From: Lacinutrix jangbogonensis
GTDB taxonomy: Bacteria; Bacteroidota; Bacteroidia; Flavobacteriales; Flavobacteriaceae
Direction of reading: 5' to 3'
DNA: 64,000 nt
Assembly (NCBI RefSeq): GCF_000797445.1
Contig: NZ_JSWF01000046.1
Span: 1 to 64,000 of the forward strand
Shown here in pieces: positions 1-64,000 of the stretch (the first letter of the stretch is position 1; the number at the start of each line of letters is the position of its first letter). The position numbers and the translations under genes are program-made. A model generated the notes under the pieces. That model saw only the letters and a list, made by a program, of their open reading frames with translations, was not told the DNA's origin and did not search any database.

Positions 1-1950
1 GCAACAATAATATCTGTGCAATATGTTGGTGCGCTATAAAGAAATGAAGCATCATCTGTAGCGTTTATTGTTACAATTTGGTCAGATGAATTGACACAAA
101 CTCCTGCAGTAGTATAAGTCACAGTATAAGTTCCTGGAGTTGATACCGAAACATCAATAACACCAGTTGAAGCATTAATAGAAAGTCCTGCGCCAGAAGT
201 AAACGTTCCACCAGCTAAACCAGTAAATGGTTGGAGTAGAATCTGTAGCATCTTGACAATACGCTGGTGCATCATAATTAAACGAAGCATCATCTGTTGC
301 GTTTATTGTTACAATTTGGTCAGATGAATTTACACAAACTCCTGCAGTAGTATACGTTACAGTATAAGTTCCTGGAGTTGATACCGAAACATCAATAACA
401 CCAGTTGAAGCATTAATAGAAAGTCCTGCGCCAGAAGTAAACGTTCCACCAGCTAAACCAGTAATGGTTGGTGTTGGATCTGTATCTGCTGAACAATAAG
501 CAGCTGTACTATAATTAAATGAAGCATCGTCTAAAGCATTAACGGTTACAGGAACACTTGAACTGTTTGGACAAGATCCAACAGTTGTATACGTTACTGT
601 ATACGCTCCTGGTGCTGAAGTTGAAACATCTATGGCTCCAGTACCTGAAGTAATAGATAATCCTCCTGGTGCAGATGAAAAAGAACCGCCTAGTAAACCA
701 GCAACGGTTGGAGTAGGATCTGTATCTGCTGAACAATAAGATCCTGCACTATAATTAAATGAAGCATCGTCTAAAGCATTAACGGTTACAGGAACATTTG
801 AACTGTTTGGACAAGCTCCAGCAGTTGTATACGTTACTGTATACGCTCCTGGTGCTGAAGTTGAAACATCAATTGCACCTGTACCAGGATTAAGAGTTAA
901 ACCTGCAGAACTTGTAAATGTTCCACCTGCTAAACCAGTAATACTTGGAGTAGGATCTGTATCATCTTGACAATAAGCAGGTGCATCATAACTATAGGAA
1001 GCATTATCTAATGCATTAATAGTGACTGAAACGTTTGAAGTGTTAGGGCAAATTCCTATTGTAGTATAAGTTACTGCATAAGTACCTGGATTCGAAGTAG
1101 AAACATCTATGCCACCTGAAGCTCCATTAAGAGTTAGTCCAGCTGTACTTGAAAAAGCACCGCCTCCTAAACCAGTAATAGTTGGAGTAGGATCTGAATC
1201 GTCAACACAAAAAGTTGAAGATCCATAATTAAATGATGCATTATCTAAAGTGTTAACAGTTACTGTAACTTGACCACATGAACCAGGTGTAGCACAACCG
1301 CCTTCTCCTCTTATAAAATAAGTAGTTGTTGAAGTTGGAGATACCGATAGGGTAGATCCTGCAGTATTTCCTACTGAAGTACCACCACAAGAACCCGTAT
1401 AAACATGCCATGCTGTTGCATCGTTTAATGTACCAGATATATTTAATGTAGTGGAACTTCCTGTGCAAATAGGATTTGATGTTGCTGCTACTGTTGGAAC
1501 AGTAGGTTCTGTGCAAGTTGGTACAGGTAATGATACTAATGTAATGTTCACAAAATGATTAGCAGCATTAGAACCACAAGCAGCACCAATATCAACCAAG
1601 GCTCTCGCATCGGTAGTAGGTGCGGTAAAAGTAACACTAGCATCATCGCCGCAGGTATTATCGTTAAAACCTAGTTGTGTTCCAGCGCTATTATAAATCG
1701 TTAAATACGTATCATCATTAGAACCACAGGTATCAACTGTATAGGTAGCGCCAACAGTTAAGCTGTTTATTGAAGCATATTCACCGCCCCAAGAGACCTG
1801 AGAAACTTCAGTGCTTACACCTACTGTTAGGGATGTTGCGTTAAAATTAACACCACCAGTTGGGGTGTTATTATTGGGACATTGTGCAAAAGATTGATAA
1901 GAAAAAAGGGTAAGCAATAAAAAAGTTAGGAAAATAGTAATTTTCTTCAT
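1..1950 (-). CDS. Giant secreted repeat protein (adhesin-like), incomplete at window edge and frameshifted
   Basis: This is the N-terminal part of a large exported surface protein whose C-terminus lies outside the window. Residues 1-23 are a clear signal peptide ending SFAQ. A domain of about 125 residues follows, with a Cys-rich TYTVDTCG...DTYLTIYN core also present in the second giant protein at 10.9-16.4 kb. Next come an Ig-like domain (about residues 150-240) and a ladder of 79-80 residue units beginning D(D/N)ASF-Y and carrying DPTP-ITGL and YTVTYTT motifs; six units are begun. An extra A in the run near 225 breaks the frame inside unit five: the sister unit at the same point has one A fewer, and past the break the unit pattern resumes and runs to position 1. 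T9SS secretion is inferred from family and neighbours, because the sorting domain is not visible. Function is unknown; adhesion is a guess. Confidence 0.8.
50..1240 (-). repeat. Tandem 237-240 bp coding repeats in the first giant protein
   Basis: Successive units can be phased on the sequence gcatc(a/g)tct, which starts at 49, 287, 524 and 764. The steps are 238, 237 and 240 bases. The normal step is 237 (79 codons); 238 reflects the extra base near 225 and 240 reflects one extra codon. Neighbouring units are very similar at DNA level, so recombination and misassembly are both plausible here. Confidence 0.85.
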
Positions 1951-2009
1951 AATAAATTAGATTAATTAATAGCTTAGTGTTTATAGTTAATAGAAAAAAT
2001 TAATAAAGT

Positions 2010-2017
2010 TAAAGATA
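2010..2017 (-). promoter_or_regulatory. Predicted -7 promoter element for the first giant protein
   Basis: Read on the minus strand this is TATCTTTA, one mismatch from the Bacteroidota consensus TAnnTTTG. There is no good TTTG at the -33 position, as expected if an activator is needed. It lies exactly 48 nt from the palindrome at 2066-2081. Confidence 0.45.
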
Positions 2018-2060
2018 ATGATAAAAAATCACTTTAAAACTTAAGTCATATTATTATTCT

Positions 2061-2086
2061 AAAAACAGGTATTTATACCTGTTTTT
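2061..2086. promoter_or_regulatory. Perfect 12-bp inverted repeat, candidate operator (CAGGT-N6-ACCTG)
   Basis: Arms of 12 bases around a 2-base spacer sit between two divergent genes, so a terminator role is unlikely. Its core CAGGT-N6-ACCTG (2066-2081) recurs in the divergent region upstream of the tail-collar genes (8155-8170). In both places it is 48 nt upstream of the predicted -7 element, i.e. centred near -70. This supports a shared transcription-factor site, although the AT-rich arms could also form a hairpin. Confidence 0.5.
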
Positions 2087-2193
2087 AATAAAACGAGATT
2101 ATTGTATTCTATAAGGCCTATATTATTCTATATTTAGGGCTTTCAAAAACTATGAGAATGCATTTGTATTTAAAAATATTAACACAAAACGAT

Positions 2194-2201
2194 TACATTT
2201 G
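2194..2201 (+). promoter_or_regulatory. -7 promoter element for the haloperoxidase-like gene
   Basis: TACATTTG matches the Bacteroidota TAnnTTTG consensus exactly, 20 nt before the start codon. No TTTG lies at the standard 19-21 nt spacing; the nearest is 27 nt upstream. Confidence 0.5.
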
Positions 2202-2221
2202 CCCTTTAACATTTTAATATT

Positions 2222-3541
2222 ATGTATTTAAAAATAAATCGCTTTTGTATAATAACACTTGGTTTAATATTGTTTTTAATGGGTTGCAAAGATAAAAAAA
2301 CTTTAGAACTACCTGTTTTAACTTCAAGTGCTTTGCACCAAGCTAATGTTACGTTAGAACAAGATATTGTTCACGATTTTTTCTCACCACCAGTAGCAGG
2401 GAGAATTTATTTGTATCCAAATCTCACTGCGTATGAAATATTAAGTAAGCATGCTGCAGAAATGCATTCGTTAAAAACAATAATTCCTAATTTTCCAGAA
2501 ACACCTATTTATGAAGGTTCAGAATTAAATAAATTGGCTTCAATTTATAGTTTTTATCTAGTAGCTCGTGAACTAGTATATACACCAAAGCATATTGATT
2601 TAAAAATTAGTGAATTAAAAGATTTGTATAGCAATCATAAAGAGTTTACTGCTGTTGAAAAATACTGCCAAGAATTTTCAAAAATAATGATAGCGTGGTT
2701 TAATAAAGATTTTTATAATGAAACCCGTAACATGGGAGATTATACACTTTTAAAAACACCCGGTTCTTGGAGCCCAACACCACCAGATTATATGGATGCG
2801 CTAGAACCACATTGGGACAAAATACGCCCTGTAATTCTTGATTCTTCAAACCAATTTACACCACCAGCTCCTACAACCTATAATATGACTCCTGGGAGTA
2901 AATTCCATACGGAATTACTAGAGGTTTACGATGCCGTTAAGAACAACGATGGTTCTACTATTGAAATTGCTAAATTTTGGGACTGTAATCCTATTGTTCC
3001 AAAACATAAAGGGCATATTACCTATGCCGAGAAAAAACTGACTCCTGGAGGCCACTGGATGAATATCTGTCGTGCAGCAACAGAAAATGAAAAATATAAC
3101 CTTAATAACACTGCATTGGTGTATGCCTCAATAACTGTTGGTATGTTCGATGCTTTTATTAGTTGTTGGGACGTTAAATATAAAACGAATTATATTCGTC
3201 CGGTAACTATAATACAAAATGAAATAGACCCAACTTGGATGCCAATTCTAACCACACCAAATTTCCCTGAATATACTAGCGGACATAGTGTGGTATCGCG
3301 AAGTGCATCTACAATTCTTACGTATTATTTTGGTGATAATTATGGGTTTACCGATGAAACCGAAGTGCCTTATGGAATGCCTCCAAGGACTTTTACTTCT
3401 TTTTATCACGCTTCAGATGAAGCAGCAATTAGTAGGTTTTATGGAGGTATACATTATAAACCTGCAATAGAAGTTGGAGTAGAACAAGGTAAAAGAATAG
3501 GCGCATTAGTTGTTAGTAAAATCCGAACATTAAAAAAATGA
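2222..3541 (+). CDS. Vanadium-dependent haloperoxidase/PAP2-superfamily lipoprotein
   Basis: The N-terminus carries a lipobox (LFLMGC, Cys22), so the protein is probably a membrane-anchored lipoprotein. The C-terminal half has the three PAP2/VHPO active-site blocks: K-x-RP near residues 320-327, TSGH near 351-354, and SRFYGGIHY near 403-411. These residues bind vanadate in haloperoxidases and phosphate in PAP2 phosphatases; the family acts as an oxidative halogenase or as an acid phosphatase-like enzyme, and sequence alone does not decide which. The first SGH position is Thr rather than the common Pro-Ser. The stop overlaps the start of the next gene in ATGA, indicating translational coupling with the FG-GAP protein, a pairing I recall as common in Flavobacteriaceae. 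Confidence 0.8.
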   Translation: MYLKINRFCIITLGLILFLMGCKDKKTLELPVLTSSALHQANVTLEQDIVHDFFSPPVAGRIYLYPNLTAYEILSKHAAEMHSLKTIIPNFPETPIYEGSELNKLASIYSFYLVARELVYTPKHIDLKISELKDLYSNHKEFTAVEKYCQEFSKIMIAWFNKDFYNETRNMGDYTLLKTPGSWSPTPPDYMDALEPHWDKIRPVILDSSNQFTPPAPTTYNMTPGSKFHTELLEVYDAVKNNDGSTIEIAKFWDCNPIVPKHKGHITYAEKKLTPGGHWMNICRAATENEKYNLNNTALVYASITVGMFDAFISCWDVKYKTNYIRPVTIIQNEIDPTWMPILTTPNFPEYTSGHSVVSRSASTILTYYFGDNYGFTDETEVPYGMPPRTFTSFYHASDEAAISRFYGGIHYKPAIEVGVEQGKRIGALVVSKIRTLKK

Positions 3542-6500
3542 AAAATCCCTTTCTAATTTCAATCCTTATTATATTTATATTATTTAGTTGTAAACCAGAT
3601 AAAGAAAATACTAAAGAAATAATTGAGACTTCCAAAGTACAGACAGAAAAACTATTTACATTGCTTACAGAAAAAGAAAGTGGTTTCTATTTTATAAACG
3701 AAGTAAATTCTACAAACGAAGTTAATGTACTTACTTATGAAAATTATTTTAATGGAGGCGGAGTTGCTGTAGGAGATATTAATAATGATGGGCTTCTAGA
3801 TATCTTTATGACTGGTAATTTGTTTGGTGGTCGTTTATATTTAAACAAAGGCAATATGCAGTTTGAGCAAATATCTGATAAAGCAAATGTTTATAGTAAT
3901 GGTTTTACAACCGATGCCGCTTTTGTAGATGTTAATGGCGATGGTTATCAAGATATTTATTTGTCTAAATCATTATCTTTAAGTGGAGAACAGCGTAAAA
4001 ATGTACTTTTATTAAATAATAAGGATAATACTTTTACTAATAAAGCTGAGGAATATGGAATTGCTGATAATGGGTATTCAAATCAATCTGTATTTCTCGA
4101 TTACGACAATGATGGAGATTTAGATTTATATGTTATGAATCATCGTTCTGATTTTGAAAACGCTCAAACAATCTATGACACTAAAAATGACCTAGGAAAC
4201 ATTATTCCTTCACACCAATTTTGGGATAATAACTATGCAGATAGGCTATATAGAAACAATGGCAACAATAGTTTTTCTAATGTTACTGCTACTTCTGGGA
4301 TACTAAATAATGATTTTAGTTTAAGTGCAGTAGCTTCAGATATTAACAACGATGGCTATGTAGATTTATATGTTTCAAACGATTTTGTCTCTAAAGATCA
4401 CGCCTATATTAATCAAGGTAATGGTACTTTTAAAGATGAAATTGAAACTATGTTTTCACACATTCCTAAAAGCGCAATGGGAACAGATATTGCAGATTAT
4501 AATAACGATGGGTTTCTAGACTTGATTAATGTTGATATGACACCTGAAAGTAATTATAGGCAAAAACAGCTTAAAGGTGCTAGTCCATATGATAAATATC
4601 ATCTTGCATTAGACTTTGGTTTTTATCATCAAATAAGCAGAAACATGCTTCAGTTAAATAATGGAGATGGTACTTTTAGTGAAATAGGACAATTGGCCGG
4701 TGTTGCTTATACAGATTGGAGTTGGTCTTCTTTATTTGCAGATTTAGATAATGATGGTTATCAAGATTTATTTATTTCAAATGGACACTACAAAGACATA
4801 ACAGATCTAGATTATTTAAAATACAAATCCGTTGAAGTTGTTGACAAAGCTGGAGGAATGAGCAAAGTAAATTCGCTAGACTTGATTAATTTAATGTCGA
4901 GTACTAAAATTCAAAATTACGCTTATAAAAACACAAAAGATCTTAAGTTTGAAGAGCAATCAAAAAACTGGGGATTAGATACTAAATCGCACTCGAACGG
5001 AACTGTTTATGCTGATTTAGATTTGGATGGAGATCTAGATTTAATAATAAACAATTTCAATCAAGAAGCCTTCTTATATCGTAACAACTCTAGACAAATG
5101 GATAAAGGAAACTATCTTTCTGTTGCGTTATCTGGAGGAAAAGGTAACACCTTAGGTTTTGGAGCTAAAGTTAGTATTGAAACAAATTCTGGCAAACAGA
5201 TTAGAGAATGCACACCTTATAGAGGTTTCTTATCTTCTGTAGATCCTGCGTTACATTTTGGATTAGGAAAAGAAGAAACAATTAATCAAATTGAAATTAC
5301 TTGGCCTACAGGTGAAACTCAAACTTTAAAAAATATTAAATCGAATCAGCGTATCACTGTAGATATTAAAAACGGAATAAAAAACAATTCTAAAATTAAG
5401 AAGTCGAATTCAAAACAATTCAGTATTGAAAAAGGAAACTATAATTATACTCATAAAGAAAATCCTTATATCGATTTTAAACAAGAGCCATTATTAGAGC
5501 ATATGTTATCTAACAAAGGTCCTATCCTTGAAAAAGGAGATATTAATAACGATGGTTTAATGGATGTTTATATTGGAGGTAGTGCAAATGAAGCTGGACA
5601 ACTATTGCTACAGCAATTCAATGGAACTTTTAAAATGAAAAATATTCCAGATTTTATTAACGATAAAAACCATGAAGATGGTGGTTGCGCTTTTATTGAT
5701 GTAAATAACGATGGGAATATAGATTTATATGTTTCTAGTGGAAGTAATGAATTTAATATTGGTGAAATTTATCAAGACCGCTTATATATAAATGATGGTT
5801 TAGGAAATTTAACGCGTAACCGTGATTTGCTTCCTGAAATTCATTCCTCAACTTCTGCCGTTGTGCCAATAGATTTCGATAACGATGGCGATTTAGATTT
5901 GTTTGTTGGAGGTTTTGCAAAGAAAAATGAATATCCACTTGGTCACCAAAGTTGGTTATTAAAAAATACTAATGGACAATTTACAGATGCTTCATCTTTA
6001 CTTCCAAATAATGGAGAATTAGGTATAATATCAGATGCAGCAGCATTATCAAATAATAAATTAATTGTCGTTGGAGAATGGATTAACATTAGCATTCTTA
6101 AAAAAAACAAAAATGGAATATTTGAAATTTCTAAAGAAAACGGACTAAATAATACTGGAGGTTGGTGGAACTGTATAGAAACTGCAGATTTCGATAATGA
6201 TGGTGATCTCGATTTTGTTGTTGGAAATCGTGGAGAAAACTCTATGTATAAAGCTACAGCAGAATATCCAGCATCTATTTATTGGGGAGATTTTGACAAC
6301 AATAACGATTTAGATGCCATTCCTACCTATTACAATTTTGCAAGCAAAGGGCACTACCCAAAACATGGGTTAGATCAATTATTTATGCAAATGAAAGGTG
6401 TTAGACGCACTTTTTCTGATTATGCATCCTATTCAAACGCATCTTTAGAAGAAATTATTCCAAATCGAGATAATAGCAAGAAAGTTCACATGTTTAAATC

Positions 6501-6849
6501 AGTTTATGTAGAGAATTTAGGAAACGGAAAAATGAAAGTAAGCCCACTTCCAGTAAATGCGCAGTTCTCTTATGTTCAAGGCATTCTAGCAAAAGATTTA
6601 AATGCTGATGGTAGTAAAGATATAATTCTTGTTGGAAACAATTTTGGTGTTGATATTGAAATTGGCAAAAGTGACGCCAGTAATGGACTTGTTCTTATTA
6701 ATACTAAAGAAGGTTTCAAGCCTCAAACAGTTTTAGAAAGTGGTTTCACTACAAAAGGACTTGATTCTAGAAACATTCTTGAAATAGCAGACAGCTTAAT
6801 TCTTGTTTCTAATAATAATGGACCACTGCAGTTCTTTGAGGTTAAATAA
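3538..6849 (+). CDS. FG-GAP/VCBS repeat lipoprotein with ASPIC/UnbV domain
   Basis: This is an 1103-residue exported lipoprotein (lipobox ILFSC, Cys18). Residues from about 80 onward contain many calcium-loop motifs of the form D-x-(N/D)-x-DG-x-x-D, arranged as FG-GAP/VCBS repeats predicted to fold into one or two beta-propellers. An ASPIC/UnbV (CRTAC1-like) domain occupies about 535-610 (GFGAKVSIETNSG ... ITWPTGETQTL). A second propeller series follows, with a degenerate C-terminus. No catalytic site is visible, and the family is thought to bind ligands or partners at the cell surface. The 4-nt overlap with the haloperoxidase-like gene suggests that the two products work together, perhaps as enzyme and scaffold (inference). 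Confidence 0.85.
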   Translation: MKNPFLISILIIFILFSCKPDKENTKEIIETSKVQTEKLFTLLTEKESGFYFINEVNSTNEVNVLTYENYFNGGGVAVGDINNDGLLDIFMTGNLFGGRLYLNKGNMQFEQISDKANVYSNGFTTDAAFVDVNGDGYQDIYLSKSLSLSGEQRKNVLLLNNKDNTFTNKAEEYGIADNGYSNQSVFLDYDNDGDLDLYVMNHRSDFENAQTIYDTKNDLGNIIPSHQFWDNNYADRLYRNNGNNSFSNVTATSGILNNDFSLSAVASDINNDGYVDLYVSNDFVSKDHAYINQGNGTFKDEIETMFSHIPKSAMGTDIADYNNDGFLDLINVDMTPESNYRQKQLKGASPYDKYHLALDFGFYHQISRNMLQLNNGDGTFSEIGQLAGVAYTDWSWSSLFADLDNDGYQDLFISNGHYKDITDLDYLKYKSVEVVDKAGGMSKVNSLDLINLMSSTKIQNYAYKNTKDLKFEEQSKNWGLDTKSHSNGTVYADLDLDGDLDLIINNFNQEAFLYRNNSRQMDKGNYLSVALSGGKGNTLGFGAKVSIETNSGKQIRECTPYRGFLSSVDPALHFGLGKEETINQIEITWPTGETQTLKNIKSNQRITVDIKNGIKNNSKIKKSNSKQFSIEKGNYNYTHKENPYIDFKQEPLLEHMLSNKGPILEKGDINNDGLMDVYIGGSANEAGQLLLQQFNGTFKMKNIPDFINDKNHEDGGCAFIDVNNDGNIDLYVSSGSNEFNIGEIYQDRLYINDGLGNLTRNRDLLPEIHSSTSAVVPIDFDNDGDLDLFVGGFAKKNEYPLGHQSWLLKNTNGQFTDASSLLPNNGELGIISDAAALSNNKLIVVGEWINISILKKNKNGIFEISKENGLNNTGGWWNCIETADFDNDGDLDFVVGNRGENSMYKATAEYPASIYWGDFDNNNDLDAIPTYYNFASKGHYPKHGLDQLFMQMKGVRRTFSDYASYSNASLEEIIPNRDNSKKVHMFKSVYVENLGNGKMKVSPLPVNAQFSYVQGILAKDLNADGSKDIILVGNNFGVDIEIGKSDASNGLVLINTKEGFKPQTVLESGFTTKGLDSRNILEIADSLILVSNNNGPLQFFEVK

Positions 6850-6871
6850 ACACTTTTACTACAATTAAGAT

Positions 6872-6905
6872 AAAAAAAGGAGCCGTTATCGGCTCCTTTT
6901 TACAT
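6872..6905. terminator. Bidirectional intrinsic terminator
   Basis: A hairpin AGGAGCCG-TTAT-CGGCTCCT is flanked by A-run and T-run, so it can terminate both the FG-GAP gene (+) and the tail-collar gene (-) that converge here. Confidence 0.9.
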
Positions 6906-6918
6906 ATGTTATTTAATA

Positions 6919-7482
6919 TTAGTTTCTTGAAGGATACACTCCAAATAAACAAATAATATAGTTTATACATTCCCAAGGTTGCATGTTGTTTACATGTTGG
7001 TTTCCTCCACTGTTACCTACAGTTACAGAAACACCATCAGTTGCAGCAGCTGTTCCATTTCCTGCTACTCCCCAACCACTAATACTTACATTGTCACCAC
7101 CACTAGTTCGTCCTGCCATTGGAGCTGGATAAGAATTTACTGGTGTATTTCCTGCTGGTGTAGCAGAAGTATTTAAATGTCCTGTTGCAGCATGGTTGTG
7201 CGATGGCAGTTGAGTAGTATTTAAAGTGTTAGTTTCTGTACCAGACCTTTGACCTAAACTACGCGTTGTAAGACCTGGACCAGTACCTGCATGAATTGGT
7301 GCGCGACCTCTTAAATCTGGTAGTGCAAAAGTAGTTCTACCGTCTCCGCCATAGGTTGTACCTAATATGGAAAACAATGCTGTATTTTGTGAAATAGCTA
7401 ATAACTGTCCGTTGCAAAATGCCCATGATCTTGGTGCAAAGTTACCTCCAAACGCCATAATTTCTCCTATAAATGGATTCAT
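6919..7482 (-). CDS. Phage tail-collar domain protein (microcystin-dependent protein-like), copy 2
   Basis: A 187-residue tail-collar family protein. It starts with the typical IGEIMAFGGNFAPRSWAFCNGQLL block, contains YGGDGRTTFALPDLRGR (the collar fold) at about residues 44-60, then a Gly/Thr/Ser-rich region and a C-terminal NMQPWECINYIICLFG block. Such proteins derive from tail-fibre collars but occur widely as stand-alone non-phage genes (the MdpB type). No signal peptide is visible and the export route is unknown. It lies 22 bp downstream of a paralogue on the same strand, evidently a two-gene unit. No other phage genes are near, so a prophage remnant is unlikely. Confidence 0.85.
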   Translation of the reverse strand: MNPFIGEIMAFGGNFAPRSWAFCNGQLLAISQNTALFSILGTTYGGDGRTTFALPDLRGRAPIHAGTGPGLTTRSLGQRSGTETNTLNTTQLPSHNHAATGHLNTSATPAGNTPVNSYPAPMAGRTSGGDNVSISGWGVAGNGTAAATDGVSVTVGNSGGNQHVNNMQPWECINYIICLFGVYPSRN

Positions 7483-7504
7483 AATTTTAAGTTTTTAGTT
7501 AATA

Positions 7505-8068
7505 TTAATTTCTAGAAGGGAAAACACCTTGTAAACAAATAATGTAATTTACACATTCCCAAGGTTGCATGTTATTTACAGATTGGTTTCCTCCAGAATT
7601 ACCAACAGTTACTGCAACTCCGTCATTTGCAGCGGCTGTTCCATTTGCTGCAGTTCCCCAGCCACTAATACTTACACTATCACCACCACTAGTTCGTCCT
7701 GCTATTGGAGCTGGATAAGAATTTACTGGTGTATTTCCTGCTGGTGTAGCAGAAGTCTTTAAATGTCCAGCTGCTGCATGAGAGTGAGATGGCATTTGTG
7801 TAACATTTAATATATTGGATTCTGTACCTCCTCTTTGTCCTATTCTTCGATTTGAAAGACCTGGACCAGTTCCGGCATGAATTGGAGTACGACCTCTTAA
7901 ATCGGGTAAAGCAAAAGTTGTTCTTCCATCTCCGCCGTAAGTTGTACCCAATATAGAGAATAAAGCACTGTATTGAGAAATTGATAGTAGTTGACCGTCA
8001 CATAACGCCCAAGCTCTTGGAGCAAAATTGCCTCCAAACATTGAAATTTGACCTAAAAATGGATCCAT
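7505..8068 (-). CDS. Phage tail-collar domain protein (microcystin-dependent protein-like), copy 1
   Basis: Paralogue of the following gene, same length (187 residues) and architecture: DPFLGQISMFGGNFAPRAWALCDG at the N-terminus, YGGDGRTTFALPDLRGR, then a Gly/Ser-rich segment and NMQPWECVNYIICLQG near the C-terminus. It is the promoter-proximal gene of the pair. The DNA of the two copies is nearly identical over a patch of about 90 bases in the middle but clearly more divergent on both sides. A CAGGT-N6-ACCTG palindrome upstream suggests co-regulation with the left giant adhesin. The molecular role of this family outside phages is not established. Confidence 0.85.
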   Translation of the reverse strand: MDPFLGQISMFGGNFAPRAWALCDGQLLSISQYSALFSILGTTYGGDGRTTFALPDLRGRTPIHAGTGPGLSNRRIGQRGGTESNILNVTQMPSHSHAAAGHLKTSATPAGNTPVNSYPAPIAGRTSGGDSVSISGWGTAANGTAAANDGVAVTVGNSGGNQSVNNMQPWECVNYIICLQGVFPSRN

Positions 8069-8098
8069 AATAAATAGTTTTTTTAGTTAATAGTTCTC

Positions 8099-8106
8099 CA
8101 AAATTA
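8099..8106 (-). promoter_or_regulatory. Predicted -7 promoter element for the tail-collar pair
   Basis: Read on the minus strand this is TAATTTTG, an exact TAnnTTTG match. There is no TTTG at -33. The candidate operator lies 48 nt further upstream. Confidence 0.5.
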
Positions 8107-8154
8107 ATCTAGAACTATACATTTTTTTAACGTGCATTTACGTATTTATAAAAT

Positions 8155-8170
8155 CAGGTAGAAACACCTG
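8155..8170. promoter_or_regulatory. Candidate operator palindrome CAGGT-N6-ACCTG, second copy
   Basis: Arms CAGGT and ACCTG around AGAAAC. It has the same arms and spacer length as the core of the palindrome at 2066-2081 and the same 48-nt distance to the predicted -7 element. It lies between the divergent tail-collar and kinase operons and could serve both. Confidence 0.5.
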
Positions 8171-8183
8171 TTTATTAAATTTA

Positions 8184-8216
8184 TTTGTAGCGGTGGCATT
8201 TTATTCAGTAACTTTA
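8184..8216 (+). promoter_or_regulatory. Possible promoter of the 7TM/kinase/regulator operon
   Basis: TTTG (8184-8187), a 21-nt spacer and TAACTTTA (8209-8216), one mismatch from TAnnTTTG, lie 43 nt before the first start codon of the operon. The spacing is slightly long. Confidence 0.35.
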
Positions 8217-8259
8217 AAAACTATTAATCTTACATACTAATCTTAAAAACTTAAAAATT

Positions 8260-8700
8260 ATGAGTGCAAGACCAATTGACATTAATGACGCTATAGCTTA
8301 TGCTACAAAATGGCAAAATGAAAACCCAAAACATGCAAAAGCGCATTTAATTCCTAATGAAGATCTTATAGCATGTCTAGAAGAAATGGGTGTTTTAGTA
8401 AGTGATGGAGAAGGAAAGTACACACTTAATGTTGCGGCAGGAGCAGGTGTTCGTGCTTATATGGGTATAAATAGACCTGAAGGAGAAGCGCCAAGCCCAC
8501 AAACTGAAAAACTTTTATTAGTAGGTACAAAATTAGATTGCGAAGGAATCCCTAGAGATCTTGTTCAAGGCGAAAAACCTTCTGGATGTGAGGATAAAGC
8601 GGTAGATAATGCCGTTAAAGCTTTAGCAGGAAGTGGTGTTTATGATTTTACAAAACCGTGCCCAAATCTTTGTGATATTAATAGTCCATTAAATCCTTAA
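8260..8700 (+). CDS. Hypothetical protein, first gene of a sensor-kinase operon
   Basis: A 146-residue soluble protein with no signal peptide or membrane segment, which I do not recognise. Its N-terminal half (DINDAIAYATKWQ ... AHLIPNEDLIACLEEMGV) looks helical. The middle has a GAGVRAYMGINRPEG stretch, and the C-terminus is Cys-rich (CEDK, CPNLC; five Cys in all) and Pro-terminated. It is followed after 8 bp by the 7TM gene, so it is probably co-transcribed with the membrane protein, kinase and response regulator. It also sits divergently from the tail-collar pair. A role as signal or cofactor of the system is only a guess. Confidence 0.6.
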   Translation: MSARPIDINDAIAYATKWQNENPKHAKAHLIPNEDLIACLEEMGVLVSDGEGKYTLNVAAGAGVRAYMGINRPEGEAPSPQTEKLLLVGTKLDCEGIPRDLVQGEKPSGCEDKAVDNAVKALAGSGVYDFTKPCPNLCDINSPLNP

Positions 8701-8708
8701 AACATTAA

Positions 8709-9371
8709 ATGGAGGTTGTATTTATTAAAGTTATTTTAAATTACCTTGAGTACATATTACTTTCTATAAATGCTATATTATATACATATAGTTATTTAAA
8801 AAAAGCGAAAAATAAAGCCATTAAATATTTTGCGATTTATTTGATTCTTATTTTTTGTGTTTTACTAGGAAGTCAATTAATAATTGATATACAGAGGGAA
8901 TTTAATTTTACAGAAAACAACTTATATTTATCTCACTTTTATTTTATTTTTCAGTTTATTTTTCTGTCACTGTTTTACAGTCAGTTATTTACTAAAAAGC
9001 AAATAAAATGTCAAAAAATTACAACTGGTTTAGTGTTTTTTATTTTAACAATACAATACGCTCTAAACCCAAGTTTGTTTGAAAAATTTAATTTATTAGA
9101 AATATTTATTACCTCTTTTCCATTAGTTATATATTCTATTTTTCATTTATATAATTCCTTAAGTAAAGCTGGAAAATTTATGTATATAAATGCTGGTGTT
9201 TTAATTTATTTAGCGACAAGTACATTAATATTTATTCTAGGCGATTACTTAATCAATGTTGATAGAGAGATAACCGCAGACGTCTGGTTTTTAAACCGGG
9301 TGTTTTATGTTGGCTATTTGGTTTTAATTTTAATAGAATGGAAAAAGAGCTTATTGAAAACGAAAGATTAA
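8709..9371 (+). CDS. Seven-helix membrane protein, probable sensor partner of the histidine kinase
   Basis: A 220-residue integral membrane protein with seven predicted helices at about residues 5-27, 38-59, 72-93, 103-124, 129-148, 157-182 and 191-210, connected by short loops; the C-terminal tail is basic (KKSLLKTKD). I recognise no named family. It overlaps the downstream kinase gene by 34 bases, so the two are translationally coupled. The kinase has only one membrane helix and no periplasmic sensor domain, which fits a split design with this protein as the input module (inference). Confidence 0.65.
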   Translation: MEVVFIKVILNYLEYILLSINAILYTYSYLKKAKNKAIKYFAIYLILIFCVLLGSQLIIDIQREFNFTENNLYLSHFYFIFQFIFLSLFYSQLFTKKQIKCQKITTGLVFFILTIQYALNPSLFEKFNLLEIFITSFPLVIYSIFHLYNSLSKAGKFMYINAGVLIYLATSTLIFILGDYLINVDREITADVWFLNRVFYVGYLVLILIEWKKSLLKTKD

Positions 9372-10141
9372 TTATTCAAGCCTTAGTTTATGGCATCATC
9401 TTTTTGGTGCTTGTAACTACGGGCTTAATTTTGTTTTTTCATTATTCAAGGCGTAAAATAGTTGCAAAAGAGTTGGAAAAAGCAGCCCTGAAATTAGAAA
9501 ATCAACAAAAAATATTAGAAACTTCTATAACTATTCAAGAGAGAGAACGTAAGCGTATTGCACAAGATTTGCATGATGCTATTAGTTCTAAATTAAATAT
9601 CGTAAGCCTATCTACTAATGTCTTATTATTAGATAAAACTATCACTAAAAAACAACATAAAACATTAGAACAAATTCTAGAAATAACAACAGGAACATTA
9701 GAAAGTTCTCGCAGAATAGCGCACAATTTATTACCTCCTATTTTAGATGAATTTGGACTTAAATCTGCATTAGAAGAATTATTTGAAGAATACATTGCTA
9801 ATACAAATATCGATATTGAAAGTAATATAGAAGAGCCTTCTGAATTATCTAAAGCGAACCAATTACATCTTTTTAGAATAATACAAGAACTCATTAATAA
9901 TTCTATAAGACATGGTGAAGCTAATGAACTAGTTATATATATGGAACAAACCAAAACCGGATTCTTATTAAGATACCAAGATAATGGTAAAGGTTTTACT
10001 TATAAAGAGGTTACAGATAAACCGGGTATTGGTTTACAGAATATAAAAAGTAGAGTCAAAATATTAAAAGGGAAATTAAAAATAGATAGCACTAAAAATA
10101 GCGGAAGCCAATTTATTATACGTTGCGATTATGAAGAATAA
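9338..10141 (+). CDS. Sensor histidine kinase of the NarL/DesK type (HisKA_3)
   Basis: A 267-residue kinase: one membrane helix at about residues 11-35, a coiled linker (36-66), a HisKA_3 dimerisation domain with phospho-acceptor His79 in RERKRIAQDLHDAI, and a HATPase_c domain with N-box (QELINNSIRH), G1 (DNGKGF) and G2 (GIGLQNIKSR). All catalytic blocks are intact. It phosphorylates a LuxR-type regulator, here the next gene, which it overlaps by 11 bases. Having almost no extracytoplasmic region, it probably takes its signal through the upstream seven-helix protein. Confidence 0.9.
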   Translation: MEKELIENERLIIQALVYGIIFLVLVTTGLILFFHYSRRKIVAKELEKAALKLENQQKILETSITIQERERKRIAQDLHDAISSKLNIVSLSTNVLLLDKTITKKQHKTLEQILEITTGTLESSRRIAHNLLPPILDEFGLKSALEELFEEYIANTNIDIESNIEEPSELSKANQLHLFRIIQELINNSIRHGEANELVIYMEQTKTGFLLRYQDNGKGFTYKEVTDKPGIGLQNIKSRVKILKGKLKIDSTKNSGSQFIIRCDYEE

Positions 10142-10811
10142 AATAAAAATTGTATTAGCAGATGACGAGCTATTGTTTAGACAAGGTCTTAAAGCGATTC
10201 TTCAAAGCCACGATTCTATAGACGTGCTTTTTGATGCAGAAAATGGAGAACATTTAATACAATTATTAAGAAATGCTAAACAACTTCCTGAAATAGTGAT
10301 TACAGATCTTAAAATGCCTGAGAAAAATGGTGTTGAAGTTACTAAGCATATAAGAAAAGAGTTTCCTAAGATTAAAGTTATTGCACTCACGAGTTATTTT
10401 AGTAAACCTTTTATTTTAAATATGATTTCTATTGGTGCTGTCGCCTATTTAGCAAAGAATAGTACTCCAGTACTTATGATAAAAACCATTGAAGAAGTGG
10501 CTGAAAAAGGGTTCTATTATGATGAACAAGTGATGCAATATGTGCATGAAAGCATTACAAACCCAAAAGACAAAAATATAAAATCAACATTTGACGCCAA
10601 TTATTTTACTAAGCGTGAAGTTGAAGTTTTAGAACTCATTTGCAAACAATACACGACTAACGATATCGGCGACAAACTTTTTATAAGTCCAAGAACAGTA
10701 GAGGGTCATCGTAATAATTTGCTTTTAAAAACGGATGCCAAAAATGTTGCTGGATTGGTAATTTATGCTCTCAAAAACAAACTTGTTTCGCTAGACAACA
10801 ATTCCTTTTAA
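10131..10811 (+). CDS. LuxR/NarL-family response regulator
   Basis: A 226-residue response regulator. The receiver domain has acidic residues Asp11/Asp12, phospho-acceptor Asp59 (ITDLKMP), Thr87 and Lys109 (YLAKNS). The C-terminal LuxR-type helix-turn-helix spans about 160-220 (FTKREVEVLELICKQ ... ISPRTVEGHRNNLL). It is the output of the kinase encoded just upstream. NarL-type regulators bind short inverted repeats as dimers, so the CAGGT-N6-ACCTG palindromes at 2066 and 8155 are reasonable candidate targets; this is inference from position only. Confidence 0.9.
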   Translation: MKNKIKIVLADDELLFRQGLKAILQSHDSIDVLFDAENGEHLIQLLRNAKQLPEIVITDLKMPEKNGVEVTKHIRKEFPKIKVIALTSYFSKPFILNMISIGAVAYLAKNSTPVLMIKTIEEVAEKGFYYDEQVMQYVHESITNPKDKNIKSTFDANYFTKREVEVLELICKQYTTNDIGDKLFISPRTVEGHRNNLLLKTDAKNVAGLVIYALKNKLVSLDNNSF

Positions 10812-10863
10812 TACAGAAGTACAGCTATAAATTTAAAGTACTGGTTACAAAATATACATTAAT

Positions 10864-10900
10864 AAAAAAAGGGCTTCTATAATTATAGAAGCCCTTTTTA
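10864..10900. terminator. Bidirectional intrinsic terminator
   Basis: A perfect 24-base palindrome (10871-10894) starting GGGCTTCTATA is flanked by A-run and T-run, between the response regulator (+) and the second giant protein (-). Confidence 0.9.
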
Positions 10901-10920
10901 AGTTTATTTAATACGTAGTT

Positions 10921-13900
10921 TTATTCTTTTAAAACACGTATTGTTTTTGTTCTAATACCATTTGCACCTTCCATTGAAACTTCAATAAAATAAGCGCCAG
11001 ATTGTAAATTAGACAAGTCTAATTGCTTAGTCGTTGCATTTGGTATTTCTGTTAATACAACTTGTCCTAACATATTTAATACGCTTACTTGAGTAATAGT
11101 AGCCTCAGATTTAAGCGTTAAAATAGTATCTACTGGATTTGGGAAATAAGTAAACCCGTAATCCTCAAAGACTGTTGTAGATAATGTTGTTTCACTTACC
11201 GTGATATTAAAAGCCCCTTCAACAAGTTGAGTGTTTCTAATAACAGCAACACCATCACTCCAAACTCTAATATAATAAGTTGCATTTGGCGTTAAACCAG
11301 TTAAGTTAATAGATTCTCCCGCATTACCAACAGAACACGCGATAAGGTCAACATCTAACTGACTACAATTTGTTGAAGAATACACGGCTACATTTGCCTG
11401 ATCTGAAGTGCCTGAAATAACTGTTGTTACCGTTGCTAATCCTGTAAGCGGTGCTTGGAAAGTGTACCAAACATCTGATTTAAAGGTAGAAGGTTCACAA
11501 CTTGTATCGTCTGATGCGCCTGTAGAATCATCTGTTGCTCCTGCTGTTGTTTCTCCTGATAAAGTGACACCTAAACTAAGCGGTGTTGCACTTGAGCATA
11601 AATCGTTATTAGGTGCACATTCATCTATTACAACACTAACACTTGAACTGTTAGAACATGATCCAGAAGTTGCATAAGTCACAGTGTATGCTCCATTTGT
11701 TGATAACGCAATATCAATTATTCCTGTTCCTGCGTTTATAGAAAGTCCTGAAGGTAATGCTGTAAACATTCCTCCTGCTAAACCTGTAATGCTTGGAGTA
11801 GGATCCGTATCTGCTGCACAATAAGTAGCCGCGTCATAATTAAAGGAAGCATCGTCTATAGCGAAGACTTCTACATTGTCATTTGCTGAACCTGAACATC
11901 CGTTTGCATCTGTAAAGTTATAGGTTATAGTATGGACTCCAACTCCAGCTGCTGCTGGATCGAAATGGTAGGTCATTCCATTGGCATCATCTGTAACACC
12001 GGGTCCTAATACACACCTCCTGTTGCTAAGCCTCCACCAACATTATTTTGAACTCCTGAATCTATACAAACATCTGCAAGCGCTGTAAATGTTACTGTTG
12101 GTAAAGCATTTTCGATAAGATTAACAGTTCCCGAAGTAGCAGAACAGCCATTATCTGTAACTGTTACGGAATATGGATTTCCTAGAGTAGTTAAAACCGA
12201 AGACGTTGAAATACCTGTATCGCCATTAGACCATAGATAAGAAGCCGTTGCTCCAGCATTTGTAGCTGTTAAAGTAACATTAGGAGTTCCTGCACAATAT
12301 TCAAGAGCTGTTCCTGAAGTAATTATCGAGGCAGCTGGTACAGCATTTTCAATAAGATTAACAGTTCCCGAAGTAGCAGAACAGCCATTATCTGTAACTG
12401 TTACGGAATATGGATTTCCTAGAGTAGTTAAAACCGAAGACGTTGAAATACCTGTATCGCCATTAGACCATAGATAAGAAGCCGTTGCTCCAGCATTTGT
12501 AGCTGTTAAAGTAACATTAGGAGTTCCTGCACAATATTCAAGAGCTGTTCCTGAAGTAATTATCGACGCAGTTGGTACAGCATTTTCAATAAGATTAACA
12601 GTTCCCGAAGTAGCAGAACAACCATTATCTGTAACTGTTACGGAATATGGATTTCCTAGAGTAGTTAAAACCGAAGACGTTGAAATACCTGTATCGCCAT
12701 TAGACCATAGATAAGAAGCCGTTGCTCCAGCATTTGTAGCTGTTAAAGTAACATTAGGAGTTCCTGCACAATATTCAAGAGCTGTTCCTGAAGTAATTAT
12801 CGACGCAGTTGGTAAAGCATTTACTGTAATAATTACTGGAAGTGCTTGTGAATCGCATGGGCTACTGTCTTCTGCAACGTATACGGTCTGTGGACTTGTT
12901 ACTGTTGTTGTCATTGGATTATAAGATGCAACCGAACCAGCTAATAAATTAGCAGTTCCACTAGCAGGATCTGCATCATAAAAATTAAATGCAGTTGTAG
13001 ATGTTCCTGTAAGTGTAATATTATCCATCGAAATATATTCTGTTGAAGCACCATTATAAACACAAATTTGAATTTGTAGTGTTGTGCCTGTAATTCCTGT
13101 TTGAGTAACTGTAGTTGAAACCCAATCACTATCATCTGGAAGATCTCCTGTTAATGTATGTGTTGCACTTCCCATACTCATCCAATCTGTAATTAGAGTT
13201 GGCATACCATCTATAATTAAGGTAACATCGGCATAATCAGCTGTTTCAAGATCACCTTGTTCTTCAATTAAAGCCGAAAAATCAACACTTGTATAAGTAG
13301 AAATATCAATACTTTCAGAAAGGAAGCACACTTCTCCATCCACATCTCGCCCTACTAATTGTCCTCCATTAACATTAAAAGAATCAGTTGTAGCAGTTAT
13401 TCCAGAAGTAGTACCAGATACACTCCATTGTCCATTTGTAGGCGCAATATTAGTTGCGCATGTTGTTGGGTCTGCACCAGAACAAACTCCTATAACACCA
13501 GCTCCATCTTGATCAAATGTTTCTGCCCAAAATTGGGTAGCACCACCAGAGGCACCAACAGGTGTTATAGTAACATCGCTTCCAGTACATCCATCAATAT
13601 TTGAAACTGTAAATGTAGCAGCTGGTAAAGCGAAGACTTCTACGTCATCAGTAGCTGAATTTGAACATCCAATTCCCGCAGCGAAAGTATATGTAAGTGT
13701 GTGAACTCCAACTCCAGCTGATGCTGGATCAAAATCGTATGTCATACCATTGCCATTATCTGTAACTCCCGGTCCTGAATAAAAAATACCACCTGTTGGA
13801 GCACCGCCACCTAATCCGGTTTGAACTCCAGAATCAAGACATAAATCTGCAAGGGCTGTAAAGGTTACCATTGGTAATGCAAATACTTCTACATCATCAT

Positions 13901-16359
13901 TTGCTGAATCTGTACAACCGGTTGTTATAGCTGTATAGGTAATAGTATGTGTTCCTACACCTGCTGCTGCAGGATCGAAACTATATGTCATTCCGTTTGC
14001 ATCGTCTGTAACTCCAGTTCCTGAATACGTACCACCTGTAGCAGTTCCACTTCCTAATCCGGTTTGAACTCCGGAATCAATACATAAATCTGCAAGCGCT
14101 GTAAAGGTTACTATTGGTAAAGCATTAACATTTACTATAATTTCACCACATAATCCTGAAGCTTCATCTACACAACCCGCTCCATCTTCTCCTCGTATAT
14201 AAAACGTTGTATTTGCTGTTAAAGCAGCTGTTGTAAATGAGTTTGTTGCCGAAGTTCCTACTTGAGTACCACCGCAAGAGCCTGTATATATATGCCATTG
14301 TATAGCATCATTTAATGCGCCTGTCCATGTTAACGTTGATGTTGAACCTGAGCATGTTGTACTTGGTGTTGCAGTTAAAACGGTTGGGATATCTGGATCT
14401 GTACATGAAGATTCACCTACTGCTGCAATTGAGAAAAAATAATCTGGTTCATGTACATCATTGCTATTGATATGAATTTCTGCTTGTCTGGTTGAAGCAA
14501 CAGCTGATGAAAAATCTATAATAAATGTAACACTACTCATACCTGCAACAGTTGCAGATGGCTGAGTGTTAACACTAAAATCTGCTGCATCAATACCACT
14601 TATGGAAACAGCATTACTTCCTAAATTTAATGTTCCAGCACCTAAGTTTTGTATTGTAAATGTTCTCGATAAACTTGCTCCAGTTCCAAAATCTGTATGA
14701 TCTCCTGAACCTGGTGACACATTACCTAAAATAATATTTGTTGCGTTTCCTTGCACATTAATTTCTGGATTAGATCCAGAGGGAAGTGTTAACACCAAAA
14801 CCTCTATTTCATCTGTATTTGCATTTGGTGGTGAAGTTAAATCACGATCATCTATGTAAGCAACTATTGCAACATCTGATGTTAAAGCATTAATGCTTAC
14901 ATCTTCAGCTTGACCTCCTGTAACGATATCTGAACCGGAACTTACTGTAAAATCATTAGAAGCTAATAAAGCTGTAAAATATTCAGAGCTTATTATTCCA
15001 CTACCACTATCTACTGCAATAATAACCTCTGTTGCAGATAATGCACTCATTGAAAATGTAGAAATACCACCACCTGTATAAAAATTAGCAATAGATCCTG
15101 GAAATGTAAAATCTGTACCACTTAATGTTGCATAAATTAAATGACCTTGATCTGTTGGTGCTTGTTCATAAGCTATGGCTACTTCTGTTTCACTTAATGC
15201 TACAATTCTAATATCATCTACATCATCTGCAACAAACTCAAAAAGCTCTGGTGTACCTATAAAAATACTAGCACTAGCATCTATGGTACCAGCTACTACA
15301 TAGCCATCCTCTGCTGGATGACCATCCCCATAAACCATAGCAAATTTAGAGTCACTTACTCTAGTGATATCGATAAGAGTAGATGCTGCTGCTGATGGGT
15401 TAATTGGGGCTCCCCATGTAATTGTACTACCGCTTACATTACCTGCAATAACCGCTGCTCCATTATAAGTGATTTGATCATCCCATGCTAAAACAACTTG
15501 AGAATCATTGATTGCAGTTAGTTCGAAACCTTCATTCCAACTTCTTTCATATTTAGTATTACTTATTTGGGCACTTGGGTTTGCAGTAATGGTTGTTCCA
15601 TCTATATCTATTACAGAATATGTTAAAGCGTTTAAATTACTTGGGTCATCAACTTCCCAAATAGCAACTGCTTTAGTAGGGCTTAATGCTTCTACTTTAA
15701 CATAATTATTAATATCAGTTGTTGCTATAATTACTTCAGTGCCAAACGTTATGTTGCTTCCACTTGTTGTTCCTATTACTGCTCTTAAATTATTTGTATT
15801 AAAATCATTATCGTCTTTATAAAAGAGTAAAACTTTATCATCGGATAATCTGGTAGACCACATTGCATTAGATTCGTATGCTCTTCCTTCTCTTTCTCCT
15901 GCGGTTGCAATTCTTCCTGAGAAGGCTGGTGCTGGAGACGAAACTAATGTAATATTAACGTGATGGTTCTGATTATTAGCAGTACATCCTCCGTTCCAAC
16001 CCAACTGAGCTTTGTACGTCCCTGAAGTTGCTGCAACGAATGTTACACTTGCATCATCTCCACAGGTTCCTGTTTCATTAAAACCGACTTGAACGTTGCT
16101 AGGGTCATAAATTGTTAAATTAGTATCGGTAGGAGACCCACAAGTATCTATAGTATATGTAGCACCTGCAACCATATTAGATATAGGAACATACTCACTT
16201 GCCCATACAACAACAGCAACCGAAGTAGATTGTCCTAAACCAAGCCCTGACGCATCATAAGTTTGAAAGAATTGAGCTCCTAGTGAACATTGTGCAAAAG
16301 ATTGATAAGAAAAAAGTGTGAATAATGCAAGAGCAAGTAAAAAAAGTAATTTTCTTCAT
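10921..16359 (-). CDS. Giant T9SS-exported repeat protein with two single-base frameshifts
   Basis: The restored product is 1812 residues. It starts with MKKIT and a signal peptide ending SFAQC. The domains are: a Cys-rich N-terminal domain like that of the left giant protein; a propeller-like region of about 350 residues; a choice-of-anchor-D/HYDIN-type domain (NIILGNVSPGSG ... DAADFSVNTQ); several PKD/Ig-like Cys units; a jelly-roll-like segment; three nearly identical 79-residue units; a DDASF unit; and a C-terminal T9SS type A sorting domain (FTYFPNPVDTILTLKS ... SGAYFIEV). Two indels interrupt it. A run of seven T (coding sense, 16339-16345) where six keep the frame separates MKKITF from the rest of the signal peptide. 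A base is missing near 12007, where sister units read CCTGAATAC. The two cancel in length, giving exactly 1813 codons. Adhesion is likely but unproven. Confidence 0.8.
12114..12824 (-). repeat. Three near-identical 237-bp tandem units
   Basis: Units begin at 12114, 12351 and 12588 (exact 237-base steps) and differ at only a few positions. They encode the 79-residue module with LEYCAGTPNV, YLWSNGDTG and NPYSVTVTDNGC motifs. The near identity indicates recent amplification. Confidence 0.95.
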
Positions 16360-16614
16360 AATAGCTAATTTAGTGATAGTTGTAGTTAAAATTTTTTATC
16401 CAATTCCCTAAAAAATATTTAGAACAAGCTAATTGTAATGAGATTTCTTTGGGTGTTTTCGTCGTCAAGTTAATGAAATTGTTAAGGTGTTCGTTAAAAA
16501 GACACAAATTAACGCTGAATAATATTTAAAAATCCAATTGTTATCTAAAAAAGAAAATCGGCTATTTATGAAGTATTATGTAGATTTACGCATTTTCATT
16601 GTTATTATAATACC
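16360..16614. other. Intergenic leader of the second giant protein, no gene seen
   Basis: AT-rich, without a convincing open frame, RNA gene or repeat. I see no CAGGT-N6-ACCTG palindrome and no clear TAnnTTTG promoter element on the minus strand. Confidence 0.5.
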
Positions 16615-16660
16615 TAAAAAAACCGCTTTCAATTTTTATAATGAAAGCGGTTTTTATTTT
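16615..16660 (-). terminator. Intrinsic terminator of the T9SS protein gene
   Basis: Hairpin arms AACCGCTTTCA and TGAAAGCGGTT around an AT loop are flanked by A-run and T-run. It lies just downstream of the minus-strand gene ending at 16679 and could also act on the plus strand. Confidence 0.85.
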
Positions 16661-16678
16661 CCTGTTTGTTTTAAATAT

Positions 16679-17701
16679 TTATCTAATAATTAATCTTTTA
16701 ACTGTTGAAGCTTCTTTTGAAGTTATGGTTAACAAATACAATCCAGACGTTAGATCACTAAGGTTTAGCTGTTTGCTATCTGTAATACCGTTTAGGCTAA
16801 AGCTAGCTACTACACGACCATTAATATCTGTTAAGTTTACTTGTTCTAAAGCAATTCCAGAATTGCGAATCGTTACAAGACCATGAGAAGGATTAGGGTA
16901 TAATTTTAAAGCATTATCGATACTAAAACTCTCTGTTGAAAGTGTGAAAAACATTAAAGCAGGTGCTATATTACCAACAGCTGTTGTATATGCCATAGCT
17001 GTATGATCATCTTCTTGAAGATAATTTGCAGTATCTGTAAGTGCTAATTTTGCAGCCGCAATGCTAGACCCTAAATCTGGAAATCCAGAAAAATCATACG
17101 CACTATTATAAACTACATTATCAAAATCATCTTGATTTCCTATGCCACTTCCTAAACCTAAAGCTGTTACAGGACTAGATGTGTCTTGCAAACCAAATGG
17201 CAAACCTGTTTGTTTTGTATTTGCTTTAGAACCGGTAAATTCTGTAGATGCCGTATTAAGTGCAAAAATAAAAGTAGGGTCTTGTGATGGATCTATAGCA
17301 TCCCCTAGATCTGCATCCTGAAACACAAGAACTTGATCACCAAATGTTGAAAAAGACATTGCTCCTATAATCCCTGCATCTGTATACGTGGTTATATTTG
17401 GATCTATAGATTTAATAATCGTTCCTAAACCAATGCCTCCAGAAGGTACTGTATATTTTCTAGCACCTTCAATACAACCAAGAGGATTGAAACCATCAGC
17501 ATCGGCTCCACAATTTGTAAAATAAATAACTGTACCTGCCAAAAGGTCAACAAAAGTGACAAAAGCAAAAGCATCAGGATCGTCTGTTTTAACATGTATA
17601 ACAGCAATATCACCAGCTACAAGTGTCGTTTGTGCATTTAGGTTATTAGTAATGAGTACTATGGACAAAGAAAATAGTAAAAAAAGTAGTTTTGTTTTCA
17701 T
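16679..17701 (-). CDS. T9SS type A sorting-domain protein, function unknown
   Basis: A 340-residue secreted protein. The signal peptide spans residues 1-23 (ending NLNAQ). The body (about 25-240) has the GDIAVIHVKTDDPDAFAFV and TVIYFTNCG motifs of a beta-rich domain found in secreted proteins; I know no enzymatic function for it. The last 75 residues are a T9SS type A sorting domain (LKLYPNPSHGLVTIRN ... LTSGLYLLTI ... KRLIIR), so the protein should be carried across the outer membrane and perhaps surface-anchored. It is a single gene with its own terminator, between the giant adhesin and a housekeeping block. Confidence 0.8.
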   Translation of the reverse strand: MKTKLLFLLFSLSIVLITNNLNAQTTLVAGDIAVIHVKTDDPDAFAFVTFVDLLAGTVIYFTNCGADADGFNPLGCIEGARKYTVPSGGIGLGTIIKSIDPNITTYTDAGIIGAMSFSTFGDQVLVFQDADLGDAIDPSQDPTFIFALNTASTEFTGSKANTKQTGLPFGLQDTSSPVTALGLGSGIGNQDDFDNVVYNSAYDFSGFPDLGSSIAAAKLALTDTANYLQEDDHTAMAYTTAVGNIAPALMFFTLSTESFSIDNALKLYPNPSHGLVTIRNSGIALEQVNLTDINGRVVASFSLNGITDSKQLNLSDLTSGLYLLTITSKEASTVKRLIIR

Positions 17702-17860
17702 AATTTGTGTTTAAAGCTTTAATAAAAATACATATAATAAATAACATTAAACAAATCGAAAAACTAAAAATTAGTTACTTACTATAATCTGATTGTTAGC
17801 AAGTTAAAAAAAACCTACTCTAATCTGGGACTTTTTTAGTTATATAATTTTAAAAAGAAC

Positions 17861-18580
17861 TTAATCCCTTGACATAAAAATGCTTAAAATATACCAGAAT
17901 AATAACATTAACGAAGCGAACAAGCCCAATGCTGCAGGAATATAATCGTTTACTGTATATTTATTTACCAGATTAGACGTTTGATACAAAATTGAACCTC
18001 CAGCCAATAAACACATTCCAACCGAAAACCATAATCCCATATTAAATCCAAAAAGAGTACCTGCTATAATTAATCCAAGCGCAATAAAGAAACCAATTGT
18101 TAGACCTGTTTTTAGGAATGAAAAATCCTTTTTTGTTACAAACACTACCGCTGTTAAACCTGAAAATAGAGACAATGTAACAATTCCTGCTTGTTGCAAA
18201 ATTTCGGTGCCTTGTTCCATATAGAACGCAGCAACATATATCATTGGAACAAAAATAAATGCTTCGGCTAAAATATATAATCCAAAAGCTAAGTATTGTT
18301 TGTTTTTATCCGGCGTTTTTAGGGCCATTCTTTCTGCATAATTAGTAATAAACATAAAACCACCTAACATTAATAGCCATTTAAAACCCTCGGTCATTGA
18401 TAATGCAAAATTTACGATAGTATCACTTTGCAATAAAAGGTATTCAAAAAATATAAATAGTAATACACCACCAGCAACATGTCCATAGGTTTTTTTATAA
18501 AATGCTACACGTTCTTCTTGCGCTAAAGCACTAACCGCAATGCGTTGTTGTGGCATAGGGTTTTCAAATGAATTGTTCAT
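17861..18580 (-). CDS. Bax inhibitor-1/YccA family membrane protein
   Basis: A 239-residue protein of the BI-1 (TMBIM) family with about seven membrane helices. Family-typical features are the N-terminal VAFYKKTYGHVAGGVLLF segment, the central LYILAEAFIFVPMIY helix and the C-terminal SILYQTSNLVNKY segment with conserved acidic residues near the membrane. Bacterial homologues act as pH-sensitive calcium leak channels or modulate membrane proteases. It lies 46 bp downstream of a zinc metallopeptidase gene on the same strand, a plausible two-gene operon. Confidence 0.85.
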   Translation of the reverse strand: MNNSFENPMPQQRIAVSALAQEERVAFYKKTYGHVAGGVLLFIFFEYLLLQSDTIVNFALSMTEGFKWLLMLGGFMFITNYAERMALKTPDKNKQYLAFGLYILAEAFIFVPMIYVAAFYMEQGTEILQQAGIVTLSLFSGLTAVVFVTKKDFSFLKTGLTIGFFIALGLIIAGTLFGFNMGLWFSVGMCLLAGGSILYQTSNLVNKYTVNDYIPAALGLFASLMLLFWYILSIFMSRD

Positions 18581-18626
18581 ATAATCGTTTAAATAAGTTA
18601 AAAATTAAGAGTTTAAATATAGTAGA

Positions 18627-19340
18627 TTAATTTCTGTTTCCAAATATTCTTAAAGCAAAATATAACAAGGAAGCAATTGCACCAAGCGCAGCTACTAAGT
18701 AGGTTCTTGCAGCCCATTTAAGAGCATCTTCAGAACCTTTATACTCTTCTGGAGTTAGCATGTTTTTGTTTTTTAACCACGCTAATGCGCGATTACTAGC
18801 ATCGTATTCTACAGGTAAAGTTATTACACTAAACAGCGTTGCAAAACTCATCATTACTAAACCTGCTATAGCAACATATTGTCCTGCGACTCCCATTGCT
18901 TCAGTAGCCATTAAAGCAATACCACCAAAAATAACCCATTGAGACATACGCGATGTCATTTGTACTACAGGCACTAATTTAGAACGCATAGTTAAATATT
19001 TATATGCTGTTGCATGTTGCACGGCATGTCCAACTTCGTGAGCTGCTACCGCTGCTGAAGAAGCATTTCGTTCGTTATAAACAACTTCACTTAAGTTAAC
19101 CGTTTTGTTTGTTGGATTGTAATGATCTGTTAATTGACCTGGAATGGAAATAACCTCAACATCTCTAATACCATGATCTGCCAACATTTTAGTTGCAATC
19201 TCTGCACCACTCATTCCATTGCGTAAATGTACTTTGGAGTATTTAGCAAATTTTCTTTTTAATTGACTGCTTACCAACCAGCTTACTAAAGATACTATTC
19301 CAATAATAACATAGTAACCCATATAACCAAATCCCATCAT
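18627..19340 (-). CDS. Membrane-associated zinc metallopeptidase (YugP-like)
   Basis: A 237-residue protein of the neutral zinc metallopeptidase family typified by Bacillus YugP. An N-terminal helix (about 5-22) anchors it. The zinc motif HEVGH lies near residues 101-105 in AAVAAHEVGHAVQHA, followed by LTMRSKLVPVVQ and two more hydrophobic segments towards the C-terminus. The length is normal for the family. The physiological substrate is not known. It is upstream of, and probably co-transcribed with, the BI-1 homologue. Confidence 0.85.
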   Translation of the reverse strand: MMGFGYMGYYVIIGIVSLVSWLVSSQLKRKFAKYSKVHLRNGMSGAEIATKMLADHGIRDVEVISIPGQLTDHYNPTNKTVNLSEVVYNERNASSAAVAAHEVGHAVQHATAYKYLTMRSKLVPVVQMTSRMSQWVIFGGIALMATEAMGVAGQYVAIAGLVMMSFATLFSVITLPVEYDASNRALAWLKNKNMLTPEEYKGSEDALKWAARTYLVAALGAIASLLYFALRIFGNRN

Positions 19341-19413
19341 AATTTTAAGGTTTTAATACTCCTTTAAAGGTAACAAAAAGTGAGCCACTTTTAGGACAAG
19401 AAATTTTGTCAGT

Positions 19414-19935
19414 TTATTGTTTTAAAAGTTTCGCTTTTTGGGTTACTGTTACTGGGTAACTAATCACTTCAGTACCATCCTCAGTAGCTTTAGTAACCGT
19501 TTTTTCTTTTTTTCCAGAGAATACAATTTCAAAAGTCATGTAATCAAGAAAAAAAGCTTCGGTAGTCATTAACAAATTACCACTTACTTCAAAAACATTA
19601 TAGAGTACATTATCGACTAGTTTGGCGTCTAAAATAATACCATTATTTTCATCGATAACGTATTCTCCTTTTTCTTTATCAATGGTTTTTAAGGTGTAAT
19701 TTCTATCGTTACGTTTGCCATCAAAAATATAGACAATCTTATAAGTGTAAATTCCAATAGAATCTGTTACTGCTAAATGAAATTCCATTCCAATACTTTG
19801 CTTGCCTTTTGCATTGGTTATTTCTAGGTCGCCTTTATAAATACCAAAATAATCTTCTGGAAATGCTAATGTTCCATCTTGCGCTTGCGCGGAAAAACTA
19901 ATAGCTACTATTAAAAGAGTGAAAATTAATTTCAT
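19414..19935 (-). CDS. Hypothetical exported protein
   Basis: A 173-residue protein with signal peptide MKLIFTLLIVAISFSAQAQ. I chose this ATG rather than an in-frame one 54 bases upstream, because the upstream extension runs into a degenerate interspersed repeat (19961-20004) and would put a non-signal segment in front of the signal peptide. The mature part is beta-rich (FHLAVTDSIGIYTYKIVYIFDG ... YVIDENNGIILDAKLVDN) and might be lipocalin-like, but I do not recognise the family. It lies 82 bp downstream of another small exported protein on the same strand. Confidence 0.65.
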   Translation of the reverse strand: MKLIFTLLIVAISFSAQAQDGTLAFPEDYFGIYKGDLEITNAKGKQSIGMEFHLAVTDSIGIYTYKIVYIFDGKRNDRNYTLKTIDKEKGEYVIDENNGIILDAKLVDNVLYNVFEVSGNLLMTTEAFFLDYMTFEIVFSGKKEKTVTKATEDGTEVISYPVTVTQKAKLLKQ

Positions 19936-19960
19936 AAGTTTTGTTATAAATGTACAACAA

Positions 19961-20004
19961 GTTCTCGATACAAAATGCTGAAAGCGCATTTCACTCGAAT
20001 TGAC
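19961..20004. repeat. Degenerate fragment of a flavobacterial palindromic repeat
   Basis: GTTCTCGATACA ... TCACTCGAATTGAC matches the right half of the two full elements at 20413 and 20658, with the middle replaced. Confidence 0.65.
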
Positions 20005-20017
20005 TAATAGATGCGTT

Positions 20018-20368
20018 TTACTGAAGCAAATGAATTACATTAATAACTTTACCATCCTCAAAAACAACAACAATCTTTTCTTCCTTAGCTTCAAAAAAAC
20101 TTGGTGGTGTTCCTATAGCATAAACCAAATGGTCTTTACCTTTTAAAGTAGAAGGAATCGCGTTACCCAATAAGGAAATGACTTCCTCTTTGGTTTTGCC
20201 ATATAAAATATCGCTTTCCATAAGAGACTTGGCCATTTTAAAACGTGTTAACGGACTAGTATTCCATTGCGTTCTATCGAATTGTTTTTCGTTAGCCTCC
20301 AGAATAAAATAGCTTATGACGCTTGCCAACAGAAAAACTCCAATTATTATTTTAAGTTTTTTTATCAT
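20018..20368 (-). CDS. Hypothetical small membrane-anchored protein, SmpA/OmlA-like fold possible
   Basis: A 116-residue protein with one N-terminal helix (about 5-24) and a periplasmic remainder. The segment LYGKTKEEVISLLGNAI, followed by a short beta segment (HLVYAIGT) and VVFEDGKVINV, resembles the BamE/SmpA_OmlA layout, in which a helical (G-K-T-x-x-x-V-x-x-L-G) motif precedes beta-strands. There is no lipobox. I assign no function; the fold is a tentative reading. Confidence 0.6.
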   Translation of the reverse strand: MIKKLKIIIGVFLLASVISYFILEANEKQFDRTQWNTSPLTRFKMAKSLMESDILYGKTKEEVISLLGNAIPSTLKGKDHLVYAIGTPPSFFEAKEEKIVVVFEDGKVINVIHLLQ

Positions 20369-20402
20369 TATGAGATTGCTGTTTTTTTCTTTTCCAAAAA
20401 GG

Positions 20403-20627
20403 CAAAATAGGCGTCACTTCGAGTGCTTTGAGAAGTATGAACAAATTGTATCGAGATGTTTTAATAGATAGTTCTCGATACAATTCTCCTACGTCGAATC
20501 ACTCGAACTGACACAGCGAATTTTAACTTACCCTACAATATTTACAATTTTCCCAGGTACTACAATTACTTTTTTAGGTGTACGACCCTCAAGCTGTGCT
20601 ATTGTTTTTTTCATGAGCTAATACTGT
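20403..20627 (-). repeat. Tandem duplicate of the leuS 3' end plus flanking repeat (decayed copy)
   Basis: This block matches 20648-20872 at a constant offset of 245 bases. It contains one palindromic repeat element and a second copy of the last ~33 codons of leuS (stop at 20528-20530). The coding part has an extra T in a T-run and several substitutions. A 28-codon ORF from an ATG near 20613 to that stop still encodes the LeuRS terminus (TIAQLEGRTPKKV...VNIVG). It is most likely non-functional. Confidence 0.85.
20413..20512. repeat. Flavobacterial interspersed palindromic repeat, copy 1
   Basis: Outer arms GTCACTTCGAGTG and CACTCGAACTGAC; inner arms ATTGTATCGAGA and TCTCGATACAAT. The nested inverted repeats would form a cruciform or long stem-loop. 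I recall elements of this type scattered through Flavobacteriaceae intergenic regions (REP/MITE-like). Confidence 0.8.
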
Positions 20628-20657
20628 TTTTTCTCTTCCGAACAATACAAAATAGGC

Positions 20658-20757
20658 GTCACTTCGAGTGCTTTGAGAAGCATGAACAAACTGTATAGAG
20701 AAGTTCTAATATATAGTTCTCGATACAATTCTCCTACGTCGAATCACTCGAACTGGC
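20658..20757. repeat. Flavobacterial interspersed palindromic repeat, copy 2
   Basis: Same element as copy 1, displaced by 245 bases, immediately downstream of the intact leuS stop. The inner left arm is less well conserved. Confidence 0.8.
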
Positions 20758-20772
20758 ACAGCGAATTGTAAC

Positions 20773-23694
20773 TTACCCTACAATATTTACAATTTTCCCA
20801 GGTACTACAATTACTTTTTTAGGTGTACGACCCTCAAGTTGTGCTATTGTTTTTTCGTGAGCCAATACCGTTTTCTCAATATCTTCTTTACTCATATCCA
20901 TAGGTAATTCTAGCGTAAAACGCATTTTACCATTAAATGAAATTGGATAATTCTTGCTACTCTCTACTAGATGACTTGCATCAAAAGTTGGAAAAGCAGT
21001 CGTTGAAATTGACACGGTATTCCCTAATTTACTATATAGTTCTTCTGCAATATGTGGTGCATAAGGAGAAATTAAAACCAATAAAGGTTCTAGAATGTCT
21101 TTGCTTGTACATTTTTGCGCTCCAAGTTCATTAACGGCAATCATAAACGTAGAAACCGAAGTATTAAAAGAGAAATTCTCGATATCTTCTTGTACTTTCT
21201 TTATGGTTTTATGTAATGTTTTAAGGTTGTCTTTTGTTGGTTCTGCGTCATTTACTTTTAAACCAGTATCGTCTACATACAATTTCCATAGTTTCTTTAG
21301 AAAACTATGAACACCTGAAATACCTGCAGTATTCCATGGCTTGTATTGTTCTAATGGACCGAGGAACATTTCGTATAGACGCAAGCTGTCTGCTCCATAA
21401 TCTGCTACAATTTGGTCTGGATTGACCACGTTGTATTTGGATTTGGACATTTTTTCGACTTCACGTTTTACTTTAAAGACACCATCTTGATCTCTTAAAA
21501 ATATAGCATCTTTAAACTCTGCTCTCCAGTTTTTAAATGCATCAATATCTAATTCATCAGACGCATTTACAAAAGACACATCACAATGGATTAATCTATT
21601 TGTAACCTTTGAAAAATCTTCTTCCTCTAATCCTTTACTTCTATATATCTCTCTTAACTCATTCCATTTAGGACTTTCAGAAGTTATATAATTTGGGCCT
21701 TCTATTAAATTATATGATTCATAAACATTCAGACTTTTCCCTTCATATAATGCTTCAACAACAAAAGCACTAGTTCCCAAAATCATTCCTTGGTTTATCA
21801 ACTTTTTAAAAGGCTCTTCCACATTTACAAAACCTCTATCTTTAAGTAATTTTACCCAAAAACGAGAATACAATAGGTGACCTGTTGCATGCTCTGCACC
21901 ACCAATGTATAAATCTACATTTTCCCAATACTTTAAGGCGTCTTCGCTTGCAAAAACACCATCTCTATTCGCTTCTTCCATATAATGGAAAAAGTACCAT
22001 GAACTTCCTGCCCAACCTGGCATTGTGTTTAACTCTAATTGGTGAATGGTTGTATTGTTTATTTTATCGTTACTAACAACAGTGTTGCTTTCTGTATCCC
22101 AAGCCCAAACATCTGCACGACCTAAAGGTGGTTCGCCTTCTTCGGTTGGTAAATACTTTTCTACTTCTGGCAATTTAATAGGTAAATGTTGCGCAGCGAT
22201 CATTTGTGGCATTCCATTAACATAATACACAGGAAATGGTTCTCCCCAATAACGCTGTCTTGAAAATACAGCATCTCGTAATCTGTAGTTTGTTTTGCCT
22301 TCGCCTTGCCCTAATTGCTCTAAATCGTAAATAGCACGTTTGCTGGCTTTTTTGTAGTTCATTCCGTTTAAGAAATCGCTATTTGCAATCTTTACATTGT
22401 CTTTTCCAGTAAACGCTTCGTTACTAATATCTACACCTTCGAAAATATTTGGAATCTCTATTTCAAAATGGGTTGCAAAATCGTAATCACGTTGGTCTCC
22501 ACAAGGCACAGCCATTACTGCTCCTGTTCCATAACTTGCTAATACGTAATCGCCAATCCATATTTGAATAGGTTCTTTAGTAAAAGGATGTTCTGCATAA
22601 GCTCCTGTAAATACACCAGAAATGGTTTTTACATCTGCCATACGATCGCGTTCGCTACGTTTGGCTGATTTTTCTATGTAGGCATTAACAGCTTCTTTTT
22701 GTGCAACTGTTGTTAGTTTAGATACTAATTCGTGTTCTGGTGCTAAAGTCATGAAACTTACACCGAATATTGTATCTGGACGCGTTGTGAAAACTTCAAT
22801 GTTTTCATCATGTTCTTTTACATTGAATGAGACAGTAGCTCCAACCGATTTCCCAATCCAGTTACGTTGTGTTTCTTTAAGTGAATCTGTCCAATCTATG
22901 TTTTCTAGACCTTGTAATAAGCGTTCTGCATAAGCAGAAATACGCATACTCCATTGTGTCATTTTTTTACGAACTACAGGATGTCCACCGCGTTCTGACA
23001 CACCGTTTACTATTTCGTCGTTTGCTAAAACAGTTCCTAGAGCTGGACACCAATTGACTTCGGTTTCAGCTAAATAAGTTAACCTATATTTTAATAATAT
23101 TTCTTGTTGTGCTTCTGAATTTTTTCCGTTCCATGCTTCAGCAGAAAATGTTTCAATATCATCATCGCAAGCTACGTTTACATTGGTATTTCCTTCTGAA
23201 GAGAAAATTGATATTAATTCACTTATATCTTTAGCTTTATTATCATCATTGCAATAATACGATTCGAATAATTGAATAAATATCCATTGCGTCCATTTGT
23301 AATATTCTGGATTAGAAGTTCGTACTTCGCGACTCCAATCGAAAGAAAAACCAATTTGATCTAATTGTCTTCTATAGGTTTTAATATTAGTTTCTGTAGT
23401 AATTGCAGGATGCTGTCCTGTTTGTATTGCGTACTGTTCTGCAGGCAATCCAAAACTATCGTAACCTTGAGGATGCAATACATTAAATCCTTTATGGCGT
23501 TGGTAACGTGCATAAATATCGCTGGCAATATAACCTAACGGATGTCCAACGTGTAAACCTGCTCCGGATGGATAAGGAAACATATCGAGAACATAATATT
23601 TAGGTTTATCACTAGTATTCGAGGCTTTAAACGTTTGGTTTTCTGCCCAATATTTTTGCCACTTGGCTTCTATGTCGTTAAAATTGTATTGCAT
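20773..23694 (-). CDS. leuS: Leucine--tRNA ligase
   Basis: Charges tRNA-Leu in the cytoplasm. The 973-residue class I synthetase has the HIGH motif as HVGH (48-51, in YPSGAGLHVGHPLGY), an editing (CP1) domain with a T-rich TTRPDTIFG motif, the catalytic WAGSSWYFFHY region, a KMSKS loop (EKMSKSKYN) near residue 755, an anticodon-binding domain and a short C-terminal domain ending VVPGKIVNIVG. It is longer than the roughly 860 residues of E. coli LeuRS. Extra segments include about 160-185 and a large insertion before KMSKS; I recall long versions as usual in Bacteroidota. Its last codons are duplicated downstream. Monocistronic. Confidence 0.97.
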   Translation of the reverse strand: MQYNFNDIEAKWQKYWAENQTFKASNTSDKPKYYVLDMFPYPSGAGLHVGHPLGYIASDIYARYQRHKGFNVLHPQGYDSFGLPAEQYAIQTGQHPAITTETNIKTYRRQLDQIGFSFDWSREVRTSNPEYYKWTQWIFIQLFESYYCNDDNKAKDISELISIFSSEGNTNVNVACDDDIETFSAEAWNGKNSEAQQEILLKYRLTYLAETEVNWCPALGTVLANDEIVNGVSERGGHPVVRKKMTQWSMRISAYAERLLQGLENIDWTDSLKETQRNWIGKSVGATVSFNVKEHDENIEVFTTRPDTIFGVSFMTLAPEHELVSKLTTVAQKEAVNAYIEKSAKRSERDRMADVKTISGVFTGAYAEHPFTKEPIQIWIGDYVLASYGTGAVMAVPCGDQRDYDFATHFEIEIPNIFEGVDISNEAFTGKDNVKIANSDFLNGMNYKKASKRAIYDLEQLGQGEGKTNYRLRDAVFSRQRYWGEPFPVYYVNGMPQMIAAQHLPIKLPEVEKYLPTEEGEPPLGRADVWAWDTESNTVVSNDKINNTTIHQLELNTMPGWAGSSWYFFHYMEEANRDGVFASEDALKYWENVDLYIGGAEHATGHLLYSRFWVKLLKDRGFVNVEEPFKKLINQGMILGTSAFVVEALYEGKSLNVYESYNLIEGPNYITSESPKWNELREIYRSKGLEEEDFSKVTNRLIHCDVSFVNASDELDIDAFKNWRAEFKDAIFLRDQDGVFKVKREVEKMSKSKYNVVNPDQIVADYGADSLRLYEMFLGPLEQYKPWNTAGISGVHSFLKKLWKLYVDDTGLKVNDAEPTKDNLKTLHKTIKKVQEDIENFSFNTSVSTFMIAVNELGAQKCTSKDILEPLLVLISPYAPHIAEELYSKLGNTVSISTTAFPTFDASHLVESSKNYPISFNGKMRFTLELPMDMSKEDIEKTVLAHEKTIAQLEGRTPKKVIVVPGKIVNIVG

Positions 23695-23784
23695 GTGGTA
23701 CTTTCTTATAATATGTGTATCGCTATCTTTTTGACCTTTCGACAGCTCTCAAATAGACAAAAATGAATAGTCTTAATTTATTAA

Positions 23785-23857
23785 AATGAGGTGTAAAAAT
23801 TCTATTAAACATCTCATTTCTGTAGTGCAAATTTAAACTTATTATAAGATTGTTAAA
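23785..23857 (-). promoter_or_regulatory. Predicted leuS promoter and leader hairpin
   Basis: On the minus strand TTTA (23857-23854), an 18-nt spacer and TAAATTTG (23835-23828) fit the Bacteroidota promoter with one -33 mismatch. The leader then contains a hairpin (23785-23818, arms AATGAGATG/CACCTCATT with one G-U pair). No run of T follows the hairpin, so it is not an obvious terminator. Confidence 0.4.
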
Positions 23858-23927
23858 ACTTTAGGCGTTCTAAAACAATAGAATCTGTTTTCTTTATTAT
23901 TTTTACGCTATAAACTAAACTCTATTT

Positions 23928-24806
23928 ATGAGCTCATCTTTTGATAAATACCAAAAACGCCGTTTAATTTCTTCATACTTTTCTGTAGTTTTAAGTATTG
24001 GACTCGTCTTGTTTTTATTAGGTTTATTAGGCCTTTTGGTGTTAAACGCAAAGAAAGTAGCCGATCATTTTAAAGAGCAAGTTACCGTTACCATTTTCTT
24101 AAAAGACACAGCTAAAGATGTTGAGATTAAACAACTTAAAAAAAGCTTAGCAATGGCAGACTACGTAAAGTCGACAACCTTTGTCTCTAAAGAGCAAGCT
24201 GCAGAATTTATGAAAGCCGAAAGTGGCGAGGATTTTATGGACTTTTTAGGGAGCAATCCACTTAAAAACTCAATTGATGTTAATTTAAAAGCAGATTTTG
24301 TGACTTCAGAAAAACTACAGACGATTGCTGATGAAGCATTAACCAAAAAGTTTGTTGAAGAGGTTAGTTATGATAACGACTTAGTAAACTTAATGAATGA
24401 TAATGTTAAGAAAATTAGTTTTTGGGTATTACTTATAAGTGCTTTATTTGCGCTTATTGCTGTATTACTAATTAACAGTTCTATTAGATTGGCTGTATAT
24501 TCTAAGCGCTTTACTATTAAAACGATGCAAATGGTTGGTGCCACCAAACGCTTTATTAGAAGGCCTTTTATTTATCGTAGTGTAAAGCTCGGTGTCTTTG
24601 GAGCGATATTAGCACTTATAGGCATGGCTTTAGTACTCTATTTTGTAGATAAAACATTTCCTGAATTAGAGTTATTAAGCCAACCAATTCTTATTATTGG
24701 CCTCTTTGCTTTCGTGTTTTTTCTTGGTATTTTTATTACTTGGGTTTCTACCTTTTTCGCGACTCAGCGTTTTTTAAATTTGAATACCGATAAACTCAAT
24801 TATTAG
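23928..24806 (+). CDS. ftsX: Cell division protein FtsX
   Basis: A 292-residue permease-like protein of the FtsEX complex, which activates peptidoglycan hydrolases at the septum. An N-terminal helix (about 18-40) is followed by the extracytoplasmic domain (KEQVTVTIFLKD ... EQAAEFM), three C-terminal helices (about 160-185, 220-240, 250-275) and the cytoplasmic KTMQMVGATKRFIRRPFIYRS motif typical of FtsX. ftsE is not adjacent. It is divergent from leuS and upstream of the DUF3098-uppP-truB genes, an order I recall from other Bacteroidota. Confidence 0.92.
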   Translation: MSSSFDKYQKRRLISSYFSVVLSIGLVLFLLGLLGLLVLNAKKVADHFKEQVTVTIFLKDTAKDVEIKQLKKSLAMADYVKSTTFVSKEQAAEFMKAESGEDFMDFLGSNPLKNSIDVNLKADFVTSEKLQTIADEALTKKFVEEVSYDNDLVNLMNDNVKKISFWVLLISALFALIAVLLINSSIRLAVYSKRFTIKTMQMVGATKRFIRRPFIYRSVKLGVFGAILALIGMALVLYFVDKTFPELELLSQPILIIGLFAFVFFLGIFITWVSTFFATQRFLNLNTDKLNY

Positions 24807-24952
24807 ATGCCGATTTGTTATTCCTCAAGTTTAACATTCTTTAACTTAAGCCTTAACAATATTTAGGAAAGATTCTGGTTATCTTTATATTATCAAAAAC
24901 CACATATTCTAGCTATATCAATACTTTTATTCATTTATAAAACTAAAACACT

Positions 24953-25081
24953 ATGAAGCGACTAGAATTTAAAGGTATTAAAGCAATAGTATCTACTGTA
25001 TTGCTATCACAAAAAAAATCAGAAAACAGGTTTGTTAAGGTAGACACAAACAAAAACTATGTAGAATCAATAAATATTTAA
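24953..25081 (+). CDS. Candidate 42-residue small protein
   Basis: An ATG-started frame of 42 codons encoding a basic peptide (MKRLEFKGIKAIVSTVLLSQ ... YVESINI). It follows a possible promoter element (TATCTTTA at 24880) and precedes another small ORF by 4 bases. I recognise no homologue, and the coding signal is too short to be sure. Confidence 0.35.
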   Translation: MKRLEFKGIKAIVSTVLLSQKKSENRFVKVDTNKNYVESINI

Positions 25082-25085
25082 AATT

Positions 25086-25193
25086 ATGAATTTATCCCTC
25101 AACATAATGAAAGTAGTAGTTCTTTTTGGTGCATTTTTAGTAACATCTTGTGTGATTTTTATGAGTTATAACGTTTTTATGTCTTTACAATAG
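25086..25193 (+). CDS. Candidate 35-residue single-helix membrane peptide
   Basis: The frame starts MNLSLNIMKVVVLFGAFLVT and ends SYNVFMSLQ. One hydrophobic helix covers about residues 7-28, typical of small membrane proteins. It begins 4 bases after the stop of the preceding small ORF, suggesting a mini-operon. Not recognised. Confidence 0.35.
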   Translation: MNLSLNIMKVVVLFGAFLVTSCVIFMSYNVFMSLQ

Positions 25194-25480
25194 GCAAGCT
25201 TAAGTAAAGAACAACAAAATTTAGTCTAAAAAAAAAGTAAAAATTTCTGAAAGCATATCTATTGGTATACTATTTACCAGTAATCATTTTTACTAATTTC
25301 ACCTTAATTTGAATTTAGGCTTAGCTTAAATTTAGATTTATTAGAGGCCAAAGTTTTAAATAAAACCGTTACTTTGCATTTACATAAAGCAATTTGAAGT
25401 CATATTATTAGTGAACACATTGCATAAATAGCTATTGATAGCTGCATAATTTTCACAGCATTTAATTAAATCTACATAAA

Positions 25481-25756
25481 GTGGGAGAACAAAAACGAAA
25501 AGAAATCGGTTCTGAGAATAAAGGTGAATTCATCTTTGGTAAGCGTAACTATAAATTTATGTTTATTGGTTTAGCATGTATTGTTATTGGCTTTATTTTA
25601 ATGTCTGGTGGTGGAAGCGATGATCCAAATGTTTTTAATGAAGATATCTTTCATTGGAGACGTATTCGATTAGCTCCAGCCTTAGTTCTTTTAGGTTTTG
25701 GCATTCAGATTTATGCAATTTTAACGCGTAAAGAAGATTCCGATTCTAAAAAATAA
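25481..25756 (+). CDS. DUF3098 family membrane protein
   Basis: A 91-residue protein with two helices (about 24-42 and 62-82) separated by a loop SGGGSDDPNVFNEDIFHWRRIRLAP that is characteristic of DUF3098. The start is GTG; no ATG exists upstream in frame near a plausible binding site. It leads a three-gene run with uppP and truB. Function unknown; the persistent linkage with ftsX and uppP suggests an envelope role (inference). Confidence 0.85.
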   Translation: MGEQKRKEIGSENKGEFIFGKRNYKFMFIGLACIVIGFILMSGGGSDDPNVFNEDIFHWRRIRLAPALVLLGFGIQIYAILTRKEDSDSKK

Positions 25757-25800
25757 CTTCAAACTACCATTTGGTCATTCAATTTTAATATTTTTACCGA

Positions 25801-26595
25801 ATGGATATTATCGACTCAATCATTTTAGGCATAATTCAAGGACTTACAGAATTTCTTCCTGTATCTTCTAGTGGACATTTAGAATTAGGAAAAGCCATTC
25901 TTGGCGATAATTCTGTTCCAGAAGAAAGTTTGTTATTTACAGTTATTCTGCATTTTGCAACAGCATTAAGTACCATTGTCATTTTTAGAAAAGATATCAT
26001 TGATATTATAAAAGGTTTATTTAAACCTGGTATTAATGACGATCAACGTTTTGCTGGAAAAATTATAGTATCTATGATTCCTGCCGTTTTAGTAGGTCTA
26101 TTTTTTGAAGAAGAACTCGAAAAACTTTTTGGAGGAAACATTATGCTCGTTGGCTGCATGCTTTTAGTTACTGCTGCACTTTTGTTTTTAGCAGACAAAG
26201 CTAAAAACACACGTAAGAAAGTCGGTTTTAAAGACGCACTTATTATTGGTATCTCTCAAGCCATAGCTATGATTCCAGGAATTTCTAGAAGTGGAGCCAC
26301 AATATCAACTTCAGTATTATTAGGTAATGACAAAACGAAAGCTGCACGTTTTTCATTTTTAATGGTTGTGCCTTTAATTTTTGGTAAAATTGCAAAGGAT
26401 GTTATTGGTGGAGAACTGTCTTTCGAAAGCCAAAACATTACAGCTTTAGGCGCAGGGTTTGTAGCTGCATTTATATCCGGATTATTTGCGTGTACTTGGA
26501 TGATTGCTTTGGTTAAAAAAAGCAAATTATCATATTTTGCCATTTACTGCGTAATTGTTGGTGTAATTGCCATCGCTTTTTCACTTTTAAATTAG
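25801..26595 (+). CDS. uppP: Undecaprenyl-diphosphatase UppP/BacA
   Basis: Dephosphorylates undecaprenyl pyrophosphate to recycle the lipid carrier for peptidoglycan and polysaccharide synthesis. The 264-residue integral membrane protein contains the two BacA signature regions: GLTEFLPVSSSGH (residues 15-27) with catalytic Glu and Ser/His, and PGISRSGATISTSVLLG near 159-175 with the essential Arg. About seven to eight helices; normal length. It lies one base upstream of truB. Confidence 0.95.
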   Translation: MDIIDSIILGIIQGLTEFLPVSSSGHLELGKAILGDNSVPEESLLFTVILHFATALSTIVIFRKDIIDIIKGLFKPGINDDQRFAGKIIVSMIPAVLVGLFFEEELEKLFGGNIMLVGCMLLVTAALLFLADKAKNTRKKVGFKDALIIGISQAIAMIPGISRSGATISTSVLLGNDKTKAARFSFLMVVPLIFGKIAKDVIGGELSFESQNITALGAGFVAAFISGLFACTWMIALVKKSKLSYFAIYCVIVGVIAIAFSLLN

Positions 26596-26596
26596 A

Positions 26597-27298
26597 ATGA
26601 TGACCGTTGAAGACTACCAATCTGGACAAGTATTACTAGTAGATAAACCCTTAAATTGGACCTCTTTTCAAGTGGTTAATAAACTGCGTTGGGAAATTAG
26701 ACAAGCTTTTGGTATTAAGAAAATAAAAGTAGGTCATGCTGGCACTTTAGACCCATTAGCAACTGGATTGTTAGTGATTTGCACAGGGAAAATGACCAAG
26801 CAGATAGATACTTTTCAAGGGCAGATAAAAGAATATACAGGCACTATTATTTTGGGAGGCACAACACCTTCTTTCGATTTAGAAACGAAAATAAACGAAA
26901 CGTTTCCTACAGCACATATTACTGAAGATTTAATACACAAAACTACAAAACAGTTTATTGGTGAAATAGACCAGTTTCCACCTATATTTTCAGCACTAAA
27001 AAAAGACGGAAAACGCTTGTACGAATATGCAAGAGCCGGAGAATCTGTTGAAATAAAATCACGTAAAATCACTATAAAAGACTTCGAAATCACTAAAATT
27101 GGAGCAAATTTGGTCGATTTTAGAGTAATATGTAGTAAAGGCACTTATATTCGTTCGCTAGCAAACGACTTTGGAAAAGCTTTAAATTCCGGAGGACACC
27201 TTTCCGTTTTGAGACGTACAAAAATTGGTGATTTTAATGTTAATAATGCGCTTTCAATAGAAGATTTTATAACATCTTTACCTCCAAAAGCTGAATAA
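26597..27298 (+). CDS. truB: tRNA pseudouridine(55) synthase TruB
   Basis: Forms pseudouridine-55 in the T-loop of tRNAs. A 233-residue protein with motif I VDKPLNWTSF, motif II GHAGTLDPLATGLL with the catalytic Asp in TLDP near residue 52, the KEYTGTIILG block and the CSKGTYIRSLANDFG block. It lacks the long C-terminal PUA extension of the E. coli enzyme, the usual short form. The start lies one base after the uppP stop; a second ATG follows immediately. Confidence 0.95.
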   Translation: MMTVEDYQSGQVLLVDKPLNWTSFQVVNKLRWEIRQAFGIKKIKVGHAGTLDPLATGLLVICTGKMTKQIDTFQGQIKEYTGTIILGGTTPSFDLETKINETFPTAHITEDLIHKTTKQFIGEIDQFPPIFSALKKDGKRLYEYARAGESVEIKSRKITIKDFEITKIGANLVDFRVICSKGTYIRSLANDFGKALNSGGHLSVLRRTKIGDFNVNNALSIEDFITSLPPKAE

Positions 27299-27360
27299 TT
27301 TGATGCTAAACTAATACTGAACACATAGTGTTGTACTTTTTTATTTTTAGCTACTAATCT

Positions 27361-27386
27361 GTCATTCCTACTAAAGCAGGAATGAC
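27361..27386. repeat. Short palindromic repeat (GTCATTCC type)
   Basis: GTCATTCCT-N8-AGGAATGAC, an imperfect palindrome of a kind common between Bacteroidota genes. It lies between convergent truB and the thioredoxin-like gene. There is no T-run, so it is not a standard terminator. Confidence 0.6.
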
Positions 27387-27399
27387 AAAAATTTAATAT

Positions 27400-28017
27400 T
27401 TAACTCATTAACGTAACCAAATCCTCAATTGCATTTTGTCCTTTATTTTTATTGTACCAACCTTGTAAATCTTCTTTAAATTCTGGCGTTAATTTACCAT
27501 GTTCTTCTTTATAAGCATTAACCAGTTTAGTAGCTTCTGTTGGTCTTGGACCAAAAGTATTTATAATTTCGTTTGTGTTATTATCAATCATAATTAACTT
27601 AGGAATAGATTGGCCTCCATTGGTTAAAAACTGATTCATTAAAGCTTCGTTTTCATCTCTAAGCACCACTTTAAAGGCGATATTATCGTTCAAATCTGCA
27701 ATCTTACTAATTACTGGCATTACATGTGCTGCGTCTCCACACCAACTTTCAGTTAAAACTAACCAAGTTTGATTTACTTTCAAATTTGAAACTTTTTCTT
27801 GTACAGCTTCAGCAACTTTCACCGTTTTGTCCCAACGCTTCATCCGTCTATCATTAAGCATTGTATAATTTACTAAAGCTTCCGTTTTCACGTTTCCAGT
27901 AGTCGATTCTTTTGCTACCAAATCCTTTACTAAATCCCTATAATCTTGGTAAGTAATAGCTTTGTGTAGACTATTATTTATAATATTTTTTAAATCTGTA
28001 TTTTGTAATGTTTCCAT
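27400..28017 (-). CDS. Thioredoxin-family protein (Thioredoxin_9-like)
   Basis: A 205-residue cytoplasmic protein with a thioredoxin fold from about residue 75: TWLVLTESWCGDAAHVMPVISKI, then FKVVLRDENEALMNQFL and the cis-Pro segment GGQSIPKLIMID. The usual CxxC is reduced to a single Cys (WCGDA), so a classic dithiol reductase role is unlikely; this single-Cys pattern is typical of the subfamily. The N-terminal 70 residues are helical. Function unknown. Confidence 0.8.
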   Translation of the reverse strand: METLQNTDLKNIINNSLHKAITYQDYRDLVKDLVAKESTTGNVKTEALVNYTMLNDRRMKRWDKTVKVAEAVQEKVSNLKVNQTWLVLTESWCGDAAHVMPVISKIADLNDNIAFKVVLRDENEALMNQFLTNGGQSIPKLIMIDNNTNEIINTFGPRPTEATKLVNAYKEEHGKLTPEFKEDLQGWYNKNKGQNAIEDLVTLMS

Positions 28018-28095
28018 AATGTAAAAATACTGCTACTTATCTTATTTTTGAGTAACAATTATTACATTAGTAGTAAATTCTAGCAATCCTTACAA

Positions 28096-28308
28096 ATGAA
28101 TAAAACCAGATTAACATTCCTTATAATTCAAGTTGCTTGTTTAATTGGATGGTGAGTAACATTTATTATAAATAAGTATGATATTTTTGGAGAACTTTCA
28201 AATAATGAAGCACTCTTCAATGATACTTTAAACCTAATATTTATAATAACCTCATTTATTACAACATTGATTAATTTTATTAAAAACAAAGAAGATGACA
28301 AAACATAA
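28096..28308 (+). pseudogene. Small two-helix membrane ORF broken by one TGA
   Basis: A 70-codon frame that is coherent except for TGA at codon 20 (28153-28155). It starts MNKTRLTFLIIQVACLIGW, then after the stop reads VTFIINKYDIFGEL and a second helix NLIFIITSFITTLINFI, ending KNKEDDKT. Its end overlaps the start of tag by 14 bases, as expected of a real coupled gene. Either a recent nonsense mutation, a sequencing error, or two short peptides. Confidence 0.5.
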
Positions 28309-28858
28309 ATGCGGCTGGTGTGTTGGTGATGATTTATACGAAGCATACCACGATAAAGAATGGGGAGTTCCAGTTTATGATGATGAAACAATTTTTGAAT
28401 TTTTAATTTTAGAAACTTTTCAAGCAGGTTTAAGCTGGATTACGATATTGCGAAAACGAGCAAACTTTCACGATGCTTTAGATCAGTTTGATTATAAAAA
28501 AATAGCACAATACAATCAAGAAAAAGTAGATGCACTTTTAGATAATGCAGGCATTATTCGAAATAAATTAAAAATAAAAGCGACTATTACTAATGCACAA
28601 TCGTTTATAAAAATTCAAGACGAATTTGGATCTTTTTCAAAATACATTTGGGCTTTTGTAGATGGTAAACCAATAAAAAACAAACTTAAAAACCACAAAG
28701 ATGCACTAGCAAATACAACAATTAGTAACGCTTTAAGTACAGACTTAAAAAAACGAGGCTTTAAATTTGTTGGTCCTACGGTAATGTATGCGCACATGCA
28801 AGCAACAGGAATGGTTAATGACCATGAAGTTGGATGTTTTAGATATTGTGAGGTCTAG
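28295..28858 (+). CDS. tag: DNA-3-methyladenine glycosylase I
   Basis: Removes 3-methyladenine from alkylated DNA. The 187-residue protein has all Tag signatures: the zinc ligands CGWC at residues 6-9 and the C-terminal HEVGCFRYC (His and Cys complete the zinc site), plus YHDKEWGVPVYDD, FEFLILETFQAGLSWITILRKR and GFKFVGPTVMYAHMQATGMVNDH. Full length. The start overlaps a degenerate small ORF upstream. Confidence 0.95.
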   Translation: MTKHKCGWCVGDDLYEAYHDKEWGVPVYDDETIFEFLILETFQAGLSWITILRKRANFHDALDQFDYKKIAQYNQEKVDALLDNAGIIRNKLKIKATITNAQSFIKIQDEFGSFSKYIWAFVDGKPIKNKLKNHKDALANTTISNALSTDLKKRGFKFVGPTVMYAHMQATGMVNDHEVGCFRYCEV

Positions 28859-28861
28859 TTT

Positions 28862-28998
28862 TAAAAAAACATATTTCCCTTTATAAGGTGTTAACTCTAG
28901 GACTTTTTCAAAAGCTACAATTCTAGAGGTACTCTTTCTATTTGCTTTAACAATAATCCATGGAGAAGCTTCAGTATTTGTTCTTTTGAAAATCGACT
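28862..28998 (-). pseudogene. Relic of a polyphosphate kinase 2 C-terminus
   Basis: The minus strand reads FKRTNTEASPWIIVKANRK followed by STSRIVAFEKVLELTPYKG. This matches the C-terminal pattern of PPK2 (F-x-x-T-x-T-x-x-x-PW-x-I-x-A-N-x-K, then an R-containing helix). A stop precedes it, and the rest of the roughly 250-300 residue enzyme is absent, so it is a truncated remnant. The assignment is by eye from motif memory. Confidence 0.55.
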
Positions 28999-29062
28999 TG
29001 TACTAACATATTGCATAACTAGTTAACTAGGCACCAAAATTTAACACTTAAAAAAATGCTTT

Positions 29063-29692
29063 TTATCCTTTTAGGTAAGATAAAAATTGCGCTCTTAATA
29101 TATCCTTTGCTCCTAAACTCTCCAAATGGTTTGTATAAACCTGGCAATCAATTAATTTGTAATCTGTATTTTGAATAAAAGTGATAAATGCTGCTTTGCT
29201 TGCATTACTTTCTTTGGCAAACATACTCTCTCCACAAAACACTCCATTGTTTAAATCTATACCATAAAATCCACCAACTAGTTCGTTTTTTTTATAGACC
29301 TCAACAGATTTAGCATGGCCTTGTTCGTGTAAATTACAATAAGCATCAATCATATTATTTGTAATCCAAGTACCTCCTTGTCCTTCTCTTTTGGCTTCTG
29401 CACATGCCGTTATTACAGATCTAAAATTTTTATTTATAGTAATTTCATAATCGCACTTTTTTAGAAATCGCTTCATGCTTTTAGAAACTTTTAAATCTTT
29501 TGGAAAGAGTACAAACCTAGGATCTGGTGACCACCACAAAATAACTTCGTCTTCATTAAACCATGGAAAAATGCCACTTTTGTAGGCTAGAATTAATCGC
29601 TCTAAAGACAAATCACCACCAATGGCCAGCAAACCTTCTTCGTCGGCCTCTTGTACGTTTGGAAATATTATGTTTTGGTCTAGTAAGTGCAT
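29063..29692 (-). CDS. aat: Leucyl/phenylalanyl-tRNA--protein transferase
   Basis: Transfers Leu or Phe from tRNA to the N-terminus of proteins with basic N-terminal residues, marking them for ClpAP (N-degron pathway). The 209-residue protein shows the family blocks: FPNVQEADEEGLLAIGGDLS, LAYKSGIFPWFNE, ILWWSPDPRFVLFP, GTWITNNMIDAYCNLHEQGHAKSVE and GGFYGIDLNNGVFCGESMFA. Complete length for the family. The gene stands alone, after the terminator of the DUF3127 gene. Confidence 0.95.
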   Translation of the reverse strand: MHLLDQNIIFPNVQEADEEGLLAIGGDLSLERLILAYKSGIFPWFNEDEVILWWSPDPRFVLFPKDLKVSKSMKRFLKKCDYEITINKNFRSVITACAEAKREGQGGTWITNNMIDAYCNLHEQGHAKSVEVYKKNELVGGFYGIDLNNGVFCGESMFAKESNASKAAFITFIQNTDYKLIDCQVYTNHLESLGAKDILRAQFLSYLKG

Positions 29693-29710
29693 GATTTTAT
29701 TTTACTAAAA

Positions 29711-29750
29711 TAAAAAACCTCGACAACATAAATGTTCTCGAGGTTGTTTT
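29711..29750 (-). terminator. Intrinsic terminator downstream of the DUF3127 gene
   Basis: On the minus strand a hairpin with outer arms AACCTCGA/TCGAGGTT is followed by TTTTTTA. Confidence 0.8.
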
Positions 29751-29788
29751 ATAAGATTTCCACTTAAGCAGAAATGAAAAAGATTCTT

Positions 29789-30163
29789 TTAAAACGGTAA
29801 ATCGTCGTGATCTTCTTCTTTTAAATCTGTTGCTGGCTCGAAAGCTGCTGCTGGTGGAACTTCTGGCATTCCAGCAGGAGCTGCTGCTTGTGCTCCTTCA
29901 ATTCTCCAACCTTGAATTGAGTTAAAATATTTAGTTTCTCCTTGAGGATTAACCCACTCTCTACCACGTAAATTGATGTTTACTTTAACATCTTGACCTG
30001 GTTTATAGTTGTTTAACAAATCACATTTGTCTTGAACAAACTCAACTAATATGTGCTGCGGATACTGCTCTTCCGTTGTTACAACTAATTCTCTTTTTCT
30101 GAATCCGTTACTTCCAAACGTTTGTGTTTCTCCTACTAATTTTACTTTTCCTTGTACTTCCAT
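29789..30163 (-). CDS. DUF3127 protein, OB-fold with an SSB-like acidic tail
   Basis: A 124-residue protein. Residues 1-90 are the DUF3127 domain (VQGKVKLVGETQTFGSNGFRKRELVV ... FVQDKCDLL), which resembles an OB-fold single-stranded nucleic-acid binder. A Pro/Ala-rich linker follows, ending in the acidic tip EEDHDDLPF. That tip closely resembles the DDDIPF tail by which bacterial SSB recruits repair and replication partners. I infer a nucleic-acid or SSB-interactome role; no function is established for the family. Monocistronic with its own terminator. Confidence 0.8.
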   Translation of the reverse strand: MEVQGKVKLVGETQTFGSNGFRKRELVVTTEEQYPQHILVEFVQDKCDLLNNYKPGQDVKVNINLRGREWVNPQGETKYFNSIQGWRIEGAQAAAPAGMPEVPPAAAFEPATDLKEEDHDDLPF

Positions 30164-30208
30164 TGTCTATATAATTATTAAATATTCGTCTATTTTATTA
30201 TTGCTATT

Positions 30209-31063
30209 TTACGATAACAATACTTTCCATGCACTATTAACATCACCATGACTAAGCAAATTTTGTGCCTTTTTATGTTTATCATCTTCAGTTAGTGCAC
30301 TATTGTCATGTTTTGCTATAAAAACGTTTACAGCTTCTTTTGTTGGTAAGGCTTCTACATTACCTAGTAAACCTAAATCGTTTCCTGTTAAAATAGTACT
30401 ATTTCTAATGTTTTCTGGTAAAGCGCCAACACCAATTCCTAAAGTTGATAATGGTTTTGGAATTTCAAAAAAACCAGCTTTCGCTCTACTGTAATAACTT
30501 CCGCCTGCACGAGAAACTAAATCTAGTTTTTCTTGGTCTATGCTTCCACTTTCATTTAAAACAGCATCATTAATATGGAGTTTTACAACTTCGCAAATAA
30601 TTAAATTACCTGCGCCACCTTCTGTTCCTAACTTTACAATCTCATTAATTTTACACTCAAATTGCACTGGTGACTCTAAAACACGAAACGGTTTTACAAT
30701 ATCACTTTTAAGCATTGTTAAACCCGCTTTTTCAAACTCGTTAACACCTTCTGCATATTCCGTACTACTTAGCGACATTTGTTGTACAATATTATAATTT
30801 ACAACATTTATAACGACTTCTTTAGTACTTTCAGCATTTTCTAAAGTGTGTTTTGTTGTATTGTCTCTTACGCGTCGCGCAGGAGAAAAAATCAAAATTG
30901 GAGGATTTGCACTAAAGACATTAAAAAAGCTAAATGGCGACAAATTTGGGTTCCCATTCTTGTCCATAGTACTTGCAAATGCTATTGGTCTTGGTGCTAC
31001 TGCACTTAACAAATAACCATGTAATTTTGCTGTCGGTAAGTCTTTAGGCTCGAAAGATGTCAT
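30209..31063 (-). CDS. Flavin reductase-like FMN-binding protein
   Basis: A 284-residue protein of the flavin reductase/FMN-binding split-barrel family. Motifs are HGYLLSAVAPRPIAFASTMDKNGNPNLSPFSFFNVFSANPPILIFSP (the FMN-binding half) and VVINVVNYNIVQQM. The family includes NAD(P)H:flavin oxidoreductases; the redox partner cannot be read from sequence. I place the start at the ATG giving MTSFEPKDLP; seven codons upstream there is only a TTG, and a promoter element (TACATTTG) overlaps that region. Confidence 0.85.
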   Translation of the reverse strand: MTSFEPKDLPTAKLHGYLLSAVAPRPIAFASTMDKNGNPNLSPFSFFNVFSANPPILIFSPARRVRDNTTKHTLENAESTKEVVINVVNYNIVQQMSLSSTEYAEGVNEFEKAGLTMLKSDIVKPFRVLESPVQFECKINEIVKLGTEGGAGNLIICEVVKLHINDAVLNESGSIDQEKLDLVSRAGGSYYSRAKAGFFEIPKPLSTLGIGVGALPENIRNSTILTGNDLGLLGNVEALPTKEAVNVFIAKHDNSALTEDDKHKKAQNLLSHGDVNSAWKVLLS

Positions 31064-31081
31064 TAACTCATTAATTTTGAA

Positions 31082-31089
31082 CAAATGTA
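31082..31089 (-). promoter_or_regulatory. -7 promoter element of the flavin reductase gene
   Basis: On the minus strand TACATTTG matches TAnnTTTG exactly, about 20 nt upstream of the chosen ATG. It argues against the TTG start that would overlap it. Confidence 0.45.
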
Positions 31090-31228
31090 CTTAATTAACA
31101 AACGAACTAAAAGAAGATTTTTATACGTTTACACAATATTATTAACAATAGAGCATTATCTACTTTTTAAGTATATTACACTACTAATAAGTTTAGAGCT
31201 TATTAAATACTAACACTAAAATTTCAAC

Positions 31229-32407
31229 ATGTTTTTCACTAAAAACAGACAACTTGTTCGCTGGATAATAATAACCGCATCATTTGCAATTATTTTATTA
31301 ATTCTATGGAATACCTATACGTTCTTCCAGAAGTTTAAAGATGAAGAACGTGCAAAAATGGAAATTTGGACTGATGCTCAAAAAATATTCTCAAACGATG
31401 AAAATAACCCAAATTTTAATTTTCTGCGTAAAATTTTAGAAAGTAATAATACAACTCCTATTTTAGTTGTTAATTCAGATGGTTCAATAAGTAACTTTGA
31501 TAATATTGATTACAATGGAAAAGATGAATCTAATTATGTTGAACGAAATAAAGAAAAACTAATTAGGAAGTTTGAATCTGAAAACGTTCCCATTGAAATA
31601 TCATATATCGATCCTGAAACGCAAAAAAAAGTGCTTGCTAGTAAATTGTATTATGGAAATGCACCTTTACTCAACAAACTTAAATACTATCCTTTAGCGC
31701 TATTATTAATTATTTTCTTATTCGCTTCTGTAGTTTATTTCTTTTACCGAAGTTCAAAAATTGCAACTCAGAATAAGTTATGGTCTGGAATGGCAAAGGA
31801 GACTGCGCATCAAATAGGCACACCGTTATCGTCTTTAATTGGTTGGGCTGAAATATTAAAAACCGAAAACGTAAATCCAGAATACATACTAGAAATTGAA
31901 AAAGATATCGACAGATTACAAACTATAACAGAACGTTTTAGTAAAATTGGATCGCTACCTATACTTAAAACAACAGATATTGTAAAAGAAACTCAAGACA
32001 CTTATAATTATTTAAAAACGAGATCTTCGAGGCTTATTAACTTTACTTTAAAGCTTCCGGAAGATCCTATTTACGTAAATTTGAATCCACAATTATATAG
32101 TTGGACAATCGAAAACCTAGTAAAAAATGCTATCGATGCTATGAAAGGTAAAGGTGATCTTAGTATAGTAATGACACAATTAGAAAACAACGTGAAAATT
32201 AATATTATCGATACCGGAAAAGGTTTAACTAAAAATCAGTTTAAAAATGTTTTCGAGCCTGGTTATACTACAAAAAAACGTGGCTGGGGATTAGGCCTAT
32301 CTCTTGCAAAACGAATTATCGAAGACTTTCATGACGGAAAAATTAAAGTTGCTCAATCTCAAATTGGCAAAGGAACTATTATGCAAATCGCATTAAAAAC
32401 TGTTTAA
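31229..32407 (+). CDS. Sensor histidine kinase (HisKA/HATPase_c)
   Basis: A 392-residue membrane kinase: helix 1 at about 11-30, an extracytoplasmic domain (35-150), helix 2 at about 153-173, then a H-box with His194 in MAKETAHQIGTPLSSL, N-box NLVKNAIDAM, G1 DTGKGL and the TTKKRGWGLGLSLAKRI lid/G2 region. No response regulator is adjacent, so it is an orphan whose partner lies elsewhere. It is followed after 2 bp by a zinc-ribbon membrane protein, probably co-transcribed. Confidence 0.9.
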   Translation: MFFTKNRQLVRWIIITASFAIILLILWNTYTFFQKFKDEERAKMEIWTDAQKIFSNDENNPNFNFLRKILESNNTTPILVVNSDGSISNFDNIDYNGKDESNYVERNKEKLIRKFESENVPIEISYIDPETQKKVLASKLYYGNAPLLNKLKYYPLALLLIIFLFASVVYFFYRSSKIATQNKLWSGMAKETAHQIGTPLSSLIGWAEILKTENVNPEYILEIEKDIDRLQTITERFSKIGSLPILKTTDIVKETQDTYNYLKTRSSRLINFTLKLPEDPIYVNLNPQLYSWTIENLVKNAIDAMKGKGDLSIVMTQLENNVKINIIDTGKGLTKNQFKNVFEPGYTTKKRGWGLGLSLAKRIIEDFHDGKIKVAQSQIGKGTIMQIALKTV

Positions 32408-32409
32408 TT

Positions 32410-32769
32410 ATGAGCGATAAACTAATAACTGTAAAAGAGGTTTCTCTAAACAATAATTGTCCAGAATGTTTTAGCAAAGAAGGTTTAGAACTTACTTTTA
32501 AACAACAGTTTATTGAAACCAAATTTTCTAAATCTATAACTCAAGATATTACTACACAAATGCATTGTAATATTTGTGATACTATTATATATCCTGTAAA
32601 CTGGACAGAAGATATAGAGCGTGTTTACAATTACCAAATGAAAGCTTTTACACCTAAAAAAGTATCAAAAAAATTTAAACCTCTATTTTGGATTGTTATA
32701 GGAGTTATTACTGCTTTAGCAATAACAGCAGTAATCTTGGTGTTTATAAATTTACCTGAATCGCTTTAG
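32410..32769 (+). CDS. Hypothetical zinc-ribbon protein with C-terminal membrane helix
   Basis: A 119-residue protein with CPEC (about residues 14-17) and CNIC (about 53-56) knuckles, likely forming one zinc ribbon, and a single C-terminal helix (about 94-114). Not a family I can name. It starts 2 bp after the histidine kinase stop, so it may be an accessory of that kinase. Its 3' end overlaps the convergent HIT gene by 26 bases. Confidence 0.65.
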   Translation: MSDKLITVKEVSLNNNCPECFSKEGLELTFKQQFIETKFSKSITQDITTQMHCNICDTIIYPVNWTEDIERVYNYQMKAFTPKKVSKKFKPLFWIVIGVITALAITAVILVFINLPESL

Positions 32770-33133
32770 CCAATCCTTCAAACTCTTCTTTTTCTAAAGT
32801 AACCTTATTAACAAATCGCGCATCTTCCATTGTATTTAGTGGAATTAAATGCACATGAACATGAGGTACCTCAAGGCCAATTACAGAAATACCAACACGT
32901 TTGCAAGACACCGTTTTTTCTAAAGCAATAGCAACCAATCTAGAAAACTCCATTAAACGAGAATACGTTTCTTTATCTAAATCGAAAATTTTATTGGTTT
33001 CCTTTTTAGGGATACATAATGTATGGCCTTTAGCATTTGGATTTACATCTAAAAAAGCTAGAAACTCTTCAGTTTCTGCAACTTTATAACAAGGTATTTC
33101 TCCGTTTACTATTTTTGTGAATATAGATGCCAT
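32744..33133 (-). CDS. HIT family hydrolase
   Basis: A 129-residue histidine-triad protein of the HINT/PKCI type: IFTKIVNGEIPCYKVAE at the N-terminus and the catalytic triad motif HVHVHLIPL near residues 92-100. HIT proteins hydrolyse nucleotide phosphoramidates and acyl adenylates. The physiological substrate is unknown. It is downstream of greA on the same strand, beyond the greA terminator. Confidence 0.92.
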   Translation of the reverse strand: MASIFTKIVNGEIPCYKVAETEEFLAFLDVNPNAKGHTLCIPKKETNKIFDLDKETYSRLMEFSRLVAIALEKTVSCKRVGISVIGLEVPHVHVHLIPLNTMEDARFVNKVTLEKEEFEGLAKAIQVNL

Positions 33134-33164
33134 TTTGTAGTGGTTTCTGTTTAAAAACTAAAGA

Positions 33165-33214
33165 TAAAAAAAGATTCCTGCTAAACTGAAAATTTTCTCA
33201 GAATAAACAGGAAT
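33165..33214 (-). terminator. Intrinsic terminator of greA
   Basis: On the minus strand arms ATTCCTG/CAGGAAT enclose a loop containing a smaller hairpin (CTGAGAAAATTTTCAG), followed by CTTTTTTT. Confidence 0.75.
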
Positions 33215-33252
33215 ATTATATATTTGGATTTCTACATTCGTAGAAAATACAA

Positions 33253-33726
33253 TTATCTACTTATTTCAATAATATCAAATTTCATAATGCCACTTGGCAC
33301 TGTTATTTCGGCAACATCACCAACTGTTTTTCCCAACAAACCTTTACCTATAGGAGAGTTTACCGAAATTTTACCAGCAGCTAAATCGGCTTCACCATCT
33401 GCAACCAAAGTATAATTCATCTCCATACCATTGGTTTGGTTTTTAATTTTTACAATAGAAAGCACCAAAATTTTTGAGGCGTCCATTTGCGACTCATCAA
33501 TAACACGTGCACCAGCCATTTGATCTTCTAATTTGGCTATTCGCATTTCTAGCATACCTTGCGCTTCTTTGGCAGCATCATATTCTGCATTCTCACTTAA
33601 ATCTCCTTTATCACGGGCTTCGGCAATAGCTCTGGAAGCCTTTACACGCTCAATGTCTTTTAATTGTTTTAACTCTGCTCTTAATTTCTTAAGACCTTCA
33701 GCTGTATAATAGGATGCTTTACTCAT
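33253..33726 (-). CDS. greA: Transcription elongation factor GreA
   Basis: Rescues backtracked RNA polymerase by stimulating transcript cleavage through the secondary channel. The 157-residue protein has the N-terminal coiled coil (YYTAEGLKKLRAELKQL ... ARDKGDLSENAEYDAAKEAQG) with the acidic tip Asp/Glu residues in GDLSENAEYDAA, and the C-terminal FKBP-like domain (SPIGKGLLGKTVGDVAEI). I chose MSKASYYTAEG; an in-frame ATG 90 bases upstream lies beyond the predicted transcript start and would add an unrelated Cys-rich segment. Confidence 0.95.
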   Translation of the reverse strand: MSKASYYTAEGLKKLRAELKQLKDIERVKASRAIAEARDKGDLSENAEYDAAKEAQGMLEMRIAKLEDQMAGARVIDESQMDASKILVLSIVKIKNQTNGMEMNYTLVADGEADLAAGKISVNSPIGKGLLGKTVGDVAEITVPSGIMKFDIIEISR

Positions 33727-33773
33727 AATTTCTTCGTTTATTAAACAAAAAGATGCTGAACAAATGTTCAACA

Positions 33774-33813
33774 TAAAAAAATCTCGCATACACGAGATTG
33801 TAATACAAAGATA
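33774..33813 (-). promoter_or_regulatory. greA -7 element followed by a 5'-end hairpin
   Basis: On the minus strand TATCTTTG (33813-33806) is an exact -7 element. About 6 nt later, at the expected transcript start, begins a hairpin AATCTCG-TGTATG-CGAGATT (33799-33780) running into a T-run. The RNA would therefore begin with a terminator-like stem-loop. Confidence 0.5.
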
Positions 33814-33834
33814 CAAAATATTTAATTCGTAATT

Positions 33835-33842
33835 TACTTTTG
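33835..33842 (+). promoter_or_regulatory. -7 promoter element of the Rieske-like lipoprotein gene
   Basis: TACTTTTG matches TAnnTTTG, 33 nt before the start codon. Confidence 0.4.
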
Positions 33843-33875
33843 TTGTAAATTGCAGTACTTTAAAAAAGATAAAAA

Positions 33876-34328
33876 ATGAAATTAAAAATAATACTATCCT
33901 TTTTGCTTATTGGGCTTATGCTTAATTCTTGCAATAAGAATGATGACAATAACCAGAATAACAACCCAAATATTCCAAACGCAGTTTTCGACACAGGGAA
34001 CTTAATAAATACAAGTTTACCACAATTCAACCAGATGCAATTCCCCGGAAACCATATTACACTAAATAATAATTATGGTGTAAATGGTGTCGTTGTATAT
34101 TTCTCTGGTGCAGCTTACACCGCATTTGAATTAAGCGATCCTAACCATGCCCTTGCTTCTTGTTCGAGTTTGACAATTAGCGCACCTATTGCTACGTGTT
34201 CTTGCGACGACGGTAATTCTTACGAAATTTTAAGTGGACAACGCGAAGAAGGTACAACAGGACAATTTTCGCTTATACCTTACCGTGTGGAAGTAAGCGG
34301 CAGCATTATTCGTGTTTTTAATAATTAG
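33876..34328 (+). CDS. Lipoprotein with a degenerate Rieske-like domain
   Basis: A 150-residue lipoprotein (lipobox LMLNSC, Cys19) with an Asn/Asp-rich linker. Residues about 75-148 follow the layout of a Rieske fold: AYTAFELSDPNHALASC, then CSCDDGNSYEILSGQREEGTTGQFSLIPYRVEV. Where true Rieske proteins have C-x-H and C-x-x-H iron ligands, this one has no matching His, so it probably cannot hold a 2Fe-2S cluster. I infer a structural or binding relic of the fold; function unknown. Confidence 0.6.
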   Translation: MKLKIILSFLLIGLMLNSCNKNDDNNQNNNPNIPNAVFDTGNLINTSLPQFNQMQFPGNHITLNNNYGVNGVVVYFSGAAYTAFELSDPNHALASCSSLTISAPIATCSCDDGNSYEILSGQREEGTTGQFSLIPYRVEVSGSIIRVFNN

Positions 34329-34329
34329 G

Positions 34330-34431
34330 GCAAATTTTTAACGCTTTTAATGGCGTTAAAAACCAGGCTATCCGTTATATCTTTTTATTCCTAAGGTCAT
34401 AAAAAGGATGTCACTTCTATCCTTTTCGCAA
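34330..34431. repeat. Structured intergenic repeat of a flavobacterial type
   Basis: A hairpin TTTTTAACGC/GCGTTAAAAA (34334-34361) is followed by GGCTATCCGTTATATC and, 20 bases on, AAAAAGGATG-TCACTTC-TATCCTTTT, which folds back on itself. I recall similar GGCTATCC...GGATGnCnCTTCnATCC blocks downstream of genes in many Flavobacteriaceae. Role unknown. Confidence 0.5.
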
Positions 34432-34461
34432 AAAAAAGCGACATCACGTCGCTTTTTTTAT
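34431..34461. terminator. Bidirectional intrinsic terminator
   Basis: Arms AAAGCGAC/GTCGCTTT with a 5-base loop, flanked by A-run and T-run, between the convergent lipoprotein and TonB receptor genes. Confidence 0.85.
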
Positions 34462-34508
34462 ACTGAGTTATGATACTATTTCTTGTTCAAAATAACATCT
34501 ATTGTTAT

Positions 34509-36701
34509 TTAAAATTTAAATGTTGCGCCTACTAGAAAGTTTGTAGTTGCCTGTGGATAGTAACCAGCACCTTCAACTGTTGTTGTAGCACCTGGATTAG
34601 ACCACGTATCATCGAAAGTAAAGTAATAACCATTAGAGACATATTCTTCTCCAAAAATATTGTTTACCAAACCAGAGAATAGAATAGACTTAAATATTTT
34701 ATTGGTTTTAATCTCGTAGGTCACATTAAAATCATTTACAAAATAGCTTTCTAATTTAGACGTTTTCGAATCTGTATTTCCCATAAATTGCTCTCCAACA
34801 TATTTGCTTAAAAACGATAGTTGTAAGTTTTCTAAAGGCTGAAAAATTAATGCATTTGCAGCTACAACTTCTGGAGAAAACGAGATGTTTGTTTTTCCTA
34901 AGTTTACAAGAGCACCATCACGAGACACAATGGTTTCATCGTTTTTATTAGAGCTTAGCGTTACATTAGGCTGTAGAGAAAACTTATCGTTTATTTTAAT
35001 AACAGCCTCTAGTTCTAATCCTAAACGCGAACTATTACCAGAATTATTACGAATTGGAGAACCAGTATCATCAATAGCGCCAGTTAACACCAATTGCTCA
35101 TTATATAACATATAATATGCATTCGCGTTAAAAACCAAGCTTGAACTTTTATATCTCCAACCTAATTCGAAATCATTAAGCTGTTCTGGTTTAACATCTG
35201 GATTACTTTCAAAATCACTTCTACTCGCTTCTCTATTCGCTCTAGCATAAGAGAAATAGAAATTATTTCTTTCATTTAAATTATACGATAATCCAGCTTT
35301 AGGATTAAAAAAACCAAAGGTTTTATCGATTTCAAACAATACTAAATCTGAAGTTCTACCACTGGTATCATAATTTACGCTTCTGTATTGTAAATCTCCA
35401 AATAGACTCATTTTATCATTTAATTGGTAGGTTGCTTTAGCAAAAACACTAAAATCATACTTATCACCATCACCTTCATAATAACGATCTCTAATCTCGC
35501 TATTACTTGCAAATTGTGACCAAATTACTTCCCCAAAATGATCTCCATGATAAGAACTATAAAATAAACCAGTACTAAGGTTTAACTTTTGATCTGTGTA
35601 ATTAACGTTAGCATTTAGCACGTAGAAATTATTATCTAACCAGCGTCTTCTTATAACGTCTGTCTCATTTATTGTCTCTCCACCAATACTTATTTCTTGA
35701 AAACCATAAGTAGAAAAATCTTCATCTTCTTTATACTGCTCAAAATAGCCGCGACCATAAGTATAGTTTAGACCTAAGTTTGTCGACCAGTTATTATTAA
35801 TTTTCTCATTCCAATGCAGTTGATAGTGGTCTTGTCTATAATTATCCACCTCATTGTCGTAAAACTGTGTATTTCCGTCGTTGTCTGTGTATTCACCAGA
35901 AGGATTAAAAGTTCTATCATCTCTAAGTACGGTCTCATCAATCCCATTCCAAGCCTGATAAGTAACTTCATGACCTCCAAAAGTAACCGCTTTAATTTGT
36001 GTGTTATCGTCTACATAAGCACCTTGAAGGAAATACGATTTTAAATCTGAAGTTGCTCTATCTATATAACCATCAGAATTTATCTGCGATAAACGTCCTG
36101 AAATTTCAAAGTGATCGTTCATTAACCCTGTACTGTATTTTACAGTATGCTTTCTTGTATTAAAACTACCAAAACTGTTTGAAATTTCTCCACTAGCCTG
36201 CTTTGCCACAGCATCTGTAAGTATATTAATACTAGCTCCAAAAGCTCCCGAACCGTTTGTTGATGTTCCAACTCCACGCTGTAACTGTAGACTTTCTACC
36301 GAAGATGAGAAGTCTCCTAAATTTACCCAAAACGTTCCTAAACTTTCAGAATCATTATAAGGAATACCATTAATGGTAATATTAGTCGATTGTGCACTCA
36401 CTCCACGCACACGAATTCCTGTGTAACCTACTCCTGCTCCAGCATCACTTGTAGTTACCACAGACGGTAAATAGTTTAAAAGAATAGGGATATCCTGACC
36501 AAGATTACGTTTTTCTAATTCTTCTTTAGAAACATTTGAGTGTGTAATTGGAGCATTTGCATCTACTCTAAGCGATTTGATTAAAACTTCATCTAGTGAT
36601 TCAACTTTTGTAGAATCTTGGATAATTTCTTGCGCAAAACCATTTAGCGTAATTGCAGTAAAAGCTAAAAATAAAGTTGTTTTTTTTAATATCATTGTCA
36701 T
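34509..36701 (-). CDS. TonB-dependent outer-membrane receptor, predicted thiamine importer
   Basis: A 730-residue outer-membrane receptor. A signal peptide (ending NGFAQ, from the ATG at 36701 or the one two codons later) is followed by a TonB-box/plug region (LDEVLIKSLRV ... LNYLPSVV ... GYTGIRVRGVSAQSTNITINGIPYNDSES) and a long beta-barrel ending FLVGATFKF. There is no carboxypeptidase-like extension of the SusC type, so a small-molecule receptor fits. Its leader carries a clear TPP riboswitch, and TPP-controlled TonB receptors of Bacteroidota are predicted thiamine transporters. Without the riboswitch, a siderophore receptor would have been the default call. Confidence 0.88.
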   Translation of the reverse strand: MTMILKKTTLFLAFTAITLNGFAQEIIQDSTKVESLDEVLIKSLRVDANAPITHSNVSKEELEKRNLGQDIPILLNYLPSVVTTSDAGAGVGYTGIRVRGVSAQSTNITINGIPYNDSESLGTFWVNLGDFSSSVESLQLQRGVGTSTNGSGAFGASINILTDAVAKQASGEISNSFGSFNTRKHTVKYSTGLMNDHFEISGRLSQINSDGYIDRATSDLKSYFLQGAYVDDNTQIKAVTFGGHEVTYQAWNGIDETVLRDDRTFNPSGEYTDNDGNTQFYDNEVDNYRQDHYQLHWNEKINNNWSTNLGLNYTYGRGYFEQYKEDEDFSTYGFQEISIGGETINETDVIRRRWLDNNFYVLNANVNYTDQKLNLSTGLFYSSYHGDHFGEVIWSQFASNSEIRDRYYEGDGDKYDFSVFAKATYQLNDKMSLFGDLQYRSVNYDTSGRTSDLVLFEIDKTFGFFNPKAGLSYNLNERNNFYFSYARANREASRSDFESNPDVKPEQLNDFELGWRYKSSSLVFNANAYYMLYNEQLVLTGAIDDTGSPIRNNSGNSSRLGLELEAVIKINDKFSLQPNVTLSSNKNDETIVSRDGALVNLGKTNISFSPEVVAANALIFQPLENLQLSFLSKYVGEQFMGNTDSKTSKLESYFVNDFNVTYEIKTNKIFKSILFSGLVNNIFGEEYVSNGYYFTFDDTWSNPGATTTVEGAGYYPQATTNFLVGATFKF

Positions 36702-36828
36702 TCGAAATACATTTAAATCACGAATAAAAAGAGGTAATTATTCTATTATAATAATTAGTTTTTTGAAATAACACCGTGAGATAGCAAAGTTGTTTTTAAT
36801 AAAACCCCTCACAATGACGATAGTATTT

Positions 36829-36909
36829 CTTCAAATTCCTAAACAGCATTACCTGTTCTAGGTTCAATGGGTATGATCTCAGCCGTTTTTATGGCACCCC
36901 TTTTTTGAG
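36829..36909 (-). ncRNA. TPP (THI-box) riboswitch
   Basis: Read on the minus strand, all conserved blocks of the TPP aptamer appear in order: GGGGTGCC, GGCTGAGAT, ATACCC, GAACCT, ACAGGTAATGC, AGGAA. CTCAAA and TTTGAAG at the ends can form P1. It lies about 130 nt upstream of the TonB receptor start. Thiamine pyrophosphate binding is expected to switch the gene off. I do not see a convincing terminator between aptamer and start codon, so translational control is possible. Confidence 0.95.
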
Positions 36910-36964
36910 AACAGTACAAAGGTAAGTCTCTTTTTTTAAATTATTAGAATCTAATAACTAATTT

Positions 36965-37372
36965 TTAATCTAAGTTTGGTTTACGCCTGTTTGCCTTTCG
37001 TTCAGAATTAACACGTTTTTTTTTAAGCCTTTTAAAAATTACAGCCCTGGGAGTTTTAGTAGGAATTCGCTTTTTTTCTAAGTACAAAGCGGTTTTAAGC
37101 AATTGGATTGTTCTAACAATAGCTATATTTTTGTTTCTATGCTGACTTCTACTTTCTCCACATTGAAGTATCAATAAACCTAACTTGGTTATTCTGCTAG
37201 ATAATTTATAAAGAATGACTTCTTTTTGTTTTTTATTTAAAACTAAAGAGTCTTGGATATTAAACGACAATTCAATTTTAGAAGACACTTTATTTACGTG
37301 TTGTCCTCCTGCTCCAGAGCTTCTTATTCCTTTAAACTTGAATTCTTTAATAAGCGCTTCTTGCTTAAACAT
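36965..37372 (-). CDS. arfB: Alternative ribosome-rescue factor ArfB (peptidyl-tRNA hydrolase domain)
   Basis: Hydrolyses peptidyl-tRNA on stalled ribosomes. The 135-residue protein has the class I release-factor catalytic motif GAGGQHVNKVSSK near residues 18-30, an intact GGQ, and a basic C-terminal tail (RLKKKRVNSERKANRRKP) that enters the empty mRNA channel. The ATG overlaps the DUF4301 stop by one base; a longer reading frame upstream lies wholly inside DUF4301 and is rejected. It is the last gene of the minus-strand operon before the riboswitch. Confidence 0.92.
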   Translation of the reverse strand: MFKQEALIKEFKFKGIRSSGAGGQHVNKVSSKIELSFNIQDSLVLNKKQKEVILYKLSSRITKLGLLILQCGESRSQHRNKNIAIVRTIQLLKTALYLEKKRIPTKTPRAVIFKRLKKKRVNSERKANRRKPNLD

Positions 37373-38922
37373 TATAATTGATGTGGTGCCTTTAATAAAT
37401 CTGTAACTGCTTTTACAGGATTGAATGTAACTAGAGGCACTTCTACAAAAATGGTATTCCAATTTGCCATACTGCCATTCCAAAGTCCAGGAGATTCAAG
37501 TGCCTTAATATCTTTACCTGTTTTGGTTTTCATTGTAATAAATCCAGTTTTTGAATCTACAAACTTAGAAAGATCAAATTTTTCACCTTTGTAATCTTTA
37601 ATAGCACAAACTAAATCTACAGGATTAAAATGCGTAGCATTTTTTAGAATACTTTTTTGGTCTTTATTCTTTTTATCTATTTGTGCGGATTCAACTATTT
37701 GCAATGAGATTTTACCACTTTCATCTTTAACCCAAAATGGTCCTCCACCTGGCTCACCTTCATTTCTAACCATCCCACAAACTCGAATAGGTCTATTAAG
37801 TTTGTTTTTGAGATATTCTACTTGATATTTTTGAGAGTATTTCTCGAACTCGTTAGAGATAATAACATTTAATTTTTTTCTTAAAAACCGTGCTATCTCA
37901 ATAAGTTTATCTTCGGAAAGCAACTCTGATTCTAATTGTTTTAAATAGCAAAAAGCTTGCTGTTGTACTTTAAGCAGAATACCTGCTAAAATTTTTTTAT
38001 ATTTTGCTACCTCAAATTCATATTTATAAACTACAACATTATCTATGTTTTTTATAAAAATAACATCTGCATCTAAATCGTTTAAATTAGCTAATAATGC
38101 TCCATGACCAGATGGTCTAAAATGTAAAGAACCATCAACATCTTCTAAAGGTTCATTTTTTGTTGTTACAGCAATAGTATCTGTTTCTTCTTTTTGATAT
38201 GAATAGGAAATATTAAATTTAGTGCTGGTTTTATGCTCTACAATGGATTGGATGCGCATAAATTCGTTATCAAATATGTTTCTATAAATTTCTGAAATCG
38301 TAAAATGAATAGCGGCCAGATTATTTGAAGTAGCATACAATGATGCTTCAAACAAATGCTCTTCGAAAGCAGTAGCAATATGATCTTTATATTTATGAAA
38401 CGGCAACAATCCTTTTGGAGAAAAACTATAGTTTAGTTGCTCTTCATTAAGCATTATTTTTATAAATTCTATCGCTTTTAAATCTGCGGTTAATGCATCA
38501 AATTCTAAAACATGTTTCTTAACTTCTTTAAGAACTATATCGTAAAAAGGAAACTTTTCAACACCTACTACAAATATGGATAAATTGTTTGCTTTATGTT
38601 TATTTATATAACTGTTTATGGTATCCTTTTTAGGGTTATAAGTATCTAAAAACTCGAATAAAAACTTAAACATTCTAGTTGCGGCACCAGATGCCGGAAC
38701 AAATTTTAAAACTTTAAGATCCTCTTTTTGCTCATCGTAAAACGTTGAATATTCGTTCTTTTTTTCTTCAGAAATATTTAATATTCCATGACCTAAAATG
38801 GCAGCAGATTCTAAATTAATACAAGGCAGTCCATGTTTGAAAATTTCAATTTGCTTTAAAACTTTTTTAGTTGTTAGGCCTTTATCTTTTATCTGTTTTA
38901 CTTGTGTTGTGGTGAAATTCAA
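37372..38922 (-). CDS. DUF4301 family protein
   Basis: A 516-residue cytoplasmic protein with the DUF4301 hallmark LKFVPASGAATRMFKFLFEFL near residues 72-92, RPSGHGALLANLNDLDADVIFIKNIDNV in the middle and VRNEGEPGGGPFWV later. The pattern suggests a nucleotidyltransferase-like fold, but no function is established. The only plausible start is TTG, overlapping the preceding stop as TTGA; the next in-frame Met is about 80 residues in and would remove conserved sequence. The tight overlaps on both sides place it firmly in the transporter/kinase operon. Confidence 0.85.
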   Translation of the reverse strand: MNFTTTQVKQIKDKGLTTKKVLKQIEIFKHGLPCINLESAAILGHGILNISEEKKNEYSTFYDEQKEDLKVLKFVPASGAATRMFKFLFEFLDTYNPKKDTINSYINKHKANNLSIFVVGVEKFPFYDIVLKEVKKHVLEFDALTADLKAIEFIKIMLNEEQLNYSFSPKGLLPFHKYKDHIATAFEEHLFEASLYATSNNLAAIHFTISEIYRNIFDNEFMRIQSIVEHKTSTKFNISYSYQKEETDTIAVTTKNEPLEDVDGSLHFRPSGHGALLANLNDLDADVIFIKNIDNVVVYKYEFEVAKYKKILAGILLKVQQQAFCYLKQLESELLSEDKLIEIARFLRKKLNVIISNEFEKYSQKYQVEYLKNKLNRPIRVCGMVRNEGEPGGGPFWVKDESGKISLQIVESAQIDKKNKDQKSILKNATHFNPVDLVCAIKDYKGEKFDLSKFVDSKTGFITMKTKTGKDIKALESPGLWNGSMANWNTIFVEVPLVTFNPVKAVTDLLKAPHQL

Positions 38923-39488
38923 TTTTTATTTTCTATTAATTTATTTATATGTTTTACAGCAGTTTCGAGACGTTCATTTTTACTACCTTTTAGCAAAACA
39001 TAAGGCCTGTTATACTTTTTTAGGGTTGTTTCAAAAACTTTAAACATGGCCTCTCTTTCTTGAGGCTTGTCTCTTAAATCATCTGCTTCCCAAGGTGTAT
39101 CAATATACGTTAAAAAATATAAATCATAAGTGTTTTCTAATGCATATTTTGCCAAAATAGGATCGCAACTTCCTGAATAATAAGTTTCAGAATAGACCTT
39201 TGTTTCTAGCAAATCTGTATCGCAAATTAATACTGAATCTGTTTTTTTTGCTAATTTATTTTCTAAAGATATTTGCCCTTCCGCAATGGGTAGTAAATCT
39301 TTTAACTCGCAAGTTTTTCGTTCGTTATTCCATTTGTTTTGAAGATATTCACGAGCATATTCACCAACCCAAACCGAGTTATAATAGTGTGCTAATTGTT
39401 TAGCTAATGTTGTTTTTCCTGTAGATTCTGGACCAAACAAGACTACTTTTTGGCAATTTGCAGGTTGTTGTCTATACTTTTTTTCCAT
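38919..39488 (-). CDS. NadR-like P-loop kinase, possible thiamine (or nicotinamide riboside) kinase
   Basis: A 189-residue protein of the NadR C-terminal kinase type: Walker A GPESTGKTTLAKQLA near residues 19-33, EYAREYLQNKW, Walker B-like VLICDTDLLETKVYSE, and the lid segment WEADDLRDKPQEREAMF. NadR kinases phosphorylate nicotinamide riboside. Here the adjacent PnuC-type transporter, thiamine-binding protein and TPP-controlled receptor make thiamine an attractive alternative substrate, trapping the imported vitamin by phosphorylation. The start overlaps the transporter gene by 46 bases. Substrate is inference. Confidence 0.8.
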   Translation of the reverse strand: MEKKYRQQPANCQKVVLFGPESTGKTTLAKQLAHYYNSVWVGEYAREYLQNKWNNERKTCELKDLLPIAEGQISLENKLAKKTDSVLICDTDLLETKVYSETYYSGSCDPILAKYALENTYDLYFLTYIDTPWEADDLRDKPQEREAMFKVFETTLKKYNRPYVLLKGSKNERLETAVKHINKLIENKN

Positions 39489-40081
39489 TGTAAATAACCT
39501 TGAATAGCTAAAATTGTAAATATAAAATATTGAAGCGATAAGATGCCTAAACCTCTATAAGCGTATAATGGTACTGTTATTATATTTGCAATAATCCACA
39601 GTGTCCAGTTTTCTAATTTCTTTGTTGCCATATACCACATAGCGGTAAAGAAAATTCCTGAAGTAAATATATCAATATAGTTTGGTATTTGTATTGAATA
39701 ATTATATGCTTTGTAAACTAAATAGGTAACAAACATGGTTACAAAAAACAAGACAAAACCGATTAATTTTTCTCGGGTATTTGTCCTAGAAATAGGAACC
39801 AAATATTTATCATCACGCTTTCTAGACCAATTCCACCAGCCATAAACACTCATAACAGAGTAGTAAAAATTAATCATCATATCACCAAAATATTCTGCTT
39901 TATATAGCAGGTAAACAGTAATTACCGTTGCTACTAGTCCAGTAGGATAAACTAAAATGTTTTCTCTTTTTGCAAAAATTACACTTGCTATACCGAAGAC
40001 AAATGCCAATGCTTCTAGAGTTAAATCGGTAGTTGTTACATTTTTGTAAGCATCGAGAAAAAAATCAAAAACTTGGCTCAT
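39443..40081 (-). CDS. PnuC-family vitamin transporter, probably PnuT (thiamine)
   Basis: A 212-residue inner-membrane protein with seven or so helices and PnuC signatures: ASVIFAKRENILVYPTGLVATVITVYLLYKAEYFGDMMINFYYSVMSVYGWWNW (helices 2-3 with the YGWWNW motif) and TKKLENWTLWIIANIITVPLYAYRG. PnuC imports nicotinamide riboside by facilitated diffusion; the PnuT subgroup imports thiamine. Genomic context (TPP riboswitch receptor, thiamine-binding-fold gene) favours PnuT. It overlaps the kinase gene downstream and the small gene upstream, indicating tight coupling. Confidence 0.85.
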   Translation of the reverse strand: MSQVFDFFLDAYKNVTTTDLTLEALAFVFGIASVIFAKRENILVYPTGLVATVITVYLLYKAEYFGDMMINFYYSVMSVYGWWNWSRKRDDKYLVPISRTNTREKLIGFVLFFVTMFVTYLVYKAYNYSIQIPNYIDIFTSGIFFTAMWYMATKKLENWTLWIIANIITVPLYAYRGLGILSLQYFIFTILAIQGYLQWKKSIDNNLQIAKK

Positions 40082-40325
40082 AATTACTTCTATCGGTTTT
40101 AACTATTTTAATTGTGAGCACACAAATATCTTGATTCTCGAAAGATGATTTAATCGTTTCGGTTAAAAAAGGCATTAATGTATTATAATCACCATAAATT
40201 TGAGTACTTAACGGGTTCTCTAAAACCGTGAATTCTGAATCACGAAGTACTTTTATAAAGTCTATAACGTGTATTTCATAATCATCTTGCAATGGTGATA
40301 ATGTTAGGTCTACTGAAATATTCAT
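40065..40325 (-). CDS. Thiamine-binding-like small protein (MTH1187/YkoF fold)
   Basis: An 86-residue protein reading MNISVDLTLSPLQDDYEIHV, then FIKVLRDSEF, NPLSTQIYGDYNTLMPFL and CVLTIKIVKTD. This ferredoxin-like layout with an early Pro-Leu, a mid-chain NPLSTQIYG and a short helix after it is that of the thiamine-binding-like/YkoF-MTH1187 superfamily. It overlaps the PnuC-type gene by 17 bases. If the assignment holds, it is independent support for thiamine as the operon's substrate. It may deliver or sense the vitamin in the cytoplasm. Confidence 0.75.
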   Translation of the reverse strand: MNISVDLTLSPLQDDYEIHVIDFIKVLRDSEFTVLENPLSTQIYGDYNTLMPFLTETIKSSFENQDICVLTIKIVKTDRSNYEPSF

Positions 40326-40326
40326 A

Positions 40327-41037
40327 TCATCTTTTTATCTTATTAAAAAAGCTTTCATCTTCTTCAAAAGCAGTTCCAATAACAACTAAATCTGCTCCAG
40401 CATTAAATGCTTTGTCTATTGCAAATTTACTTCTAATCCCTCCACCAACTATTAAAGGAATATTAATTTCTGCTTTTACAGCTTTAATTACTGCTTCTTG
40501 AACCTCATGTTTTGCTCCACTTCCTGCTTCCAAATAAACTAACTGCATACCTAACAATTGTGCTGCTTTTGCTGTATCTACAATTTCTTGTGTGTTTTTT
40601 AAAGGCTCCGTATTTGTAACCTTTTGTGTTGCTGTTTCTTTTTGACCATCTATTAAAATATATCCTGTTGGAATGATTTCTAAATCGCTATTTCTCAATT
40701 TTGAAACGGCTTTTACATGCTGCCCAATTAAGTATTCAGGATTTCTACCAGATACTAATGACAAAAACAAAATAGCATCTGCTTGATTAGAGATTTGAGT
40801 AACGTCTCCAGGAAACAAAACAATTGGTAAACTAGTTAATGGCTTTATAGCTGAAATTAATGCTTCCGTAGCATGCGCTTCTACTGTACTTCCTCCAATA
40901 AATATATGTGAAGCAATAGATTTGTTAACTTTAGCTATAAATTGCGATGCCTTTTTTAAATTAAACACATCAGGATCTATTAAAACGGCTAAGTTTTGTT
41001 TTTCTGACGTTTTTATATGTTCTAAAATAGTCTTCAT
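40327..41037 (-). CDS. Geranylgeranylglyceryl phosphate synthase family protein
   Basis: A 236-residue TIM-barrel prenyltransferase that joins a polyprenyl diphosphate to glycerol-1-phosphate. Motifs are VLIDPDVFNL (Asp for Mg), HIFIGGSTVEA, VLFPGDVTQIS, YLEAGSGA and the phosphate-binding VGGGIRSKFAIDKAFNAGADLVVIGTA. Bacteroidota carry the GGGPS group of this otherwise archaeal ether-lipid enzyme; the product's role in bacteria is poorly understood. It lies 1 bp from its upstream and downstream neighbours, in the same operon. Confidence 0.92.
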   Translation of the reverse strand: MKTILEHIKTSEKQNLAVLIDPDVFNLKKASQFIAKVNKSIASHIFIGGSTVEAHATEALISAIKPLTSLPIVLFPGDVTQISNQADAILFLSLVSGRNPEYLIGQHVKAVSKLRNSDLEIIPTGYILIDGQKETATQKVTNTEPLKNTQEIVDTAKAAQLLGMQLVYLEAGSGAKHEVQEAVIKAVKAEINIPLIVGGGIRSKFAIDKAFNAGADLVVIGTAFEEDESFFNKIKR

Positions 41038-41038
41038 A

Positions 41039-41665
41039 TTATCCTATAACATAGGCACAAGTGAATCCTTCAAATTCTAAGAAACAAGAATTGTATCTGT
41101 ATTTTTTCATCTTATAATCCACCCAACAGACAGTTTCAAGGTCTTTTAACATAAACGGAATCACTAAAAAATGTTCCTTAAACAACATGCCTCGAGTTGC
41201 AAATAACTTATAAAGCGATTCTTTAATTCCCCAAATAACAGTTAATTTTCTAATATAATTGGTATGTGCTTCGGCTAAATACTGAAACTCATAATCGACA
41301 AATTTCGTTGCAATAATACTGATTTTTTCGCGCTGTTTTTCTATGTCTATACCAACTTCGATATCACTAATAATAACTCCCGAAAATGTAAAACTATGTG
41401 TTATAGAAATATGTTTCCCATCTTTTAAATGTGGTTTTCCATTCTCATCATAAAACAAGTCTTGATCTGTATAGCCAAATTCTCGCAAAAGGTGCCGAAC
41501 ACTTAAAAACCCACGTTGATGCAGCTCGCTTTTCATTCTTTTAACACGCATTAAACTTCCTGATTTTAAGTCTAATAGCGAAAATAAAGCATCATAAGAC
41601 TCTTCAATCTTCCAGATTTTAACAGTAGTTTGTGAGTTTACACTAATGGATTTGTAAAGTGGCAT
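41039..41665 (-). CDS. 4'-phosphopantetheinyl transferase superfamily protein
   Basis: A 208-residue Sfp/HetI-like transferase that activates acyl- or peptidyl-carrier proteins by attaching phosphopantetheine from CoA. Key residues are visible: HISITHSF near 89-95, VGIDIE near 107-112 (Mg-binding Asp and Glu) and WGIKESLYK near 149-157. First gene of the minus-strand run, divergent from ahcY. No PKS/NRPS is visible here, so the carrier protein target lies elsewhere (flexirubin-type aryl polyene synthesis is one possibility in the family). Confidence 0.88.
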   Translation of the reverse strand: MPLYKSISVNSQTTVKIWKIEESYDALFSLLDLKSGSLMRVKRMKSELHQRGFLSVRHLLREFGYTDQDLFYDENGKPHLKDGKHISITHSFTFSGVIISDIEVGIDIEKQREKISIIATKFVDYEFQYLAEAHTNYIRKLTVIWGIKESLYKLFATRGMLFKEHFLVIPFMLKDLETVCWVDYKMKKYRYNSCFLEFEGFTCAYVIG

Positions 41666-41696
41666 TTAATATTCTAAATGTTATTGATTATCTTTG
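41665..41696 (+). promoter_or_regulatory. Predicted ahcY promoter
   Basis: TTTA (41665-41668), a 20-nt spacer and TATCTTTG (41689-41696), the latter an exact -7 match. The leader of about 90 nt contains a short palindrome CGCCTAAGGCG right at the expected transcript start. Confidence 0.6.
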
Positions 41697-41794
41697 CATC
41701 GCCTAAGGCGAATTTGGCATTTTTTGATGTAGCTAATTTAGTTATTTAAGCCATAAACCCAAAGACAAGTATAATTTAAAAAGAAATAAACACT

Positions 41795-43111
41795 ATGAGT
41801 ACAAAAACAGTTGCTTACGTACCTAATAAGGTAAAAGACATGTCGCTTGCGGCTTGGGGAAGAAAAGAAATTAATTTAGCCGAAGCAGAAATGCCAGGTT
41901 TAATGAGTTTACGTGAAGAATATAAAAACGAGCAACCATTAAAAGGTGCGCGTATTGCAGGTTGTTTACACATGACTATTCAAACTGCCGTTTTAATTGA
42001 AACATTACAAGCTTTAGGTGCAGAAGTTACTTGGAGTTCTTGTAATATATTCTCTACACAAGATCAAGCAGCCGCTGCAATTGCAGATGCTGGAACTGCT
42101 GTTTACGCATGGAAAGACATGACAGAAGAAGAGTTTGATTGGTGTATAGAACAAACTTTATTCTTTGGTGAAGACAGAAAGCCGTTAAACATGATTTTGG
42201 ATGATGGTGGAGATTTAACAAATATGGTTTTAGACCGTTATCCAGAATTATCTGATGGTATTAAAGGTCTATCTGAAGAAACTACAACTGGTGTTCACAG
42301 ACTTTACGAGCGTGTAAAAAACGGAACATTAACAATGCCAGCAATTAACGTAAACGATTCTGTAACGAAGTCGAAATTCGATAATAAATACGGTTGTAAA
42401 GAATCTGCTGTAGATGCTATACGTCGAGCAACAGATACTATGTTAGCAGGAAAACGTGTAACAGTTTGTGGTTATGGTGATGTTGGTAAAGGTACTGCTG
42501 CTTCTTTTAAAGGCGCAGGAAGTATTGTAACAGTAACTGAAATTGATCCAATTTGTGCTTTACAAGCTGCAATGGACGGTTTTGAAGTTAAAAAACTTGA
42601 AACTGTTGTTGCAAATTCTGATATCGTAATTACGACTACAGGAAATAAAGATATTGTACGTGCAGAGCATTTTGAAGCCATGAAAGACAAAGTTATAGTA
42701 TGTAACATTGGTCATTTTGACAACGAAATACAAGTAGGATGGTTAAACGATAACCATGGTCATACTAAAGATACTATCAAACCTCAAGTTGACAAATACA
42801 ACATCGACGGAAAAGATATTATTTTACTTGCCGAAGGTCGTTTAGTAAACTTAGGTTGTGCAACTGGACACCCTAGCTTTGTAATGAGTAACTCGTTTAC
42901 AAACCAAACTTTAGCGCAAATAGAACTTTGGAAAAACAGTGCAGCATATAAAAATGATGTATACATGTTACCAAAGTACTTAGATGAAAAAGTAGCAAAA
43001 TTACACTTAGAAAAAATTGGTGTTGAGTTAACAGAACTTGCAGAATACCAAGCTGATTATATTGGTGTAAAGGTTGAAGGACCTTACAAGCCTGAACATT
43101 ACAGGTACTAA
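41795..43111 (+). CDS. ahcY: Adenosylhomocysteinase
   Basis: Hydrolyses S-adenosylhomocysteine to adenosine and homocysteine, keeping the methyl cycle running. The 438-residue NAD-dependent enzyme shows [19 protein letters not shown], the [17 protein letters not shown] substrate region, the NAD Rossmann motif [18 protein letters not shown] near residues 227-244, HFDNEIQV and the C-terminal [13 protein letters not shown] with the conserved Lys/Tyr that cap NAD. Complete. Monocistronic, with promoter and strong terminator. Confidence 0.98.
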
Positions 43112-43114
43112 TAA

Positions 43115-43185
43115 ATTCCTTTTAAAAAAGGAATCTTAATACTATTAAACCCAAACATTCATAGAATGTTTGGGTTTTGTTTTTT
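43115..43185 (+). terminator. Two consecutive hairpins, the second an ahcY terminator
   Basis: ATTCCTTTT/AAAAGGAAT right after the ahcY stop, then AAACCCAAACATT-CATAG-AATGTTTGGGTTT (43147-43177) followed by a T-rich run. Confidence 0.85.
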
Positions 43186-43230
43186 AAAACATATAAATTA
43201 TTAACTTCACAGTATTAAAAGAACAATTTT

Positions 43231-43695
43231 ATGAGTTTGAAAAAGTTAAACATCGCACTTAATAGTTTAGAAGCACATATTGAAAATCATAGTGTTTCAA
43301 ACACAAAAATATCTAATGGAAATGTAGCTTGGCATATAGACCACAGTCTTAAAGTACATAATAATGTCATGACTGCACTCCAAAAATCTGATCCTAAAAC
43401 TTATAAAAACAATTTTAGCTTTTTGGGTAAGCTGTTCTTTGCGCTTGGTTTTTTTCCAAGAGGAAAAGCCAAAGCTCCAAAACATGTAACGCCACCAGAC
43501 ATTATTTTAAAAGAAGATTTAATCTCGCAAATAGAATTTGCTAAGGCCAATGTTGGAACAATTACTAGTTTACAAAAGAATGCTTTTTTTAAACATCCTT
43601 TATTTGGTGATATTAATACGAGTAGAGTCTATCGTTTTTTAGAAATGCACACTAACCATCATTTAAAGATTATTGATGCTATTATGAAGAAATAG
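43231..43695 (+). CDS. DinB-like/DUF1569 family protein
   Basis: A 154-residue helical-bundle protein. GNVAWHIDHSLKVHNNVM (His near residue 35), FFPRGKAKAPKHVTPPD and RFLEMHTNHHLKIIDAIM (terminal His cluster) match the DinB-like/DUF1569 pattern, in which His residues from separate helices bind a metal. The family includes thiol-dependent transferases and hydrolases; the activity here is unknown. Confidence 0.7.
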   Translation: MSLKKLNIALNSLEAHIENHSVSNTKISNGNVAWHIDHSLKVHNNVMTALQKSDPKTYKNNFSFLGKLFFALGFFPRGKAKAPKHVTPPDIILKEDLISQIEFAKANVGTITSLQKNAFFKHPLFGDINTSRVYRFLEMHTNHHLKIIDAIMKK

Positions 43696-43697
43696 TT

Positions 43698-44117
43698 TTA
43701 TTTATGTTGAATCAACATCTTTTCGAGAAAGTCTACTAAAAAACTTTTATTTAAGAAAGAACCATAAAATTGAAATACGCTAAGGTTTACATTACCATCA
43801 AGGTATTCTACGATATAGGTATTAGTTAATTTACGAAAAATCATCTCCTTCTCTTTTACTGACTTAATATCAGTTAATTCTATTTTTTTATACCCGAAGT
43901 ATTTAAAAATATAAAGATAATTTTCATCAACAAAAACAGTCTTAAATCTAAAGGTAAAACGAAATATCATCCATAAAAAAATGATAGAAAGAGTAAACAG
44001 TATAGAAACCTTGTCACGAGAATCAAAAAGAAACATTAGAGATAAATAAAAGAAAAGTACATCTATAAAAATTGGGACTAACCAATAAACAGCACTTGAA
44101 ATTCGATTCTTCCTCAT
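43698..44117 (-). CDS. Hypothetical membrane protein with PH-like cytoplasmic domain
   Basis: A 139-residue protein with two helices (about 9-30 and 36-54) and a soluble C-terminal part. VFVDENYLYIFKYFGYKKIELTDIKSVKEKEM resembles the first strands of a bacterial PH-like domain. Not assigned to a named family. It follows the rpmA terminator on the same strand, so it may rely on read-through or its own promoter. Its stop faces the DinB-like gene stop only 2 bp away. Confidence 0.6.
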   Translation of the reverse strand: MRKNRISSAVYWLVPIFIDVLFFYLSLMFLFDSRDKVSILFTLSIIFLWMIFRFTFRFKTVFVDENYLYIFKYFGYKKIELTDIKSVKEKEMIFRKLTNTYIVEYLDGNVNLSVFQFYGSFLNKSFLVDFLEKMLIQHK

Positions 44118-44132
44118 AAATTAAATATAAAC

Positions 44133-44167
44133 AAAAAACGCCCTTCCAAAAGGAAAGGCGTTTTTTA
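44133..44167 (-). terminator. Intrinsic terminator of rplU-rpmA
   Basis: On the minus strand AACGCC-TTTCC/GGAAGGGCGTT arms with a TTTT loop are followed by TTTTTTG. Confidence 0.85.
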
Positions 44168-44188
44168 ATATCTAAAAGAAAACTATTT

Positions 44189-44449
44189 CTAAGCCTCAAA
44201 AGGCTCAATAGAAACATAAGATCTATTGTTTCTTTTCTTTGTAAATTTTACTAGACCATCAACATATGCATGTAAAGTATGATCTTTTCCTTGGTATACG
44301 TTTTCACCTGGGTGATGCGTGTTACCACGTTGTCTTAATATGATATTTCCAGCAATAGCAGCTTGTCCACCAAATATCTTAACGCCTAAACGTTTTGATT
44401 CTGATTCCCTACCATTCTTCGAACTACCAACTCCTTTTTTATGAGCCAT
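44189..44449 (-). CDS. rpmA: 50S ribosomal protein L27
   Basis: An 86-residue ribosomal protein near the peptidyl transferase centre. The N-terminus [20 protein letters not shown] starts directly with the mature sequence, so no N-terminal cleavage extension of the Firmicutes type is present. [36 protein letters not shown] is diagnostic. It lies 27 bp downstream of rplU. Confidence 0.98.
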
Positions 44450-44476
44450 TGTCTTAAGGTTTTATATTGTTAATAA

Positions 44477-44980
44477 TTAGCTTAATGCTGCAATTAATTC
44501 TGCTTTTTTCATTGAAGAAATACCTTCAACACCTTTAGCTTTTGCCATCTCTTTCAACTCAGCAACTGTATTTTTGCTTAGATCTTGAGGAGCTTCCACT
44601 TCTGGTTCAGCTGTTTTAGTTTCTTTTTTTGGAGCGGCTTTTTCAGCTTTTTTAGCTGGCTTAGCTCCTGAAACTACAATGCTCTCAATAATAATTTCAG
44701 TTAAGGCTTGTCTGTGACCGTTTTTAACACGGTAACCTTTTCTTCTTTTCTTCTTGAAAACAATAACTTTATCACCTTGAAGGTGCTTTAAGACTTTCGC
44801 ACTTACTTGTGCTCCGTCTATAGCTGGGGCGCCTAAAGTAACATTGTCACCATCTGCAATCAAAAGAACGTTATCGAAAGACATTGTCTTTCCTTCTTCT
44901 GATGGTAAACGGTTAACAAAAACTTTTTGGTCTTTTTCAACTTTAAATTGATGCCCTGCTATCTCTACAATTGCGTACAT
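44477..44980 (-). CDS. rplU: 50S ribosomal protein L21 with a C-terminal Rho_N/SAP-like extension
   Basis: Residues 1-103 are ordinary L21 (MYAIVEIAGHQFKVEKDQKVFVNRL ... FKKKRRKGYRVKNGHRQALTEI). About 65 extra residues follow: a Lys/Ala/Glu-rich linker (about 110-132), then a compact helical module DLSKNTVAELKEMAKAKG-VEGISSMKKAELIAAL, which has the Lxxx-T-V-x-E-L-K-x-x-A-K pattern of Rho N-terminal/SAP-type domains. I recall extended L21 as usual in Bacteroidota; the tail may contact RNA. First gene of the rplU-rpmA operon with a canonical promoter. Confidence 0.95.
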   Translation of the reverse strand: MYAIVEIAGHQFKVEKDQKVFVNRLPSEEGKTMSFDNVLLIADGDNVTLGAPAIDGAQVSAKVLKHLQGDKVIVFKKKRRKGYRVKNGHRQALTEIIIESIVVSGAKPAKKAEKAAPKKETKTAEPEVEAPQDLSKNTVAELKEMAKAKGVEGISSMKKAELIAALS

Positions 44981-45041
44981 AGCGTAATGTTTTTATTAAT
45001 TTGTTATATAAATAATGTGCTTTCTTCTCAGAAAGCGGATG

Positions 45042-45072
45042 CAAATATACGTCTATTAAATTAATTTGCAAA
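45042..45072 (-). promoter_or_regulatory. rplU-rpmA promoter
   Basis: On the minus strand TTTG (45072-45069), a 19-nt spacer and TATATTTG (45049-45042). Both elements match the Bacteroidota consensus exactly. Confidence 0.8.
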
Positions 45073-45145
45073 CGTTTTTACTACTTACATGAATTATTTT
45101 ATTGTGTATGTACCCGTTGAGCATCAAATATTTAAAAAATCATCT

Positions 45146-45637
45146 TTATAAAGTCCTTTTCATTATAAATTCTCCGTCTCGCTTCCCATTAGCGTCCGGA
45201 ATGTTTCTACTCCGTTTAAATAACTGCATGCATGTTAAGGTTAATACTACTGTAGTTGAAAAACCCATAATAGCAACCGTAAAAGCCACTATACCAATAC
45301 CAGCATAGTAATCTCCACTAAATACTGCTAGTAAATTAGATAAAAAGCCCGGATTAAGCTCGGTTGCATACAGTACAAAGAATGCAGTAAAAATAAGTGT
45401 TGCAACAAAACCAGCAATTATTCCTGAAGTAAAACCGCTAGAATAACTAAAGTTTTTTCCTTCTTGTAATTTATGATACTTTATAACTTCAAAAATACCA
45501 AAGCCTGTAATTAGGCCATTACCTAGGCTAAATATAGGTTGAGTGTGTAAATTAAATAATGCCAAAAACAAAAAGTAGGCCACTAAGGAAGCGCTAATAA
45601 CAAGGCCAAAACGGATTGGAAGGGTGAAGTTTTTCAT
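45146..45637 (-). CDS. DUF4199 family membrane protein
   Basis: A 163-residue protein with four hydrophobic helices (about 9-28, 37-52, 68-92, 108-134). The layout RFGLVISASLVAYFLFLA, then FGIFEVIKYHKLQEGKNFSYSSGFTSGIIAGFVATLIF, with the YxxGFxxG segment between helices 2 and 3, fits DUF4199. No function is known. Monocistronic, upstream of the rplU promoter on the same strand. Confidence 0.75.
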   Translation of the reverse strand: MKNFTLPIRFGLVISASLVAYFLFLALFNLHTQPIFSLGNGLITGFGIFEVIKYHKLQEGKNFSYSSGFTSGIIAGFVATLIFTAFFVLYATELNPGFLSNLLAVFSGDYYAGIGIVAFTVAIMGFSTTVVLTLTCMQLFKRSRNIPDANGKRDGEFIMKRTL

Positions 45638-45729
45638 ATATCAATTTTATTTAAGATTAGTTTCTCCTTTAAATTTCGGATAATTTGAATTAAAAAAAAA
45701 CAAATCCCTGTTAAAATTTTAACAGAACC

Positions 45730-45761
45730 TTTGAAAATAAGAGCATCATTCACTATTTTTG
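45730..45761 (+). promoter_or_regulatory. Promoter of the M16 peptidase genes
   Basis: TTTG (45730-45733), a 20-nt spacer and TATTTTTG (45754-45761), both exact consensus matches, about 65 nt before the start codon. Confidence 0.75.
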
Positions 45762-45828
45762 TTAACATTATGTAACAACCTAACCTTGTTACGTACTTAC
45801 AATTAAACTAATACTAAATATATCAACA

Positions 45829-47151
45829 ATGAAAAAAAGTTTATTCTCCTTAGCTGCTTTGCTTTTGGCTGGATTTGTAGCTAGTGCACAAGAAGTTAAA
45901 TTTGAAGAGTACCAATTAAGTAACGGCATGGACGTTATTTTACATCAAGACAAAACAGCTCCTGTTGTTATAACTTCAGTTATGTATCACGTTGGTGCAA
46001 AAGATGAAAACCCAGAACGTACAGGAATGGCTCACTTTTTCGAGCACTTATTGTTTGAAGGCACAGAAAACATCGAACGTGGCGAATGGTTTAAAATTGT
46101 AAGTTCTAATGGAGGAAGCAATAATGCCAATACTACAGACGATAGAACGTATTACTACGAAGTGTTTCCTTCTAATAGTTTAGAATTAGGATTATGGATG
46201 GAATCTGAGCGTTTAATGCATCCAATTATCAACCAAATTGGTGTAGATACTCAAAATGAAGTTGTAAAAGAAGAAAAACGTTTACGTGTAGACAACTCTC
46301 CTTATGGTAAATTTATTGAGAATGTTAAACTTAACATGTTCAAAAAACATCCTTATAAAGGAACAACTATTGGTAAAATGGCACATTTAGATGCTGCTTC
46401 TTTAGAAGAATTTCAAGCGTTTAACAAAAAATTCTACGTACCTAACAATGCTGTTTTAGTCGTTGCTGGTGATATAGATATTGCTTCAACAAAAAAAATG
46501 ATTGAAGATTATTTTGGATCTATACCAAGAGGCGAAGATATTGTTAGAAACTTCCCGAAAGAAGATCCTATTACAAAAACAATCAAAGCAAAAGCTTACG
46601 ATTCTAATATCCAGATTCCTGCAATTATGGCTGCATACAGAACACCTGCTATGACAGAAAGAGATGCTTATGTTTTAGATATGTTATCGAGCTACTTAAG
46701 CTCTGGTAAAACTTCAAAATTATATAAGAAACTTGTTGATGATAAGAAAATGGCTTTACAAGTTGGAGCTATTAACCAGAGTCAAGAAGATTACGGTACT
46801 TACATTTTATATGGCTTACCATTAGGAGATACTACTCTTGCAGATTTATTAGCTGGAATAGATGAAGAATTGGTTAAAGTTCAAACTGAATTAATGTCTG
46901 AAAGAGATTACCAAAAACTTCAAAATAAATTTGAAAACAATTTTGTAAATTCTAACTCTAGTATTTCTGGAATTGCTAATTCTTTAGCGCGTTACCACAT
47001 GCTATACGACGATGTGAATTTAATTAACAACGAAATTAATATTTACAGATCTATTACTAGAGAAGAAATACAAGCAGTTGCTAAAAAATACTTAAATCCA
47101 AACCAACGTTTAGAATTAGAGTATTTACCAGAAGTTAAAGAAGAAAAATAA
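45829..47151 (+). CDS. M16 family zinc peptidase, catalytic subunit
   Basis: A 440-residue exported peptidase (signal peptide 1-20 ending ASAQ). The inverted zinc motif HFFEH (near 63-67 in MAHFFEHLLFEGTE) and the distal Glu in NEVVKEEKRLR, about 76 residues later, make an intact active site. It is a half-size (~50 kDa) M16 unit that normally pairs with a second non-catalytic subunit, here most likely the next gene. Periplasmic degradation or processing of peptides is the expected role. Confidence 0.92.
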   Translation: MKKSLFSLAALLLAGFVASAQEVKFEEYQLSNGMDVILHQDKTAPVVITSVMYHVGAKDENPERTGMAHFFEHLLFEGTENIERGEWFKIVSSNGGSNNANTTDDRTYYYEVFPSNSLELGLWMESERLMHPIINQIGVDTQNEVVKEEKRLRVDNSPYGKFIENVKLNMFKKHPYKGTTIGKMAHLDAASLEEFQAFNKKFYVPNNAVLVVAGDIDIASTKKMIEDYFGSIPRGEDIVRNFPKEDPITKTIKAKAYDSNIQIPAIMAAYRTPAMTERDAYVLDMLSSYLSSGKTSKLYKKLVDDKKMALQVGAINQSQEDYGTYILYGLPLGDTTLADLLAGIDEELVKVQTELMSERDYQKLQNKFENNFVNSNSSISGIANSLARYHMLYDDVNLINNEINIYRSITREEIQAVAKKYLNPNQRLELEYLPEVKEEK

Positions 47152-47257
47152 CAAATTAGAAAAACAAATGAACCTTTCATAATTCAAATTTTATTCAACA
47201 AGAATTAGTTTAAATAGAAAGTACCATTTGACAACTTTTAAATAATAAACAAGACAA

Positions 47258-49345
47258 ATGAAAACAAAAATAACAGCACTAATAGCACTGTTTTTACTAT
47301 CTGTTTCAGCTACCGCTCAAATTGATAGATCTGTGCAACCAAAACCAGGTCCAGCTCCAACAATTACTTTAGAAGTTCCAGGAGAATTTGAACTTAAAAA
47401 TGGGCTTAAAGTCCTTGTAGTGGAAAACCACAAGTTACCAAGAGTATCTTACTCTTTAAGAATAGACAATCCACCTATGGTTGAAGGCAAAGCAGCAGGT
47501 GTTTTAGGCTTATTGGGATCGATGATGGGTAACGGAACAACCTCTATCTCTAAAGACGAATTTAATGAGGAAATAGATTTTCTTGGAGCAAGATTAAGCT
47601 TTGGTTCTAGTTCCGCTTCTGGTAGCTCTCTAACTAAATATTCTGAAAGAATTTTAGAATTAATGGCCGATGCAGCAATGAATCCACTATTAACTGAGGA
47701 AGAATTTCAGAAAGAAAAAGATAAAGCACTTGAAAATTTAAAATCTGAAGCAAAAAGTGTAGAAGCAGTAGCTTCTCGTGTTGGTAACGCGTTATCCTTC
47801 GGTAAAAAACACCCTTATGGTGAGTTTGTTACAGAAGAATCTTTAAATAACATTACACTAGATAATGTTCGTTCTTATTTTCAAAAAAACTTCAACCCTA
47901 ACAATGCATACTTAGTAATTGTTGGCGATGTAGATTTTAGTACAGTAAAAAAACAAGTAAAAACATATTTCAAAAAATGGGAAAAAGGTATCGATGTTAC
48001 TAAATCTATTCCAGAGCCTTATTTAAATGTAAACGCAACAGAAATTAATTTTGTTGACATGCCAAATGCGGTACAGTCTAATATATCTGTTACAAGTAAT
48101 GTTAAATTAAAAATGGGTGATACGGATTATCATACTGTATTAATTGCAAATAAAATTCTTGGTGGTGGTTTTTCATCTTACTTAAACATGAATTTACGTG
48201 AAGCAAATGGCTATACTTATGGTGCACGATCTAGCGTTCGTACAGATCGTTATGGCGCTTCTCGTTTTACCGCTGGAGCAAAAGTTAGAAACGCTGTTAC
48301 AGATAGCGCTGTTGTGGAGTCTTTAAAAGAAATTAAACGTATTAAAAGTGAAAAAGTTTCTGCTGAAGATTTAAGAAATGCCAAAGCAAAATACGTTGGT
48401 GATTTTGTATTAGCTTTAGAGCGCCCAGAAACAATTGCGAGATATGCTTTAAATATCAAGTTAAATGATTTGCCTAAAGATTTCTACAAAACGTATTTAA
48501 CAAAAATTAATGCTGTTACTGCAGACGATGTGCAGCGTATAGCTAACAAATATTTCACAGAACAGAACGCTAGAGTAATTGTTGTTGGAAAAGGTAGCGA
48601 AGTTGTAGCTAACCTAGAAAAAACAGGAATACCTATTAAATACTTTGATACTTTTGCTAACTCTGTTAAAAAACCAGTGTTTTCTAAACCTGTTCCAGCA
48701 GGAGTAACTGCACAAACAGTAATAGATGGATATATTAATGCCATTGGTGGCAAAGCAGCTTTACAAAATGTAACAACGTTAGTTCAAGAAATGAGCGCTT
48801 CTTTTCAAGGTCAAAATATGGCAATGACTCTTAAACAAAAGAGCCCTAATCTTATTGCTACAGATGTTAGTATTATAGGAATGGGAAATGTTTTCAAACA
48901 AGCCTTTAACGGCGAAAGTGGTTATATGGCTCAAATGGGAAACAAACAACCTATGCCAGAAGAAGCAATAGCTAAAGCTAAAGCTAAAAAAGGATTATTT
49001 GACGAGTTAAACTTAATGACTAATCCATTATTAAAAGTTTCTTTAGATTCTATTGAAAGTGTAGATGGTAAAGATGCTTATGTTGTAGTTATTGAGGATG
49101 AAAAAGGAGAATCGTCTAAAAACTATTATGATGTAGCTTCAAACTTAAAAATCAAAAGTGTTTCTACTGCTAAAGGACCAGGAGGAAAAGAAATTACGCA
49201 AGAAAGAACATTTGGAGACTATAAAGAGGTTAGTGGCATTAAATTCGCTCACGTAACTTCTCTACCAATGGGTGGACAGAATATAGAATTAAAAGTAAGT
49301 ACCGTTAAGGTAAATGAGCCTTTAACGAGTGCTGACTTTGAATAG
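47258..49345 (+). CDS. M16 family protein lacking the zinc motif, with C-terminal LolA-like domain
   Basis: A 695-residue exported protein (signal peptide ending TATAQ). Residues about 35-450 are M16-like (FELKNGLKVLVVENHKLPRVSYSL ... NPNNAYLVIVGDVDFS ... RYGASRFTAGAKVR), but the position of HxxEH reads LGSMMGNGT, so it is catalytically dead and presumably contributes substrate binding to the neighbour's active site. The last 220 residues (GGKAALQNVTTLVQEMSAS ... YYDVASNLKIKSVSTA) form a beta-sheet domain of the LolA/LppX type seen fused to such subunits. It follows the active subunit by 106 bp, in the same direction. Confidence 0.88.
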   Translation: MKTKITALIALFLLSVSATAQIDRSVQPKPGPAPTITLEVPGEFELKNGLKVLVVENHKLPRVSYSLRIDNPPMVEGKAAGVLGLLGSMMGNGTTSISKDEFNEEIDFLGARLSFGSSSASGSSLTKYSERILELMADAAMNPLLTEEEFQKEKDKALENLKSEAKSVEAVASRVGNALSFGKKHPYGEFVTEESLNNITLDNVRSYFQKNFNPNNAYLVIVGDVDFSTVKKQVKTYFKKWEKGIDVTKSIPEPYLNVNATEINFVDMPNAVQSNISVTSNVKLKMGDTDYHTVLIANKILGGGFSSYLNMNLREANGYTYGARSSVRTDRYGASRFTAGAKVRNAVTDSAVVESLKEIKRIKSEKVSAEDLRNAKAKYVGDFVLALERPETIARYALNIKLNDLPKDFYKTYLTKINAVTADDVQRIANKYFTEQNARVIVVGKGSEVVANLEKTGIPIKYFDTFANSVKKPVFSKPVPAGVTAQTVIDGYINAIGGKAALQNVTTLVQEMSASFQGQNMAMTLKQKSPNLIATDVSIIGMGNVFKQAFNGESGYMAQMGNKQPMPEEAIAKAKAKKGLFDELNLMTNPLLKVSLDSIESVDGKDAYVVVIEDEKGESSKNYYDVASNLKIKSVSTAKGPGGKEITQERTFGDYKEVSGIKFAHVTSLPMGGQNIELKVSTVKVNEPLTSADFE

Positions 49346-49370
49346 CTAAAAGTTTTTTAACAAAAATACT

Positions 49371-49407
49371 AAAATCTGAAGTCGAAAGGCTTCAGATTTT
49401 TTTTTGA
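49371..49407 (+). terminator. Intrinsic terminator of the M16 pair
   Basis: AAAATCTGAAG/CTTCAGATTTT arms with an 8-base loop, followed by a long T-run. Confidence 0.9.
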
Positions 49408-49415
49408 CAAAAAAA

Positions 49416-50288
49416 CTAAGCTCTTTTCTTATTAGCCAAATACACACCAATTAAAATAATTGCAGTAGCTATACCTTGTAAAGTACTAAACGACTCTCCA
49501 TCTAAAACACCCCAAATTAAAGCTACAATAGGCATAATATAAGTTACTGAAGACGCAAAAACAGGAGTAGACATTTGAACCAGTTTAAAAAATAACACCT
49601 TTGCAATAGCAGTACCAAATAAGGATAAAATAGCAACATATAGAACTGACATTCCAAATTCTGGTTTACTAAACTGTTCTACAGAAAAGAAATCTGTAAA
49701 AAACAAAACTGCAAGTGCGGGTATAACAATTGGTACATAATTTCCAACAGCAATAGTTAGTGGTTTCACATTTTGCAAATAGCGTTTAATAATATTTACG
49801 TTAGCAGCATACATTAATGTAGAAGCAATTATAAAACCAGCAAACAAATAGTTTTGATGTGGATTAAGTTCGGCACCTTTTAATATTAATAAAGCAGTAC
49901 CAATAAAACCTATAATTACACCTAAAACTTGTCTTTTTGTAGAGGTGATTTTAAAAATAGCCAATCCCATTAAAACAGTATTTAATGGTACTAAAGAATT
50001 TAAAACAGAAACTACTGCGCTATCGATTTCTGTTTCGGCAATGGCAAAAAAGAAAGCAGGAATAAATGAGCCTAAAAAACCAGATATAGCTATCCATTTC
50101 CAATCTACTTTTTTAATGGTTTTTATTGTTTTAAACCCAACAAGAAATAAAAATAAACCTGTTAATACTGTTCGTAAAGCGCCTAACTGATAAGGATTTA
50201 AACCAATTAACGCCTTTTTAATAAGGATAAAACTAGTTCCCCAAATAATGGAAAGTATAATGAGATAAGTCCATTTAGATCCTTTCAT
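49416..50288 (-). CDS. EamA/DMT-family transporter
   Basis: A 290-residue inner-membrane protein with ten helices in two EamA repeats. The N-terminal repeat begins KWTYLIILSIIWGTSFILIKKAL, and VVSVLNSLVPLNTVLMGLAIF lies at its end. Members export amino acids or other metabolites; the substrate cannot be predicted. The start at MKGSKWTY is preferred over an in-frame ATG 87 bases upstream, because it puts the first helix at the usual position and the upstream part is not hydrophobic in a matching way. Confidence 0.88.
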   Translation of the reverse strand: MKGSKWTYLIILSIIWGTSFILIKKALIGLNPYQLGALRTVLTGLFLFLVGFKTIKTIKKVDWKWIAISGFLGSFIPAFFFAIAETEIDSAVVSVLNSLVPLNTVLMGLAIFKITSTKRQVLGVIIGFIGTALLILKGAELNPHQNYLFAGFIIASTLMYAANVNIIKRYLQNVKPLTIAVGNYVPIVIPALAVLFFTDFFSVEQFSKPEFGMSVLYVAILSLFGTAIAKVLFFKLVQMSTPVFASSVTYIMPIVALIWGVLDGESFSTLQGIATAIILIGVYLANKKRA

Positions 50289-50395
50289 GCACGTAACGCT
50301 TTGATTAGCATGTGCAAAAATGAAATTTTTAACACAATAAACAGATATAATTGTTAGTTTTGTAATCAATAACATAATAACAAAAATCGATACTC

Positions 50396-50956
50396 ATGAA
50401 AAATTTAAAAAACATATTAGCAATAGCTATTATTGCACTTGCTTCTTTTAGTTGTAAAAACGAAACACAACCAGAAGTTAAAACGATTGAAACTGAAGTA
50501 GAAATTGCAAAAGCAGAACTCAATCCAAATGCAACATATGCTAAAGCTGAGTTTAAAATTGAAGGTATGACTTGCGCAATGGGTTGTGCAAAAACTATCG
50601 AGAAAAAAATGGCTAAAATGGAAGGTGTAAAATCTGCAACTGTAGATTTTGACAGACAATTGGCAATGGTTGAATATGATGAAGCTAAAGTGACACCAGC
50701 AAGTTTAGAAAGTACAGTTACAAGTGTTGCAGATACGTATAAAGTAAAAGACATGAATACTGTAGATGCTTTCTCTACTGCTAAAAAAGAATGCACAATG
50801 AAATGCAAAGCAGATTGCACTAAAAAGGATTGTAAAGATTGCGCATCAAAAACTGCAGAATGCAAGAAAAAATGTGCAAGTAAGACGGCAGCAGAAAAAA
50901 TGGCTTGTGCTAAAGATTGTAAAAAAGCATGTTGTGCTAAAGAAGGTAAAGCTTAA
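50396..50956 (+). CDS. Lipoprotein with heavy-metal-associated domain and Cys-rich tail
   Basis: A 186-residue lipoprotein (lipobox ALASFSC, Cys20). Residues about 48-115 are an HMA domain (YAKAEFKIEGMTCAMGCAKTIEKKMAKMEGV ... VDFDRQLAMVEYDE) with metal motif MTCAMGC, a CxxxC variant of the usual CxxC. The last 56 residues contain 11 cysteines, mostly in C-K-x-x-C spacings among lysines and alanines, like a small metallothionein. It is probably a periplasmic copper or other soft-metal chaperone or sponge. No efflux ATPase is adjacent. Confidence 0.8.
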   Translation: MKNLKNILAIAIIALASFSCKNETQPEVKTIETEVEIAKAELNPNATYAKAEFKIEGMTCAMGCAKTIEKKMAKMEGVKSATVDFDRQLAMVEYDEAKVTPASLESTVTSVADTYKVKDMNTVDAFSTAKKECTMKCKADCTKKDCKDCASKTAECKKKCASKTAAEKMACAKDCKKACCAKEGKA

Positions 50957-50980
50957 TTAGAAAACAAGGCAAAATATATT

Positions 50981-51014
50981 AATAGGCTTCGTAAAACGCG
51001 AAGCCTATTTTTTT
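50981..51014. terminator. Intrinsic terminator
   Basis: AATAGGCTTCG/CGAAGCCTATT arms followed by TTTTTT, between the metal-binding lipoprotein (+) and yraN (-). Confidence 0.88.
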
Positions 51015-51022
51015 ATCACAAG

Positions 51023-51382
51023 TTAAAAATGATAAAAAGCATCCTCTAAATGCTCAATCTTAAACTTTTTATTCTCCTTTACAATTGCTATAATATCGAA
51101 ACGTACTTCTACATCTAATCCATTTGCGTTTACATATTCATCCACTGCTTTTACAATATTCTGAATCTGTTTTGGTTTTAAAAAATCTTGAGGATTTCCA
51201 AAATCCGCAGTCGAGCGTGTTTTTACCTCAACAATGGCTAAAGTGTCTTTTATTTGCGCGATAATGTCAACTTCGGCTTTTTGGAATCTATAGTTTCGTT
51301 CTAAAATAGAATAGCCTTTATGCAATAGAAAATCTACAGCAAGTTGCTCTCCTTTTTTCCCTAATTCGTTGTGTTGTGCCAT
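51023..51382 (-). CDS. YraN family protein (UPF0102, nuclease-like)
   Basis: A 119-residue protein with the UPF0102 pattern GKKGEQLAVDFLLHKGYSILERNYRFQKAEVDIIAQIKDTLAIVEVKTRS. The E-x-D-I-I and VEVKTR blocks are the D-ExK nuclease-type motif of Holliday-junction-resolvase-like folds. In vivo function is not settled. It lies downstream of the LD-carboxypeptidase gene on the same strand. Confidence 0.92.
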   Translation of the reverse strand: MAQHNELGKKGEQLAVDFLLHKGYSILERNYRFQKAEVDIIAQIKDTLAIVEVKTRSTADFGNPQDFLKPKQIQNIVKAVDEYVNANGLDVEVRFDIIAIVKENKKFKIEHLEDAFYHF

Positions 51383-51444
51383 GGTTAAGTCTTCAGTATA
51401 TAAATATGCAATTAGCAGTCATTTCCAACACTTAAAAATTAATT

Positions 51445-52449
51445 CTAGAAAGTGACTGCAGACTGCTCTCTACTCACTGTTAATTGTATCATTCTTCCCA
51501 GAATCATCGCTCGATTATCCTCTTCATGTCCTGCAGGCATATTAAAAGCTATTGGAAAATTATATTCAGCTAAAGCATCTAAAATAAGTTGCTCTACACT
51601 TGTTCCCCAAAGCGTTGTGTTTTTTCTCATTCTACTCATATCCCCAACGATAACACCTTTACAATTATCGAAATAACCTGCACGTTTCATACTCTGCAAC
51701 ATACGGTCAATATGGTATTTATATTCGCCAATTTCTTCAATAAATAATATCTTTCCGCTAACATCAATACTTGTGTTAGAACCTAACATCGTGTGTAATA
51801 TTGTTAAATTCCCACCTACTAATTGACCAGACGTTTTGCCTGCTCTATTGTAATTTGAGCCTTTTAAAGTATAATGAATAGACTTGCCAAAAATTGCAGC
51901 TTTAAAGGTGTCAATACTTTCTTTAATTTCTGATAAATCTTCAGGTAAACTTACACACATAATAGCATGAATACTTTCTACACCTTTGGTATGGATTTGG
52001 TTATGTAACGCAGTAATATCACTATAACCAATAACCCATTTTGGTTGTTTTAAAAATTTAGAATAATCTAATTTATCTAAAATTCTAACAGTACCATAAC
52101 CTCCTCTTGCGCTCCAAATCGCTTTAATATTTGGGTTATCTAATGCCGTTTGAAAATCTTCACAGCGCTCTGCATCTGTACCAGCAAAATGGTTGTCTTT
52201 GCTAAAAACATGTTTACCTATAACAACATTTAATTGCCAGCTTTCTAATAATTTTTTGGCACGTGCAACTTCATCATTCCAGTTTTTTAAGACACCAGAT
52301 GGTGCAACTATAGCGACAGTATCGCCTGCTTTTAAATAAGGTGGTTGTATCAATTTAGAAGGTGTTTTAATGGTTGTGCTATTTTGAGCTGAAGCACTAA
52401 TACTTCCGAAGAAAAATAACAAGGTGATAATGCATACTTTTTTAATCAT
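51445..52449 (-). CDS. LD-carboxypeptidase (peptidase S66), exported
   Basis: Trims the terminal D-amino acid from murein tetrapeptides during peptidoglycan recycling or remodelling. S66 signatures are LKAGDTVAIVAPSG, WSARGGYGTVRIL, the nucleophile Ser in WVIGYSDITALHN, GGNLTILHTMLG, the catalytic Glu in ILFIEEIGEYKYHIDRML, and the C-terminal FNMPAGHEEDN with the catalytic His. Unlike cytoplasmic E. coli LdcA it has a signal peptide (MIKKVCIITLLFFFGSISASAQ), so it should act in the periplasm. I chose this ATG, five codons inside the longest frame. Confidence 0.92.
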   Translation of the reverse strand: MIKKVCIITLLFFFGSISASAQNSTTIKTPSKLIQPPYLKAGDTVAIVAPSGVLKNWNDEVARAKKLLESWQLNVVIGKHVFSKDNHFAGTDAERCEDFQTALDNPNIKAIWSARGGYGTVRILDKLDYSKFLKQPKWVIGYSDITALHNQIHTKGVESIHAIMCVSLPEDLSEIKESIDTFKAAIFGKSIHYTLKGSNYNRAGKTSGQLVGGNLTILHTMLGSNTSIDVSGKILFIEEIGEYKYHIDRMLQSMKRAGYFDNCKGVIVGDMSRMRKNTTLWGTSVEQLILDALAEYNFPIAFNMPAGHEEDNRAMILGRMIQLTVSREQSAVTF

Positions 52450-52633
52450 ATTGTAAATGTACACGATATTTTACAAAGTTAAAATGAAGTACAAATATAA
52501 AAACACCACATTTTTACATCCTAATTGTACTCTATAAAGCAATAAACATAAGTTTACAATTTAATAGACTCACTTTTTCTTGTTATTACTTCATCTAAAA
52601 TCGTTAATTTTACAGCTTCAAAAAGAAAACAAA

Positions 52634-54682
52634 ATGTCTAAAAGATATACAATTACTGCCGCTTTACCATACACTAATGGACCCATACATATTGGTCATT
52701 TAGCTGGTGTTTATGTGCCCGCAGATATTTACGCGAGATACAAGCGCCTAACAGGAAATGATGTTGCATTTATTTGTGGAAGCGATGAGCATGGTGTGCC
52801 AATTACTCTTAAAGCAAAAAAAGAAGGTGTTACACCTCAAGAAATTGTAGATAGATATCATGCAATAATTAAGCAATCTTTTGAAGACTTTGGAATTACT
52901 TTCGATAACTATTCGCGTACATCGGCTCAAATTCACCATGATACAGCATCAGAATTTTTCATGAATTTGTATGATAAAAATGAATTTATTGAAGAAGTAA
53001 CGGAACAATTATACGACACTGAAGCTAATCAGTTTTTAGCAGACAGATTTGTTATTGGAACTTGCCCAAAATGTGGAAATGAAGAAAGTTATGGCGACCA
53101 ATGTGAAAATTGTGGAACGAGTCATAATGCTACAGATTTAATCAATCCTAAATCTGCAATCACAGGAAATGTGCCAAGTTTAAAAGAAACAAAACACTGG
53201 TTTTTGCCATTAAATAAACATGAAGCGTTTTTAAAAGAATGGATACTAGAAGGTCATAAAAAAGATTGGAAAGCTAATGTTTATGGGCAATGTAAATCTT
53301 GGTTAGATGATGGATTAAGACCAAGAGCAGTAACACGTGACCTTGATTGGGGAATTCCTGTTCCCGTTCCTGGAGGCGAAGGCAAAGTATTATACGTTTG
53401 GTTTGATGCGCCAATAGGTTATATTTCTGCAACCAAAGAATGGGCTGCAAAAGAAGGTAAAGATTGGGAACCGTATTGGAAAGATGAAGATACCAAATTA
53501 GTTCATTTTATTGGTAAAGATAATATTGTGTTTCACTGTATTATTTTTCCTGCCATGCTAAAAGCAGAAGGCTCTTATATTTTACCGGATAATGTACCTG
53601 CAAACGAGTTTCTAAATTTAGAAGGCAGTAAGTTATCAACCTCAAAAAACTGGGCCGTTTGGTTGCCAGACTATTTACAAGATTTTCCAGAAAAACAAGA
53701 TGTATTGCGTTATGCATTAACTGCAAATGCACCAGAAACTAAGGATAATGATTTTACTTGGAAAGATTTTCAAGCAAGAAACAATAACGAATTGGTTGCC
53801 ATTTTTGGGAATTTTATTAATCGTGTGGTTGTTTTAACCAATAAATATTACGAAGGTGTTGTTCCTGCTCCAAGCAATTTCTCTACAGTAGACGACGAAA
53901 CCCTAGCAACCATAAAAGCTTTCCCTAGTGTTATTGAAAGCTCTTTAGAACGTTACCGTTTTAGAGAAGCATCTCAAGAATTAATGAATTTAGCGCGTTT
54001 AGGAAATAAATATTTAGCAGACGAAGAACCTTGGAAATTAATAAAAACAGACGAAGTGCGTACAAAAACAATCATGTTTGTTGCCTTACAAATTGCATCA
54101 GCATTAGCAACTTTGTGCGAACCGTTTTTACCGTTTACTTCAACTAAATTAAAAAAGATATTAAACACTACAGAGAATTCTTGGAGCGACATTTCAACAA
54201 AAGAAACATTACTTCCTGCTAATCACCAAATAGAAAAAGGTGAATTGTTATTCTCTAAAATTGAAGACAGCGAAATACAAGCGCAAATAGAAAAATTAGA
54301 AGCTAGTAAAAAAGCTAACGAAACTGCAAATAAAGTTATAGAACCACAAAAAGATACCATTGCTTTCGACGATTTCACAAAACTTGATATGCGTGTTGGG
54401 ACAATTATCGAAGCTGAAAAAATGCCGAAAGCCAAAAAGCTTTTAGTATTAAAAGTAGATACCGGAATAGACGTTAGAACCATCGTTTCTGGAATTGCAG
54501 AAAGTTTTACAGCCGAAGAAGTCGTTGGTAAAAAAGTAACCGTTTTGGTTAATTTAGCACCAAGAGCTTTACGTGGTGTTGAAAGTGAAGGCATGATTTT
54601 AATGACCGAAAATGCAGAAGGGAAACTGGTGTTTGTAAATCCCGATGCTGCTGATGTTGGGAATGGATTACAAATAAATTAA
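52634..54682 (+). CDS. metG: Methionine--tRNA ligase
   Basis: Charges initiator and elongator tRNA-Met. A 682-residue synthetase with HIGH as PIHIGHLAG (about residues 15-23), a zinc knuckle [18 protein letters not shown] near 147-164, the KMSKS equivalent [10 protein letters not shown] near 336-345 and a C-terminal EMAP-II/Trbp111-type tRNA-binding domain ([29 protein letters not shown]). I start at [16 protein letters not shown]; 18 further codons upstream are AT-rich and unlike the family. Full length for the dimeric form. Confidence 0.97.
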
Positions 54683-54685
54683 CTA

Positions 54686-56098
54686 ATGCTTAGTAGACTA
54701 TTCTCGTTTATTCTTTTCTTATTAATCACATCAACAATTTCAGCACAAAGAAATTGGATAGTAATTGAAACAGGTTTACAAGATGAATATGTTAACCTCA
54801 AAGACGCCTTGCCAGTTGTTGATAAAGGCACTGGCAATATTGCTTTCTTTTTAAGAGAAAAAAAGCAAATAACAGGTTATTTGTATAACGAAAATCAGAA
54901 ATTAATTTCAAAAGTAGTTGTCGACGGTATTCCTAAAAAAAGCTGTAACATTATTGGTCATTCTATAAAAAACGATAATTACCTACTTTATTTTAAACGT
55001 AATTCTGGATTAAAATTTAGCTACCTAAAAGTAGATTTTAAAACAAAGACTTTTAATTTAGTAGACAATTTAGATATCGATTTTAAAAAGGAACAATTTA
55101 TAGAAAGTTTTGTAGATAAGGATAAATTTTATATTCTAACCTCTATTTATAGGACCTCGCAACTAAACCTTTATACTTTAGATAATAACGCGAAAATTGA
55201 TAAAAAAGAAATTCTATTAGCGGAAGGCCTAATAAAATCAGACACCGATTTAGTTGTCAATTTTAATAGTCTAATTTTTTCTTATGGTTCTAAAATCAAG
55301 AAGATTGAAGTTGGAGAACCGTTAGCATTAGAAAGTGTAACTGCTCAAACTAAAGTGTTCTATAAAGATGATAAAATATTATTAACAAATAACTTCTTTG
55401 GAAAGCGCACTTATATAGTAGACATTAATGTTTTAGACGGAACATTAACATTTAATGCTATAGAAAATGTAGGCTTTATTAAGGGAGAACTCAAATCTGG
55501 AATTAATTCTTTTATTTTCGACAATCATTATTTTAATGTGTATGCTACAAACGATAAACTTCAGTTTTCGGTTTATAGTTATCCAGAAATGGAGATGGTT
55601 AAAAGTTACAAAGTTGATAAGCATGAAAAAATAGATTTTAAGAATACAAAAATGATTCAAAAAGTAGGCGACAGTGAAAATCCTGGTCGCGTGCTTAATA
55701 ATACTTCTCAATATTTAAGAAAAATATCTAACCAATATTTGGGTGTTTCAGTGTATAAAGATTTTAATAATTATATAGTTACAATAGGCTCTACTAAACC
55801 TACTTCTGACACATTGACTGCCATTGGTTTAGTTCTCGGAGGAATGGCTGGCGGTGCTTTATTTGCTGCTTTTAGTCGTTATGAGCAAACAAAATCTGTA
55901 CAAATTCGATGTTTATTTGATGAAAACTTCAACCACAACTCCAACTTAATTACTGAAAATGGTTTCGATAAAATAAACGCATTCACAAAAGACTTTGGAC
56001 ACTTAGGTGCACAATCTGTATTTCGCTATAAAGATGACTATGTTTGGGGCTCTTTTAACCACAAAACAGGTTTATATAGATTATTTATTTTTGATTAG
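54686..56098 (+). CDS. Hypothetical exported protein, first of two tandem paralogues
   Basis: A 470-residue protein with signal peptide 1-21 (ending STISAQ). The body is rich in short beta-strands (YLYNENQKLISKVVVDGIP ... YLLYFKRNSGLKFSYLKVDFKTKTFNLVD), and near the C-terminus are SQYLRKISNQYLGVSVYKD and a Gly-rich hydrophobic stretch (IGLVLGGMAGGALFAAF). The whole suggests a propeller-like outer-membrane or periplasmic protein; I do not recognise a named family. It begins 3 bp after metG, so it may be co-transcribed, and is followed after 10 bp by a paralogue. Confidence 0.7.
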   Translation: MLSRLFSFILFLLITSTISAQRNWIVIETGLQDEYVNLKDALPVVDKGTGNIAFFLREKKQITGYLYNENQKLISKVVVDGIPKKSCNIIGHSIKNDNYLLYFKRNSGLKFSYLKVDFKTKTFNLVDNLDIDFKKEQFIESFVDKDKFYILTSIYRTSQLNLYTLDNNAKIDKKEILLAEGLIKSDTDLVVNFNSLIFSYGSKIKKIEVGEPLALESVTAQTKVFYKDDKILLTNNFFGKRTYIVDINVLDGTLTFNAIENVGFIKGELKSGINSFIFDNHYFNVYATNDKLQFSVYSYPEMEMVKSYKVDKHEKIDFKNTKMIQKVGDSENPGRVLNNTSQYLRKISNQYLGVSVYKDFNNYIVTIGSTKPTSDTLTAIGLVLGGMAGGALFAAFSRYEQTKSVQIRCLFDENFNHNSNLITENGFDKINAFTKDFGHLGAQSVFRYKDDYVWGSFNHKTGLYRLFIFD

Positions 56099-56108
56099 TA
56101 ATATCTTT

Positions 56109-57524
56109 ATGAAATATACTTTAGCACTACTTTTATTTATTATCTCTAATAATCTATTTGCACAACAAGAAGCGCTTTCGTTTAAAAATGGAGAGGTTTC
56201 AAAACGCGTTAAAAAAGATTCATACACCATTTCTAATGTAAATAATAATGAATTAGCGGTTGTAATAATTGAACGTAAAGATATCTATGCCTATTTATTT
56301 AGTTCAGATTTTAGTTTAAAATCTGAACTAAAAACAGAGAATATAAAATCTAAATACGATAAGGCGCTAGGTTATAGTTTAAATGATGGTATTTATCAGG
56401 TTTTATATACCAATGAAAACAAAAATAAATTTGCAGTTTTAAGCTTAGATTTCGATAGTTCAAGTGGAGTTTCAAATGAAATTAATATTGATTTAAAAGA
56501 CGATCTTCTTTTAGATGTTGTTAATTATAATAATAAATTATATCTGTTATCAACTAATAATGGCTTAACACTCAACATTAGCGTCTACAATAACAACCTT
56601 GGCTTTGATTTATTAAAGTCTTTTCATCTGGATGAAATAGAAAATGACACTAATTTAATGAGTTCTAAGGTTCAAATGGGCGTTTTTATTTTGGCAGGAA
56701 AAGAGAGCCCTAATATTACCAAAATTGATTCAAGAGTTGAAAATTCAATAGAGCAAACTTCTAATAAAAATAAGCTGTATCAAAAGGACCAATCTATAAT
56801 ACTTACATTCGATGTCAACGAGAAAGAAACTCAACTCTATACTATGGACCTAGAAAATTTAACTCTAGATTACAAAACGTATCCCTATCCAAAATCTAAA
56901 ACTACTGAATTTAAAAATTATAATTCTTTTATATATCAAGATCATATCTATCAAATGGCTTCATCAAAAGAAACTTTAAAATTTCAAATAAAAGACTTTG
57001 ATTATAATATTATTAAAGAATTTAATATCTACAGAGATCGACCTATTACATTCAAAAACTCACCAATAATACAAGAAGGCCAAACAGCTCTACCCTTTTT
57101 AACCAATAGAGAAATGGAACTAACTAAAAAGTATCTTAGAAAAATTAATGGTGGAAATATAGGAATTAGTGTTACTAAAAATAAAGGGTATTATTATTTA
57201 ACGTTAGGAGGTTTTCAAGTTATGCCTCCATCTGGAATGATGACTCCTGTTAACAGCGTTAATGGAACCTTTACTGGTTACAATACTACATATCTAAGTT
57301 ATAATAGTTATTCGACAACCAAATCAACTTATTTTAATTCTATTCTAGATTCAAAGTTTAATCATGTAAAAGGAAAATTACAGTCAAACATTTTTGATCA
57401 AATAGAGGAATATAAATCTAAGTTAAAGTATATAAGTGGCGAAGATGTGTTTTTCCATAATAACCAATTGTACTTTGGCTATTTCAATCAGAAAGAAAGC
57501 ACCTATCATCTCTTAAGGTTTTAG
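56109..57524 (+). CDS. Hypothetical exported protein, second of two tandem paralogues
   Basis: A 471-residue protein with signal peptide 1-19 (ending NLFAQ). It aligns in layout with the preceding gene: a start LSFKNGEVSKRVKKDSYTI, repeated strands, KKYLRKINGGNIGISVTKN matching the SQYLRKI segment of its neighbour, and the same length. A longer in-frame start overlaps the upstream gene and lacks a signal peptide at its front, so I rejected it. Function unknown. Confidence 0.7.
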   Translation: MKYTLALLLFIISNNLFAQQEALSFKNGEVSKRVKKDSYTISNVNNNELAVVIIERKDIYAYLFSSDFSLKSELKTENIKSKYDKALGYSLNDGIYQVLYTNENKNKFAVLSLDFDSSSGVSNEINIDLKDDLLLDVVNYNNKLYLLSTNNGLTLNISVYNNNLGFDLLKSFHLDEIENDTNLMSSKVQMGVFILAGKESPNITKIDSRVENSIEQTSNKNKLYQKDQSIILTFDVNEKETQLYTMDLENLTLDYKTYPYPKSKTTEFKNYNSFIYQDHIYQMASSKETLKFQIKDFDYNIIKEFNIYRDRPITFKNSPIIQEGQTALPFLTNREMELTKKYLRKINGGNIGISVTKNKGYYYLTLGGFQVMPPSGMMTPVNSVNGTFTGYNTTYLSYNSYSTTKSTYFNSILDSKFNHVKGKLQSNIFDQIEEYKSKLKYISGEDVFFHNNQLYFGYFNQKESTYHLLRF

Positions 57525-57535
57525 AAAAAATCATA

Positions 57536-58789
57536 TTAAACGATCATACCAGCGGCAACAGTTTCATTTGTAGTATCATCTACAAGTATAATACTTCCTG
57601 TTATTCTGTTTTCTCTGTAAGAATCTACCATAAGTGGTTTTGTAGTGCGTATTCTAACTTTAGAGATATCATTCATCAAGAGCTCTTTATCTTCATTATT
57701 TCGGTTTAGACTATTAACATCTATCTTGTAAATAACCTCTTTAATTATTGCCTTTTGACTGTTAGATGTGTGTTTTATAGTGTATTTAGCTCTAGGTTTT
57801 GCTGCCGTATTATTTAACCAACAGAGCATGACTTCTATATCCTGAGACGCTTCTGGTTTATTGTTAGAGCGTACAATCATGTCTCCTCTTCCAATATCGA
57901 TGTCGTCTTCCAACGTCATAGAAATTGACATAGGAACAAAAGCTTCTTTTAGGCTCTCGTCTAGAGTGTCTATAGACTTAATTTTTGAAGTAAATCCTGA
58001 TGGCATTATCGTGACCTCATCACCTGTTCTAAACACACCACTTGCTATTCTACCAGCATAACCACGATAATCTCTAAATTCATTGCTTTGCGGTCTTAAA
58101 ACGGTTTGTACGGGAAAACGTGCATCTACCTTATTAGTATCGCTACTAATATGCATGGTCTCTAATACATGTAACATAGGAGCGTCTTGATACCAATCCA
58201 TGTTCTTAGACTTATTAACCACATTATCACCTAATAATGCGCTAATTGGTATAAAACGAATATCTTTTACTAGCATTTTTGAGGCTATTTCTTCAAACTG
58301 AGCAACGATATTATTGTATGCTTTTTCAGAAAAATCTACTAAATCCATCTTGTTCACACAAACAATAATGTGTGGTATTTGTAATAATGATGCTATAAAA
58401 GCATGTCTTTTAGTTTGCTCAATAACGCCATGTCTAGCATCTATTAAGATAATTGCCACATTAGCAGTTGATGCACCAGTAACCATATTACGTGTGTATT
58501 GTATATGTCCCGGTGTGTCTGCAATTATAAATTTACGTTTTGGTGTTGTAAAATATCTGTAAGCAACATCAATAGTTATTCCTTGTTCACGCTCATCCCT
58601 TAACCCATCTGTAAACAAAGCTAAATCAACACCTTCATGACCTCTTTTTTTACTAGTATTGGTAATCGCCTCTAATTGGTCTTCAAATATTGATTTTGAA
58701 TCGTAAAGTAAACGACCTATTAAAGTACTTTTTCCGTCATCTACACTTCCGGCTGTTGTAAAACGTAATAATTGATTGTTATCTAACAT
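57536..58789 (-). CDS. cysN: Sulfate adenylyltransferase subunit 1 (GTPase)
   Basis: The GTPase subunit that drives APS formation by CysD. A 417-residue EF-Tu-like protein: P-loop AGSVDDGKSTLIGRLLYDSK (residues 13-32), DTPGH near 91-95, NKMD near 146-149, then two beta-barrel domains (FPVQTVLRPQSNEFRDYRGYAG). It ends without a CysC fusion domain, consistent with a separate cysC here. Last gene of the cys operon. Confidence 0.95.
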   Translation of the reverse strand: MLDNNQLLRFTTAGSVDDGKSTLIGRLLYDSKSIFEDQLEAITNTSKKRGHEGVDLALFTDGLRDEREQGITIDVAYRYFTTPKRKFIIADTPGHIQYTRNMVTGASTANVAIILIDARHGVIEQTKRHAFIASLLQIPHIIVCVNKMDLVDFSEKAYNNIVAQFEEIASKMLVKDIRFIPISALLGDNVVNKSKNMDWYQDAPMLHVLETMHISSDTNKVDARFPVQTVLRPQSNEFRDYRGYAGRIASGVFRTGDEVTIMPSGFTSKIKSIDTLDESLKEAFVPMSISMTLEDDIDIGRGDMIVRSNNKPEASQDIEVMLCWLNNTAAKPRAKYTIKHTSNSQKAIIKEVIYKIDVNSLNRNNEDKELLMNDISKVRIRTTKPLMVDSYRENRITGSIILVDDTTNETVAAGMIV

Positions 58790-58908
58790 TTTTATTTTTT
58801 AAAATTTGAGAAAAACTTTATACTAGTTTCTCCAGCGGCCTGCAAACAAAATATATTTTATTTTTGGTACTGCTTAAGGTTCTCTTTTCAAGAATAATAT
58901 ATTACGTC

Positions 58909-59813
58909 CTAGAAATAGCCTTGACGTTTTCTGTCTTCCATAGCAGATTCTGATCGCTTATCATCACTTCTATTGCCGCGCTCAGTATTTCTCATCCCTG
59001 CTACTTCTGTCGCAATTTTCTCTAAGGTATCTGCTTCAGACTCGTCTCCTCCTGTAATTGTAATATCTCCTAAGGTTCTGAATCGTATTTTTTTGGTTAC
59101 CACTTCTTCATGGTCTTCTAAAACTAAAAATTCTGAATTTGGAATCCAAGTATCTTGTCTCCAAACCACTTCTCTTTCATGTGCAAAATACAAAGAAGGA
59201 ATTGCAATGTTTTCTCTTTTTATATAGTTCCAAACATCCATTTCTGTCCAGTTACTAATTGGAAATGCTCTAAAATGTTCGCCTTCAAAATGTCTACCGT
59301 TAAAGATATTCCATAATTCTGGTCTTTGGTTTTTTGGGTCCCATTGTCCAAAATCATCACGATGAGAAAAGAAACGTTCTTTTGCTCTTGCTTTTTCTTC
59401 GTCACGTCGTCCGCCGCCAATTGCGCAATCTATTTTATTAGATTCGATGGCATCTAAAAGTGTTGTTATTTGAAGGGCATTACGTGTTGCATTTTTTCCT
59501 TTTTCTTCGGCTACTCTTCCATCATCAATAGATTCTTGAACTGAACCTACAATTAGTTTCACACCCAATTTATTAATAATAGCATCTCTAAACTGGATTG
59601 TTTCCGGAAAATTATGTCCTGTATCCACATGCATTAATGGAAAAGGAATTTTTGCAGGATAAAATGCTTTTTGTGCTAAATGAGTTACCAGAATGGAGTC
59701 TTTACCTCCAGAGAATAATATTACTGGATTTTCAAATTGTGCCCAGACTTCACGTAGAATATAGATGGCTTCACTTTCTACTCGTCTAAATAATTTAAGT
59801 AATATTTACTCAT
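58909..59813 (-). CDS. cysD: Sulfate adenylyltransferase subunit 2, frameshifted near its N-terminus
   Basis: Catalyses ATP plus sulfate to APS with CysN. From the second codon region the product reads SEAIYILREVWAQFENPVILFSGGKDSI (PP-loop SGGKDS), MHVDTGHNFPETIQFRDAI, IGGGRRDEEKARAKERFFS and SNWTEMDVWNYI, all typical. The natural start is the ATG at 59811-59813 giving MSKYYLNYLDE, which overlaps the cysC stop. One A is missing near 59780 (the family has LDELESEA, needing CTAACTC where CTACTC is read), so the reading frame breaks after about 11 codons. With one base restored the length is 301 residues, exactly normal. Sequencing error or a real knockout. Confidence 0.85.
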
Positions 59814-60432
59814 CGCTAAATTTTAATTTTGATTTGATGTGATTCATTATAAACTGAACAGCATCCTCAACCGTTTGTTCTTCTGTTCTAATTTCTATTT
59901 CAGGATTTTCTGGTGCTTCATAAGGTGCAGAAATTCCTGTCATGTTTTTAATCTCACCAGCTCTTGCTTTTTTATACAAGCCTTTAACATCTCTACGCTC
60001 GCATTCCTCTAAACTAGTGTTTATGTAAATCTCTACAAAGTTAACATCTTTAACGATATTTCTAATATTCTCTCTGTCTTTTTTATACGGAGAAACAAAT
60101 GCTGCTAATACAACTAAACCAGCATCTACCATTAAATTTGCTGTTTCAGCTATGCGTCTTATATTTTCTGTTCTGTCTTCAGGTGTAAAAGTCAAATCTT
60201 GATTTATCCCTTTTCTAATATTATCACCATCAAGCGTATAGGTCTTTACTCCTTTTTTATGTAAAGCTTGTTCTACTACATTAGCTATTGTTGATTTGCC
60301 GGAACCTGAAAGCCCTGTAAACCATATTAAAAAAGAGTTGTGCTTATTTAAAGCTCTTCTATCTTCTTTATTAACCTGATAATCTTGAGTAATTATATGT
60401 TTACTAATGTCAGTCTTTTTTTGTTCTTTCAT
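59806..60432 (-). CDS. cysC: Adenylyl-sulfate kinase
   Basis: Phosphorylates APS to PAPS. A 208-residue kinase with Walker A WFTGLSGSGKSTIANVVEQAL near residues 33-53, DGDNIRKGINQDLTF (APS binding), FVSPYKKDRENIR and VEIYINTSLEECERRDVKGLYKKARAGEIKNMTGISAPYE. Its start overlaps the DUF2061 gene by 23 bases and its end overlaps cysD by 8 bases, so translation is coupled. Confidence 0.95.
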   Translation of the reverse strand: MKEQKKTDISKHIITQDYQVNKEDRRALNKHNSFLIWFTGLSGSGKSTIANVVEQALHKKGVKTYTLDGDNIRKGINQDLTFTPEDRTENIRRIAETANLMVDAGLVVLAAFVSPYKKDRENIRNIVKDVNFVEIYINTSLEECERRDVKGLYKKARAGEIKNMTGISAPYEAPENPEIEIRTEEQTVEDAVQFIMNHIKSKLKFSDE

Positions 60433-60841
60433 CTAAACCGTAATTTATTTTATACCATAATCTTTCATGGAAATAATATAATATCATTTTTGTTACTACT
60501 TCCGCAAAACCAATTTTTAATCCTGTTAATGGGTTTCCAGAAATAAACCAAGCTAATAGCATGGTGTCTAAGGTGCCTATAAAACGCCAAGTTATAGTCT
60601 TTGCTATGTGTCTTTTTCTGCTTTCTAGCTTTACACCATCTTTAGTGAGGTTTATTTTAAACCAAGCGCGTTCATGTAAATAATATAAAACCATTTTAGT
60701 TGCAACTTCCGCAAGGCCTATTTTTAAACCAGTAAATGGATCTCCAGATATAATCCATGATAAGATTACTGTATCTATGGTTCCTACAATTCTCCAAGTT
60801 ATGGTTTTTGCAATATGTCTTTTAAATGATGAATCCGACAT
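60410..60841 (-). CDS. Tandem DUF2061 membrane protein
   Basis: A 143-residue protein made of two DUF2061 repeats (about residues 7-65 and 75-135), each with KRHIAKTITWR(I/F)-GT-DT and a helix pair followed by LKIG-AE-KM-LYY-HER-W-KI. Two hydrophobic helices per repeat suggest an inner-membrane protein. It sits between cysQ and cysC with overlap/adjacency on both sides. I recall DUF2061 genes being linked to sulfate activation genes elsewhere. A role in sulfate or PAP(S) handling is inferred, not shown. Confidence 0.85.
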   Translation of the reverse strand: MSDSSFKRHIAKTITWRIVGTIDTVILSWIISGDPFTGLKIGLAEVATKMVLYYLHERAWFKINLTKDGVKLESRKRHIAKTITWRFIGTLDTMLLAWFISGNPLTGLKIGFAEVVTKMILYYFHERLWYKINYGLDERTKKD

Positions 60842-61639
60842 TTATTTAGAAACTAAAAACCAAGGGTTTAGTAAGTTTTCTTTGTTATATAGTAATTCTT
60901 GATTTGTTTCTTTTGAAATTACATGTATTCCAACAGCGTTACAAATTGCTTGCCCTGCTGCTGTATCCCATTCCATTGTTGGTGCAAATCTTGGGTAAAC
61001 ATCAGCATTACCTTCTGCAACTATACAAAATTTTAATGAGCTTCCTTTAGAAACGACTTCCACCTCTTTTCCTTCGTTTTTTATAGCATCTACAAAGTCC
61101 AAAGTTTCTGGACTCATATGCGAACGACTTCCTACTATTTGAACAGGGTTTGAGTTTAGCGCTTTTGGTTGTAATTTAACTGCAGCCCTATAAACAGCTT
61201 CAATAGAAACCTCATGAGAGTCAAGTTGCGCTTTAAACGCCTCATTTTCAGCAACGTTTGCAACATAAATAGTTTTAGTAACTGGCACATAAATAACACC
61301 TAATTCTGGCTTGCCATTTGTCACTAACGCAATGTTTACTGTAAACTCTCCATTACGTTTAATAAACTCTTTTGTGCCATCTACTGGATCTACAATCCAA
61401 CATTGGTTCCATCGTTTTCTAGTACTGTATTCGGTTTGTTTATTTTCTTCAGAAATAATTGGAATATTAGTTGGCACCAAAAAAGTATTTATAATATCGT
61501 TTGCTCTTGTATCTGCTTCGGTTAATGGCGATTTATCGTCTTTATATTCTACTTCAATTTTAGAGTTGTAGACGTCCATAATTACTTTACCTGCCTTTAA
61601 ACTAGCTTCAATTGCGATTTCTAATTGCTTATTTTTCAT
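60842..61639 (-). CDS. cysQ: 3'(2'),5'-bisphosphate nucleotidase CysQ
   Basis: Degrades PAP, the by-product of PAPS use, and so protects the pathway. The 265-residue inositol-monophosphatase-fold enzyme has SPLTEADTRAND near residues 38-49, ISEE near 60-63, the metal-binding WIVDPVDGTKEFIKRNGEFTVNIALV near 81-106 and the C-terminal APTMEWDTAAGQAICNAVG. Complete. First gene of the sulfate-activation operon; its stop touches the DUF2061 start. Confidence 0.93.
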   Translation of the reverse strand: MKNKQLEIAIEASLKAGKVIMDVYNSKIEVEYKDDKSPLTEADTRANDIINTFLVPTNIPIISEENKQTEYSTRKRWNQCWIVDPVDGTKEFIKRNGEFTVNIALVTNGKPELGVIYVPVTKTIYVANVAENEAFKAQLDSHEVSIEAVYRAAVKLQPKALNSNPVQIVGSRSHMSPETLDFVDAIKNEGKEVEVVSKGSSLKFCIVAEGNADVYPRFAPTMEWDTAAGQAICNAVGIHVISKETNQELLYNKENLLNPWFLVSK

Positions 61640-61764
61640 TTAAATTTAATATGTAACTGTTACAGTGTCTAACGATATTGCTATAACAACTTGGTTAAAC
61701 ATTTGCTAATTTAGTTTTTATTATAATATTTCTTTCCTTACTTTGTATTTTAAAGTTGAAATAA

Positions 61765-62238
61765 ATGAAAAAAATAATAGTACTTCTGCTTACGGCCTCA
61801 TTTTTGTTGTCTTGCAGTAGCTCAAAAGTTGTGAGGGAATCTCAAAAAACAATTAAAGGCCAATGGTCTCTTAACTCCGTAAATTATAGCGAAGCTGGAA
61901 CATACAAAATATCGTTGCTAAATGATGTTTCGAAGGAGTGTTTCGAAAACAGTACTTGGCAGTTTATTCCTAATAATAACTCTGGAACTTATAGTATATT
62001 GAATAGCGATTGCAATACTGGAGAAAGAAACTTCAATTTTACTATACAAGAAGTAGATAAAACCACAGGTTTATATAACTTTCTTTTAAAGCCGACAGAT
62101 GCCAAAGGAAAAAGTGAAACAAACCAAGGTTTTAGATTAAATCTGTCTCAATTATCGGATACAACCATGCAATGGCAACAAACAGTAACTGTAGATGGAA
62201 AACCTTTTATAATTAACATGAACTTTTCTAAACTATAA
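61765..62238 (+). CDS. Lipocalin-like lipoprotein
   Basis: A 157-residue lipoprotein (lipobox FLLSC, Cys17). The mature part begins KTIKGQWSLNSVNYSE, the GxW start typical of lipocalin-like domains, followed by regular beta-strands (TWQFIPNNNSGTYSI, NFNFTIQEVD, FRLNLSQLSDTTMQWQQTV). It is probably an outer-membrane-attached beta-barrel. It lies 6 bp upstream of the OmpA-type lipoprotein, in a likely two-gene operon. Confidence 0.75.
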   Translation: MKKIIVLLLTASFLLSCSSSKVVRESQKTIKGQWSLNSVNYSEAGTYKISLLNDVSKECFENSTWQFIPNNNSGTYSILNSDCNTGERNFNFTIQEVDKTTGLYNFLLKPTDAKGKSETNQGFRLNLSQLSDTTMQWQQTVTVDGKPFIINMNFSKL

Positions 62239-62244
62239 TTTATT

Positions 62245-62952
62245 ATGAAATCAAAAATATATAAAATTTCGAGTGCACTATTAACTTTATTATTGGTGTT
62301 TACTTTATCCAACTGCAACGCTGTAAAAAATACGAATAATAAGCAAAAAGGAGCCGTAATTGGGGCTACAGGTGGTGCCATTTTAGGTGCTATTATTGGT
62401 AACAATGTTGGAAAAGGTGGTAATGGCGAACTAGGAGCAATTATCGGCGGAGTTCTTGGTGGTGGTGCAGGTGTACTTATTGGTAATAAAATGGATAAGC
62501 AGGCTCAAAAAATTGAAAATGAAATTCCTGGTGCTGTTGTAGAACGTGTTGACGATGCTATTGTAATTACTTTCGATGAAAATAGTGGTGTTTATTTTGA
62601 CACAGCAAAATTTTATGTTAATGATGCTTCACAAGTAAACTTGAATAAATTAATTGGGATTTTCAAAGAGTATCCAGATACCAATATTCTAGTAGTAGGC
62701 CACACAGACAGTGTGGGAACGGAAGAAAGTAATATGACTCTTTCTAAAAACAGAGCCTACGCCGTAACAAATTATATTACAGGCAAAGGTGTAAATGGTG
62801 TAAGACTTGAAACCAATTGGTATGGAGAAACTCAACCAAAGCATGATAATTCGAATGCAGAAGGCAGAGCGAAAAACAGACGTGTAAATATTGCGATTGT
62901 TCCAAACGAAAAAATGAAGAATGATGCCGAAACAGAAGCTGGTGAAAACTAA
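62245..62952 (+). CDS. OmpA-family lipoprotein with glycine zipper
   Basis: A 235-residue lipoprotein (lipobox LSNC, Cys24). Residues about 38-86 are a glycine-zipper segment (GAVIGATGGAILGAIIGNNVGKGGN), and residues about 115-225 an OmpA C-terminal peptidoglycan-binding domain (NILVVGHTDSVGTEESNMTLSKNRAYAVTNYI ... NAEGRAKNRRVNIAI) with the DAP-contacting Asp and Arg present. It should tether the outer membrane to peptidoglycan. Followed by a terminator. Confidence 0.93.
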   Translation: MKSKIYKISSALLTLLLVFTLSNCNAVKNTNNKQKGAVIGATGGAILGAIIGNNVGKGGNGELGAIIGGVLGGGAGVLIGNKMDKQAQKIENEIPGAVVERVDDAIVITFDENSGVYFDTAKFYVNDASQVNLNKLIGIFKEYPDTNILVVGHTDSVGTEESNMTLSKNRAYAVTNYITGKGVNGVRLETNWYGETQPKHDNSNAEGRAKNRRVNIAIVPNEKMKNDAETEAGEN

Positions 62953-62972
62953 CTAATAAAATTTAATATTTG

Positions 62973-63008
62973 AAGGCCTCATTAGTAAATAATGAGGCCT
63001 TTTTTTTA
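62973..63008. terminator. Bidirectional intrinsic terminator
   Basis: AAGGCCTCATTA/TAATGAGGCCTT arms with a 5-base loop, followed by a T-run that extends into the end of the convergent gene. Confidence 0.9.
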
Positions 63009-63476
63009 TTGTCTTGGTATTCTAGTTGAATGCATCATCTCTAATTTCCATTTAGAATTCTGCTTCACGGCAACAATACTCTCCAGCCATTCATACTTTC
63101 CTAAAATAGTATCTTTCTTAAAAATCGCGTAGTTGTGATAAGCCATCCAAACACGATTCCCTTCTTTCCTAGCTTTAAAGAAATCAAACCTATTTATTCG
63201 TTTAGAACCATCATCCCTAAGTTTTGCTTTTTTACACCAATTAGAAATCGTGTCATTAGTCCAAATTTCTCCATGTTCTAGCAATATAAAATCGTCTGTT
63301 TGATATTTTAATATTGCATCTTCATTTTTATCGGCCCATACATCATCAAAAACACCTTGCACAACTTGCTCTACTGCTTTAAATGCTTCTGCGTTTGTTT
63401 CTGGAGTTTCTTTTTCTTTTTGACAACTCGTTATGATAAAAGTTAAAATAAAAAGTAATTTAAAAAAATGTTTCAT
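63006..63476 (-). CDS. NTF2/SnoaL-like lipoprotein, function unknown
   Basis: A 156-residue lipoprotein (MKHFFKLLFILTFIITSC, Cys18). The mature part (FKAVEQVVQGVFDDVWADKNEDAILKYQTDDFILLEHGEIWTND ... VWMAYHNYAIFKKD ... WKLEMMHSTRI) has the cone-shaped NTF2-like/DUF4440 layout often seen in small secreted proteins. I start at the ATG giving MKHFF; three codons upstream there is only a TTG. No catalytic role can be assigned. Confidence 0.7.
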   Translation of the reverse strand: MKHFFKLLFILTFIITSCQKEKETPETNAEAFKAVEQVVQGVFDDVWADKNEDAILKYQTDDFILLEHGEIWTNDTISNWCKKAKLRDDGSKRINRFDFFKARKEGNRVWMAYHNYAIFKKDTILGKYEWLESIVAVKQNSKWKLEMMHSTRIPRQ

Positions 63477-63528
63477 TGTGTTCAATTTTTAAATGATTGT
63501 TAAATCTTATTTTAGCAGTATAATTAAA

Positions 63529-64000
63529 ATGCTCATGATTACTCTACTAAATTACATAATTTCTAGAACCAACCTCGCAGAATCTTCAATAAAAAGCACT
63601 ATAAAATTACTAAACGAAGATTGCACAGTGCCTTTTATTTCTCGCTACAGAAAAGAAGCTACAGGTAATTTAGACGAAGTTCAAATTAGTGATATCGTAA
63701 AATACAAAGAGCAGTTTGACTCTTTAGAAAAACGAAAAAAGGCAATTATTAAAGCTTTAGAAGAGCAAGCTGTTTTAACCGCAGAGTTAAAACAAAAAAT
63801 TGAAGGTTGTATGGATTTAATAACTCTTGAAGACCTTTACTTACCATTCAAGAAAAAACGAAAAACGAAAGCAGAATCTGCAAGAAAAAATGGTTTAGAA
63901 CCATTGGCTAAAATAATAATGAGTCAGAATGCAAATGATTTAGAATCGATTGCTTTTAAATATGTAACAGGTGAAGTACACACTATAGATATTGCATTAG
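63529..64000 (+). CDS. tex: Tex-family RNA-binding transcriptional accessory protein (N-terminal part)
   Basis: The first 157 codons of Tex, cut by the window edge. The N-terminal helical domain is recognisable from LLNYIISRTNLAESSIKSTIKLLNEDCTVPFISRYRKEATGNLDEVQISDI and LEDLYLPFKKKRKTKAESARKNGLEPLA. Full-length Tex (about 700-780 residues) adds YqgF-like, HhH and S1 domains and binds RNA. Two ATGs six bases apart could start it; I list the first. The downstream portion is not visible here. Confidence 0.92.
   Translation, partial: MLMITLLNYIISRTNLAESSIKSTIKLLNEDCTVPFISRYRKEATGNLDEVQISDIVKYKEQFDSLEKRKKAIIKALEEQAVLTAELKQKIEGCMDLITLEDLYLPFKKKRKTKAESARKNGLEPLAKIIMSQNANDLESIAFKYVTGEVHTIDIAL

Follow-up and report, generated by a model that had tools for sequence, protein, structure and literature searches.

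The window, a stretch of 64,000 nucleotides from Lacinutrix jangbogonensis, contains two copies of the palindrome CAGGT-N6-ACCTG, CAGGTATTTATACCTG at 2066–2081 and CAGGTAGAAACACCTG at 8155–8170, which an earlier note had placed in divergent intergenic regions; both lie where it put them, each flanked by divergent open reading frames (ORFs). The first copy separates a minus-strand ORF for an adhesin-like Ig-repeat protein (175–1950; 591 aa as read, with a frame that ends near the contig start) from plus-strand genes for a 439-aa PAP2-superfamily protein (2222–3541; PF01569) and a 1103-aa FG-GAP/UnbV_ASPIC repeat protein (3538–6849; PF13517, PF07593). At the second copy, two phage tail collar domain proteins of 187 aa each are encoded on the minus strand (7505–8068 and 6919–7482; both Pfam PF07484), and a two-component system (TCS) operon on the plus strand. 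Its first gene encodes a 146-aa protein with no Pfam family (8260–8700), followed by a 220-aa protein that its sequence suggests to be a multi-spanning membrane protein (8709–9371), a 267-aa HisKA_3-type histidine kinase (9338–10141; PF07730 and PF02518, HATPase_c; H-box RIAQDLHDAIS), and a 226-aa NarL/LuxR-type response regulator (10131–10811), the proposed reader of the sites described here. The regulator carries a receiver domain (PF00072, E 7e-21), a GerE/LuxR helix-turn-helix (HTH) domain (PF00196, E 5.1e-14) and, read by eye, the phospho-acceptor region VITDLKMP; together with the adjoining kinase it is predicted by its domains to form a two-component system of the NarL/FixJ type (LuxR-type HTH).

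From each palindrome, exactly 48 nt lead to a TAnnTTTR box on the minus strand, TATCTTTA at 2010–2017 (candidate adhesin −7 box) and TAATTTTG at 8099–8106 (collar promoter −7 box), in agreement with the earlier description. With up to two mismatches the palindrome had 17 matches in the window vs 11.7 ± 4.0 in shuffled sequences, and because 10 of 100 shuffles reached 17, this loose form is not enriched. The exact form occurs seven times in the 4.0-Mb genome compared with none for the reversed control, while up to one mismatch gave 46 and 36 occurrences, respectively. The expectation of an intergenic motif held for four of the seven exact copies and failed for the three within ORFs; the exact palindrome alone is thus a poor predictor, and we rejected a regulon defined by it. 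The palindrome is real, but it is one variant of the true motif, a degenerate dyad of the form CASGTA-N4-TACSTG. Taking the off-peak rate of the −7 gap histogram described below, the chance of a TAnnTTTR box at exactly 48 nt from the 2066 site is approximately 0.3% per side, and the non-chance element is the spacing from dyad to −7 box, not the palindrome itself.

Among genomes of the genus with a collar-side site (own genome included), the gap between dyad and collar −7 box was exactly 48 nt in 10 of 10, and on the TCS side it was 38 nt in nine and 37 nt in one. In addition we used 20 of 34 regulator loci (68–85% regulator identity; the 14 at ≤41% were left out), five of which were taken to be the same contigs as members of the genus-genome set and were counted once each in the resulting set of 25 loci. 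In these loci, from Lacinutrix, Bizionia, Psychroserpens and their kin, the dyad adjoins one module, with the collar genes on one side and, on the other, the ~146-aa gene, membrane protein, HisKA_3 kinase and NarL/LuxR-type regulator in that order. This order is retained in 18 of 20 loci, and the two loci without collar genes keep the dyad by the TCS operon. In 19 of 25 loci NAnnTTTG stands precisely at +48, and no other offset has more than one occurrence; TAnnTTTR is at +48 in 13. The −7 box begins with a base other than T in eight loci, it reads TAGYTTAG in three, and the dyad arms are degenerate in single loci. No −7 box of this kind was found at the dyad of L190, a Dokdonia locus without a collar gene. 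The layout is repeated in a second genus (genome G130), with a gap of 48 ahead of its collar genes. Six genomes (G001, G003, G004, G005, G007 and G008) have a regulator orthologue that is 78–83% identical, all with the 146-aa gene, and G002 and G006 had no orthologue at E ≤ 1e-25 and no 146-aa gene. For 149 family genomes, patterns with up to one mismatch gave counts little above those of reversed controls (N22, 19 vs 9; N48, 20 vs 13), and the N48 pattern outside G000, G130 and G080 gave 13 vs 13.

Focusing on the intergenic region between the collar and TCS genes, the distal dyad (8155–8170), placed in all 25 loci, has its centre at about −68.5 relative to the collar promoter and at about −58.5 relative to the TCS operon. 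The 48-nt layout reported earlier for the collar promoter stands, but it missed a second, proximal and degenerate dyad at 8129–8144 (collar-strand sequence TACGTAAATGCACGTT), which lies 26 bp from the distal dyad and 22 nt from the −7 box, with its centre at about −42.5. Across the 25 loci, G and T at its positions 4 and 5 (each 24/25) and C at position 13 (24/25) are conserved, and the 22-nt spacer is near saturation (identity 0.351 vs 0.314 for random sequence). The earlier note had the collar promoter as a target; in the other direction the same dyad looks towards the operon that encodes the regulator, whose predicted −7 box, TAACTTTA on the plus strand (8209–8216), is 38 nt from it; TAnnTTTA occurs 37–39 nt from the dyad on this side in 23 of 25 loci. 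Bacteroidota sigma-A promoters have a −33 TTTG element. The collar promoter differs in this respect from flavobacterial sigma-A promoters, as had been noted before: TTTG is absent 17–22 nt before the −7 place in all 25 collar-type sequences, as it is from the adhesin spacer, and TTG is found at the −33 place (spacer 17–22) in two of the 25.

We used two models for other sites: R1, a spacing-free dyad model trained solely on the ten collar-side sites, and R2, a tandem-dyad model with the spacing built in. The −7 gap survey covered 62 R1 matches plus the adhesin site, taken from the matches listed; it left out all matches of G006, some of those of G001, G002, G004, G008, G009 and G010 (not always the weaker ones), and the order-level genomes G037–G042 except for one G039 site. 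The gap histogram of these 63 R1-chosen sites peaks at 22 and 23 nt (10 sites each; mean 0.53 per position). Eight of the 10 measured non-collar R2 matches have a proximal dyad together with a relaxed −7 box, the two being exactly 35 nt apart (gap 22) in all eight, a spacing that these matches favour by construction because R2 contains it. The dyad-to-dyad distance was 25–27 bp in seven of these eight complete matches, and the proximal element in non-collar promoters reads GTR-N4-YRC, an inverted repeat. The dyads recur at unlinked promoters, with sites before a lanthipeptide-like cluster, a tyrosinase operon and genes for small proteins; one unlinked candidate target by model match is a class V-like lanthipeptide cluster. 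The regulon proposed earlier would therefore be trans-acting, as supposed, but not specific to surface proteins. In an Rfam run at an E-value threshold, four of seven loci had the DUF805b RNA at scores above gathering and a fifth had it below that level; seven other loci, run at the gathering threshold, gave no match.

For the dyad at 2066–2081, in the adhesin/PAP2 intergenic region, the promoter served is less clear-cut, and its direction is one that we infer. Co-regulation of the adhesin with the collar genes, as the earlier note had it, is plausible from the dyad and the gap of 48, but R2 prefers the PAP2/FG-GAP side (28.4 vs 18.6 bits towards the adhesin; 24.2 vs 15.5 bits in another scan), and no orthologue in the same arrangement, from which to draw a footprint, was found among 31 and 37 genomes. 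The dyad may instead serve the plus-strand PAP2/FG-GAP operon, where 47 nt separate it from another candidate −7 box, TATATTTA (2129–2136). This gap is neither 48 nor 38 nt, whereas the adhesin-side gap is exactly 48 and matches the N48 pattern without mismatch, and the dyad may also work both ways, as suggested for the collar locus; we regard sole service to the PAP2/FG-GAP operon as a serious possibility, somewhat short of an even chance. A chance or relic copy at 2066, with only the collar/TCS site functional, would fit the missing orthologous arrangement and the absence of a proximal dyad from the adhesin promoter; a chance match is also made easier by the presence of three candidate −7 boxes on the adhesin strand, at gaps of 22 (one mismatch), 48 and 54. 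This seems unlikely, however, given that the site, absent from model training, scores 30.4 bits under R1 and ranks second in its genome (E 1.5e-6; 150 scored of 8138 first-look candidates), and that A/T tracts flank it as at other sites. It is also one of three exact matches to CASGTA-N4-TACSTG-N48-TAnnTTTR in 149 genomes. Among 31 genomes, only G013 and G018 have PAP2 relatives that match over the greater part of the length (45% identical), and there they sit close behind another gene, and adhesin homologues match chiefly in the repeats. We also considered whether the adhesin gene once stood third in the collar operon and was displaced from it, and only one of 18 proteins beyond the collar genes matched the adhesin, a G003 protein two ORFs past its collar pair; since this match runs through the repeats, we do not claim such a displacement.

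Two other readings concern what the dyads are and what binds them. Stems flanked by A/T tracts resemble bidirectional terminators, and the palindromes could work as RNA hairpins, each a stem between an A-tract and a T-tract, in intrinsic terminators or attenuators; three C25 sites follow the stop codons of tandemly arranged genes by ~33–115 nt, and C31:266 resembles a terminator. At the collar locus, however, pairing was 70% vs 74.1% in shuffles, with none of five pairs changed on both sides in 10 sequences, and we rejected the hairpin there on these counts without compensatory change. The dyad-to-box spacing is moreover kept on both sides, and the dyad, lying upstream of the two −7 boxes, is part of neither predicted transcript, leaving an RNA role highly improbable. 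Because hairpin pairing is not conserved, we take the palindrome for a DNA operator, very probably a protein-docking site at a fixed distance before promoters. Its reader could be another NarL/LuxR-family regulator or a different factor, the neighbouring TCS being merely a target. The genome has 48 first-look candidates related to the regulator, TACGTA-N4-TACGTA sites with a gap of 23 are common, and G002 has a CASGTA-type site with a gap of 22 despite its missing orthologue, so that related regulators may share an operator code. Against this, every one of the 25 loci has a dyad beside this TCS, even those without collar genes, and the best non-collar R2 scores were 18.0–40 bits in 10 module-bearing genomes vs 16.3–17.6 bits in three without the module, although these three are smaller, two are incomplete, and regulator absence was checked in two. 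Some R2 matches of G130 and G080 score no better than the best matches in three genomes taken for comparison (15.8–18.8 bits). We judge a different reader to be rather improbable.

The reader is thus most likely the neighbouring two-component regulator; the earlier idea of a LuxR-type neighbour acting at a fixed-distance operator appears likely from the module linkage and spacing, and its surface-protein regulon is supported in part. From these sequence comparisons we infer the binding protein, activation as opposed to repression, and cooperativity. In the proposed mechanism, the CASGTA-N4-TACSTG dyads are putative operators of the regulator encoded at 10131–10811, a dimer of which would bind the strong distal dyad (about −68.5) of the collar promoter. 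The weaker proximal dyad (about −42.5) would also be occupied, probably cooperatively, and would reach the place of the missing −33 element, and the bound regulator would recruit sigma-A RNA polymerase to the TAnnTTTG box, making up for the absent −33. Facing the regulator's own operon at about −58.5, the distal dyad may also mediate autoregulation. The regulator would act in trans on unlinked promoters of the same layout, and its probable targets through the dyad at 2066 are the adhesin gene, the PAP2/FG-GAP genes or the two together. As a whole, the proposal of a tandem-dyad operator of this regulator with autoregulation and unlinked targets is one that we consider probable.

Comparison with known systems places the layout among familiar elements. 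One promoter study gives the flavobacterial sigma-A −7 box as TAnnTTTG at −12 to −5, which the −7 box and register here match (PMC9723704). For ComA, a member of the NarL/LuxR family, inverted repeats are reported to be bound best at n = 4, and there are two kinds of site, with class I and II activation, the second being a direct repeat with a 5-nt spacer (PMC4797271). The sites here resemble those so described for ComA of Bacillus subtilis in the hexamer inverted repeat with a 4-nt spacer and in the pairing of a canonical with a more degenerate second site at the collar promoter; they appear to differ in that the proximal site reads as a degenerate inverted repeat. The half-site here is TACSTG and not the ComA element, CCGCAA, and unlike in ComA promoters the −7 box is of Bacteroidota type. 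By sequence, the nearest solved relative of the window regulator is VraR (5hev, E 1.1e-25); VraR and LiaR, too, are partnered by histidine kinases, but host phylum and operon differ.

The motif or operon was not found in the literature searched (mostly open-access papers, top-ranked matches), and to our knowledge operator sites have been described for few such regulators in this phylum, for which the dyads offer an explicit operator code that can be put to the test, together with a candidate regulator. More tentatively, and with a little less than even confidence, we suggest that marine Flavobacteriaceae have an undescribed two-component regulon, in which a single NarL-type regulator, through a rigid tandem-dyad promoter, would govern collar-domain proteins and an adhesin jointly with cargo of an antagonism type (class V-like lanthipeptide, azole peptide, tyrosinase, perhaps a LodA-like oxidase); an orphan leader RNA, DUF805b, is carried by some of the cargo transcripts. 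Signalling would thereby be connected both with genes for peptide natural products and with two elements so far without an assigned role, the tail-collar-domain proteins and the DUF805b RNA. Should this hold, the promoters could serve to locate silent peptide clusters in these marine bacteria and perhaps to switch them on. The lux box, ACCTGTAGGATCGTACAGGT, shares the words ACCTG and CAGGT with the palindrome, but the arms face opposite ways, and the palindrome here is not the same operator.

The repeated palindrome is real, and on sequence comparison its regulatory reading appears mostly right, while motif, promoter layout and target set all differ from those in the earlier note. The two palindromes (2066–2081, between the adhesin and PAP2 genes, and 8155–8170, between the collar and TCS genes), their −7 boxes (2010–2017 and 8099–8106, both on the minus strand) and the equal 48-nt distances were all as described. 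Exact CAGGT-N6-ACCTG occurs seven times in the own genome (46 contigs, 4.02 Mb) versus none for the reversed control, with four copies intergenic but three within ORFs; when up to one mismatch was allowed, the excess was nearly gone (46 versus 36 matches). The word by itself would be a weak finding, and it is one variant of a general dyad, CASGTA-N4-TACSTG, with A/T tracts flanking both sides. Within the gene at 12006–16175, GACGTTGAAATACCTG recurs every 237 bp (12202, 12439 and 12676); these copies probably reflect repeats in the protein, not further operators.

Among 60 genomes searched, the 146-aa small gene opposite the collar genes was found in the own genome, nine of the same genus and, weakly, one other. 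It is divergent from the collar side in those ten genus genomes, with a dyad site in the intergenic region (in G003 and G008, a 119-aa ORF precedes the collar gene); the gap to the TAnnTTTR box was exactly 48 nt on the collar side in all ten, and 38 nt (nine) or 37 nt (one) on the other. Searching named genomes with the regulator (10131–10811, plus strand) returned 34 loci; 20 of these, in Lacinutrix, Bizionia, Oceanihabitans, Psychroserpens, Dokdonia and other genera, are 68–85% identical. The dyad was present in all 20, and the order collar(s), then divergently small gene, membrane protein, kinase and regulator, was kept in 18; collars are missing from L190 and L194, and from L194 the small gene as well.

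The 48-nt spacing was confirmed, but the earlier description lacked a second, weaker dyad of the collar promoter at 8129–8144, 26 bp downstream of the distal one, in which a G, a T and a C are each kept in place in 24 of 25 loci. In the merged set of 25, whose loci are not all independent since L187 and L188 are identical across the stretch, NAnnTTTG lay at +48 in 19 and at any other offset in at most one. Mean pairwise identity was 0.757 in the distal and 0.553 in the proximal dyad, and 0.673 in the −7 box; the 22-nt spacer reached 0.351 versus 0.314 for shuffled sequence. That the length stays fixed where almost all other similarity has gone is good evidence for a spacing constraint. An RNA hairpin was rejected for the collar site: changes in the arms are uncompensated, none of five pairs having changed on both sides, paired cells in the arms (70%) fell below shuffles (74.1%), and the dyad lies upstream of both −7 boxes, including that of the small-gene/TCS operon (8209–8216, plus strand). 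We take the palindromic element to be a DNA site. If the −7 box spans −12 to −5, as PMC9723704 gives for flavobacteria, dyad centres would fall at about −68.5 and −42.5 for the collar promoter and −58.5 for the small-gene/TCS promoter. The lack of a −33 TTTG was borne out on the collar side, where none of 25 collar-type sequences has it at that spacing, and fits a putative activator-dependent promoter.

The proposed reader, the neighbouring NarL/LuxR-type response regulator (VraR nearest by sequence among solved structures), is encoded together with a HisKA_3 kinase. Linkage, persistence of the dyad beside TCS genes without collars, and co-occurrence point to this protein as the probable reader, which would bind the dyads. 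For ComA, of the same family, PMC4797271 reports that binding is best to an inverted repeat with n = 4 and that type I and type II activation use two kinds of site; the 6-4-6 dyad and two dyad positions here fit that precedent.

R1, a sequence-only model of ten collar-side sites, was run on 17 genomes, scoring 150 first-look candidates in each. The adhesin dyad, outside its training set, ranked second in the own genome (30.4 bits, E 1.5e-6; 150 of 8138 candidates scored). Of 22 further places inspected, 20 were intergenic, among them all 12 in the own genome, and the other two lay within ORFs (of at least 70 aa); an intergenic location is partly expected anyway from AT-rich flanks. Distances from 63 R1 sites (62 plus the adhesin dyad) to TAnnTTTR peaked at 22 and 23 nt (ten each; mean 0.53 per position), with 48 at the adhesin only. 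TACGTA arms mark seven of the ten 23-nt sites, which may belong to a related regulator.

R2, a longer model of both dyads and the −7 box, was run on 13 genus genomes; it scored the ten collar-side promoters at 54–66 bits and detected others besides. Eight of ten non-collar matches measured had a proximal dyad and relaxed −7 box (NAnnTTTR), with GTR exactly 35 nt ahead of the box in all eight and 25–27 bp between dyads in the seven with both, a regularity partly by construction because R2 contains that spacing; the R1 histogram is free of it. By the GTR pattern, no proximal dyad was found in L160 or the window match at 2054. Best non-collar scores were 18.0–40 bits in the ten genomes with the module versus 16.3–17.6 in the three without, with no overlap (1 in 286 by rank alone), but the genomes lacking the module are smaller, with two of them incomplete, and regulator absence was tested in two (G002, G006). 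Across 149 family genomes, patterns were little above reversed controls (gap 22, 19 versus 9; gap 48, 20 versus 13), with no gap-48 excess outside G000 (the own genome), G130 and G080 (13 versus 13).

The proposed regulon found support, but with other candidate targets: an own-genome class V-like lanthipeptide cluster (L173:310–4657, contig C14), comprising a precursor of repeated DCCWIVLATTGCST type, then APH/LxmK-like, HopA1-domain and LanC-like genes; a tyrosinase operon (L172); a 102-aa peptide (L166); a 144-aa protein of the R_equi_Vir Pfam family (L167); and, in four genomes (L164, L165, L168, L170), 94–95-aa proteins of one family (M[KA]YTFNM.NTL.E...), with no Pfam or NCBIfam match in L164, the sole member scanned. 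All lie behind R2 matches. Such a dyad-linked regulon would be new but of a known kind, and its predicted promoter geometry unusually rigid.

In G130, from another genus, the exact 48-nt layout precedes two collar genes divergent from small gene, membrane protein and kinase (the regulator lies beyond the stretch), and R2 scored 39.6 bits there. A one-mismatch site (L304, contig C9; 20.0 bits) precedes a precursor-like 102-aa peptide carrying CCCTCTPACCCT near its end and adjoining a TOMM leader-binding/SagC-family-like protein. Seven G130/G080 places were inspected: the gap was 48 in L316 (the precursor-like peptide just described) and L317; single dyads with gap 22 stood in L311 (22.4 bits) and L318 (16.3 bits), ahead of genes read as a putative lipase and LodA-like, respectively; in L310, two dyads were seen and no −7 box was recognised; and two places showed neither arrangement. 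The weaker places are at background, since comparison genomes (G031, G013, G023) reach 15.8–18.8 bits.

Co-regulation of the adhesin was only partly upheld. Its dyad is second-best by R1, and CASGTA-N4-TACSTG-N48-TAnnTTTR matches exactly at just three places in 149 genomes, this one and the G130 collar site among them. Against it, no proximal dyad is present, and R2 scores higher towards the PAP2/FG-GAP operon (−7 box 2129–2136, plus strand; 28.4 bits) than towards the adhesin (18.6). The adhesin side offers three candidate −7 boxes (gaps 22, with one mismatch, 48 and 54); no orthologous arrangement was found for a footprint, and on C30, C36 and C45, where the adhesin has homologues, none of the R1 matches listed lies close to them. 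We lean slightly towards this dyad controlling the adhesin, by itself or together with the opposite operon. At 1–293, the adhesin repeat shifts frame near the contig start: a 591-aa ORF runs out of frame before ending at 175 and the repeat goes on in another frame, which may be a genuine frame break or result from the assembly ending there.

A second class of site, TACGTA-N4-TACGTA followed at gap 23 by a −7 box, occurs at L131:3390–3425 and 3587–3626 and in L225, L236, L240 and L242; in L131, the several hundred bases that follow contain no ORF of 70 aa on the same strand. Such sites possibly serve genes for small RNAs or small proteins, controlled by a related regulator. In the own genome (contig C31), a lipoprotein-like gene of ~600 aa is duplicated in tandem (L120:7221–9225 and 10161–12246). 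The copies are near-identical upstream and in their N-terminal halves, and both have a dyad and, at gap 23, TAAGTTTG. DUF805b RNA (RF02914) leaders lie at L161:1639–1679, L160:1630–1665, L155:1627–1666 and L046:2244–2279 (minus strand), directly 3′ of dyad promoters in the first three, and upstream of a collar paralogue on own-genome contig C27; these positions tie an orphan RNA motif to the dyad promoter type.
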